Positions 1 through 37,220 of a stretch of 37,220 nt of DNA are shown here, one piece after another (positions within the stretch are counted from its first letter, which is position 1; each line of letters begins with the position of its first letter). The notes under the pieces were generated by a model that was not told where the DNA came from, did no database searches, and worked only from the letters and a program-made list of their open reading frames with translations. Made by a program: the position numbers and the translations under genes. Origin of the DNA: a virus. The DNA lies in IMG/VR virus record IMGVR_UViG_3300009104_000055, positions 1 through 37,220 of that record; one strand, 5' to 3'.

Positions 1-57
1 ATTGAGATCTTCCCCATCGCCCTCCGAGATCAGGATCCGGCTTGCTACTGTGGCTCG

Positions 58-70
58 TAGCGTTACGCTA
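58..70. promoter_or_regulatory. Small dyad just before the first gene
   Basis: TAGCG-TTA-CGCTA is a perfect 5-bp inverted repeat with a 3-base centre, ending 5 nt before the first ATG. No Shine-Dalgarno sequence lies in that gap. It could be an operator or a weak hairpin, or chance. Seen directly; the role is unknown. Confidence 0.3.
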
Positions 71-75
71 TATAC

Positions 76-411
76 ATGAATGACGATCCGTACCCACTGC
101 AATTCAAATTCACGCGCCCACGTAGGTGTAGGCGCAAGCCCCGTGGCGCAGGGCGACGCATAAGCGTTCCGCGTAAGCCCGTTATGGCGCTACCTGATAC
201 AAAGGCCGATAGGGCTAAATGGGTCACTGAAAGGCTAGATGCTATGCGTTCTGACGGATGGACCTATCGCGCCATTGCTTGGCGTATGGGTACCACCATT
301 GAAGCGCTGCGCACGTATAGGCGCGCACTGGTGTTGGCTCCGCGCTTGTTTTGCTACTTTCTAGAGATGCTCAAAGGGCGGAAACCACCACGGAAGCGTA
401 AGTGTAAGTAA
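76..411 (+). CDS. Basic HTH-like small protein
   Basis: Encodes 111 aa, very rich in Arg and Lys at both ends. Residues about 60-85 (DGWTYRAIAWRMGTT then a basic helix) look like a helix-turn-helix that would bind DNA. No ribosome binding site is seen before this ATG. An internal Met at residue 37 (position 184) is an alternative start and also lacks one. If the genome is circular, this gene would follow the portal module in the same direction, which would make it one candidate for the otherwise missing small terminase. A regulator is equally possible. Function is inferred only from the HTH pattern. Confidence 0.55.
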   Translation: MNDDPYPLQFKFTRPRRCRRKPRGAGRRISVPRKPVMALPDTKADRAKWVTERLDAMRSDGWTYRAIAWRMGTTIEALRTYRRALVLAPRLFCYFLEMLKGRKPPRKRKCK

Positions 412-460
412 AATATTTTTCGTGGTGCTGCTCTCCATTCTACCAACTATTTACATCATT

Positions 461-506
461 GATTAAAATAATCGCTTGACGGGGTTTGGGGCGCCGTGCC
501 TATAAT
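461..506 (+). promoter_or_regulatory. Sigma70-like early promoter with upstream dyad
   Basis: The -35 is TTGACG at 476-481 and the -10 is a perfect TATAAT at 501-506. The 19-bp spacer is longer than the ideal 17. Transcription would start near 513. A dyad GATTA-AAA-TAATC at 461-473 abuts the -35 and could bind a regulator or act as an AT-rich upstream element. This is the best promoter match seen in the window, and it points toward the run of early genes that ends at 5634. Confidence 0.7.
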
Positions 507-512
507 CCTAGC

Positions 513-790
513 GGGTTGACCAACGGGTTGGCCTGGGGAAGCGTTTGAAAATTTGAACCGCTGGGACGAGCCGCAAGTGAATGTTGCACGTGTCGAGCCA
601 CTGCCAAACCGCAGTAGGTTCCACACAACCCACGCCACATGCGGAGCCAGCTAAATGGGTGGTAAAGCCCATTCAGAGCATTTCAAAACTCTGAGATTCA
701 ATCAACAACCGGTCGCTAACTGAGTTACCGCGGTTGCTTCCTTTGTTGTTGGTTGGATTCATTGGGATTTGAAAACTAAATAGGAGCGAC
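513..790 (+). ncRNA. Structured 5' leader / candidate ncRNA
   Basis: Between the promoter and the ATG at 796 there are about 280 untranslated nt with several clear helices: ACTGC/GCAGT at 600-615; AATGGG/CCCATT at 654-673; TCAGAG/CTCTGA at 673-694; and a long helix of 695-709 with 745-759 (15 pairs, three of them G-U), capped by CGGT/ACCG at 710-713 and 727-730. An alternative pairing, CAACCG 706-711 with CGGTTG 731-736, excludes the long helix, so two states are possible. Base pairing is seen directly. Whether this is a regulatory leader, a separate small RNA or a processing signal is inference. Confidence 0.5.
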
Positions 791-795
791 AACAC

Positions 796-1017
796 ATGGA
801 CGACGATTACTACGTAGGCAGGACAATCTGCGGCTGCGGCGAGGAGTTTAGCGATAACGTTGAGTATACATACACCAAGTGCCGGGTGTGCGACGGCCGT
901 GGCGAGGTGTGGTCAGTCGGGTGTGGCGACGGAACACGAACCTGCAACAACTGCGACGGCGCTGGGTACGAAGTAAAGGAGCGCCCGTGTCGTTCACACA
1001 TAAACGCACCGGCATAG
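796..1017 (+). CDS. Small DnaJ-type zinc-finger protein
   Basis: Encodes 73 aa. It has two copies of the CxxCxGxG motif of the DnaJ cysteine-rich domain: CRVCDGRG at residues 29-36 and CNNCDGAG at 50-57. An extra CGC at 12-14 may join the zinc site. Two such motifs form one zinc site in DnaJ. The J domain and substrate-binding domain are absent, so this is a lone zinc module and not a co-chaperone in the usual sense. Starts at ATG with AGGAGC 10 nt upstream, in the recurring AGGAGCGACAAC context. The stop overlaps the start of the first covarying hairpin element. Confidence 0.75.
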   Translation: MDDDYYVGRTICGCGEEFSDNVEYTYTKCRVCDGRGEVWSVGCGDGTRTCNNCDGAGYEVKERPCRSHINAPA

Positions 1018-1085
1018 CGTATCAATCGGGACCCATGAGCCTTTCATGGGTCCTAGTTGACACACTAACCAGGAGCGACAACATG
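1016..1085 (+). promoter_or_regulatory. Covarying leader hairpin element, copy 1
   Basis: A 70-nt element covers the gap before the 187-aa gene. It has a 13-nt left flank, a perfect 10-bp stem GGACCCATGA/TCATGGGTCC (1029-1038 with 1044-1053, 5-nt loop), then a right flank through the ribosome binding site and ATG. Copy 2 at 1658-1727 has the same length and flanks but a different, fully compensated stem. Confidence 0.8.
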
Positions 1086-1646
1086 AGCACAGCAATCTAT
1101 CGTATATTTCTTGGCACCATAAGCCACGCGACAATGCGGCCGCAGGATCTAATTCCTACATTCTTGCGGCAACTGGAGCGCATCTGCAAAGAAGACTACA
1201 CCAAAGCCCTAGGGCACCTGGAACGCGAGGTAGCATACCAAATTAGCGGTACAGGCATTGACGACGATCACCCATGGTGGCAATCGGAAGAATGCGCATG
1301 GTTCCTCAATGAGGTGTTGTGGGATGCACTAGATAGCTGGGCCCCAGAGGGTTGCTACTTTGGAGCCATTGAGGGTGACGGATCGGACTTTGGCTTCTGG
1401 TCTCTGAATACCAACATTCAACGCATAAACAGTGGCAAGGTAATGGTCTACGCGTTCCCTGGCGGTTATCCAATGTACTACCTGACTCAGGATGACAGCG
1501 TTTTGTGTCCGCAGTGCGTTGAAGAAAACCAGGACGAATGCAGCGATAGTAGCGACCCAAAATGGTACGTGGAATCGCACGGTATCAACTACGAAAATAA
1601 CTCAATGCACTGTGACGAATGCAGTAAACAAATTGAGTGCGCCTAG
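1083..1646 (+). CDS. Early protein with C-terminal zinc ribbon
   Basis: Encodes 187 aa. The ATG at 1083 is chosen because AGGAGCGACAAC precedes it and the reading frame upstream overlaps the previous gene. The middle (about 91-106) has a Gly/Asp-rich stretch, YFGAIEGDGSDFGFW. The C-terminus carries CPQC at 142-145 and CDEC at 177-180, a four-cysteine zinc ribbon. I do not recognise a named family; Cys pairs of this kind recur in the neighbouring early proteins and suggest small binding or adaptor proteins. It is preceded and followed by the two copies of the covarying hairpin element, so its expression is probably tied to that element. Confidence 0.75.
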   Translation: MSTAIYRIFLGTISHATMRPQDLIPTFLRQLERICKEDYTKALGHLEREVAYQISGTGIDDDHPWWQSEECAWFLNEVLWDALDSWAPEGCYFGAIEGDGSDFGFWSLNTNIQRINSGKVMVYAFPGGYPMYYLTQDDSVLCPQCVEENQDECSDSSDPKWYVESHGINYENNSMHCDECSKQIECA

Positions 1647-1657
1647 CGACAACGGTT

Positions 1658-1727
1658 AGCGTATCAATCGGGACGCCCAACGCGCTTGGGCGTCCTAGTG
1701 GACTCACTAAACAGGAGCGACAACATG
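1658..1727 (+). promoter_or_regulatory. Covarying leader hairpin element, copy 2
   Basis: Second copy, exactly 642 nt from copy 1 at every landmark. Its stem is GGACGCCCAA/TTGGGCGTCC (1671-1680 with 1686-1695, 5-nt loop). Four of ten stem positions differ from copy 1 and all four are compensated on the other arm, while the loop is unrelated. The right flank runs into AGGAGCGACAACATG, identical to copy 1. Confidence 0.8.
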
Positions 1728-1991
1728 GGCAAAAAAATCGAAATGATCACCGCGGCCGTTGAGATTCACGCGTGCTTTGATCGAGCCGGGGTTGAGGAAT
1801 GGTTTGAAAACCGAATTAGTGACGAAGAACCCGAGGACGCGCGCATATACAGGCAACGTACTTATGATTTCTTGTCGGTCGTTGGCGACAGTGAAAACTT
1901 AAACATGTACCTGAGCAACGGCGGCGCGTTTTCTGACTACAACGTAGATGAGGATGAATACTTTGAACACTGCTTTGAAGAGTTCCAATAG
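1725..1991 (+). CDS. Acidic small early protein
   Basis: Encodes 88 aa from the ATG at 1725, which follows AGGAGCGACAAC within hairpin element copy 2. The protein is strongly acidic, especially the last 20 residues (Asp/Glu with aromatic residues). It has no cysteine pairs and no membrane segment. Acidic, small early phage proteins often mimic DNA or bind host enzymes, but nothing here identifies a target, so the function is unknown. An upstream in-frame ATG at 1686 lies inside the hairpin and lacks a ribosome binding site. Confidence 0.7.
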   Translation: MGKKIEMITAAVEIHACFDRAGVEEWFENRISDEEPEDARIYRQRTYDFLSVVGDSENLNMYLSNGGAFSDYNVDEDEYFEHCFEEFQ

Positions 1992-2013
1992 GCTCTAAAA
2001 GCGTAGCCGGTGG

Positions 2014-2031
2014 GGTCAACTTCGGTTGGCC
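2014..2031 (+). promoter_or_regulatory. UUCG-tetraloop hairpin in intergenic leader
   Basis: GGTCAAC-TTCG-GTTGGCC forms a 7-bp stem (one G-U pair) closed by a canonical C(UUCG)G tetraloop. It lies in the gap before the 132-aa gene and is preceded by AGCGTA and followed by a CTTACTAAC stretch, loosely like the flanks of the two covarying elements. There is no following U-run, so it is unlikely to be a simple terminator. Confidence 0.6.
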
Positions 2032-2069
2032 TTACTAACTAACCTTTTAGACTCGGAGAATAACAACCA

Positions 2070-2468
2070 ATGAGATTCACATTACCAAAATCCATCCACA
2101 GTAACGCTAAAAACCTGGGCACTGACAAGGAAATGGTACGGGCCTTGTCGGTAATCGTAAACACTAAAAACGGACCCAAAGAGGTAGCGACCGTGCGCTG
2201 GTACATGGGACGTTCGTCGCGCGCGTCTGTGGTTCACTGCTCAATATGGCTGAAGGCCAAAGGCATGGGCATGATTGGCGGCCACGATACGGCAGGTGGG
2301 TGGGGCTACTGTAAAAAATCCGCTGCATTTGCTGGCGCACTGTCAAGCGCTGGCGTTGACGTATCGGAAAGCGCGAACGGTCGCGGCATGTCGGTAGTCC
2401 GCGAGCAATTGTTAGCGCTCACAAAGGCGCTGGGCTACAGCGGGCGACCGCTTGTAATTGAGCACTAA
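2070..2468 (+). CDS. Early protein of unknown function, 132 aa
   Basis: Encodes a moderately basic soluble protein. A Gly-rich central part (about residues 70-84, including GGWGYCKKSAA) followed by two predicted helices, and a C-terminal stretch ending in LVIEH, look like a compact folded domain. I do not recognise the family. The start has CGGAG 12 nt upstream in the recurring early context (purine-rich site followed by AACAAC). It sits between two hairpin-containing gaps in the early run. Confidence 0.7.
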   Translation: MRFTLPKSIHSNAKNLGTDKEMVRALSVIVNTKNGPKEVATVRWYMGRSSRASVVHCSIWLKAKGMGMIGGHDTAGGWGYCKKSAAFAGALSSAGVDVSESANGRGMSVVREQLLALTKALGYSGRPLVIEH

Positions 2469-2488
2469 ACAACAGCATTGCAACTGAC

Positions 2489-2509
2489 GGCGGATGATTT
2501 CAATCCGCC
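2489..2509 (+). promoter_or_regulatory. Intergenic hairpin
   Basis: GGCGGAT-GATTTCA-ATCCGCC is a perfect 7-bp stem with a 7-nt loop, in the gap before the 70-aa gene and about 30 nt upstream of its ribosome binding site. There is no U-run right after it. It belongs to the series of hairpins that mark most gaps in this early region. Confidence 0.55.
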
Positions 2510-2556
2510 CGACGTTAGAACGCTTTTGTTTTCAATGACTTAGGAGGATAACGACA

Positions 2557-2769
2557 ATGAATATCATTAAGAAAGCGGCGGCGGCTGTCGCGGCGGCTGG
2601 GTTCACCCCTTGCGCGGCGTCATCTTTTGAGACCGCTGATCGCGCGTTTTCTTTCTCTGTTGAGTCCGTGAGCGGTCGCGCGGAGTCTGGCCCGGCGGTT
2701 ACCGTTGAGGTGTTCAGGGCAACCGGCGATGTTTTCATCAACAACAAACAACTAACCAAGAGAGGATAA
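2557..2769 (+). CDS. Small early protein with Ala-rich N-terminus
   Basis: Encodes 70 aa. The first 20 residues (Lys-Lys then an alanine run) resemble a short signal-like segment ending near AAGFTPCAAS, but the hydrophobic core is only small residues, so export is uncertain. The rest is polar with alternating Val/Phe, suggesting beta strands. AGGAGGATAACGACA provides a strong ribosome binding site. Its stop is 5 nt before the next ATG, and that gap holds part of the next AACAACAATG initiation context, so the two genes are probably translated from one message. Function unknown. Confidence 0.6.
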   Translation: MNIIKKAAAAVAAAGFTPCAASSFETADRAFSFSVESVSGRAESGPAVTVEVFRATGDVFINNKQLTKRG

Positions 2770-2774
2770 CAACA

Positions 2775-3314
2775 ATGATTGTATTCAAATTAACAAAGCC
2801 GACAGAGTTTACCGACCGTGGCTTTCAGACCGCCAGCGCTTGGCGCAAAATACTGGTTCCCGCCGGAACTTATGTTGGTGAAAAGAGCACCCGCTCAAAC
2901 AATTCATGGTCGTTCAGACTAGACGGCACGTGTAGCGCTGACTACTTTGAAAACAGGCTCTTTAACCACACCAGCGCATCAATTGACCAGATGAAAGGCC
3001 AGCCGTGCGTGTATTTTCTGCACATCTACGGTTGGCAATTGGACCCGATTGTAGGCAAGGGGCCGCAATTCGCATCATATGACAACACGAAACCCCTGTA
3101 CGAGGGCGGATCATTTGAAAGAAAAAAGGTGGACGACTTCGATTGTTACGGTTGCGGCAAGGCCGTAACGGGCGCGGACGTAGAGCAAGCGCAGGCCCAA
3201 GGGCTTAACCTTATCGCGGCCCACCTTGATCCGAGTTGTTACGAGTGCGCAGAAGAGTTTCGTTATGAAGAATTCAAAAGAGCAAACGGGTTTGGGTATT
3301 ACCGGAACCGATAA
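2775..3314 (+). CDS. Early protein with C-terminal zinc motif
   Basis: Encodes 179 aa. Residues 1-110 look like a beta-rich domain with several Trp/Tyr. The C-terminal part has CYGC at 124-127 and a second cluster of His150, Cys155 and Cys158, consistent with a treble-clef or ribbon zinc site. AGAGGATAACAACA precedes the ATG. No catalytic motif is visible. It is one of five small genes in this module with paired cysteines. I do not recognise the family. Confidence 0.75.
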   Translation: MIVFKLTKPTEFTDRGFQTASAWRKILVPAGTYVGEKSTRSNNSWSFRLDGTCSADYFENRLFNHTSASIDQMKGQPCVYFLHIYGWQLDPIVGKGPQFASYDNTKPLYEGGSFERKKVDDFDCYGCGKAVTGADVEQAQAQGLNLIAAHLDPSCYECAEEFRYEEFKRANGFGYYRNR

Positions 3315-3326
3315 CACACACAACCA

Positions 3327-3341
3327 AAGACGGGGCGTCTT
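3327..3341 (+). promoter_or_regulatory. Short hairpin next to the shared repeat
   Basis: AAGACG-GGG-CGTCTT is a perfect 6-bp stem. The same AAGACG arm could instead pair with CGTCTT at 3363-3368, at the end of the 27-bp shared repeat, so two exclusive hairpins are possible upstream of the 97-aa gene. Confidence 0.45.
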
Positions 3342-3368
3342 GTCAGATATTGGCGGTGCTCGCGTCTT
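3342..3368. repeat. 27-bp shared leader repeat, copy 1
   Basis: Identical over 27 bp to 9386-9412, and similar for a few bases on each side (TCT before, CC after). It begins GTCAGATATTGGCGG and ends CGCGTCTT. It lies 23 nt upstream of the ATG of the 97-aa gene. Both copies are outside genes and both precede plus-strand genes, so a shared regulatory site is more likely than a leftover of duplication. Confidence 0.75.
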
Positions 3369-3391
3369 TCCAGCTAACAAGAAGGTGAAAC

Positions 3392-3685
3392 ATGAAAAGA
3401 CTAACGAAACCACAAGCGCTCAGCTTATCGGCTATCCACGACTACCGCGGCGGCGTATGCCCGTCGTCCGAATGGACCAACGGCAGCGGGCGTTACATAA
3501 CACGGCGCACAGTGCCGCCCTACTGCCAGCTAATGACAATAGACGAGGCGATGGATCTACCTGGCGTCGTTGGCAAGGCCGCGAGACGGTTACACAGAGA
3601 GCGGCCGCGAGTTGAGAAGGTTGTGGCCGTGGTTGATTTGCGGGCGGCACGCCGGGCGCTGAAGGCCGCGCAGGGCAACAACTAA
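3392..3685 (+). CDS. Basic small early protein, 97 aa
   Basis: Encodes 97 aa with a polar N-terminal half (two cysteines, several Tyr) and a strongly basic helical C-terminal half rich in Arg, Ala and Val. The C-terminal helix could bind nucleic acid. AAGAAGGTGAAAC gives a ribosome binding site 8-9 nt before the ATG. The upstream gap carries the 27-bp shared repeat and its alternative hairpin. An overlapping longer reading frame from 3226 in another frame has no ribosome binding site and was not chosen. Function unknown. Confidence 0.65.
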   Translation: MKRLTKPQALSLSAIHDYRGGVCPSSEWTNGSGRYITRRTVPPYCQLMTIDEAMDLPGVVGKAARRLHRERPRVEKVVAVVDLRAARRALKAAQGNN

Positions 3686-3696
3686 CCCACTGATGA

Positions 3697-3714
3697 GGCC
3701 CCCGGCAGGGGGCC
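3697..3714 (+). terminator. GC-rich hairpin, possible terminator or processing site
   Basis: GGCCCCC-GGCA-GGGGGCC is a perfect 7-bp all-GC stem, 12 nt after the stop of the 97-aa gene. What follows (CGAAACGCC...) has no U-run, so intrinsic termination would be poor. It may pause polymerase, protect the RNA end or be cleaved by RNase III. Confidence 0.4.
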
Positions 3715-3769
3715 GAAACGCCCCCCGGGCGTCTGGAATGCAACCCACAACCAAAGAGGATAACAACAC

Positions 3770-4051
3770 GTGAAAGTCAACCTTACTAAGACAATTCAAA
3801 AGCAATCCAGGCAGGACACCATCACCGAATACACCCACTCGCGCGGCGGATATATCCGCGTGGCCATCGACGCCCAACCGCTTGATAGCCCCTATCTTTT
3901 CGCCAGGGTTGGTAACCCTAAATTCTACTGTGAAGATGAGGCGGGCTATGTGTATTCATTCACTGGCCTTGTCAACGGAACAAGCAACGCACCAAAGTAC
4001 ATGAAAGCGCTCGCCCGTGCGGTTGAGCGTGACCTTAAGGAGGGTAGCTAA
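3770..4051 (+). CDS. Small early protein, GTG start
   Basis: Encodes 93 aa starting with GTG; AGAGGATAACAACAC is directly upstream and no ATG fits. The protein is mixed alpha/beta, with a central hydrophobic patch (SPYLFARVGNPKFYCEDEAG) and a basic C-terminal helix (MKALARAVERDLKEG). No known motif. The next gene starts 2 nt after the stop, and its ribosome binding site AGGAGGG lies inside the end of this gene, so the pair is translationally coupled. Confidence 0.65.
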   Translation: MKVNLTKTIQKQSRQDTITEYTHSRGGYIRVAIDAQPLDSPYLFARVGNPKFYCEDEAGYVYSFTGLVNGTSNAPKYMKALARAVERDLKEGS

Positions 4052-4053
4052 CA

Positions 4054-4215
4054 ATGGACATCAACATCCACGATGCGATCTCAATCAACATCCGCCAGGT
4101 TGAGAACTGCGTGATTATCGAGGTCGAGACCGTGAACAACGGCGCTCAAGAGGTATCCATCTTTTGGGAGGTCGAGTCTGATCGGGTGGTCGTCATGTCC
4201 CCAAAGGGGGTGTAG
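4054..4215 (+). CDS. Acidic microprotein, 53 aa
   Basis: A 53-codon gene with ATG at 4054 and a strong AGGAGGG 11-16 nt upstream, inside the end of the preceding gene. The sequence alternates hydrophobic and polar residues (ISINIRQ, CVIIEVET, EVSIFWEVE, RVVVMS), which predicts an all-beta fold of four or five strands. It is acidic and lacks membrane segments. Coupling to both neighbours supports it as real. Function unknown. Confidence 0.6.
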   Translation: MDINIHDAISINIRQVENCVIIEVETVNNGAQEVSIFWEVESDRVVVMSPKGV

Positions 4216-4217
4216 CG

Positions 4218-4391
4218 GTGGCGATGGCTTACTGTAAAACCTGCGGCGCGGTGGGTAACTTTACCCTCTGCCCCGGCAGACTAGAACCCGATGAAATGGA
4301 ATTCAACGTGCGCCACGTGGTGGTATTCGACGAACCAACAAACAACACAACAAAGGGAACGGGTGACGACGCAAAAAAGAGCATAGACTGA
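4218..4391 (+). CDS. Small Cys-containing protein, GTG start
   Basis: Encodes 57 aa. The GTG at 4218 is preferred because AAAGGGGGT lies 6-7 nt upstream; the ATG at 4224 is a two-codon shorter alternative. The N-terminus has CKTC and a third Cys at residue 18 (CPG), half or three quarters of a zinc knuckle. The C-terminus is charged and probably disordered. It follows the 53-aa gene by 2 nt. Function unknown; the cysteine pattern matches the theme of this module. Confidence 0.5.
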   Translation: MAMAYCKTCGAVGNFTLCPGRLEPDEMEFNVRHVVVFDEPTNNTTKGTGDDAKKSID

Positions 4392-4399
4392 CAAGGAAC

Positions 4400-4431
4400 G
4401 GGGGCCACACAATGCGCTTTGCGTGACCCCC
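4400..4431 (+). promoter_or_regulatory. Imperfect intergenic hairpin
   Basis: GGGGG 4400-4404 pairs with CCCCC 4427-4431, and after one mismatch CAC 4406-4408 pairs with GTG 4423-4425. It lies 9 nt after the stop of the 57-aa gene. What follows (TAGAGCATAAC) is not a U-run. Possible attenuator or processing hairpin. Confidence 0.4.
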
Positions 4432-4480
4432 TAGAGCATAACAACTTGACAACAATAACAACATACAAGGACGCATGGCA

Positions 4481-4552
4481 ATGTTTAGATATCGCAACCT
4501 AGCAGCCCGTTACCACCGTCGCCTTAGAAGGCTTCGGAGAAGCTGCAAATAA
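4481..4552 (+). CDS. Possible Arg-rich micropeptide, 23 aa
   Basis: ATG at 4481 with AAGGA about 9 nt upstream opens a 23-codon frame that is mostly Arg, Tyr, His and Leu (RYHRRLRRLRR). The spacing is good and the composition is striking, but a frame this short can occur by chance. If real it would be a strongly basic amphipathic helix that binds RNA, DNA or membranes. The next gene starts about 60 nt later. Confidence 0.3.
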   Translation: MFRYRNLAARYHRRLRRLRRSCK

Positions 4553-4611
4553 CTTTGACATCAACGACTAACAACACAACAATAAAAGCCTAATCAATGG
4601 AGCTAATGACC

Positions 4612-5055
4612 ATGAAAAATTATCTAGTCTTTTTTACAGCAATTCCCGGTATCGGGTCGCGCACTGCAAACATTGTGAAACTCGAAGCGCCAAGCGATGA
4701 CTTGGCTCGCCTTCGAATGAAAGATCTCGTAAAGCACCCCAACGAAATCACCGGGCTGGCTCGCGTGACGTATGATCTTGAAACCAACGCGGAGGTCTAC
4801 CGCATCATCCCGCAGCACTCACCGACAACCCGCGACGTGCTTGAGGGCTACAGTGAGATTGGGCGTGCCGCCACTGAGGCCAGGGAAATGGCCACCGACA
4901 TTAAGCTTATGTGCGAGGGCGGGCTATCGCTTGGCGGGCTGGCGAAACACTGCGACGAGATCATCAGAAACAGCAACCGCATTTTGGAGTTTGCATCAGG
5001 GGCTGCGGCGTTGGCACTGGCGGCGGAGGATCCCCAGGATGAATTACCTCTCTGA
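4612..5055 (+). CDS. Early protein of unknown function, 147 aa
   Basis: Encodes 147 aa. The ATG at 4612 is chosen because GGAG is 9 nt upstream; ATGs at 4597 and 4606 are in frame but badly spaced. The first 60 residues look like a beta-alpha domain. Residues 80-135 form long amphipathic helices, and the tail ends EDPQDELPL. No known motif. The last 17 nt overlap the next gene, which points to coupled expression. Function unknown. Confidence 0.65.
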   Translation: MKNYLVFFTAIPGIGSRTANIVKLEAPSDDLARLRMKDLVKHPNEITGLARVTYDLETNAEVYRIIPQHSPTTRDVLEGYSEIGRAATEAREMATDIKLMCEGGLSLGGLAKHCDEIIRNSNRILEFASGAAALALAAEDPQDELPL

Positions 5056-5335
5056 GATTTCAAACCGCGACGTGATGTCACAAATGACGCGAGCGCAACA
5101 ACTTGCAGCCATCATAGAGGCCGCAGGCTGGACACCGCAGCAATCGGCTGACCGGTTGGCGGTAGACAGCGTGCAGCAGATGTACACTTACAAGTACCAG
5201 GCCGCACACGATGACTTCATCTCAACCGATGGTGCTAAAGGCCAAAAGCTCAACTCAAAGCGAGGTAGCCAACCCTCCAAGACCATGGTCAAGTTAGCGT
5301 TGCTTGTTGCTGCGGTCGAGGGCGTGGGCTTTTAG
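5039..5335 (+). CDS. Possible HTH protein, 98 aa
   Basis: Encodes 98 aa. The start overlaps the previous stop by 17 nt; GGAGG sits 9 nt upstream of the ATG inside the previous gene. Residues 16-45 (QMTRAQQLAAIIEAAGWTPQ and the following helix) resemble the helix-turn-helix of the Cro/XRE class, and the end has another helix (KTMVKLALLVAAVEG) as in those folds. The loop between the two is unusually long and polar. It could be a small repressor or early regulator. The stop shares one base with the GTG of the next gene. Confidence 0.5.
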   Translation: MNYLSEISNRDVMSQMTRAQQLAAIIEAAGWTPQQSADRLAVDSVQQMYTYKYQAAHDDFISTDGAKGQKLNSKRGSQPSKTMVKLALLVAAVEGVGF

Positions 5336-5634
5336 TGTCGCAGAGCAATCAAGTCAAGTGGCAGTGCGACATCTGCAAGCGCACCACCCACACCGACTCA
5401 TCAAAAATTGCCACCGGCTGGCGGCGTATGAAATTCTATCACGCTGAGCAAGATGCGGAGCCCGCTTCTTACGATGACGTGTGCGACTCTTGTACGTCTG
5501 CCATAGTCGGGGTCCTATCAACGAGGAAACGTGCGGAGAAGGGCCGTCATATCGAGCCTGAGCCGCAACAACACCCACCCACCCCAGCGCAGGCGGATGC
5601 CATCGCGCGATTCAACCTAAGAAAATCAAGCTAA
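5335..5634 (+). CDS. Small zinc-ribbon protein, GTG start
   Basis: Encodes 99 aa starting with GTG, whose first base is the last base of the upstream stop. CDICK at 11-15 and CDSC at 50-53 give a four-Cys zinc ribbon with a 35-residue insert; the tail is Pro-rich and disordered. Last gene of the early run. Its TAA overlaps the TAG of the annealase gene on the other strand, leaving no room for a terminator between the two converging operons. Confidence 0.7.
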   Translation: MSQSNQVKWQCDICKRTTHTDSSKIATGWRRMKFYHAEQDAEPASYDDVCDSCTSAIVGVLSTRKRAEKGRHIEPEPQQHPPTPAQADAIARFNLRKSS

Positions 5635-6473
5635 AAGGGAATGTCGTCTTGACTCGGGGGCTGCGGCCCTGGCGGGCCATCAAACTGCTCGACTTCGATG
5701 ACCGGCTCCTCCGGTGAGGGCGTGATTGGCGAGATGACCGGCTTGGGCCCGCTGTTCCTCCACTGCACCCAGTCACACGCCTTGTCTTTGCACTTGAACA
5801 CCGGGCCGCGCCAACCCGTGGCTGACTTCTCGCGATTGTCCCACACCCCACCACCACACTTGCCACACTTATCAACGGCTGCGGCCACCGCCTCAACTCT
5901 TTTTGCGCGGTCAGCCGCAGGATCAACCCAGCCGCCACCGCCCTGTATACCGGTGTTAAAGTTGGGTGTCATGCGCTCGCCCTTTCGGCGGTGATGGTCT
6001 TCACGTGTGTCAAAGTGAATTGGATCCTCGCTATCGTACAGGTGAAGCGCAACGCCAAGATGAGTGGCCGCCTTCTTTAGGGCGTCTGTGGCCGCAGCCT
6101 TCCAATCGCTGCCGATGTCCACCGCGCCCGCATGGTTCGGGTTTGTGGCGCACTCTTCGCATGTTCGCTTCTTACACTTGCGGTACTTGACATCGGCGCA
6201 GCCAATGCCGTCATGCTCTACCGTTGTCTCTTCCCTGAACCCGTGTTCGTTTTGCCAGGCTGTGTTGGCGGAGAAGCGCACAACCACACACAACGTGTCA
6301 CCCTCTCGCCACCGCTCAACCACCCGGTGCGACCAGCCCGCTTCAAACGCATCGTTGAGCCGCTGTATAACCCGGTGACCCTCGACGTAGGTCCACTTGT
6401 GGTACGGATGGATCGAACACTCGCCCGCCGAAAACCGCTTCTCTAATACCTCTCTAATCTCACATGGAATCAT
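5631..6473 (-). CDS. Rad52-like single-strand annealing protein with SSB-type tip
   Basis: Encodes 280 aa. The ATG at 6473 has AGGAG 8 nt upstream. Residues 20-148 match the Rad52/Rad22 DNA-binding core: HKWTYVEGHRVIQRLNDAF and later SDWKAAATDALKKAATHLG. Such proteins anneal complementary single strands in phage recombination. A Cys cluster at 100-108 may be an inserted zinc knuckle. A second zinc ribbon follows at C203, C206, C228 and C233. The last residues, PSQDDIPF, copy the acidic Phe-ending tip with which bacterial SSB recruits repair and replication proteins. No SSB gene is visible in the window. Last gene of the replication operon, next to a PD-(D/E)XK nuclease, as expected for a recombination module. 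Confidence 0.85.
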   Translation of the reverse strand: MIPCEIREVLEKRFSAGECSIHPYHKWTYVEGHRVIQRLNDAFEAGWSHRVVERWREGDTLCVVVRFSANTAWQNEHGFREETTVEHDGIGCADVKYRKCKKRTCEECATNPNHAGAVDIGSDWKAAATDALKKAATHLGVALHLYDSEDPIHFDTREDHHRRKGERMTPNFNTGIQGGGGWVDPAADRAKRVEAVAAAVDKCGKCGGGVWDNREKSATGWRGPVFKCKDKACDWVQWRNSGPKPVISPITPSPEEPVIEVEQFDGPPGPQPPSQDDIPF

Positions 6474-6486
6474 TGCTATACTCCTG

Positions 6487-6825
6487 TCATTTGTTTCTTG
6501 ACTGCCACCATTCAGAAATAAACTCCTTAAAATCCTCCAACCCAATGACCACAAACGCAGGCTTGCGGTCCTCCTTGATAACTGCAACCGGAATCTGCCC
6601 AGCCGGGCACGTGTCGCTGGCGGTTTGGTATGCCTTCCGAATGGGCGGCCTCTTGCCAACCTTTAGCTCCATATGGAAAGGCCCCGCTGTTACATCGGCA
6701 CACTCCGCCGCGCCACCCCTTGTCTGAAAGCCACGCTTAGCACCGCAGCCAGGCATTGCATCGCGCATCTGCGCAGCAACGTCCCGCTCCCACCTCGCCC
6801 CCTTGTCTCGCTGCATCTTACCCAT
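6487..6825 (-). CDS. PD-(D/E)XK nuclease, Holliday-junction-resolvase-like
   Basis: Encodes 112 aa. Conserved residues fit the PD-(D/E)XK fold: N-terminal helix KGARWERDVA with Glu13, Asp44, then Glu53-x-Lys55 in HMELKVGK, and Gln67 in a helix. The compact size fits archaeal Hjc-like or phage resolvase-like nucleases that cut branched DNA. It probably works with the neighbouring Rad52-like annealase on recombination or concatemer intermediates. The ATG at 6825 has GGGAG 7 nt upstream and shares its A with the stop of the 52-aa gene; a TTG one codon earlier is less likely. Substrate (junction or flap) cannot be told from sequence. Confidence 0.75.
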   Translation of the reverse strand: MGKMQRDKGARWERDVAAQMRDAMPGCGAKRGFQTRGGAAECADVTAGPFHMELKVGKRPPIRKAYQTASDTCPAGQIPVAVIKEDRKPAFVVIGLEDFKEFISEWWQSRNK

Positions 6826-6983
6826 CAAACATCTCCCGTTGGTGGCGGCGCTGGATATTCCCTCGGCAATCTCGCGGCTTTGATAGGCTGCATCTGACGG
6901 GGTTTTACCGCCTTACCCTTAGTCACCCCTGACTGACGGGTCAAAGTGCCGCCAGACTTGCTCTGTGTTTGTCTAACACGCAT
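6825..6983 (-). CDS. Basic Pro-rich microprotein between helicase and nuclease
   Basis: A 52-codon gene. Its ATG (6981-6983) lies inside the end of the helicase gene, with an AGG-rich stretch 7 nt upstream, and its TGA overlaps the ATG of the nuclease gene as TGATG. The protein is basic (Arg, Lys, Gln) and lacks hydrophobic core residues; the end is Pro-rich (PREYPAPPPTGDV). It is probably disordered. Overlap at both ends argues for a real coupled gene. It could be an adaptor for DNA or for the helicase; function unknown. Confidence 0.55.
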   Translation of the reverse strand: MRVRQTQSKSGGTLTRQSGVTKGKAVKPRQMQPIKAARLPREYPAPPPTGDV

Positions 6984-8268
6984 TCTCGAACCTCACCTTA
7001 TCTCCCGCCCAACGAACCCTGGCCTTTCCGCAGCGGCCGTTTCTGTTTTTAGCGATGATGAGTTCGGCGAGGCCATCATCAGGCTCGCCGGGCCGGTAGT
7101 AGCTGGGGCGGTGCACAAAGATAACTAGGTCGGCATCTTGCTCAATCGCGCCCGACTCTCTGAGGTCTGACAACCGGGGCCGCTTGTCTGGCCGGGCCTC
7201 ATTGGCACGATTGAGTTGCGACAGCGCGACCACCGGCACATCCAACTCTTTGGCCAACGCCTTGAGGTTGCGAGACATCTGTGAAACCTGCTGCTCTCTT
7301 GGGTCGCGTCGATTTTCTGGGCGTAATAGCTGAAGATAGTCAACGATGACCGCACCAAGCTCACCCTCGACGGCCTTTAGCCTGATGCAGCGGGCGCGGA
7401 TGTCAGCGACTCTGAGCACGGGCGAGGTGTCGATGAACAGCTTGTTGTCAAGCAGGGCTTGGCCTGCACCCTTGGCACGGTAAAGCTCGGGCCCGGTTGG
7501 CACTGCCGAGTTGAGTGTAGAAAACGATATGTCTGCTGCATCTGAGAGGATGCGTTGGGCCAACTCAACACCAGCCATCTCTAATGAGAAGAGAACGGTG
7601 GGCTTTTTGCGTGACTGGTTGACGGCCCACCCCGTGGCGAGGGCTGACTTACCCATGCCTGGCCGCGCAGCGACGACGATAAGGTTTTGCTTTCGCAGCC
7701 CACCAATGAGTCGGTCAATGGCGTTTAGCCCGGTGGGCTCAGCCGGGATAATGTTGTTTTTAACTCTGGAGTTGAGGTCAGTGAGCGCCATGTCAACAAG
7801 GTCGCTAATTGGCGTGAGCGCCTGCTTTGTTTGTGGTGTCTTGAGCAACCCCACAAGGCGCAACACCGCGCCATTGAAGAACGACTCGGCGTCCTCTTCT
7901 TGTTCGCCCGCTTCGGTACATAGTTCGTTAGCAACCTTCTGAAATGCTCGCAGGCGTGACAACTGGCGCACCCGTTCAATCCAAAAGTCAATACCTGCAC
8001 TGGTCCCGGTCTCCTCATAGAGCGTGGTGAGGTACGATGGTGTTACTATCGCCAACTGCTTGGCGGCCCTGAGCCTCTCGGCTATGAACTTCATGCTGGC
8101 GGGCTGGCCTGTGGCCACGGCGTCACGTATGGCGTTGAAGATCATTGCGTGGCGACCGTCACTAAAGTCATCTGCGCTCAACCTGTTGGAGTGTATCTCA
8201 GCCTGGCCCGCGAACCGCAGGAACACGCCTATGATTGACTGCTCTGCCGAGATGTTGATCAGTCCCAT
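6973..8268 (-). CDS. dnaB: Replicative DNA helicase, DnaB family
   Basis: Encodes 431 aa, close to the usual DnaB length. The N-terminal helical domain (1-about 105) is followed by a linker and a RecA-like motor. Walker A is ARPGMGKSA at 201-209, SLEM follows at 228-231, and Walker B GAVIVDYLQLL lies near 310-320. RESGAIEQDADLVIF and the C-terminal RNGRCGKARVRW are typical of the family. The hexamer would unwind the phage origin. Its start overlaps the replication-organiser gene by 10 nt, so the two are co-translated, as expected for an initiator/loader-helicase pair. The phage likely borrows host primase and polymerase, since neither is seen here. Confidence 0.95.
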   Translation of the reverse strand: MGLINISAEQSIIGVFLRFAGQAEIHSNRLSADDFSDGRHAMIFNAIRDAVATGQPASMKFIAERLRAAKQLAIVTPSYLTTLYEETGTSAGIDFWIERVRQLSRLRAFQKVANELCTEAGEQEEDAESFFNGAVLRLVGLLKTPQTKQALTPISDLVDMALTDLNSRVKNNIIPAEPTGLNAIDRLIGGLRKQNLIVVAARPGMGKSALATGWAVNQSRKKPTVLFSLEMAGVELAQRILSDAADISFSTLNSAVPTGPELYRAKGAGQALLDNKLFIDTSPVLRVADIRARCIRLKAVEGELGAVIVDYLQLLRPENRRDPREQQVSQMSRNLKALAKELDVPVVALSQLNRANEARPDKRPRLSDLRESGAIEQDADLVIFVHRPSYYRPGEPDDGLAELIIAKNRNGRCGKARVRWAGDKVRFENAC

Positions 8269-9017
8269 ACCTGCTCTCCATCGGCAAATTCAATAATGGG
8301 CAAGGGCCCGCTTGGCTTGGGTGCCTTTGCGCCCTTGGCTAACTCAAGGTAGTCCTCGAACTTCGACGAGCGGAACACAGTGGACGGCCTATCAAAGCCG
8401 TTGTCTCTGAGGTATGCGGCCTGCTTGTGATCGCTGTTGAATACCCAGGCAATGACACACCGTAGATCCTCCTCGCTGAAGCCATCGCTAACACGAGGGG
8501 CCACGTGTTTCTGGAAAGCCTTGAGTCTTCGTGACTGACCTGAGCTTTCATTCCAAAGCTCCAGCAGGTCCTTAGCAAAGGCACACGTTTCTCGCGTGCG
8601 TACGCGCGCACTGTGTTTTAAATTCCTTTCCTTTCCTATAGTGAGCCCTCCGTGAGGAGTCACTGAGTCCTCAGTGAGGCTTTGCGGTGCGCCGTTTGGG
8701 GGTGGTTTTGGGAGCTTCGATTTCGACGGTCGATTTATCCTCTGATGGGTCAAAAAGTTGGGCAGAAAACCATACGTTTGAGCCCTCACTGAGTATTCAA
8801 TGAGCTTTCCATGATCCTTCAGTGAATTTATGTGAGGCTGTAAATCAATGTCGGAGTACGGAAACAACTTGCCACGCAAATACATGGGGTGTAGGCGTAG
8901 CCTGCCCTCGTCATCGGACACGCACCACAGCCCTATGTAAAGGAGCCTGGTGATGGGGTCTAAGCCCGAAAGCTCCTCGTCATCAAAGAACTCAGGTTTG
9001 ATTGAGCGTATGCGCAT
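8259..9017 (-). CDS. Replication organiser / helicase-loading initiator
   Basis: Encodes 252 aa. The ATG at 9017 gives the usual beginning MRIRSIKPEFF and sits 5-6 nt after AGGAG; an ATG one codon earlier is too close. Residues 1-105 resemble the winged-helix domain of phage replication organisers (DEELSGLDPITRLLYIGLWC). Residues about 150-235 match the conserved phage C-terminal domain known as Phg_2220_C (LLELWNESSGQ, DGFSEEDLRCVI, RPSTVFRSSKFEDYL). The linker and nearby codons hold two arrays of 11-bp-spaced TCANTGA boxes, so the gene probably contains the origin it acts on, as in lambda O. It overlaps both neighbours. Confidence 0.8.
   Translation of the reverse strand: MRIRSIKPEFFDDEELSGLDPITRLLYIGLWCVSDDEGRLRLHPMYLRGKLFPYSDIDLQPHINSLKDHGKLIEYSVRAQTYGFLPNFLTHQRINRPSKSKLPKPPPNGAPQSLTEDSVTPHGGLTIGKERNLKHSARVRTRETCAFAKDLLELWNESSGQSRRLKAFQKHVAPRVSDGFSEEDLRCVIAWVFNSDHKQAAYLRDNGFDRPSTVFRSSKFEDYLELAKGAKAPKPSGPLPIIEFADGEQVWD
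8610..8640. other. Pyrimidine/AT-rich stretch beside box array A
   Basis: The plus strand reads TGTTTTAAATTCC and then CTTTCCTTTCCTATA-like pyrimidine tracts, directly next to box array A. An easily melted stretch beside initiator boxes is what an unwinding element looks like. Composition is seen; the role is inferred. Confidence 0.35.
8638..8680. repeat. Iteron-like array A, period 11 bp
   Basis: Heptamer boxes start at 8638 (ATAGTGA), 8649 (TCCGTGA), 8660 (TCACTGA) and 8671 (TCAGTGA), every 11 bp. The last two form a perfect 8-bp inverted repeat, TCACTGAG-TC-CTCAGTGA. The array lies in the codons of the linker of the replication organiser. An 11-nt period is not a multiple of three, so protein repetition cannot cause it. 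Confidence 0.75.
8786..8836. repeat. Iteron-like array B, period 11 bp
   Basis: Boxes at 8786 (TCACTGA), 8797 (TCAATGA), 8808 (TCCATGA) and 8819 (TCAGTGA) repeat every 11 bp, with a weak fifth at about 8829-8835 (TATGTGA). They lie within the organiser gene at codons about 61-78, 106 bp from array A. Together the arrays bracket about 200 bp that would be the core of an origin. Confidence 0.75.
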
Positions 9018-9229
9018 CATCGCTCCTTTGTGCGTATGGTCCGAGGTGTTGCGTACTCCCACTCAACCAGCCCCCTGCGGCGTAAGGCCTCCAGCTTGTC
9101 TCTCGTGGCGTTCACAGAGATGCCAAGGTGATCAGCAATTTCACGAATCGTTGGGCAGAAACCATTATCAGTTATGTGGTTTTCTATAAACACGTAAGCC
9201 TTTTTCTGCTTAGGGGATAACTGGGTCAT
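9017..9229 (-). CDS. Stand-alone LexA-type winged-helix DNA-binding protein
   Basis: Encodes 70 aa starting at ATG 9229 with GGAGG 5 nt upstream. The whole protein equals the N-terminal DNA-binding domain of LexA: LSPKQKKAYVFIENHITDNG, PTIREIADHLGIS and LEALRRRGLVEW. The self-cleaving peptidase half and dimerisation domain are absent, so it would not respond to RecA by cleavage. It is the first gene of the replication operon and its stop overlaps the next start. A perfect 15-bp palindrome 22 nt upstream may be its own operator. Likely an autoregulator or competitor at host LexA-type sites; this role is inference. Confidence 0.8.
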   Translation of the reverse strand: MTQLSPKQKKAYVFIENHITDNGFCPTIREIADHLGISVNATRDKLEALRRRGLVEWEYATPRTIRTKER

Positions 9230-9250
9230 GACACCTCCATTGCTGCACGT

Positions 9251-9265
9251 GCGTACACTGTACGC
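9251..9265. promoter_or_regulatory. Palindromic operator candidate
   Basis: GCGTACA-C-TGTACGC is a perfect 7-bp inverted repeat with one central base. It is 22 bp upstream of the ATG of the LexA-type gene, where a repressor site would be expected. It does not match the known LexA boxes CTGT-N8-ACAG or GAAC-N4-GTTC. Confidence 0.5.
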
Positions 9266-9385
9266 CCATGAGGGGTTGGGGTGCAACGTCAAAAGAAACA
9301 ATCTTATAAGCGGTGGATATTGCTGGGGATTATGCGGTGGCCCTGCTGTTGATAACTAAAAAGTTCAAAAAAACACCATCATCTC

Positions 9386-9412
9386 GTCAGATATTGGCGG
9401 TGCTCGCGTCTT
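9386..9412. repeat. 27-bp shared leader repeat, copy 2
   Basis: Identical to 3342-3368 in the same orientation, about 6 kb away. It lies in the leader of the plus-strand island that begins at 9555. Unlike copy 1, it lacks the upstream AAGACG arm, so only the repeat itself, not the alternative hairpin, is shared. Confidence 0.75.
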
Positions 9413-9514
9413 CCGGGTTGTGAGATAAATAAAAAATGCTGCGAGCCTGACAGATCCACGGCCGATCCCCGTCTTGTGTATATAACGCCGGGACAAACAC
9501 CGGTAAACATAAAC

Positions 9515-9535
9515 CCAGCAACCAAAAATTGCTGG
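9515..9535 (+). promoter_or_regulatory. Hairpin just before the 114-aa gene
   Basis: CCAGCAA-CCAAAAA-TTGCTGG is a perfect 7-bp stem with a 7-nt loop, ending 19 nt before the ATG at 9555. It may affect translation or RNA processing of the island. Confidence 0.5.
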
Positions 9536-9554
9536 ATAGTTAGTGAGTATAACA

Positions 9555-9899
9555 ATGCTTGATATTACCAATAATTCGTACGCAGTTATTCTTGAGCTTA
9601 CCGGTGAGCAAATATTCGACATGCTTGACCTTGCCCTTGAGGGCACCAGCGGGTGGACCTCTGACGTTCAGGAGGATAACCTTGGCCCACGGCCCATCAC
9701 GTTCACTGACACTGAAGACGGCAAGCGCCACACGCTTGACGAAAAGGCAATCACCAAGGGCGTCGAAGCCTTTGCTGAGCACTGCCCCGCCGCCCTCGCG
9801 GGAGTTATAGCTGGACTCCCAGACCAGACAACCGCAAACCTGCGAGCGTCAGACCTGTTTTTGCAGTGTTGTGTTTTTGGCGAGGTGATCTATGGGTAG
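9555..9899 (+). CDS. Acidic protein of unknown function, 114 aa
   Basis: Encodes 114 aa from ATG 9555, with GTGAG about 7 nt upstream; GTG 9543 is an alternative that adds four residues. The protein is acidic with alternating beta and helical stretches (SYAVILELTGEQIFDMLDLA, then TKGVEAFAEHCPAALAGVI). There is no known motif. It is the first gene of a small plus-strand unit lying between two minus-strand operons, and its leader carries the 27-bp repeat also found before the 97-aa early gene, so it may be expressed with the early genes. Confidence 0.65.
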   Translation: MLDITNNSYAVILELTGEQIFDMLDLALEGTSGWTSDVQEDNLGPRPITFTDTEDGKRHTLDEKAITKGVEAFAEHCPAALAGVIAGLPDQTTANLRASDLFLQCCVFGEVIYG

Positions 9900-10047
9900 T
9901 CTGACGGTATGCGTGACGCTTGCGCCGTTCATTAGGTGGTTGGTTGATGAGCGGGAGTATACGATTGATGACATTGTGGGGGTTCTTGAAAAGCCCTACC
10001 ACTTCACAGAGGAATACAAGGAGTTTCTTGAGAGGGGCCCCGGCTAG
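9892..10047 (+). CDS. Small protein, 51 aa
   Basis: A 51-codon gene whose ATG overlaps the end of the 114-aa gene by 8 nt in another frame, with GGCGAGG upstream inside that gene. It starts with a short hydrophobic stretch (LTVCVTLAPFIRWLV) too short to be a firm membrane segment, followed by an acidic helical part. Its TAG shares CTAG with the stop of the converging lysis-side gene. Function unknown. Confidence 0.55.
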   Translation: MGSLTVCVTLAPFIRWLVDEREYTIDDIVGVLEKPYHFTEEYKEFLERGPG

Positions 10048-10259
10048 GCCTCCCTCTCGTCTATGATCTCTGCGGTGTCCGATTCTATACGGGTGATCGT
10101 GATGTCTTCGATGACCTTGACCAGCGCCTGCTTGAGGCCGTGGCCGATGAGGTCAGCGAACGCACCTATCCAACTAGCCTTAACATAACTGGGTAAGTGT
10201 TTGCGTGCATGGTTTTCGATGCTCGCAACGAGCAGGTCGACTACCTGCTCTGGGCTCAT
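10044..10259 (-). CDS. Last gene of the lysis/late operon, unknown
   Basis: Encodes 71 aa from ATG 10259; AAGGTG lies 5-6 nt upstream and the ATG overlaps the stop of the candidate holin gene (ATGA). It is helical and amphipathic (VVDLLVASIENHARKHL, then FADLIGHGLKQALVKVIEDI), with an acidic tail. There is no clear transmembrane segment, but the middle helix is hydrophobic enough for membrane association. Position at the end of the lysis cassette suggests a lysis-associated or late accessory role; this is inference. Confidence 0.6.
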   Translation of the reverse strand: MSPEQVVDLLVASIENHARKHLPSYVKASWIGAFADLIGHGLKQALVKVIEDITITRIESDTAEIIDEREA

Positions 10260-10612
10260 TTCTTCACCTTTTTGGTAACGATAACGGCCTTGTCTTTGCC
10301 GTCGCATTTCACCGTGATGGTGCCTGCTGGCTTAGGTAACTCGGGGTGCTTGCTGACTACAACGCTTGCATGATGGCAAACCGAAGGCCCACAATGTATT
10401 CCGCTAAGCGGAATGAGGCACGCCACAACAAGCGGAAGAGCGCGTCGCAGGCCGATACCTGCACCCAAACCAAAAATTCCAAGTAGGGTAGAAAACAACT
10501 CATCGTTAAACTGCTCCGGAAAGAAAGCTCGCGCGATGATAAGCGCCGCCAGTAGTACAGATGACTGTACCGTGAGTGATTTGTAGAGAGGCTTTTTTTC
10601 TTTCTTAGCCAT
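10256..10612 (-). CDS. Candidate holin with membrane segments
   Basis: Encodes 118 aa. A lysine-rich start (MAKKEKKPLYK) is followed by three hydrophobic segments at about 17-33, 40-56 and 59-73, then a polar, Lys-rich C-terminus ending VTKKVKK. This fits a class-I-like holin: several membrane helices and a charged tail. The third segment contains VVAC, which fits the lipobox pattern, so a lipoprotein (outer spanin) is an alternative if translation or processing starts internally. It is two genes after the endolysin, overlapping both neighbours (TAATG and ATGA). The membrane topology is a reading, not a prediction run. Confidence 0.5.
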   Translation of the reverse strand: MAKKEKKPLYKSLTVQSSVLLAALIIARAFFPEQFNDELFSTLLGIFGLGAGIGLRRALPLVVACLIPLSGIHCGPSVCHHASVVVSKHPELPKPAGTITVKCDGKDKAVIVTKKVKK

Positions 10613-10926
10613 TACTTCTCCAGCTTCTTTAAGATGCGGTCCTGGTTTCTAATGATGGTGGTCTGGTTCGTCTCAATGCGGATGACGGTCTCGCTCGTCG
10701 TGTCCACCTTCTTTCGCAGCCGACTAACCTTCCTGTCAGTAGAATCTATGCGCTTATGAATGCGAGCGTCTTCCTCTTTCAGGCTCACTCGCTGCTCTGC
10801 TGCGCTCGCGTTTTGGTGCTTAGCCTCGCTCTTCATCTCGCCAAGCTCAATCGAACCAGTAATCAACCAAGCCAAAGCGCCAACAACACCCACAACGACT
10901 GGCCAAAATTTGAGTAACTGCCTCAT
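10612..10926 (-). CDS. Candidate inner-membrane spanin
   Basis: Encodes 104 aa. One N-terminal membrane helix (FWPVVVGVVGALAWLITGS, about 7-25) is followed by a long periplasmic coiled coil rich in Glu, Lys, Arg and regularly spaced hydrophobic residues (residues 40-104). This is the topology of Rz-type inner spanins, which help disrupt the outer membrane of Gram-negative hosts. It begins inside the end of the endolysin gene (ATGA overlap) and ends at the start of the candidate holin (TAATG). A holin-associated XhlA-like protein is possible, but those usually have the helix at the C-terminus. Confidence 0.55.
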   Translation of the reverse strand: MRQLLKFWPVVVGVVGALAWLITGSIELGEMKSEAKHQNASAAEQRVSLKEEDARIHKRIDSTDRKVSRLRKKVDTTSETVIRIETNQTTIIRNQDRILKKLEK

Positions 10927-11726
10927 GCATTCACCTTCAACTTGTCCAATGAGCCCGCCTTCATTCGGTTGCGGTCACACTTGCCCTCGATTCCAGCCAC
11001 CTTGCCGCCGCCGGTCCACTGCCACACGTCCCACGCCCTCCACGGAGCGAGGTTTTTGGTAGGTGCCACGGTCTTTGCTGGGCGGTACTCGGCCCACCAT
11101 AAGGGAAACTCAGCCAAGCGGTCCAGCAATTCCTTGGACGCCCGTAAGATGCGACTGGTTGAGGCCCATCTGGCGGTGTAAATTATCGGCGTGACGCCAA
11201 GGGCATCCTCGACAGTCGCTGCCCACTCAAGCACCCACAGCAGGTTGTAGTCATGGTCGTTTTTCAGCAGGCCCGACTCCAGGTCCAGCGCAGGCACTAG
11301 GTCATCTGGCTGCGCAGTGCCGTAACAGTTCAAGAAGTTCTTGGCCTCGCGCCTCGCGTCCTCCATGTTCAGTCGTTGGTAGGTGTCTGGCCTGGCGAAG
11401 TGATAGCCACCGACAGCGATGCCAGCCCCTCTCGCGCCATCGAGGTTCTGTTGACGACGTTTATTCTTATGGGTTGTCCCCTCAGAGCACTTCACCCACG
11501 CGAACTTTATGCCCGCGTTAGCTACCCTCTGCCAGTCCACCACACCCTGGTAGGAGGACACGTCCACACCCTCCAGGTGTGCGGGTGCAATGGCCTCGAC
11601 GTTACGCCCCGTGGCGGCGTCAAGGGCCTGTCTTGTCCTTGGGCCGTAGATGCCGTCGATTGGTCCAGGGTTGAAGTGCAGGTCAACAAGAAGTTGCTGC
11701 ACCTTCTTTATGTCATCAGGGTTCAT
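10923..11726 (-). CDS. Endolysin: peptidoglycan-binding plus GH25 lysozyme
   Basis: Encodes 267 aa. Residues 1-40 are a PG_binding_1-type wall-binding repeat (VQQLLVDLHFNPGPIDGIYG, then TRQALDAATG). Residues 52-265 form a glycoside hydrolase family 25 domain: VDVSSYQG with Asp55, YHFARP, and the acidic pair in PALDLE (Asp148, Glu150). It cuts the MurNAc-GlcNAc bond of the host wall at lysis. No signal peptide is present, so release needs a holin; membrane proteins follow directly. The start overlaps the previous gene (ATGA) and has only an A-rich site upstream, so translation is probably coupled. Confidence 0.93.
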   Translation of the reverse strand: MNPDDIKKVQQLLVDLHFNPGPIDGIYGPRTRQALDAATGRNVEAIAPAHLEGVDVSSYQGVVDWQRVANAGIKFAWVKCSEGTTHKNKRRQQNLDGARGAGIAVGGYHFARPDTYQRLNMEDARREAKNFLNCYGTAQPDDLVPALDLESGLLKNDHDYNLLWVLEWAATVEDALGVTPIIYTARWASTSRILRASKELLDRLAEFPLWWAEYRPAKTVAPTKNLAPWRAWDVWQWTGGGKVAGIEGKCDRNRMKAGSLDKLKVNA

Positions 11727-11923
11727 TTCTTTTTGGCCGCTTTCTTCTTGGGCGCTTTCTTCTTGGGCGCGGCCTTCTTCTTGGCAGGCTTCAGGTAAAG
11801 TCGGGCAACCGTGTACCTTGGCGCACCGGGGTTATCGTCAGCGAGCTTCTTTAGCTTCGCGTCATCACACACGCCGGTCTGCCGATAGGCTAAAACCTTT
11901 GCGGCTACTTCTACCTCAGTCAT
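11723..11923 (-). CDS. Small protein with histone-H1-like Lys/Ala tail
   Basis: Encodes 66 aa. The ATG at 11923 follows a run of eight G, a strong ribosome binding site. Residues 1-45 form a small helical domain (EVEVAAKVLAYRQTG, then KLKKLADDNPGAP). The last 21 residues are only Pro, Ala and Lys in PKKKA-type repeats, as in histone H1 and bacterial H1-like proteins, so the tail should bind nucleic acid or other polyanions. It lies between the fibre and the endolysin. Whether it is packed with DNA or acts in the cell is unknown. Confidence 0.65.
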   Translation of the reverse strand: MTEVEVAAKVLAYRQTGVCDDAKLKKLADDNPGAPRYTVARLYLKPAKKKAAPKKKAPKKKAAKKK

Positions 11924-11939
11924 GTTACCCCCCCCTTGC

Positions 11940-13598
11940 TTATAGCCATCGGTCCTCAAGATAGTCTTTCACAAGACGTATCTCGTCATAGCCAAGGTCC
12001 CGATGATACAGAATTATCTCACAGATCTCACCCGAGAAGCCGTCAATGGCAACGCTCGTGTAGTTGCCACTGGACGCTCCGATGTTTAGGTAGACGTAGT
12101 TTTGGTCGTCATCAAGATCGGTAAAGCTGGTGTACCACTCGCCGTCACCCCCGTCGATCTTGGCGATACCCGCGCCACTGTATTGTGCGACGATAACCTC
12201 TGTGCCGCTGCATACGTTTTGCGAACGCGCCTCGAGGCCCATGTCCGCAGCCAACAGGCCAAGGCCCGGTTTGCTCGACGAGTCTGTGAATATCTTCTTA
12301 CCGTAGCCGCCCCAGGCACCTGAGCCCTCGTCCTTGTTTAGGTATCCATCCACACTTGAGCCGGTGCCAAAGATGTGGGTAGAGGCGGGTGCAGTGCCGC
12401 TTGTGTTTATGACAATGAAGCAGGTCCATGGCTTGTCGTTGTCGTCGAGAACGTTCTCATCGACATTCAGCACGTCTCCGGTACTGAACGATGGTACTGT
12501 TATCCCGTTCACCGTGGCAGTTGTCGGCAATGACTGTGCGGAAGGCCCCGAGCCAAGCTGCTCTGCGTGGTTGGCGTTACCGGACTGGTCAGCCCACTGC
12601 GTTACGTCGCCGCTTCCGTCAGTTGTGATCCCAGTGCCGCCCTTGTACCAAAGAGCCAGATGGTCAACAGTGTCGGGGCTGAACCCTGCTCGGGTGGGCG
12701 ATACGCGCTCCCACATCACAACCCATTGCGCGCCGTTGTCAAAAAGGGCAACGCCATCGCCATCCGTCTCAAGGGTATACTCGGAGTTACCCTCAATCGT
12801 TTCACTGCCGTCCGCCCCAATGTCTACTGGGCCGTCTGATGTGCCGTCATCAACCCGTATAATGAAGTACCAGCGGCCTGCGCTACCTACCGCTGGAAGT
12901 GTGATCACTGCGCTGCGTGAAGCCTGGACAATAAAGTGATCGTCGCTGAGCGTAGTATCTCCGGTGACTGCGTTGTAGGCACCTTGGATACCCTTTTCGT
13001 GGTGGAGGAATCCGCTTGACTCAACAATCCCAGAGCCATCGGGCGAAAGCGTTATATCGCCATCGGCCCCATCAACGATCGTAATGACGCCAGTCGTTGA
13101 GTTGCCGGTTTGCAATTCAAGATCAAAGTTCCCGTTGGACAAAATGGCGCCAGCCGAGGCCCCGTCACCCACAACAACAGACCCAGAGACCGTCAACGCT
13201 GAGCCGTTGAACGTCAGGTTGGCCTCGCCGTTGATACCACCGCTGCCGGTCGCAGTTGTAACGTAGTTGTTGGTGTCGTTTGATAGCGTTACACCGCCGC
13301 CACCGCCACCGCCAGAAGCTGCTGCCCACTCAAGATTCCCGCTGCCATCAGTGCACGTCAACACATCATCAGCCGAGCCATACTCATCAGGGAGCGTAAG
13401 CGTTACGTTTGATGAGACGGTTGACGGGGCGCGCAGCGCAACGTACTCGCCGCCGGAAGTGTCTTGCAGCCGTATCTCGCCACGCTCCTCAATATCGACC
13501 CTGGTGGTGGTCGCCTCAATCGTTCCGTTTGCGAGGCCTTTGGCTGCCTCCGCAGCGGCGCGTCTGATTCCGCTTCTTGTTCCATATCGCGTTGCCAT
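11940..13598 (-). CDS. Tail fibre with C-terminal LamG-like domain
   Basis: Encodes 552 aa. The N-terminal half has low-complexity beta repeats typical of phage fibres (LTFNGSALTVSGSVVVGDGA, then SNGNFDLELQTGN), plus a flexible run of seven Gly near residue 95. From about residue 310 the sequence matches concanavalin-like LamG domains (LALWYKGGTG, then VTQWADQSGNANHAEQ), which often bind glycans. It probably recognises the host surface. GAGG precedes the ATG. It is in the minus-strand late operon after the giant internal protein and before the lysis genes. No chaperone gene follows it. Trimerisation and target sugar are unknown. Confidence 0.75.
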   Translation of the reverse strand: MATRYGTRSGIRRAAAEAAKGLANGTIEATTTRVDIEERGEIRLQDTSGGEYVALRAPSTVSSNVTLTLPDEYGSADDVLTCTDGSGNLEWAAASGGGGGGGVTLSNDTNNYVTTATGSGGINGEANLTFNGSALTVSGSVVVGDGASAGAILSNGNFDLELQTGNSTTGVITIVDGADGDITLSPDGSGIVESSGFLHHEKGIQGAYNAVTGDTTLSDDHFIVQASRSAVITLPAVGSAGRWYFIIRVDDGTSDGPVDIGADGSETIEGNSEYTLETDGDGVALFDNGAQWVVMWERVSPTRAGFSPDTVDHLALWYKGGTGITTDGSGDVTQWADQSGNANHAEQLGSGPSAQSLPTTATVNGITVPSFSTGDVLNVDENVLDDNDKPWTCFIVINTSGTAPASTHIFGTGSSVDGYLNKDEGSGAWGGYGKKIFTDSSSKPGLGLLAADMGLEARSQNVCSGTEVIVAQYSGAGIAKIDGGDGEWYTSFTDLDDDQNYVYLNIGASSGNYTSVAIDGFSGEICEIILYHRDLGYDEIRLVKDYLEDRWL

Positions 13599-13609
13599 AA
13601 ATGCCTCGC

Positions 13610-13984
13610 CTAGCTGCTGATGTCGGTGTAGCTGCCGCCAGTGGTGTCGTCGAGGCTTCGGTAAGCCTTACACCTAACCGTGGCGGTGGCCCCAGCGCCC
13701 GCGATGGTGGCCTTTATTGATGGGTTTGACGAGTCAACCGTTATCTCCAGCCTGCCGTTCTCATCGAGGTCGTTGTTCGCCTGGACAAACGGGCTTCCAT
13801 CCACATGCGTGGCAACGCTATCCTCATCCACCGTCTGCACAGCAACCTGTAGGCTGGCGTTATCGTTAGTGTCAAGCCGCACTTGCCATGTGTTGCAGTT
13901 GAAAGGCGGTGAGAACGTGGCGGTGGTCGTGCCAGCGGTCGCCAGGTCGGCCTTTTCCATGTACGCTGTTCTTGAGTTGGGCAT
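13610..13984 (-). CDS. Small beta-rich virion protein
   Basis: Encodes 124 aa, rich in Thr, Ala, Asp and Val with alternating hydrophobic residues, which predicts a beta-sandwich. The composition is like other small late proteins here (172, 123 and 188 aa). Its position between the giant protein and the fibre suggests a fibre-linked, decoration or tail-tip part. No motif gives a specific role. Confidence 0.6.
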   Translation of the reverse strand: MPNSRTAYMEKADLATAGTTTATFSPPFNCNTWQVRLDTNDNASLQVAVQTVDEDSVATHVDGSPFVQANNDLDENGRLEITVDSSNPSIKATIAGAGATATVRCKAYRSLDDTTGGSYTDISS

Positions 13985-13994
13985 GTCTCTCCCC

Positions 13995-16900
13995 TTATTC
14001 GTGTGTCAATTGTAACTTCTTTTGTATAGCGCCGAAAGCCTGTTTTGGATCGATGCCCCTGTCTTCAAGGTCCTGTTTCTGCATCTCACCAGCCTGAAGC
14101 AACATCCGGATGAGCACCTTCCTCTCTGGCTCAAACTCCTTGAAGAAGGACATGATGAAATCATGGGGGTCTTTCGAGTAGAGCGCGTCAACGAACTCCG
14201 AGTCTCCAACCCCCTGCGGGACCATCGCACCAATGGCGCGGCCCTTGCCTGCCTCCAAACGATTGCGCAGCGCCTGGACCTTCTTGGCCAGGTTGTACCT
14301 AACCCGGTCAAACTCCCTTCTGAACGCCTTGTGCCTGGGCAATGAACGCAGGCGGCTGCGCTCCGCGTTCTTGTGCATCTCACTGAGGGTATAGTCGAAG
14401 TCCTGCAAGCCCAGCCACACGGCCTTGCCCGCCTGGCGTGGGGTTTCTGGTGCCAGGCGGCCATACCTTGGGGTCATATCTTCCGCAGCCTTCACCCGCT
14501 TCCATGAGTAACTCCAGGGTATAAGGGGCATATTCGGCAAGACGGTATCAAGCAGGCGCACCACCTTTTCCGTCTGGGAAAGCCCGGCCTGCTTGAAGTG
14601 GGGATCATACCCGGCGGAAACAAGGAATATCGTGCTAAGCGGGCCGTTGCCGCCAATGGCACGCTCTATGTATTCCCTTGCCGCGCCACCGCTCGCGTCC
14701 ATGTCGAGCAAGTCATCAAGGTCCCAGCGCTGCAACTCATCGTGTATTGGTAGGAACCGGGTGCCCATGACATACTTTGTTACACCAGCAAATTTGACGC
14801 CACCGCGTTGAGAGAACCCGGCATCAGGGTTGATCGCGGCCCACGGTATGGCGGTGCTCTTTTGATACCACGGAAGCGCATCCTCATAGCCCTTTATGTG
14901 CTTTTCTGCGTTGTCGAAGTCTATGCCGGATTTCGCCATGTTCAGGTTGGTGAGGTAGTCATGAAGCACGAGATGCATGTTGGCCTTGAGGGGGTTCTCC
15001 CGTAGGAACTTCGCAAACTGCGGTATTGTTCTGGCATCAAAGGCGATGAACGGGATCCCCCACCAGGACTGGCGCACCACGTTGAAGAACCCGGCAAGGT
15101 TCTCGTAGTCCGCGAATGCCTTGCGCGCCACCTGCGCAGCCTCCGTTGCGGGGACACCCTTTCGGCGCAGTTCAATGAACTTGACCAGCCGCCAATAGAA
15201 ATCACCACTCTCATACAGTGCGCCCAGGTTGTTCTGAATCAAGTGTGCCGCTTGCTCAAGGCCGCCCTTGGCTGTGCTAAGGCGCTCTATCATCCTCTCG
15301 CCCACCCTCGTGCCAGACCATGACTTTACGTCTGAGACAACCAACCGAGCGGCGTCGTTCAGGTCGCGCAAAACAACCCCGGCGGTGCCACCCTTCCTTG
15401 GGTCCACGAATATACTTTGCATGAGAATGCCATAGGCCGACTCAGCCCCAGCGGCCAGGTCTGCGCGCTGGACGCGAGCCTTCAATCCCTTGCCACCAGC
15501 CAACACCAACTCTCTATAGATGGGGCTGTCTGCTCCAAGCACCAACGCCTTGGCCGCCTCGCGCATGAGCCCCCAGTTAGCTGGGTTGTATATGGAGATC
15601 CCTGCTGCCGGTGCCAACACCAGGGCATTTGAAATGAAGTTGGTCCAATGCGTTCCGGGGGCGTCGATTGTTTTCGCGCCTTTCCAGTAATTTAGGAGCC
15701 GCCCCCATCCGCTTCGGGCTGCGTGGGAGAACCGCTCTTGGTTCACCATGAACCAGTACAGGTCTGGGTGTATGTAGCCCTCGCCCTTTGACAAAGCGCC
15801 CCAGTTCACGTCAATGACCGGTTTCCCGCGCATCCCCGTGGGAAGTATGTCGGTTGTGTGTAGCGCCTTGGGTGCCTTTCTCCAGCCAGGGCGAGGTGTC
15901 ATCGAGTAGAACCCGTTCTTTGGATCGGCAAAGTTCTTGAACATCTGCATGTTGGCAAAATCTTTTACCGCATCAGGTACAGCAACAAGCAACTCATGGA
16001 CGAAATCCGTGGACATGCCATATCCGCCAGACATCTTATCACCCGCCCGCAGCGCTGCGTTGCGCTGTAGCATCTCAGCCCGTGCCGCCTCCGGAACGGT
16101 TTTGCTTGTGAACCACTCCGCTTTCTCATTGATCAGCGTGCCCTTTGGGGTCTCTCTCGCCTCGATGGGCACCCCCTTGGCGCGGAGCCTGGAAAACTCA
16201 AGTACTTGCCCTGTGATGCTGTGCTCTACTGTCTTAATCGCGCCCTCAACGCCCAACTGCTTGTACACCTGGGGTAGCCACGTTCTCCCCGCAATTGCCG
16301 CCGGGTCCGTAAACGCCCCCATCGCCAGCCCGAAGTCAGTCACGCGCTGGCGTATGCTCTTGGCCAAAGGTGCGGCGTGCGTGTTCAATATCTTCAGCTT
16401 AGCAATAAGGTGCGGAGTTCTTTCTGCGGCGGCCAGGGTGGGCAGAAAGTCATACGTGACCGTGCCGTTCTTTGGGTTGACGTGCTGCTGAAAGAACTTC
16501 GTCATTGAGTGGTGCTCGAAAAAGATGCCCTCTCTTATTGTCGGTAAGAGCTTTACCCACTCCGCATCACCCTTTTGATAGCCGTGTCTCTTCCGCAGAG
16601 ATTCGCGCATCTTCAGCAGTTCGCTTCTGAAGTAAAAGGTTGCCTCATCAACCAGGGCTTGGCCTGCACGATATTGGCCGCGTGCGAACTCAGGCACCAC
16701 TAGATCCACATCCCGAAACATTGACCGCAGCCATGCCTTGTCAAGGGCGGTGGCGTACCAGGGGTATGCCTTCCCGGCGCGGTCAGCCTCTGCCATCTTC
16801 TTGGCGACCCACGTGGCGCTCACGCCAATGTAACCCTCTCCAGCAATGGCCTTGTTCTTTATGCGATTCATGATCTCGAACGGGCCCCACAGTGGGTTAG

Positions 16901-19550
16901 CCAACCGCCCGCCGACGTCTGCCGCCTCTTGTATGGCTCGCCAAAAGTGAACGTCTTGAAATATCTTGTTGTGGATGCGGGTTCGGGCGTTGAGTTCCGC
17001 GAAGCCAAGCCTTCGCTCTGCAAGCCTTTCGTGGAACCTTGCGGTCTGTAGTTTCCTTTGTACAACGCCAAGTTCATCGGCAACCATCTGCTGCGCGGCG
17101 CGTCCCTGCTGGCGGGCAAGGGAAGACTGCTCCATCAGGTGCGCGTGCATCTTCTTTGCCGCATCAAAATCAGCGCGTATTACCCGCAGGTCTCTGGTTG
17201 TGGCCCCAACCCTTGCGTGCTGTTTCTTGAGCTTCGTCGTAACGACGCCCAACTGCGCTGTCGCTTGGGCTATGTCGTGCTTTATGCCTGCGCGTCTTGC
17301 CCCCTCAAGGCCCTCAAGCGCACGTTTCTCTGCGGCCTTCGCCGCCGCGCCCTTTACCCTGACCTCTTCCGCCAGCCGCCGCTTGACGGGAATGGCCGCC
17401 AGGCGCTCCTTCTGAAGACGACGCGCTTTCTTTGAAAGGCCAGCGCTTGCGCCAATCCTGAACTCTTCGACGGCCCCGGCGGCGGTTGCCCTCTTTCGGG
17501 CGAGGCGGCCCTTGAGGAATTCAAGACCGCTGTACCGAACCAGATCGTGCTCAAGCGCTGACGGCAAAAGAGCGCGAAGCGATCTCTCTGCCTCTGCCAC
17601 ATTGGCCTTAGACTTCCGGCCAACACGCCCCTCAATAACGTTTATAAGGCGTACTGACTCCGCATAAAACGGCGAATCGCTGAGTATCGCAGGGGCCACC
17701 GAGAGATCATTGTCGGCTATGGCGCGCATCCTTGCGTCTATGGAGGCGATCTCTGCGTCGATGCGGTCTAGTGCGGCCTTGGCTTTCTTTCCGCCTGCGC
17801 GCAAACCACCCTCTGCGGCCTCAACCCTTGCGCTGGCCGCTGCGAGTTGTGCCTCTCGTGCACTTGTCCTTGCGCGAGACTGCTCAAGAGCCTTTCTCTG
17901 GCGACGGGGTATCTTTATGCCGCCCTTTGTTAGCTCTGCGGTGAGCAGTTCAATCTCACTTCGCAGCGCCGTCGCCTCTTTGGCAAAACCCTGCCCAATA
18001 ACCCCCTGCTTTAGCTGGACCCTTAGCGCATCCGCGTGTCGGGCTGCGAGACGAGTGCGCTCGGCGGCTGGCACCGTGTGCGCCTTCTTCTCCAGCGTCT
18101 TCGCAAGGACCTCAAAGCGCGCAACAAGATCGGCACCTTCCTTCATGAGGCCTTCAGCCTCCGCAACAAGAGGCACCTGTGCAGCCTTTGCCTCCTGCAC
18201 CTTCTTCCTGTGTGCAATGAGCCCCTCAACAAGCTCTTTGGGGTTTGCATCAATCAGCTTCTGAAGGTCTGGGTGTAGCTTGTCACCGGCCTCTTTCATT
18301 GCGTTGCGCATGGCCCGTATTTCCATTCGCTGCGCGGCACTGCGCACGCCAGCGAATGGCATGGACACGTCAATGCCCGCCTGTATGAGGCCCTCGTCTA
18401 TGAAGCCAACCGGGTCCTTAGCCGCCATCTGGGCGCGGTCCTTGAAGTACCCAACGGTGTGCTCACCAAACTCATAGGTGAGCTTTATCTTTTCTTTGGC
18501 CGGATCGGGGCCAGCAATGACCCACGTACCCGATGAGATCATGTGCAGTGTCGCAGCAGGGAATGCCTTGACGAACTTCCAACTATTGATGAGCGAGTTC
18601 TTTACCACGTCCCAACTGATTGGCGTGGGGTGATCCTCCCTGCTTGGCTTAGCGCCTGGGCCGATTATTTCAAGGGTGGGCCTCTTCTTCTTTTTGGCCA
18701 ACACGAGGCCGGTTTTCGCTGGGTCGGACTTCCACCCGAAGAGCGGGCCACCCACCTCCCACCTCCACTTTTGTGGCTCCCGTATATCGTGCCGCTTTAC
18801 CAGTTCCCGTCGTATCTCTGCGGCAACGGCCTCCTGCTCCCTGGCCTCACGCCCCTCCGGGGTGAGTTGCGGGTGCACCCTCTCGGCCACGTAGGCACCG
18901 ATGGCGCTAGGGATGTCGGCAACAGTGCCAATGATGTTCTTTGCGGCCACATAGGGCGCACCCAGCCTTTCAAACGACAGAATGTCCAGGGGTGGAACGA
19001 GGCCCCTGGTTCCTTTTTGGACGTGGCCAACAAAAGGCTCCCGTCTTGTGGTTGTGTCTGGTGGGGCCACCGCAGGGCTCAAGTCGGGGAACTTGGGCCC
19101 AGGCGCAGGGATGCCGCCGTGGCGTACCGGCATGAATGGCTCCAGTCCGCGCTCTGCCGCCCCGGCCTTTTCCCTCAGAAACTCCGGGTAAGACATCTCA
19201 CCAAGAGCACCAACCGCCTCATTGAGGTAGAGCAACTTCTCTTCATCAGCCAACTCCTCGGCGGTGGGGGCGGCTCCCGTTGCCACGCCCAGCGGGCCAC
19301 GGAATGGCTGTCTGGCGTGCTTGATTGCCGGGGCCGTGGCGGGTGCTCCGAGTGCGCCAAGGGGTGGGACCTGCTCACCGCCAAGCCATGGCGAGACAAA
19401 GGCGTCAACAACGCGCTGGCTTAACTCCTCGGCCCCAATCGGCGGAACCTCAACCTCATCGTACGGCGGAACCTCAACCTCATCGTACGGCGGTATGTAG
19501 CCCTCCCCCTCTTCAGGAAGGACCACATCATCGTACGATGGCGTTCCCAT
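13995..19550 (-). CDS. Giant internal virion / ejection protein, 1851 aa
   Basis: Encodes 1851 aa, by far the largest gene. The N-terminus repeats YDEVEVPP and is Pro-rich. Residues about 390-900 are long, highly charged helices rich in Ala, Arg, Lys and Glu (coiled-coil-like). The C-terminal third is folded and more hydrophobic, with THWTNFISNALVLAPAAG and DYENLAGFFNVVRQSWWGIP, which resemble segments I associate with large polyvalent phage virion proteins. No lysozyme or transglycosylase motif is recognised. Size and place beside two other large late proteins fit a T7 gp15/gp16-like ejection role. ATG overlaps the previous stop as TAATG. Confidence 0.65.
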   Translation of the reverse strand: MGTPSYDDVVLPEEGEGYIPPYDEVEVPPYDEVEVPPIGAEELSQRVVDAFVSPWLGGEQVPPLGALGAPATAPAIKHARQPFRGPLGVATGAAPTAEELADEEKLLYLNEAVGALGEMSYPEFLREKAGAAERGLEPFMPVRHGGIPAPGPKFPDLSPAVAPPDTTTRREPFVGHVQKGTRGLVPPLDILSFERLGAPYVAAKNIIGTVADIPSAIGAYVAERVHPQLTPEGREAREQEAVAAEIRRELVKRHDIREPQKWRWEVGGPLFGWKSDPAKTGLVLAKKKKRPTLEIIGPGAKPSREDHPTPISWDVVKNSLINSWKFVKAFPAATLHMISSGTWVIAGPDPAKEKIKLTYEFGEHTVGYFKDRAQMAAKDPVGFIDEGLIQAGIDVSMPFAGVRSAAQRMEIRAMRNAMKEAGDKLHPDLQKLIDANPKELVEGLIAHRKKVQEAKAAQVPLVAEAEGLMKEGADLVARFEVLAKTLEKKAHTVPAAERTRLAARHADALRVQLKQGVIGQGFAKEATALRSEIELLTAELTKGGIKIPRRQRKALEQSRARTSAREAQLAAASARVEAAEGGLRAGGKKAKAALDRIDAEIASIDARMRAIADNDLSVAPAILSDSPFYAESVRLINVIEGRVGRKSKANVAEAERSLRALLPSALEHDLVRYSGLEFLKGRLARKRATAAGAVEEFRIGASAGLSKKARRLQKERLAAIPVKRRLAEEVRVKGAAAKAAEKRALEGLEGARRAGIKHDIAQATAQLGVVTTKLKKQHARVGATTRDLRVIRADFDAAKKMHAHLMEQSSLARQQGRAAQQMVADELGVVQRKLQTARFHERLAERRLGFAELNARTRIHNKIFQDVHFWRAIQEAADVGGRLANPLWGPFEIMNRIKNKAIAGEGYIGVSATWVAKKMAEADRAGKAYPWYATALDKAWLRSMFRDVDLVVPEFARGQYRAGQALVDEATFYFRSELLKMRESLRKRHGYQKGDAEWVKLLPTIREGIFFEHHSMTKFFQQHVNPKNGTVTYDFLPTLAAAERTPHLIAKLKILNTHAAPLAKSIRQRVTDFGLAMGAFTDPAAIAGRTWLPQVYKQLGVEGAIKTVEHSITGQVLEFSRLRAKGVPIEARETPKGTLINEKAEWFTSKTVPEAARAEMLQRNAALRAGDKMSGGYGMSTDFVHELLVAVPDAVKDFANMQMFKNFADPKNGFYSMTPRPGWRKAPKALHTTDILPTGMRGKPVIDVNWGALSKGEGYIHPDLYWFMVNQERFSHAARSGWGRLLNYWKGAKTIDAPGTHWTNFISNALVLAPAAGISIYNPANWGLMREAAKALVLGADSPIYRELVLAGGKGLKARVQRADLAAGAESAYGILMQSIFVDPRKGGTAGVVLRDLNDAARLVVSDVKSWSGTRVGERMIERLSTAKGGLEQAAHLIQNNLGALYESGDFYWRLVKFIELRRKGVPATEAAQVARKAFADYENLAGFFNVVRQSWWGIPFIAFDARTIPQFAKFLRENPLKANMHLVLHDYLTNLNMAKSGIDFDNAEKHIKGYEDALPWYQKSTAIPWAAINPDAGFSQRGGVKFAGVTKYVMGTRFLPIHDELQRWDLDDLLDMDASGGAAREYIERAIGGNGPLSTIFLVSAGYDPHFKQAGLSQTEKVVRLLDTVLPNMPLIPWSYSWKRVKAAEDMTPRYGRLAPETPRQAGKAVWLGLQDFDYTLSEMHKNAERSRLRSLPRHKAFRREFDRVRYNLAKKVQALRNRLEAGKGRAIGAMVPQGVGDSEFVDALYSKDPHDFIMSFFKEFEPERKVLIRMLLQAGEMQKQDLEDRGIDPKQAFGAIQKKLQLTHE
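19441..19488. repeat. Two perfect 24-bp tandem units in the giant gene
   Basis: Two identical 24-bp units lie head to tail; each begins GGCGGAACCTCAACC and ends TCATCGTAC. They encode the repeat YDEVEVPP near the N-terminus of the 1851-aa protein. Perfect identity at the DNA level suggests a recent duplication. Confidence 0.85.
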
Positions 19551-21400
19551 TACTTGGCCCCCATGAGCTTATTGTAATGAGCGCGCGCCTCTTTTGTGCC
19601 CGCGCCATACAGCCTGTTGGCCTCGCGCTTTGCCTCTCCGGGGGTCCACTTTTTCTTGGCCTTGGGCTTTGCCCCGCCAAGTTTGTCTACCACCTTCTTT
19701 GCCTTGTCCCAGAACCCTTCTCCCTTCGGCTCCTCTTCGACGGCCCCCTTGGCCCTCTCCCTGGCCGCCACGCTCGCCTTGTTTGCGTCCTCAAGGGCCT
19801 TGTGTGCCCTTTGTATGTCTGCGTCCGAAACGACCGCACGCTTGCGGGTCACCTTGCGCTTGCCCTTGGCGTCCACGGTCACTGAGCGAGTTCCCCGCCT
19901 GCTCTGTTCGAGGTCGGCCAGGTCTTTAGCGGCCTTCAGGGCCTTCTTTTCTGCGGCTGTTGCGGTTGTCAATGCCAACCCAAGGTTGGCCTTGTATCGC
20001 GCCAACTCTTTCTTGCTCATGCTTTTTAGCTCCGCCATGGTTAGCTTCCGGCCAAACTCAACGGTGTCTCTGGTTAGAGTGAGCCTGTGTTTGGTTTCGG
20101 CCCTTGGAATGGCACCGGACACGGTAGCTGCCTGCGTTCCGGCGGCCTTCGCTGCCAGCGCGTGCGCGGCCTGGTACTCTGGCGTGTTATTTATAAAGTG
20201 CCACTTTACGGTCTTGTCGCCCAGGTTGTAATTGGCCGAGTTGGCAACCATCTCGTTGAGGGTGTCTTTCAGGGCGTTCCTTGCTCGGCGGTTTTTTGGT
20301 GACATGGTTCGCTTGTATAGGGCCGCGCGCTCGTTAGCGGTCCCTGCGTCTTGGCGCTTGCGCCTGCTTTTCGCCCTGGCTGGCGGGTCCGCTGGATCCC
20401 TTAACCACTCGTGGTGATAGCCACCCTTTCCTGTGGGCTCATCCCTTAGCCTTTTCTTCTTGCGGAGTACGTTCCTTCGGTCCCCCTTCGCACGAAAGAC
20501 ATCGCTCTCAACCCTGATCTTGCGAGCCTCCAGCCGTTCCTTCGCTCTAAGGGCGGCGGCCTTTTTTTCATCCGCCTCTTTTTTGCGGGCAATTTCTCTT
20601 GCCAACTGCTGCACCGTCATGCCCGGCACCCCCGCAGTCCCCGCTGGGGTTTCGAGGCGCTCAATGTCAACCCTGCCCCTTTTCATTCCATATGGCGCTG
20701 CCAGTGTTGTGCGTCGACGCCCAGAGACATCAGGCTCACGCGCGCGAATTAGCGCACGGGCCTCCTCTGCGGCGCGCGGCTCAACCTGCGGACCGCGTGA
20801 CGGCGGAAGGGCAATCCCACGAGGGACTGGCATTGGGGCCGGGGTGACCGGCTGGCGTGGCGGGGGAACCACCAGCGGGCCTACGCCGGGACCTGGGAGC
20901 GCCGTCCGTGGTTGAGGTGTTAGCGCCTGGGCGGGCGAGCCGGGAGGCGGGAAGAACGGCGATGGCGCCGGGACCTCCTCGCTCACGGTTGGGGGTGCTT
21001 CCTTCCACTCAAGCCCCATATCGGTCGGCGTGGCGCGCTTCATCGCATCAGTTAAGCCTGCCTCCGCCAAAAAACGCGCAGTGTCTTGCGCTGAGCGCAC
21101 CCCGGCACGCAGATCTGCCTTTCCGGCTAGGCCAGCCTTCTCGCGAGCCAGCCTCTGCTGCTCCTCTGCTGCGGCGCGGGCCGCTATGCGTGACGGCATG
21201 TATTCGCCGATAAGGCCCTTGGCTAAATCAGCAAGGAACCCCATGCCAAAGCGCTTCCACTTGTCGGAGCGGGCTGCCTCTGCCTGCTGTTGCTGCCACT
21301 GCCGTTGGGCCTTTGCCTGCGCAGCATTGAATGCCATTTGTTGCCTGCGACCTTCTTTCGCGGCCCTTTGGGCCATGAGCGCCGCCACTCCACCAGCCAT
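19550..21400 (-). CDS. Large basic helical virion protein, 616 aa
   Basis: Encodes 616 aa, dominated by Ala, Arg, Lys and Glu. The N-terminus (residues 10-50) is a Gln/Ala-rich helix, followed by a short hydrophobic stretch at 50-66 (FGMGFLADLAKGLIGEYMP). Residues 100-210 are Pro-rich and probably disordered, and the rest is charged coiled coil. Such composition is typical of internal virion proteins that leave the head with DNA. Its stop overlaps the start of the giant protein, so the two are probably made together and may form one ejection complex. No enzyme motif is seen. Confidence 0.6.
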   Translation of the reverse strand: MAGGVAALMAQRAAKEGRRQQMAFNAAQAKAQRQWQQQQAEAARSDKWKRFGMGFLADLAKGLIGEYMPSRIAARAAAEEQQRLAREKAGLAGKADLRAGVRSAQDTARFLAEAGLTDAMKRATPTDMGLEWKEAPPTVSEEVPAPSPFFPPPGSPAQALTPQPRTALPGPGVGPLVVPPPRQPVTPAPMPVPRGIALPPSRGPQVEPRAAEEARALIRAREPDVSGRRRTTLAAPYGMKRGRVDIERLETPAGTAGVPGMTVQQLAREIARKKEADEKKAAALRAKERLEARKIRVESDVFRAKGDRRNVLRKKKRLRDEPTGKGGYHHEWLRDPADPPARAKSRRKRQDAGTANERAALYKRTMSPKNRRARNALKDTLNEMVANSANYNLGDKTVKWHFINNTPEYQAAHALAAKAAGTQAATVSGAIPRAETKHRLTLTRDTVEFGRKLTMAELKSMSKKELARYKANLGLALTTATAAEKKALKAAKDLADLEQSRRGTRSVTVDAKGKRKVTRKRAVVSDADIQRAHKALEDANKASVAARERAKGAVEEEPKGEGFWDKAKKVVDKLGGAKPKAKKKWTPGEAKREANRLYGAGTKEARAHYNKLMGAK

Positions 21401-21409
21401 GATGACCTC

Positions 21410-23287
21410 CTAGTGCGGGTATTGAGGCCCGCCTGTTGCATACTTCTCCATGATGTGGTCCGCGTGGCCACTCCAGCCGTGATATGGCTGCGCCGTATAC
21501 GGCCCCCTGGTCAGGGGCTCGTAATAAAAGGTTGTGGTGCCGTAAGCACCCTTATGACTCTTCTGCACCAGATCATCGTCATTGAACTGTACATCTTCAA
21601 GGTAGTGCTTCAGCTTTCCATCTTCGTGCAGCTTATCGTATATGTACCACTCCATCATCTCCAAGACGTGGGGCGGTAGCGGCTTTTTACCCTCGCCCTC
21701 AGAGTTGCCGGGGCCGATCTGGCCGCCTCCCCAGTTCATTTGGCCGCCCGGAACAAGCATCTCAGCAACTTGCCACATATTCATGCCGGGATTTGCCTTC
21801 ATGTACGCATACACGTCATCGTAAAATTTCTCGATCTTCTGCTTTGTGGCCGGTGGCTTACCTGACATGAATTCTTCGTCTATGGTTTTGTTTGTATCCG
21901 GGTCGCCCTGAAACGGCCCGCCCTGATCCGCGCCCCACTGCTCCCCGGAAGCGTCTTCTGGAACGCTCCAGATAACATTACCGTCAGCGTCCTTGTATTC
22001 TTTTTGAGACCAGCCCTTGTATTTGCCGCCGGTCTGCTTGGGCGGCTCTTCGCCAGGCGGCTGGCCACCGCCTCCAAAGACTCCGCCACCGCCACCGCCC
22101 ACTAACTCCTTCCATAGCGCCAGCGCAGCGGCGGCCTCCTTGCCCTCCTCCGCGTTGTTCCATGCCGCCTCCAGGGCCTCCTGGTCTTCAACGCTCATGG
22201 TCTCAATGTCAGCGATCCCCATTGTGTTGGCCAGCCAGTTCTGGAAGTCATTCTTACCGTACTGCTTGCCAAGCAACTCGTTCTGCTGCTCCTGAAGGGC
22301 AATCTTCTTCTCTTCGAGATACCGACGTTGGTCTCGATCCAGGTTTTTGCCCGTAGTAGACAAGAAGATGTTGATCTTATTCATCTCATCCTCAAGGGCA
22401 AGGTTCGCAGTATCGAACTGCAATTGCCTAGACTCCCCAAGGGCTGCGCTCATAACGTCGCCAAAGCCCGCTTCCGTCAACCCGGCACCGCCGACACCCA
22501 TCGCCGCAGCCGCCTCTGCCTGCTCCCCGGCCAATTGAGTTGCCTTGTCCCAGATGTTCTTTTCAAGCTCTTTGGCCTCTTCGCCAATACCAAACTCACC
22601 GCCAAGGATCTGCTCGTATAGCTGGTTGAGGATGGCGTCTTGCTCATTCATGGCCGTTGGTGTTGTGCCGTAAACCTCTTCCGGCCTTGCGCCAGCGGCA
22701 CGGGGCAGGATTGATGAGGTGGGGCTTTCGGTGTCAAACGGAAGCGTAACGGGGCCGAATTGGTATGGACCGGGGCCGCCAGATGGCGCGGGATAGAGGC
22801 CTGGATCGGCATCTCCGGCCTCAGCGCCGGGGCCGGTATATCCACCGTCCGGGGATCTCGGGTCGTACCCGCCCACTGGAGACGACGGAGACGATGGCGC
22901 GGAGCCTGACGGCACCGTTGGCGGCGCAGCGCCAGGGGGCGGGGTTGGAATTGAAGGGGCTCCGCCCGGCATCTCTCCGGGCAACTGGCTCTGCGGCGGG
23001 ATTCCGGGGCCCCCGCCACCGGCCTTCATCATGGTGTCACCCGTTGGGCGGCCCGTCGCCTGACGCTGCGCGTAGGCACCCACCAGGGAGCGCGGGGTGG
23101 CTGTGGGTATAGGTGGGCTACCTGGGGCCGGTTGACGCGCCGCCTGCTGTGCCGCAAGGGCTGCAATGCCGTTCCCTCTCATGGGGGCTGTGGGTGGCTT
23201 TGTGTTCGCGGAGTACCCCGGCGCTGCGCCTGCGGATCTAAGGCCCCCTACCTTCTTCTTGTCTGACTGTCCCCAAATAAGCGCCAT
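21410..23287 (-). CDS. Pro/Gly-rich virion protein, 625 aa
   Basis: Encodes 625 aa. Residues 1-190 are mostly Pro, Gly, Ala and Ser and should be disordered. Residues 210-380 form amphipathic helices (EQDAILNQLYEQILGGEFG, then coiled coil). A poly-Gly hinge lies near 395-405, and the C-terminal part is acidic with several Trp and Tyr. AGGGGG precedes the ATG. It is first of three consecutive large proteins and is likely an internal or ejection protein, but there is no specific homology that I recognise. Confidence 0.6.
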   Translation of the reverse strand: MALIWGQSDKKKVGGLRSAGAAPGYSANTKPPTAPMRGNGIAALAAQQAARQPAPGSPPIPTATPRSLVGAYAQRQATGRPTGDTMMKAGGGGPGIPPQSQLPGEMPGGAPSIPTPPPGAAPPTVPSGSAPSSPSSPVGGYDPRSPDGGYTGPGAEAGDADPGLYPAPSGGPGPYQFGPVTLPFDTESPTSSILPRAAGARPEEVYGTTPTAMNEQDAILNQLYEQILGGEFGIGEEAKELEKNIWDKATQLAGEQAEAAAAMGVGGAGLTEAGFGDVMSAALGESRQLQFDTANLALEDEMNKINIFLSTTGKNLDRDQRRYLEEKKIALQEQQNELLGKQYGKNDFQNWLANTMGIADIETMSVEDQEALEAAWNNAEEGKEAAAALALWKELVGGGGGGVFGGGGQPPGEEPPKQTGGKYKGWSQKEYKDADGNVIWSVPEDASGEQWGADQGGPFQGDPDTNKTIDEEFMSGKPPATKQKIEKFYDDVYAYMKANPGMNMWQVAEMLVPGGQMNWGGGQIGPGNSEGEGKKPLPPHVLEMMEWYIYDKLHEDGKLKHYLEDVQFNDDDLVQKSHKGAYGTTTFYYEPLTRGPYTAQPYHGWSGHADHIMEKYATGGPQYPH

Positions 23288-23296
23288 CTGTGCCCC

Positions 23297-23815
23297 CTAC
23301 TCCCGGTGCTTTACCTTGCACTGCATCCAGATTGTTACGTTTGAGATCCCATCGCTGCCGCCGCCCGTGTTGCTTGTTGTTAGTATAAACTTTATGCCGT
23401 CATTGTTGGCAATGTTGGGCGAGCCTATAAAACTGTCCGTAGTCTCAAACGTGTCAGCAGTTGCCTCGCTAATCGTTGACCCCAAGATGGTAACGAAGCC
23501 CGACCCTGAATCCCGCTGCACGTCAAGGGTTGCCGTCACACCCCCCACAGCATCATCAAAGGCCATGCCCACCCTCTGTGGCTCAAGCTGGCCGTTGTCT
23601 AGCCTTGGCTTTAGGTAGTAAACAACCGTTTTATTGTCCTCAACAAAGTCCGCAGTCACCGTAAAATATACGTCCGAGTAGAAATGCTTAATGTTGTCTT
23701 CATCAAGCAGCGTGGAGTTTACCAGCGTGCCGACGTTGTTGAAGTTAGCCATAACCTCATCAGCGTCATTGGCCTGGCCGTTGGTTAGTGTATTGCTAAA
23801 TGTGAGCGTTGGCAT
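23297..23815 (-). CDS. Fibre-like / tail-attached small protein, 172 aa
   Basis: Encodes 172 aa. The N-terminus TLTFSNTLTNGQANDADEVM followed by ANFNNV is a pattern often seen at the start of phage tail and fibre proteins, where it precedes a trimeric section. The remainder is beta-rich (VGGVTATLDVQRDSGSGFVT). It probably attaches to or decorates the tail. It belongs to the string of small late genes between the nozzle and the internal proteins. Confidence 0.6.
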   Translation of the reverse strand: MPTLTFSNTLTNGQANDADEVMANFNNVGTLVNSTLLDEDNIKHFYSDVYFTVTADFVEDNKTVVYYLKPRLDNGQLEPQRVGMAFDDAVGGVTATLDVQRDSGSGFVTILGSTISEATADTFETTDSFIGSPNIANNDGIKFILTTSNTGGGSDGISNVTIWMQCKVKHRE

Positions 23816-23819
23816 GGTC

Positions 23820-24191
23820 CTAGCCGCCTCCTAGTCCGGATGTTGATGTTATCCTATTTACATAGCCATGTATCATCACTTCATTGGCAGACGCAGCAAA
23901 GGCCGTGATTCGAAGGCCCTCATCTAGGACAAGGCCGGGAACCACTAGCACCAGGCCATCTTGCGATGGGATTGTTTTCTTTATATAATCATCTGGGTCA
24001 TCGCTGTCACCAAACAATACCGAAAGCAGCAGGTCAGAGCCGTGGTCGTTGGTGGCGTACAGCCAGATCTCATCCACAGCATCGGACGGCACGGTATGAA
24101 CGGTGTCTGCCGCCCCGGACGTTGTTGACGTAACCTTCAGGCCGGTGCCGTCCCCGGTCCCCGTGAAAAACTCTCGGCTGTATGCGCTCAT
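23820..24191 (-). CDS. Small beta-rich virion protein, 123 aa
   Basis: Encodes 123 aa, rich in Ser, Thr, Gly and Val, with an aromatic N-terminus and a Gly-rich tail. The alternating pattern (EIWLYATNDHGSDLLLSVLF) predicts a beta-sandwich. Its start overlaps the end of the beta-helix gene by 4 nt (ATGA). Probably a tail or capsid accessory protein; no specific family recognised. Confidence 0.6.
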   Translation of the reverse strand: MSAYSREFFTGTGDGTGLKVTSTTSGAADTVHTVPSDAVDEIWLYATNDHGSDLLLSVLFGDSDDPDDYIKKTIPSQDGLVLVVPGLVLDEGLRITAFAASANEVMIHGYVNRITSTSGLGGG

Positions 24192-25084
24192 CGTGACCCA
24201 CCATCCAACGACAACCCTGATGAGTTAGAGAACACCCTCATCTGGATGATTTCATTTTCACCAAACTCTGTTGCGGGTAGGGCTGACTCGCTTCTTGCTG
24301 TTATGTTGCTCGACTGCACCGCGTTGAGGTTTTCAAGCCCCACCCTCACCGTACCCCCCGTCGAGTCCGTAACCTGATTCACTGCCGATCCGGGTATACC
24401 CTCGGCTGTAGCAAGAAAGCTGATTGTGCCGGAGGTGTGATCAAACACGTTGCCAACAACCGCGACAGACGTGACGTTGTTGTCAAGATACACTGAGTTA
24501 GATGCGGCTGACACAAAGCGGTTGCCACTTATCAAACACCCGGCGACCGTGCCGGTGACGTTCACGCCCTTGTTTCTTGCTGATACAATCTTGTTGTTGG
24601 AGATCTCACACCAGTTGGCCCCGTTGACCTCAACGAAGTCATAACAGTTCGTGGCCACGCAGTTGCGCACGGTTGAGCGGTGGCCCGTTAGTTTGATGGC
24701 GATGCCGTTGGCCGTGTCATTGATGCTCAAGTTCTCAATGACGTTATCTGTCCCGCCAAACGTAATCATGGCGGAGGTGCTTGTGCGGTCACGCTTTATG
24801 ATGGTCTTTTCGGGGGAGATGCCGCGCAGCGTTATGTTGTCGCGTGAAAGGGTGACGTCTTCATAAAAAACGTGGATGCCCTCCGCAAGCCACAACACGC
24901 CACCGTCTTTCGGCAAACGCCTGATGGCACCCATGATTGACTCTTCAACCGTGACAACGTGGCCATGGTCTGCGAGTTCATTTCTGTTGGTGGCAATCTC
25001 CCGGCCAATGGTGCGCAACTGATGATCGTCAGTGAACTCCACCAGGGGCGAGCGGTGCGTTTCTAACCGTGACTTGCCGCTCAT
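24188..25084 (-). CDS. Right-handed beta-helix protein, tailspike-like
   Basis: Encodes 298 aa. Residues about 75-230 contain parallel beta-helix repeats with the Asn ladder pattern (NNKIV, SGNRF, DNNVT, VGNVF), as in tailspikes and pectate-lyase-like folds. The N-terminal 70 residues form a separate head-binding-like or trimerising part. It starts inside the nozzle gene's stop region (ATGA overlap), so the two are co-expressed. A tailspike would bind or cut surface polysaccharide, but it is short for one and no catalytic acids can be assigned; a structural beta-helix is possible. Confidence 0.7.
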   Translation of the reverse strand: MSGKSRLETHRSPLVEFTDDHQLRTIGREIATNRNELADHGHVVTVEESIMGAIRRLPKDGGVLWLAEGIHVFYEDVTLSRDNITLRGISPEKTIIKRDRTSTSAMITFGGTDNVIENLSINDTANGIAIKLTGHRSTVRNCVATNCYDFVEVNGANWCEISNNKIVSARNKGVNVTGTVAGCLISGNRFVSAASNSVYLDNNVTSVAVVGNVFDHTSGTISFLATAEGIPGSAVNQVTDSTGGTVRVGLENLNAVQSSNITARSESALPATEFGENEIIQMRVFSNSSGLSLDGGSR

Positions 25085-26973
25085 CGGTTGTCTTCTCCGC
25101 TGTACGCCAGGGTGATGGCCTGTATGTTGATGGCGTTCTTTCTCTCGGTGGTGTTGGGGTTGTCAATAACCCCAAACCGAAAGGATCGGCTCTTGATGGA
25201 GTTGTTTTCTATCTCGTTTGACCACCAATCCCTGCCCACCCATATGCTGCCGTTCCACGTTGTTTCGCCCCAAAAGTATGTATTGTCTGTTGCGCCATCC
25301 TCGTCATCTGCGCCGGGGTGGGTTTTCAGGTCACCGGCAATGGCCTGCCTGTCTGCCGCCGCTTGGGCCACGTTGTTGATGTATGCGTCATAATGTGACT
25401 CCTCGCCATCAATGAACCAGCGCGGGATGTTTGACGCTGGGTTTTTGCCATAAGACAACATCTTTAGACGCACCGTTGATATGGCACCAAAGTAATCCCT
25501 ATCTGCGAGCAGCCTCCCGGTCTGGTAAATGAGTGGTATGCCTCGCACCGTGCCGCCATCCCTGCCGTCAACATGCCATCCGTATTCCAGGAGATCGCCC
25601 GTGGCGGTGGATGTTACGACCCTCTCCTTGTTACCCTCCTTGATGGTGATGCCGTCAAACATGCAAGTGGAAAGCGCGTCGCTGTTGGCCACATTGAAAG
25701 ACCACGCCATGCTGGCGTAATCCAACACGAGGGTGACGCTGTAATGCTCTGGGGTTGCGCCCTTTACGGGAATTGACCACCATATCTGGTTGGCACTCTG
25801 GACGTGGACGCCCTGAGTTAACTCAAGCGCGTTGTTGTCGGCAACAAACGGCCAGCCAAATGACTTCATCGTGGCGCTAATCTCATCGGGGACAAAGCTG
25901 GACGCCCTGCGGCCACTCCACAGTGAATCTATTGGCTTGCTGAGCTTTACCGTGCCGCCCTGAGCGCCAGCGCCCTGAAACGCATAAACGCCATCATGGC
26001 TCATGAAGTACAAAGAGCCCGCCACCTCCACTATGGAATCGTGGGATACACAACCAATGCCTCGCGCCACCGGGCGAATGGCGAAGTTCTTGCCGAACCC
26101 GGTGCCCGCATAAATCGACTCGTCAGTAAATACTATGAGCGTTTCCTGAAACGAGGCCAGGCCGGTGATTTTCTCCCGGTCCCCAACCCTAAAGAACCTA
26201 TCGCCCCTGACCCCCACGGAATCATAGAGGTCGCTTATATAGCCAAACTGAGGACCAAGCGGGTAGCGGCTTCGCGAGTCGCCATTGACATGCTGCTCAG
26301 GAACCAAGTCCTGTTCATCGTCAAGGTTCTGGTCTAGCTCAAAGGCTTGCTGTACCCCAAACCCGGCATAAACCACTGACGCAAAGTGAGCTATTGCATA
26401 CTTGGCCCTTGGCTCATGTTTGATATAGGCGATGTTTGCGGAGTTCTTTTTTATCGCATCATCCTCAACATCAACAACGTGGATGTCCGTTGGATCTCCA
26501 TCCGCATCAAACTTGTACGTGGTCTTTGCCGTAACTATAAGCGTGATCCTGTGCGGGTGAACCCTTAAGTCAACGAGCGAGTCTCGCTTGGCGATAATCA
26601 CGTCCACAAAGCTACATCGCCACGTTGGCGAATAGGGCTCATCGCTGCCGTCATGGCCCAGGGTGGCTATGTTGCCAATGAGTGCGCCGCTGGGACGCCA
26701 AACTGCGAACTTTATGACCTCGTTTCCACTGTCTGGGCCCACTCCGATTATATACTGAGCGCGACCATCCTTCTTCACCAGATGCAGTTGCCAGCGCGCG
26801 GTAACGCTTGCGTTGTATATCTTTCTGAGCCCGTCGCGTGCCTTTATGGTTCCATCAGCAAAGTTGCAGTTGATGGCAATCTCGCACTGGTTGGGCTTGC
26901 GGTACGAGTCCCGCTCTTCCATGCCGCCCCATGGGCCCGTCATCGTTATCTGACGCGGTTGGCGTATAGGCAT
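25081..26973 (-). CDS. Tail nozzle / hub protein, beta-propeller-like
   Basis: Encodes 630 aa. Propeller-type strands recur, including ITGLASFQETLIVFTDESIY and VEVAGSLYFMSHDGVYAFQG, typical of the nozzle or plug proteins of short-tailed phages (P22 gp10, T7 gp12). The N-terminus has the usual Pro/Gly-rich start, MPIRQPRQ then GGMEERDSYRKPNQC. It follows the head-tail adaptor gene with a 3-nt gap, the normal order. It would seal the DNA channel and carry spikes or fibres. The call rests on fold-like pattern and gene order, not on close identity. Confidence 0.7.
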   Translation of the reverse strand: MPIRQPRQITMTGPWGGMEERDSYRKPNQCEIAINCNFADGTIKARDGLRKIYNASVTARWQLHLVKKDGRAQYIIGVGPDSGNEVIKFAVWRPSGALIGNIATLGHDGSDEPYSPTWRCSFVDVIIAKRDSLVDLRVHPHRITLIVTAKTTYKFDADGDPTDIHVVDVEDDAIKKNSANIAYIKHEPRAKYAIAHFASVVYAGFGVQQAFELDQNLDDEQDLVPEQHVNGDSRSRYPLGPQFGYISDLYDSVGVRGDRFFRVGDREKITGLASFQETLIVFTDESIYAGTGFGKNFAIRPVARGIGCVSHDSIVEVAGSLYFMSHDGVYAFQGAGAQGGTVKLSKPIDSLWSGRRASSFVPDEISATMKSFGWPFVADNNALELTQGVHVQSANQIWWSIPVKGATPEHYSVTLVLDYASMAWSFNVANSDALSTCMFDGITIKEGNKERVVTSTATGDLLEYGWHVDGRDGGTVRGIPLIYQTGRLLADRDYFGAISTVRLKMLSYGKNPASNIPRWFIDGEESHYDAYINNVAQAAADRQAIAGDLKTHPGADDEDGATDNTYFWGETTWNGSIWVGRDWWSNEIENNSIKSRSFRFGVIDNPNTTERKNAINIQAITLAYSGEDNR

Positions 26974-26976
26974 GGT

Positions 26977-27660
26977 CTAATCCCACGGGTGCCGGGTTAC
27001 GCGGACGTGGCCACCCTCTTCGGTAACTCGGCTTATGGCGCAGTTCCGTATTCTCTCAAGAGAGGAGAGCCACAACTGCTCAACCATTGGGTTTTCTTTG
27101 TGCTGCTTAGCGTTCATCAGGTGCGCCAGACAGTACCCCACCGCGTCCCCAAACGTAAGGTGCGCGTGGCCGCCCAGCACATTGGTGCCGTCAGTCGCCA
27201 TGTCATCCAGCGGGGCGATGTAGTAAATGTTGCAGTTGAGCGCCGTTGTCGGGATGGGGGCCACATGGAGGTGTTTACCAACGAGGCACCAGTGATATAT
27301 AGGCGCTTCTTGCCGCTGTATCTGGAACCGTTCTTTGAACCGCATGGGCCGCCACGGGGTCATCTGGTTGTCGGCAGACACAGCAGAGTCCGTGGGGGTG
27401 TGGCCCAGGTCAATTATCTTGTATGGCGTTGTTGTGGTTGTGGCCTGGATGTCAATGCTCTCGGCATTGGCGGTGTAAGTAAAGCGAGCGGTGTCTAAAA
27501 AGAACTCATAGTTGGCATTGACAAGTTCTTCAAATACGACACGATTCGCCTCATCTGCGAACGTTTGTTGCATGGTCGTTGAAAAAAACGTGTTTCCGCG
27601 CTCATCCAGCAGGTTCTTGGCGAACGTTATGACGTCCCCCCTGGTCTTGACCTTTGCCAT
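26977..27660 (-). CDS. Head-tail adaptor protein
   Basis: Encodes 227 aa from ATG 27660, which overlaps the previous stop as TAATG. The N-terminal helices (VITFAKNLLDERGNTFFS, then FADEANRVVFEELVNANYEFF) match the adaptor family of podoviruses (T7 gp11, P22 gp4, SU10 adaptor type). Later segments are beta-rich. Twelve copies would sit between portal and nozzle. A longer frame reaching 27759 lies inside the preceding gene and was rejected. Position just before the nozzle gene supports the call. Confidence 0.7.
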   Translation of the reverse strand: MAKVKTRGDVITFAKNLLDERGNTFFSTTMQQTFADEANRVVFEELVNANYEFFLDTARFTYTANAESIDIQATTTTTPYKIIDLGHTPTDSAVSADNQMTPWRPMRFKERFQIQRQEAPIYHWCLVGKHLHVAPIPTTALNCNIYYIAPLDDMATDGTNVLGGHAHLTFGDAVGYCLAHLMNAKQHKENPMVEQLWLSSLERIRNCAISRVTEEGGHVRVTRHPWD

Positions 27661-28229
27661 TACACCACAACCCTGTCGTGCGACTTCTCCCACCACGGCT
27701 TCATGCTTGTTGGCACGTGCCACTTCCTTTCGATGGGCGACCTGTTGACGTATCCACAAGCGCTATCGCTGGCGGCTTTTACCCTGTCATAGGCCAGGTG
27801 GCGACCAATGTAGTGGAGGTCATCGTCTTCGCTTCGGTCCTTGCAATCCTCAAGCCACTCCTCGCGCTCAAACTGCTTGACGTACTTCGCGGCCCCCTGG
27901 CGCCACAGATCGCAGCGCTGGATGTACGGGATGAGTCTTGGATCGTTGATATCCAACGGTATCCCCTGCGGGTGGGCGGGTGTTTTGATCCCATCATCGC
28001 GCCACTGCGCCCAGACAACCGGGGCCATTTCGCTTGTTGGGATAGTGCGAACACCAAAACCCACCATGACCGTTGCTGGGCAGAGGCGGGCAAGAACCCA
28101 TGCGCGCGCTTTCTGGTCGTAGCCAACCATAAGGCGGTCATCATGAATCTGAGCCCTGACGCGGCGCGTGTGGCTACTAGACCACTTGATGCGCTTTGTC
28201 GCCCGCCACTGCCGTTCGGTCAATGTCAT
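27660..28229 (-). CDS. Late protein of unknown function, 189 aa
   Basis: Encodes 189 aa, basic, with many Trp and Arg and an acidic patch (REEWLEDCKDRSEDDDLHY). It has no membrane segment. The place between a small virion protein and the adaptor would suit a head-completion or neck protein, or an assembly factor, but the sequence itself gives no family. It overlaps both neighbours (ATGA at its start, TAATG at its end). Confidence 0.6.
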   Translation of the reverse strand: MTLTERQWRATKRIKWSSSHTRRVRAQIHDDRLMVGYDQKARAWVLARLCPATVMVGFGVRTIPTSEMAPVVWAQWRDDGIKTPAHPQGIPLDINDPRLIPYIQRCDLWRQGAAKYVKQFEREEWLEDCKDRSEDDDLHYIGRHLAYDRVKAASDSACGYVNRSPIERKWHVPTSMKPWWEKSHDRVVV

Positions 28230-28792
28230 GCGTCAGTTGGGTCCGACGTTAGCTTGTGCTGGGCACCGCCGGTGAGCTTGGGCAGGTAGGCCACCTCTAG
28301 GCCCACAAGCTCCGTGGCCGTGGTGCCACCGTTGGCGGAACTTACGTCTATGCAGATCACATCGTCTGTGAGCGTTCCGCCGTCCATTTTCCCCCACGCG
28401 GTAGCATCAAGCGCATCGGAGCCAGCGCTTGTGTCTACCGGTATGGCGGTGTCCAGGGTGCCTGTCGCCACGGACCCTGAAATCGCCGCGCCAAAAGCCG
28501 ATTGCTTAAACAGCAAATCATAGTCCACGGATCCGCCCGCGCCGGTATCCACGTACACAACCCTAAAAAATATGTCGTTGTTGGTATCCCACTGGCTTGG
28601 GACGGGCATGACGAGCCTGGCAAAGTCCGCATCCGCGTCCATTGTCAGCGCCGAATAGCCGTTGTCTCCGCCCGCTTCGACCAGCGCCGCCGTCGAGGAC
28701 GCTGAGTTTGCCGTTCCGCCAAAAGAGTTGAATGACGTGACGGGGATAAACTCCGTTTTGTACTTATATTGGATGTTTCTGTCTAAAATCAT
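28226..28792 (-). CDS. Virion protein following the major capsid, 188 aa
   Basis: Encodes 188 aa, acidic and beta-rich, with many Ala, Gly, Thr and Asp (VDYDLLFKQSAFGAAISGSV). It is the first gene after the major capsid gene and the stable hairpin that follows it. Composition and position fit a capsid decoration or head-surface protein. There is no definite family assignment. Confidence 0.6.
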   Translation of the reverse strand: MILDRNIQYKYKTEFIPVTSFNSFGGTANSASSTAALVEAGGDNGYSALTMDADADFARLVMPVPSQWDTNNDIFFRVVYVDTGAGGSVDYDLLFKQSAFGAAISGSVATGTLDTAIPVDTSAGSDALDATAWGKMDGGTLTDDVICIDVSSANGGTTATELVGLEVAYLPKLTGGAQHKLTSDPTDA

Positions 28793-28815
28793 GGTCTACC
28801 ACTCCACAGTTTGCC

Positions 28816-28828
28816 CCCCGTTGCGGGG
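28816..28828 (-). promoter_or_regulatory. Small GC hairpin after the capsid gene
   Basis: CCCCG-TTG-CGGGG is a perfect 5-bp stem between the strong hairpin and the next gene on the minus strand. Not followed by a U-run. Possibly part of the processing or stability signal between capsid and downstream genes. Confidence 0.35.
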
Positions 28829-28840
28829 ATACTTAGTAAG

Positions 28841-28864
28841 GCCGGGGGACCGAAGCCCCCCGGC
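28841..28864 (-). terminator. Very stable C(UUCG)G hairpin after the capsid gene
   Basis: On the minus strand, GCCGGGGGGC-TTCG-GTCCCCCGGC forms a 10-bp stem (one G-U) closed by a C(UUCG)G tetraloop, 9 nt after the capsid stop. No clear U-run follows, so it may be a partial terminator that raises capsid mRNA relative to downstream genes, or a block to 3' exonucleases. Confidence 0.65.
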
Positions 28865-28873
28865 AGTCAATAA

Positions 28874-30136
28874 CTAGAAAATCAGGTTAGAGGCGTTGAG
28901 GTCACTAATGACCGCATGGGTGTTGCGAACCTCACATCCGAGGTTTCCGTACCAACACATAAATGCCTCCCACGAGTCCTTGTCAGACTCCCGGTTGAGA
29001 ATTGCCCCATCGCGATCCGCCCAGCCCCAGTCTTTCATCACGTACTGCTTGATGTCGCCAGTGTTAATGAAATACAGCCGGTGATACGGCGCGTGCTTAT
29101 CAAATACAATGGGGATGGGCTGGTTGCCGCCCGCATACGTCAACGTTTTGAATCCGGCGCGCATCTGCTCGGGGGCATAGCGCACGTCGCTTGTCAACAG
29201 GTTGATGTACTCTCGGCGCATCGAGTGATGGCCCATGATGAGGTTCGGCTCTTCGCCACCCTTTTCGTCACACGCATCAAGAGCCAACTGCATTAGCTCA
29301 AGGCTCAGGTCACGCTTGATTCCGCCGTTTTCCTCAACGTGTGCCTTGAAGAGGGTGTTGGCGGACACATCGACGGTCTGAAGGTCAATGTTGTCCGAGT
29401 CCTCAATTATGGTCGCCAGTCCAGTGATCTCGTTGGTGTAAGAGTTGCCGTTCCCATCACCTCGCACCACAACGTCATCCGTCGCCACTGTCGTGGAGGC
29501 AATGGTAAAGGTCTTGGCCGATGCGTCCACGGCGGTAATGGTCACATTCTCATCGTTGGACAAGCTTGAGGCGCCCGGTGTTCCAACAACGACATTCATG
29601 TTTGCCCGCAGGTATCGCACTCCGACATCGTTGTCGCAGGCAAACTCGGTTCCAGGGGCCTGGCCAGTGCTCACCGTCGCCAACACGCCAGAGTTACCAC
29701 CGGCTGTGGCGTCCGTCAGTTCAACGCCCCAGCATTGACGATTCATGTCATTGCGGAGGTCATTGCGCATTCCCTTGATCTCCTGGGTCAACGCAGACGC
29801 AAATGCGCCCCTGTCACCCTGGGAGGCGGCCATAACAGGACCCGTCAGCGAGATGCGGCCATACTGAAACTTGGCCCGAATCTTGCTCTCAACGTATTCC
29901 TGCTCGCCAGCCGCCGGGATCTGGGCACCCTCTGCGCGGGCACCTACACCCTGGTTGCGACCAAGGTGGAGCGGGAACGTCACCTGGCGTCCATTCCACT
30001 TGCGCTTGGATTTCTCCAGCTTGGAAAGGATAGTTACCTTGTTTTCTACGTGCGTTCGGACACCACCCTCGTAGTAGTCCTTAAGCATCGCATCATATTC
30101 GCTATTGGTGGTTGCTCCACCTGTTTCTAAAGCCAT
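28874..30136 (-). CDS. Major capsid protein, HK97 fold
   Basis: Encodes 420 aa. The N-terminus contains YDAMLKDYYEGGVRTHVENKV, typical of the N-arm and first helix of podovirus capsid proteins. RKWNGRQVTFPLHLGRNQGVG and later YFINTGDIKQYV and AFMCWYGNLGCEVRNTHAVI are the E-loop, A-domain and P-domain type segments of the HK97 fold. The middle (about 190-250) looks like an inserted beta domain. It follows the scaffold gene by 15 nt, with AGGAG before the ATG, and ends in a strong hairpin. Many copies would build the icosahedral shell. Confidence 0.88.
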   Translation of the reverse strand: MALETGGATTNSEYDAMLKDYYEGGVRTHVENKVTILSKLEKSKRKWNGRQVTFPLHLGRNQGVGARAEGAQIPAAGEQEYVESKIRAKFQYGRISLTGPVMAASQGDRGAFASALTQEIKGMRNDLRNDMNRQCWGVELTDATAGGNSGVLATVSTGQAPGTEFACDNDVGVRYLRANMNVVVGTPGASSLSNDENVTITAVDASAKTFTIASTTVATDDVVVRGDGNGNSYTNEITGLATIIEDSDNIDLQTVDVSANTLFKAHVEENGGIKRDLSLELMQLALDACDEKGGEEPNLIMGHHSMRREYINLLTSDVRYAPEQMRAGFKTLTYAGGNQPIPIVFDKHAPYHRLYFINTGDIKQYVMKDWGWADRDGAILNRESDKDSWEAFMCWYGNLGCEVRNTHAVISDLNASNLIF

Positions 30137-30151
30137 GGTCTCGGCACTCCT

Positions 30152-30964
30152 TTAGTTGCCGAACCTCTGCCGAATAGCATCCTCAATCTTATCCAGATCA
30201 TCGCCAAGGTCTTGGATCTGCTGCGCAGGGGGGCCACTGCTCAATAACTTGCGCGGTGGATCCACATAGCCCTGCGAACGGGCCCAGTCCCGCCGCTTCT
30301 GATCTGTCTGCTCATGAGAGCGCTTCGCAAGCAACCGGATTGTGCCCTGATCATGCTTTCCAGTGCGCAGCATTTCGTTATGGATCCAGTACTTGTTGGC
30401 CATTGGGTACGCAGTCAGTGCCTGCGCAACGTCATTTGTTATCTGACGCTCAATGCCCTTTGCGGTTTGCTCCTGCCGGTATCGGCTAAACTCACCTGAC
30501 TGACTTTCCATCTGTTGCCTCAACTCCGCAAGTGCTGCACGGGACTGCTCCACCTGTGCCTGCATCTGTCGGAGTCGCGCGTCTGCTGGATCCTCATAGG
30601 GATCAAATTCAGACTCTTGGGCATACTGCTGCACCGGAGGCTGATACGCTGGCTGACCCTGGCTCTGTGCGTGCATCTGTGAAACCAAATGCGCGTACTG
30701 CTCATTCTGCGTGCGTAGCTGCTCGGTAAGGTTCTGCGTTAATTCAAGATTGTGTTGAGCTTGCTCTAACTGAGTTTTGCTCGACCTGAACCTGTCATTG
30801 ACCTGCTGAAACCGGTCGTAAGGCACAGGCTTGAATTGACCCGTTTCCGGATCCTGTTCCGGCACGAACGCATCTGTATCGCCAGATGGGGGCGTTTGGA
30901 GTGCCGCATCTTCCGGGGCTGACGATTCCCCGGCTCCATCAATGTTTACGTCTAAATCTGACAT
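30152..30964 (-). CDS. Scaffolding protein
   Basis: Encodes 270 aa from ATG 30964, which follows AGGAGAGGAC. The protein is acidic at the start, then Gln-rich coiled coil (about 48-110 and 128-165), then a basic C-terminal helix region, the classic composition of podovirus scaffold proteins. DPETGQFKPVPYDRFQQVND is typical of phage scaffolds. It directly precedes the major capsid gene and would guide procapsid assembly and then leave. First gene of the late operon. Confidence 0.85.
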   Translation of the reverse strand: MSDLDVNIDGAGESSAPEDAALQTPPSGDTDAFVPEQDPETGQFKPVPYDRFQQVNDRFRSSKTQLEQAQHNLELTQNLTEQLRTQNEQYAHLVSQMHAQSQGQPAYQPPVQQYAQESEFDPYEDPADARLRQMQAQVEQSRAALAELRQQMESQSGEFSRYRQEQTAKGIERQITNDVAQALTAYPMANKYWIHNEMLRTGKHDQGTIRLLAKRSHEQTDQKRRDWARSQGYVDPPRKLLSSGPPAQQIQDLGDDLDKIEDAIRQRFGN

Positions 30965-31118
30965 GTCCTCTCCTACGTTTTGGCGGGTTCGACCCGTGGA
31001 GTCTTCACGTTTCAAGCCACATCCCAACATGGGATCTGATGACGTCAGTGTGCTCCCGTTCTTTATATGGTGTCAACTCTGTTTTACTTATGTGCTTTTT
31101 TTTGACAAGTTTAACGGG
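30965..31118. promoter_or_regulatory. Divergent control region between scaffold and terminase
   Basis: The 154-bp gap feeds the late operon leftward and the packaging operon rightward. It holds a hairpin CGGGT-TCG-ACCCG at 30984-30996, a perfect dyad ATCCCA-ACA-TGGGAT at 31021-31035 and the palindrome TGACGTCA at 31040-31047. AT-rich sequence at 31060-31115 includes TTGACA-like and TATAAA-like hexamers, but none form a well-spaced pair. The promoters may depend on an activator or a phage factor. Confidence 0.5.
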
Positions 31119-33002
31119 ATGGGTTTGGCCGAAAACTGGGATCCTTTTGATACTCCTGGCGGTGGTGATGATGAAGACGCCGTGCGCCACATACCTGACA
31201 ACTTAAGCCCAAAGGAATTCTGGGAAAGGTGCAAGTCTGACTTTGAATACTACGCCCTTCATTGCTTACGCATCCGCGTAAAGGACATCGAAACGGGGCG
31301 CAACAAAATGATCCCGTTTGCACTCAACGCGGAGCAGGGGGTCATTTTAAAAGAATTTGTTGAGATGGAGCGCAAAAAGAAGCCCGTGCGCATCATCATC
31401 CTAAAGAGCCGTAAGATTGGCTTCTCAACCCTCATCGAGGCGTATGGGCACTGGAAGTGTCAATTCAACAAGCACTATCTCGCCAAGTGCATGGCACACC
31501 GTAAAGAGTCAACGGAAGAAATCTTTGAGATTGCGCACCGCTACCAGACCCATCAACACCCCGCAATCCAAGACATCGCGCCGGGGAAGCACAAGCGGTC
31601 AAGCCGGGACATGGGCATCTACTGGGAGCACGATTCACGCTTTGAGGTTGAGACCCAAGGGGCCACCGACGCAGACCGTGGTGCCACGCCTGACTATCTT
31701 CACCTGAGCGAGTTGGGTCTTTGGTGGAAGAAGCGCAAAACAACCAGTGACGCTGACGTCATGCAGTCATCAATGGGTTCCATCAGTGACGTGCACGGCA
31801 CCTACGTGATAATTGAGTCCACCGCCTGCGGAAGCGCCGGGGCTTTCTATGATAGGTTCTGGAAGGCGTGGAAACGGGAGCCCGGCAACCTGTTTAAGGC
31901 TTTCTTTTTTGGCTGGCAGGATCACGCCAAATACCGGCTGGACGAACGCCCTGGCGATAAGGTCTATGATCGCAAGCTCCGCAAGGCATACCGCGATGAT
32001 GATCAGCCTGCATTCTGGCGGCTTGCTGAAAAGATGGGCTATGACGAGCGGTGGGCGAGGCGTGCCATCATTTTTGAACTGAAGCCCTGCCAGGTCAGGT
32101 GGGCGCTGCAAACCCTGTTAACCAAGTTCGATGGTGACATCAAAGCCTTTGACACCGAGTTTCCGCTGTCGCCTGAGATCGCGTTCACATCCTCGTCATC
32201 ATCGCCGCTTGATCAAGTCAAGGTGCGTCAAAAGCTCACCGCCCTCGGGGAGAACCCGCCAGAGTCTCGCGCGTATGAGGCTATTGAGTGGAACGCGCGC
32301 AACAAAGCGGTCACCCTTGTGGACGGTGCGCCGCGATGGCGCATATGGCATGACCCGGAACCCGGCCATGAATACCTTCTGACCATCGACACCGCACACG
32401 GCAGTGATGAGGGGGATTTTTCTTGTATCCAGGTGGGGGATCGCACGGACAGAAAACAGGTTGCTGAGTTCTATCACCGCAGCCCACCCGATGTCGTTGC
32501 CGCGCAGGCGCTCGCGGCGGGCATGTATTATAACGTGGCCCTGGTGTCACCAGAGGTTGACGGCCCCGGCCTTGCCACGCTGCAAAACCTTCTTGAGTAC
32601 AACCAGGGCGCGGGCTACCCCAACATCTATGTGCGGTCAGCGAGCGGGAATTGGACGCAGCGCTTTGGGTTTAAGATGGGCCACAAGGGCAAGCGAGACG
32701 CCTGCGTTGCGGCGCTGTCTCGCGCCATCCGCTATAACAGTTGGGATTTCTACAGCGAAACCCTTCTGAGGGAGTGCCAGACATTCATCACCACCGCAAA
32801 GGGCCGCTGTGAGGCGATGCCAGGGGAGCATGATGATGCGGTTTTCGCGGCGGCTCAGATGTTATATATTGACACTGAGATGGGTGAAGCATCGGCACTC
32901 AACGAGGAGCATGAAGAGCTTGAGAAACGAGACTCGTTTTGGTCCAGGTTCTTCACCAAGTTCCCTGACGGCCACGATTCTCACCTGGGAACCCGGTGGT
33001 AA
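31119..33002 (+). CDS. terL: Large terminase subunit (packaging ATPase/nuclease)
   Basis: Encodes 627 aa from ATG 31119. This start begins the recognisable domain but has a poor ribosome binding site; an upstream in-frame ATG at 31029 would add 30 residues with a hydrophobic stretch and is less likely. The ATPase has a Walker A-like LKSRKIGFST at 95-104, Walker B DYLHLSE at 192-198 and motif III IESTA at 232-236. The nuclease has Asp424 in TIDTAHGSDEGDFS, Glu479 and Asp572-Asp573 in EHDDAV. The motor pumps DNA into the procapsid and cuts it. No convincing small terminase is next to it. The stop shares an A with the next ATG. Confidence 0.93.
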   Translation: MGLAENWDPFDTPGGGDDEDAVRHIPDNLSPKEFWERCKSDFEYYALHCLRIRVKDIETGRNKMIPFALNAEQGVILKEFVEMERKKKPVRIIILKSRKIGFSTLIEAYGHWKCQFNKHYLAKCMAHRKESTEEIFEIAHRYQTHQHPAIQDIAPGKHKRSSRDMGIYWEHDSRFEVETQGATDADRGATPDYLHLSELGLWWKKRKTTSDADVMQSSMGSISDVHGTYVIIESTACGSAGAFYDRFWKAWKREPGNLFKAFFFGWQDHAKYRLDERPGDKVYDRKLRKAYRDDDQPAFWRLAEKMGYDERWARRAIIFELKPCQVRWALQTLLTKFDGDIKAFDTEFPLSPEIAFTSSSSSPLDQVKVRQKLTALGENPPESRAYEAIEWNARNKAVTLVDGAPRWRIWHDPEPGHEYLLTIDTAHGSDEGDFSCIQVGDRTDRKQVAEFYHRSPPDVVAAQALAAGMYYNVALVSPEVDGPGLATLQNLLEYNQGAGYPNIYVRSASGNWTQRFGFKMGHKGKRDACVAALSRAIRYNSWDFYSETLLRECQTFITTAKGRCEAMPGEHDDAVFAAAQMLYIDTEMGEASALNEEHEELEKRDSFWSRFFTKFPDGHDSHLGTRW

Positions 33003-33238
33003 TGCTTGACTTATTGATTACTTTTTCGTGTGTGGCGCTGATTTCTATAACGATTATGGCGCTGAGCGTGGCAAGATATTGCTATGCGAGGAACTTCCGC
33101 GAGGATCAGCGATTCAAGCACCAGCAACTCAGGGCGGCCGTTAGTTCCCCTGAGCGGTGGGACGTGTTTGATGCGACCTATAAGGAACGATTCGAGAGTG
33201 ATTATCTGAATTTTTCTGTAGACCAGGGGGGGGAGTGA
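33002..33238 (+). CDS. Small protein with one membrane segment, 78 aa
   Basis: Encodes 78 aa. Residues 1-26 (MLDLLITFSCVALISITIMA) form one transmembrane helix with a possible lipobox-free signal anchor; the rest is charged and helical. It starts at the terminase stop (TAATG). Its end contains a run of eight G that doubles as ribosome binding site for the next gene and as a possible slippery site. Membrane proteins in a packaging operon are unusual; the role is unknown. Confidence 0.6.
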   Translation: MLDLLITFSCVALISITIMALSVARYCYARNFREDQRFKHQQLRAAVSSPERWDVFDATYKERFESDYLNFSVDQGGE

Positions 33239-33660
33239 TGGGTTTTTTGGCAAAAATCGCTGACAAGGCAACCGGTTCACTTGTTGACCGTGGTGTTGAC
33301 TTTCTTTTTGATTCAATATTCGGCGGCGGTGGCGGCGGGGGGCCACGGCCCGCAAACATCCCCTACCGAGGCCCGGCCCCGTCAGACTTCGTTTCCCAGA
33401 TGGCGGCACGCAAGGATATGGCAATCGCACCGCCCACCCCGACACCCGTCGCCCTGCCCTCACCTGAATCCGCCAGGGGCATCAGATCGGGCGAGTATAA
33501 CCAGGCGCTGCTGTCTGCGCTAAACAACATTCGAAACCGATGGGGCGGTGGATCTGCTGGGCCGCTGGCGCAGTACTCCCCGTCAACAAACTACGCCCCG
33601 CCCATGCCCCTGGGGCCACCGTCCGGGCCCGCACGAAACCCAATGGGGCCGCTGGCGTAA
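33238..33660 (+). CDS. Gly/Pro-rich protein, 140 aa
   Basis: Encodes 140 aa from ATG 33238 after the G8 run. The first 29 residues are an amphipathic helix (MGFLAKIADKATGSLVDRGV), followed by seven Gly, and then a long Pro/Ser/Ala-rich, probably disordered part. The amphipathic start and Gly hinge recall head-ejected or membrane-interacting peptides. A one-base backward slip on the G8 run would fuse it to the preceding membrane protein. Function unknown; likely virion-associated from its place before the portal. Confidence 0.6.
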   Translation: MGFLAKIADKATGSLVDRGVDFLFDSIFGGGGGGGPRPANIPYRGPAPSDFVSQMAARKDMAIAPPTPTPVALPSPESARGIRSGEYNQALLSALNNIRNRWGGGSAGPLAQYSPSTNYAPPMPLGPPSGPARNPMGPLA

Positions 33661-34290
33661 ATGCCGCCGCGTGACCCCCTGTATGTCAGCGGCTCCACCC
33701 CGGAGGGAGCCCTTGACCCCATGATTGATCGTGCCGTCCCACGGGGCGAGGAGGACATAATTCCGCTGATGGCCTACTTTATGCACCAGTGGATGCCATC
33801 AAAGTCGCACCCGAGGCTAAAGGTGGATCCAGAGATAGCCTACCAGGCGGAAGTTGCAGCAAGGGGCATGGGTCGATACGCGGAGCCCGCAGACGTTTTG
33901 GACTACTGGGCGTACCAAAGCCGGTTGCGTGGTACGCCAATGGCCGCCACCATTGAAAGCGGAGCCCTGCCACCGCCCGTGACGCATTCCGGCCCGCAAG
34001 GCGAGCCCAGCATACCGCAGTGGGCAATCGAGCAGGAGTTGAGGCGCAGCGCCTTGGATCGCAACAAGGGGGCCAACCGGGCCGTCCTTGAGTCAATACT
34101 TATGCCCAGGCCCGCAGGCCCAGGCATGGGCACCATGCAGCGCCAGCGGCCAAGGCCGGTGTATGATGAGCGCGGCAACGTAAAGGGATTTGACACGCGG
34201 GCGCTTGGCCAGCGTAACGTTATGAAATACCTTTGGCCCACTGAAACAATTAGACCCGGCGAAAGACCACCCGCACCCACTGGAAGGTAA
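33661..34290 (+). CDS. Hypothetical protein before the portal, 209 aa
   Basis: Encodes 209 aa, starting at the base after the previous stop with no clear ribosome binding site, so it is probably read by re-initiation. The first half is acidic and helical with several Trp and Tyr (MAYFMHQWMPSKSHP and VLDYWAYQSRL); the second half is Pro/Arg-rich. No known motif. Its position just before the portal gene suggests a portal partner, minor head protein or packaging factor. Confidence 0.6.
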   Translation: MPPRDPLYVSGSTPEGALDPMIDRAVPRGEEDIIPLMAYFMHQWMPSKSHPRLKVDPEIAYQAEVAARGMGRYAEPADVLDYWAYQSRLRGTPMAATIESGALPPPVTHSGPQGEPSIPQWAIEQELRRSALDRNKGANRAVLESILMPRPAGPGMGTMQRQRPRPVYDERGNVKGFDTRALGQRNVMKYLWPTETIRPGERPPAPTGR

Positions 34291-34293
34291 ACA

Positions 34294-36483
34294 ATGGCTT
34301 ATCCCACCGGACCCATCACCGAAGGGTACAAAGACAAGACATCAGGATATAACGCCTCTGGCGCTGACAAAAAGCTAGTTAGCTACGTCATGGAGCAGCA
34401 TGATCTGGCTGAACACGCAAAGTCTCAGGTTATTGAGGATACTTGGCTAGGCATGGCCTTTTTGACCGGCCACCAGTGGACACGATTCAACCGGATTCAA
34501 AACGTTCTCACCACTGACAACCCGCCCGCTTGGCGCGTGAGGATGGTGCTAAACTACATCTTGCCTACCGTTGAGACCTTTGTGGGCAAGCTGACCGAAA
34601 ACCGGCCTGGGTTTATCTGTCTTCCCGCGACCAACGACGATGACGACATAGAGGCGGCCCGACAGTGTGACAAGATGCTTGAGTATGAATGGGAGCGGGC
34701 GGGCACCTCCCAGGTCTTGCATGAGCTTGCCAAGTGGGTGGCTGTGGCCCCCATTGGATTCCTTAAGATGTGGTGGGATCCAACCCTGGGCGAAGACATC
34801 TCAGTGGACACCACGCCGTCTGACGTTGAGCCTGACGCAGATGGAGTTTACCCGCGCACCTTTGAAACCCGCAAGTCTGGCGAGGTGGTCATCTCTGCCG
34901 TCAACCCACTTGAGGTTGCGTGGGATCCGGGGGCCAAAGACAAAAGCACCTGCCAGTGGATGTACCACGCAAACTTTATGCACATAGACCGCATCCGCGA
35001 GCGGTGGCCCGCCAAGGGCAAGTACGTGCATCCAACGTCTGCCTCGGATTCCGACTCATTCAGCCAGCAACTTGTGCGGCACTTCCGGGGCACCACGGGC
35101 GATGATGACGCCACGGTAGACCGCGCTCTTGTGGTTGAATACTTTGAGAAAGCCTCGCCGCGCCACCCGCGCGGCCTGTATGCGGTTGTCTCTGGCGGAG
35201 TGCTCCTTGAAAAGGGTGACCTTCCGTTCAATAAGCTGCCGTTTTTCGCGGTGCGCCATAACACCGTGCCGGGCCGATGGCCTGGCGAGGGCATGGTGAA
35301 GTCGCTAATTCCCGCGCAAAAGGAACTGAACAAGTCAGCCAGTCAGCGCATAGAGAACAAAAACCTCCATGCGCAGCCCAAGTGGGTGGCCGAGAAGGGC
35401 TCTGTTGAAAAGGGTGCCATCAGCGATGAGCCTGGGGAGATCATATTCTACAACCGCACTGCCTCAAGGCCGCCGATGCCCATGCCTCCCCCTGGTCTGT
35501 CGCCTGAGCATGAGCGCATCCAAAACGAGCAGATAAAACACATTGAAAACATCAGCGGCATCTCAGACGTCACCCGTGGCCAGGCACCCGCCAGCTTCTC
35601 AGGGCGTGCCATTCGCCACTCTGCGGCCCTTGACCACACCAAGCTCGGGCCCACGGTGCGGGAGTTTGAGCGAGCGGTGGCCGACGCATGTAGTTACTGG
35701 CTGTTGTTGCTCCGCGAGTACATGCCGAAAGAAAGGATGCTCCGCGTATCTGGGCGCAACAACGAATTAGAGGTTTTTGCCTTTTACCGCAGCAAGATAA
35801 AGAACACCGAAGTGCGGATTCAGCCTTTTTCGATGCTCAGCCGCAACATCGCCGTGCGCCAGGAGTTGGTATTGCAGATGTATCAACTGGGCCTTTACGG
35901 AGACCAGCAGGATCCACGGGTCAAGATGCAGGCTCGAAAAGATATGGAGTTTGGCAACGATGAGATAACCCATGGCGACCGCTCCCGCGACCGCAACTAC
36001 GCCAGAGAAGAGAACTACGTTCTCTCCCAGGGCCAGTGGACTGACGCTCAGCCTTGGGAAGACCACATCACCCACATCGATGAACTCCTCTCATACATGA
36101 AGGGCGTGGATTACCGGTTGCTGGATGATGAGACAAAGCTGATGTTTCAAAAGCACCTGGCCTGGCACTACCACCTGGAGGCCCAGCAACGCTCGGGCGT
36201 TCCCTGGTGGGCACCCTACGCTGACTCGGGCGATCAGGGATGGCCTCCGGTTCCCGCACCTGAGCAACAAGGGCAACCACAGCAAGAGCCACCCGCTACA
36301 CCGCCAGCGCCACCGGTTGACGCATTCAACCCAACCCCTGAAGAGATCCAATTCCAGGGGCTCCAGCAACAGCAGGCCGGAGCGGGAGCCGTACCCCTGG
36401 CCGCAGGCATGGGTGGAATGCCTGAACTCAATCAAGCCGTTGGCCCCATGGGTCCCGGCGTAGGCCCAGGACTCAATCAATAA
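34294..36483 (+). CDS. Portal protein, P22-like podovirus type
   Basis: Encodes 729 aa, very near the size of P22 gp1 (725 aa). Characteristic segments include WLGMAFLTGHQWTRFN, RVRMVLNYILPTVETFVGKL and ENRPGF near the start; GRWPGEGMVKSLIPAQKELN; and GISDVTRGQAPASFSGRAIR in the stem/wing region. The last 90 residues are Pro/Gln-rich and flexible. Twelve copies form the DNA channel at one vertex, joined to the head-tail adaptor. It is 3 nt after the previous gene and on the opposite strand from the scaffold and capsid genes. Confidence 0.9.
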   Translation: MAYPTGPITEGYKDKTSGYNASGADKKLVSYVMEQHDLAEHAKSQVIEDTWLGMAFLTGHQWTRFNRIQNVLTTDNPPAWRVRMVLNYILPTVETFVGKLTENRPGFICLPATNDDDDIEAARQCDKMLEYEWERAGTSQVLHELAKWVAVAPIGFLKMWWDPTLGEDISVDTTPSDVEPDADGVYPRTFETRKSGEVVISAVNPLEVAWDPGAKDKSTCQWMYHANFMHIDRIRERWPAKGKYVHPTSASDSDSFSQQLVRHFRGTTGDDDATVDRALVVEYFEKASPRHPRGLYAVVSGGVLLEKGDLPFNKLPFFAVRHNTVPGRWPGEGMVKSLIPAQKELNKSASQRIENKNLHAQPKWVAEKGSVEKGAISDEPGEIIFYNRTASRPPMPMPPPGLSPEHERIQNEQIKHIENISGISDVTRGQAPASFSGRAIRHSAALDHTKLGPTVREFERAVADACSYWLLLLREYMPKERMLRVSGRNNELEVFAFYRSKIKNTEVRIQPFSMLSRNIAVRQELVLQMYQLGLYGDQQDPRVKMQARKDMEFGNDEITHGDRSRDRNYAREENYVLSQGQWTDAQPWEDHITHIDELLSYMKGVDYRLLDDETKLMFQKHLAWHYHLEAQQRSGVPWWAPYADSGDQGWPPVPAPEQQGQPQQEPPATPPAPPVDAFNPTPEEIQFQGLQQQQAGAGAVPLAAGMGGMPELNQAVGPMGPGVGPGLNQ

Positions 36484-36495
36484 AGGAGCATAACG

Positions 36496-36918
36496 ATGCC
36501 AACAGAAGACTATCCCATCGAAATCAAGGTTAACGAAGCCACCGCCAACATCATCCTCAGAAAGGCTGACCGGCTCAACATCCGGCCGGACATCCTGGTG
36601 GACCTATGCGGTCAGATGCTTCTCTCTGAGTTCGAGGTCAGAGATCTCCCCAAGGCCACCCGCAAGGGTGCCGTCTCCATAGGCAACGCTGGCGGCTCAA
36701 CCTTCAAACGACTCCCCATCTCCAAGCGGCTAGCCAAAAGCCTACAACCCTACATCACCGCTCTTGAGGTCAGCCTCTCCAACGTCATGCAAGACGCCAT
36801 CGTCGCCATGAAGCCCAACATCCAGCGGATGCTCCCCATCAACGCCCGCTCAATGTCCTCCATCCACAAGCAACTCTACCGCTACGAGCAGCAGGGCCAA
36901 TCAGTGAGACCTCACTGA
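36496..36918 (+). CDS. Possible ribbon-helix-helix DNA-binding protein
   Basis: Encodes 140 aa; AGGAGCATAACG precedes the ATG. The N-terminus YPIEIKVNEATANIILRKAD then RLNIRPDILVDLCGQM has the strand-helix-helix layout of ribbon-helix-helix proteins (a beta strand, then two helices with a short turn). The middle is Ser/Lys-rich, and the end has helices and a basic tail. It follows the portal, so it could be a late-found small terminase or a regulator. Box array C begins in its last codons, and its stop codon is part of a box. DNA binding is inferred from pattern only. Confidence 0.5.
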   Translation: MPTEDYPIEIKVNEATANIILRKADRLNIRPDILVDLCGQMLLSEFEVRDLPKATRKGAVSIGNAGGSTFKRLPISKRLAKSLQPYITALEVSLSNVMQDAIVAMKPNIQRMLPINARSMSSIHKQLYRYEQQGQSVRPH

Positions 36919-36940
36919 ATCCTCACTGAATCCTCAGTGA
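36901..36940. repeat. Array C of TCANTGA boxes, period 11 bp
   Basis: Boxes begin at 36901 (TCAGTGA), 36912 (TCACTGA), 36923 (TCACTGA) and 36934 (TCAGTGA), every 11 bp without exception. The first two form a perfect inverted repeat TCAGTGAG-AC-CTCACTGA. The last pair, TCACTGAATCCTCAGTGA, differs at one of 18 positions from the last pair of array A at 8660-8677. The array covers the stop of one gene and the GTG of the next. Confidence 0.8.
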
Positions 36941-37182
36941 TCACCATCCCCGGCCTTGGCCCCTCCACCATCAAGTACGAGTGCTTCACCCTCGGCCCCA
37001 CCAAAGAACCTTACCACTGGTGGTTTTTGGACTCCGGCCCCCTGCTGCACAACGCCCAGATAACCCACGCCCGTAACTGCCTGCGCGCCTACGGCCTAAA
37101 GCCGCCATGGGTACAGTGCAACCTACACCCCACCCACATATCCATCTCCCTGCCAGAAAAAATAATCCCAATTCCCAAATAA
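36937..37182 (+). CDS. Small protein at right end, GTG start
   Basis: Encodes 81 aa if the GTG at 36937 is used; that GTG lies inside the last box of array C, and no ribosome binding site is obvious. The sequence is rich in Pro, His, Trp and Ile with scattered Cys and reads like a small beta protein. Weak start, odd composition and overlap with a repeat make it uncertain. If translated, protein bound to array C would directly block it. Function unknown. Confidence 0.4.
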   Translation: MITIPGLGPSTIKYECFTLGPTKEPYHWWFLDSGPLLHNAQITHARNCLRAYGLKPPWVQCNLHPTHISISLPEKIIPIPK

Positions 37183-37220
37183 CTCCCAGCACTTCCGTAG
37201 ATCTATCCACAGCCTACACC

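What the first reader, a model, noticed from the sequence alone, without database searches (positions are those of the whole stretch)
1016..1727. Two leader hairpins with full compensatory change
The elements at 1016-1085 and 1658-1727 have equal length, an identical 13-nt left flank and a nearly identical right flank through the ribosome binding site. The 10-bp stems differ at four positions, and all four are matched on the opposite arm; the loops are unrelated. Within one genome this is classic covariation evidence for selection on RNA structure rather than sequence. The hairpin lies about 17 nt before the ribosome binding site. Inference: a translation-control or RNase-processing element used for early genes, possibly read by a phage or host RNA-binding protein through the constant flanks.
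Basis: seen in the sequence. Interest (0 to 1): 0.75.

Follow-up and report, generated by a model that had tools for sequence, protein, structure and literature searches.

The report
Paired RNA hairpins between phage genes
Between early genes of an uncultivated bacterial virus there is a short RNA hairpin whose letters change in matched pairs so that its shape is kept; it most likely marks where the long viral message is cut or insulated so that each gene is expressed separately.

Summary
Two 70-nt elements (1016-1085, 1658-1727) share an 18-nt left flank, a near-identical right flank through the Shine-Dalgarno (SD) sequence, and 10-bp stems that differ at four pairs, all compensated. Two relatives add copies: G025 (orthologous to copy 2) and G001 (before a different gene). 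Over four copies 94.3% of cells pair and 7 pairs change on both sides (0/500 shuffles). Of 121 places with the same flank pair, only these four have 10/10 stem pairs. The element is larger than reported: a variable upper stem, an invariant non-Watson-Crick core (AUCG/UAGU) and a lower stem at or just after the upstream stop codon. SD masking is not conserved; no U-tract or promoter was found. Between the window and G025 the leaders stay in place while unrelated genes are swapped behind them, which argues for a generic intercistronic module and against gene-specific autoregulation. Best reading: a T7-like RNA processing or insulation hairpin (cleavage unproven). Position resembles Cluster K ESAS and shuffling resembles T4 PeSLs, but defining features of both failed here. 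No Rfam, INPHARED or genome-collection homologue was found. It is a small, real, new structured-RNA family of modest interest.

The parts
1014..1068 (+). copy 1 of the hairpin: lower stem 1014-1019/1063-1068, constant core 1023-1028/1054-1059, upper stem 1029-1038/1044-1053, loop 1039-1043
   Evidence: CM R1 89.8 bits
1656..1710 (+). copy 2 of the hairpin: lower stem 1656-1661/1705-1710, core 1665-1670/1696-1701, upper stem 1671-1680/1686-1695, loop 1681-1685
   Evidence: CM R1 91.8 bits
1071..1083 (+). start-associated repeat AGGAGCGACAACA containing the SD of the 1083 gene
   Evidence: 3 exact copies in the window, all at gene starts
1713..1725 (+). start-associated repeat AGGAGCGACAACA containing the SD of the 1725 gene
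782..794 (+). third copy of AGGAGCGACAACA, before the 796 gene, without this hairpin family (a different long leader precedes it)
796..1017 (+). 73-aa early gene (weak DnaJ zinc-finger similarity); its stop codon UAG (1015-1017) lies inside the lower stem of copy 1
1083..1646 (+). 187-aa early gene behind copy 1; phrog_29605 and phrog_18452, function unknown; no counterpart among the early genes of G025
1725..1991 (+). 88-aa early gene behind copy 2; 92% identical protein behind copy 3 in G025
1992..2069 (+). a different two-storey intercistronic hairpin (UUCG loop), conserved in G025 in front of an unrelated gene

Best explanation
It is an intercistronic RNA hairpin module of the phage's early polycistronic mRNA, placed between the stop codon of one gene and the ribosome site of the next. 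Shown here: helices conserved by covariation around an invariant non-Watson-Crick core (5'-CAAUCG/5'-UAGUUG), and leaders that stay in place while the genes behind them are exchanged. Inferred: a host double-strand-specific endoribonuclease (RNase III is the prime candidate) recognises the two-storey helix and cuts at or near the core, as at the T7 early sites. The upstream message would then end in a protective hairpin, and the downstream message would start with a short leader carrying the SD. Even without cleavage the same hairpin could insulate neighbouring cistrons and stabilise ends.
For: Covariation in four copies from three phages: 7 pairs with two-sided change, 94.3% paired, 0/500 shuffles, collapse on sliding. 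Only the four true copies among 121 flank pairs have the stem. The whole element folds as one interrupted hairpin in copies 1, 3 and 4. It lies at or just after stop codons and before the SD in the early operon only; the CM finds no other copy in the genome. The leaders are generic: alignment blocks of the window and G025 end near start codons and begin near gene ends, with unrelated genes between them. T7 intercistronic stretches that hold known RNase III sites fold into a comparable shape in the same place, with a 9-13 bp upper stem, an internal loop and a lower stem; [quoted passage not shown] No promoter or terminator match lies at either copy.
Against: No cleavage data exist and the host is unknown (actinobacterial by capsid and portal relatives at 22-30% identity). 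RNase III substrates have no diagnostic sequence, so resemblance in shape is weak evidence. In copy 2 the lower stem is not in the predicted minimum-energy fold. An invariant core sequence is more than a shape-reading nuclease strictly needs and would also suit a specific binding protein.
Confidence: 0.45

Rival explanations
1. A passive insulator or stabiliser: the hairpin is not cut but blocks 3' exonucleases, keeps the downstream SD from pairing with upstream coding sequence and separates terminating from initiating ribosomes.
For: Position between stop codon and SD in the four copies. Leaders are independent of the gene behind them. Variable stem and loop sequence is what a purely structural role predicts.
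Against: Does not explain the invariant core CAAUCG/UAGUUG with its conserved U.G, C.A and G.U positions. In copy 1 the SD is predicted almost wholly paired with sequence flanking the hairpin.
Confidence: 0.22
2. A binding site for a phage or host RNA-binding protein that controls translation or stability of the early genes as a set, reading the constant core and flanks.
For: Core constant across genomes whose other early genes differ widely, while stem and loop drift. T4 gene 43 has a regulatory hairpin about 40 nt upstream of its start codon (PMC3014915).
Against: No candidate binding protein identified. The T4 gene 43 operator has a conserved loop and a part that overlaps the ribosome site (PMC3014915); here loops are unrelated and SD masking is not conserved.
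Confidence: 0.15
3. Primarily a recombination boundary (like T4 PeSL cassettes): short repeated leaders provide homology for swapping early genes; the hairpin is secondary.
For: Similarity between the window and G025 stops near start codons and resumes at the element or gene end, with unrelated genes between. Two copies in the window flank the 187-aa gene that G025 lacks.
Against: Recombination alone does not require covarying stems; a stem that diverges between copies shortens the shared homology. Only three genomes compared.
Confidence: 0.1
4. An inverted repeat read as double-stranded DNA (operator or promoter), or a palindrome kept perfect by a mutational process (template switching between arms), with no RNA role.
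For: Cluster K ESAS inverted repeats in the same place were judged more likely to be DNA-protein sites (PMC3203893). Template switching can produce matched changes in both arms (general knowledge).
Against: The varying arms lack a common sequence for a DNA-binding protein. Copies 3 and 4 keep pairing through G.U wobbles (3 upper-stem cells, none as C.A), which neither DNA palindromes nor template switching favour. No promoter match at either copy.
Confidence: 0.08

Closest known systems
RNase III processing sites (R sites) of the bacteriophage T7 early mRNA
   Same: Intercistronic hairpins in the early operon, placed before the SD of the next gene, with an upper stem of 9-13 bp, an internal loop and a lower stem (PMC4858673).
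   Different: No sequence homology; smaller, nearly symmetric internal loop; constant core sequence; cleavage not shown.
SAS/ESAS of Cluster K mycobacteriophages
   Same: Repeated start-associated SD motif with, at some genes, an inverted repeat just upstream, restricted to non-structural genes (PMC3203893).
   Different: In ESAS the repeat arms are constant, the spacer varies and the authors found little support for RNA pairing; in Anaya the arms recur as TTGACATGCATACAG. Here the arms vary with compensation and only the core is constant. The 13-bp SAS is not enriched in the window.
PeSL cassettes of T4-like phages (promoter early stem-loop)
   Same: Intergenic stem-loops at which genes are shuffled between related phages (cited in PMC4503421; primary papers not held).
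   Different: PeSLs are composite promoter-terminator motifs (title of a paper cited in PMC4503421); neither was found here. Here the hairpin is joined to an SD motif.
Phage translational operators such as the T4 gene 43 hairpin
   Same: Hairpin upstream of a start codon in an early mRNA (PMC3014915).
   Different: That operator is gene-specific with a conserved loop; here loops are unrelated and the copies precede unrelated genes.

Membership tests
T7-type RNase III processing site | double-helical hairpin of roughly two turns with an internal loop in an intercistronic region | tested here: met
   22 pairs in two stems around a non-canonical core, between stop codon and SD; copy 2 lower stem weak
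T7-type RNase III processing site | cleavage by RNase III | not testable with these tools
   no RNA-end data for this uncultivated phage
T7-type RNase III processing site | common descent with T7 sites | tested here: not met
   CM R1 finds nothing in the T7 early region L242
Cluster K SAS/ESAS | 13-bp SAS GGGATAGGAGCCC at gene starts | tested here: not met
   8 loose matches against 10.5 expected, none at an early gene start; a different repeat AGGAGCGACAACA is present
Cluster K SAS/ESAS | 17-bp inverted repeats of constant sequence with variable spacer | tested here: not met
   arms vary with compensation; the constant parts are the core and flanks; CM finds nothing in Anaya 33000-60000
T4 PeSL | early promoter joined to the stem-loop | tested here: not met
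   no sigma-70-type match at either copy; phage-specific promoters not covered
T4 PeSL | stem-loop acts as a terminator | tested here: not met
   no T run after the stem; neither copy is in the + strand terminator list
T4 PeSL | gene exchange at the cassette | tested here: met
   window vs G025 block boundaries, one pair of genomes only
any Rfam family | match to a covariance model | tested here: not met
   no match up to E = 1 in window 1-6000
SD-sequestering riboregulator | SD paired within the conserved structure | tested here: not met
   SD unpaired 0.02/0.29/0.80/0.46 in copies 1-4; not conserved

The most novel reading that the evidence does not exclude
A previously undescribed phage RNA module that joins a self-diverging hairpin with a fixed non-Watson-Crick core to a start-associated SD repeat. 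It serves as a portable plug: any early gene inserted between two such leaders gains both an RNA processing or insulation site and a ribosome site. Stems would diverge between copies so that neighbouring hairpins do not mispair or recombine with each other.
Probability: 0.15. Interest if true: 0.6.

Novelty: new variant of a known kind. Interest (0 to 1): 0.42.

Why it matters
It is a clean case of covariation within and between a few related phage genomes for an RNA element in no curated family. It suggests that early-gene leaders, rather than the genes, are the fixed units of this part of the genome. If cleavage is shown, it would extend T7-style early mRNA processing to an unrelated and probably actinobacterial phage group, and it gives a structure-based contrast to the still unexplained SAS/ESAS leaders of mycobacteriophages. 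The scope is small: four copies in three genomes.

Tried and rejected
More copies were sought by flank pattern in IMG/VR (only G001 for the strict pattern). A flank pattern in 84,980 genomes gave 4 hits, none forming the stem. Searches by the upstream 111-aa protein, the 88-aa protein, capsid, helicase and terminase led only to G001 and G025 as carriers. Nothing in INPHARED by DNA and no CM match in sampled regions of Jasmine, Shocker, ctLwi270, Anaya or T7. Rejected: intrinsic terminator (no T run), promoter (TTGACA in copy 1 is not kept in copy 2 and no second hexamer matched), conserved SD masking. Strand preference over the whole element is modest (11 G.U against 9 C.A cells on the + strand), clear only in the upper stem (3 against 0). 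Protein structure prediction was not relevant to an RNA element. One genome search by phylum failed on its centre argument and was not repeated.

Full report
WHAT WAS CHECKED. The window is an uncultivated phage record of 37,220 bases. The two elements are exactly as described: equal length, left flank identical over 18 nt (2 matches, 0.01 expected), right flank with 3 differences in 32 nt, and 10-bp stems that differ at four pairs, all compensated. The two sites are the strongest local folds among 220 sliding windows of the early region.

MORE COPIES. A flank-plus-stem scan of the fetched relatives found two more copies. One is in G025 (IMG/VR 3300032132_000420; capsid 94% over the matched part), L113 3818-3872, orthologous to copy 2. 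The other is in G001 (3300030419_004862; capsid 81%), L109 3316-3234 minus, before a different gene and after the homologue of the window 2070-2468 gene. The copies were aligned as A2. A covariance model built from them scores them at 78-92 bits; apart from the palindromic opposite strand of the same sites (25-36 bits) the next hit is at most 18.5 bits. No further copy was found in 26 records (the window and its capsid relatives), but many of these are fragments, so absence is weak evidence.

IS THE STEM REAL? Three tests. First, pair counts on A2: 94.3% of cells pair, 7 pairs change on both sides, covariation 0.386 against 0.181 shuffled, 0/500 shuffles as high; sliding by one column drops pairing to 49% or less. 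With four related sequences the shuffle figure is not a probability, but the slide control keeps relatedness. Second, an empirical control: there are 121 distinct places with CAATCG...TAGT[T/G]G in the loci held; the four copies have 10/10 stem pairs and all others have 1-8. Third, copies 3 and 4 keep pairing through G.U wobbles in the upper stem, which is unexpected for a DNA palindrome.

ANATOMY. Upper stem 10 bp (11 with a wobble), sequence free except for a mostly constant base. Loop 5-6 nt, unrelated between copies. Core 5'-CAAUCG with 5'-UAGUUG (UAGUGG in copy 2), in which the U.G, C.A and G.U positions are invariant. Lower stem of 6 pairs with an internal loop above it, better in copies 3 and 4 than in the window copies, where C.A mismatches occur. 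The stop codon of the upstream gene is in the lower stem in copies 1, 3 and 4; in copy 2 it is 10 nt upstream. The SD follows 17 nt after the upper stem in the window copies. SD accessibility differs widely between copies, so SD masking is not the conserved property. In copy 1 only, the SD is predicted to pair with the end of the upstream gene, which would make that start depend on upstream translation (inference).

CONTEXT. The early region reads rightwards; most long late genes read leftwards. Window and G025 align in blocks 1-794, 1656-2069, 3316-3420, 3675-3768 and from 4051 on. Blocks end 1-2 nt from start codons (one runs 28 nt into a gene) and begin 0-10 nt from gene ends. Genes between blocks are unrelated. 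Thus the leader at 1992-2069 precedes the 132-aa gene in the window but a 294-aa gene in G025; the G001 homologues of both genes (70% and 89% identical) do not carry that leader. Leaders therefore act independently of the gene that follows. This rests mainly on one pair of genomes.

MECHANISM. A generic, early, intercistronic hairpin between stop codon and SD is what T7 uses for RNase III processing; T7 stretches holding the R1, R1.1 and R1.3 sites (site positions from general knowledge) fold to a comparable shape, and T7 early mRNA is cut at five sites (PMC4858673). I give processing by a host double-strand-specific RNase 0.45, passive insulation 0.22, a specific RNA-binding protein 0.15, a mainly recombinational role 0.10, and a DNA or mutational explanation 0.08. 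The cleavage step is inferred, not shown.

COMPARISON WITH KNOWN KINDS. Cluster K SAS/ESAS share the layout, but ESAS arms are constant and do not support RNA pairing (PMC3203893; Anaya checked), and the SAS motif is not enriched here. T4 PeSLs share gene exchange at stem-loops, but neither a promoter nor a terminator was found here (the primary papers were not held). Rfam has no match. The element is filed as a new variant of a known kind: an intercistronic hairpin leader.

HOST. Capsid and portal relatives in named phages infect Arthrobacter, Microbacterium and Cellulosimicrobium at 22-30% identity, so an actinobacterial host is likely but unproven.

Noticed in passing
window 515-795: Long, highly conserved 5' leader of the early operon (about 87-90% identical in G025, not seen in G001) with a strong hairpin at about 695-770, possibly a further RNA element.
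   Followed up: partly
window 1992-2069: A different two-storey hairpin with a UUCG loop, conserved in G025 with a C.A to U.G change, standing before unrelated genes in the two phages.
   Followed up: partly
window 2543-2556, 2761-2774, 3755-3768: A second start-associated repeat, GAGGATAACAACA, at three early gene starts, distinct from AGGAGCGACAACA; G001 uses yet another (GGGAGTAACTAAC).
   Followed up: no
window 4400-4431: Strong hairpin GGGGGCCACACAATGCGCTTTGCGTGACCCCC, conserved in G025, in another early intergenic region.
   Followed up: no
L109 1767-2684 and L113 4233-5114: A phrog_1617 protein 89% identical between G001 and G025 but absent from the window early region: early genes are exchanged among relatives independently of the structural genes.
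   Followed up: partly
L260 (Anaya 33000-60000): Several ESAS arms read TTGACATGCATACAG with TACTGTATGCAT opposite, which looks promoter-like (TTGACA then TACTGT).
   Followed up: no
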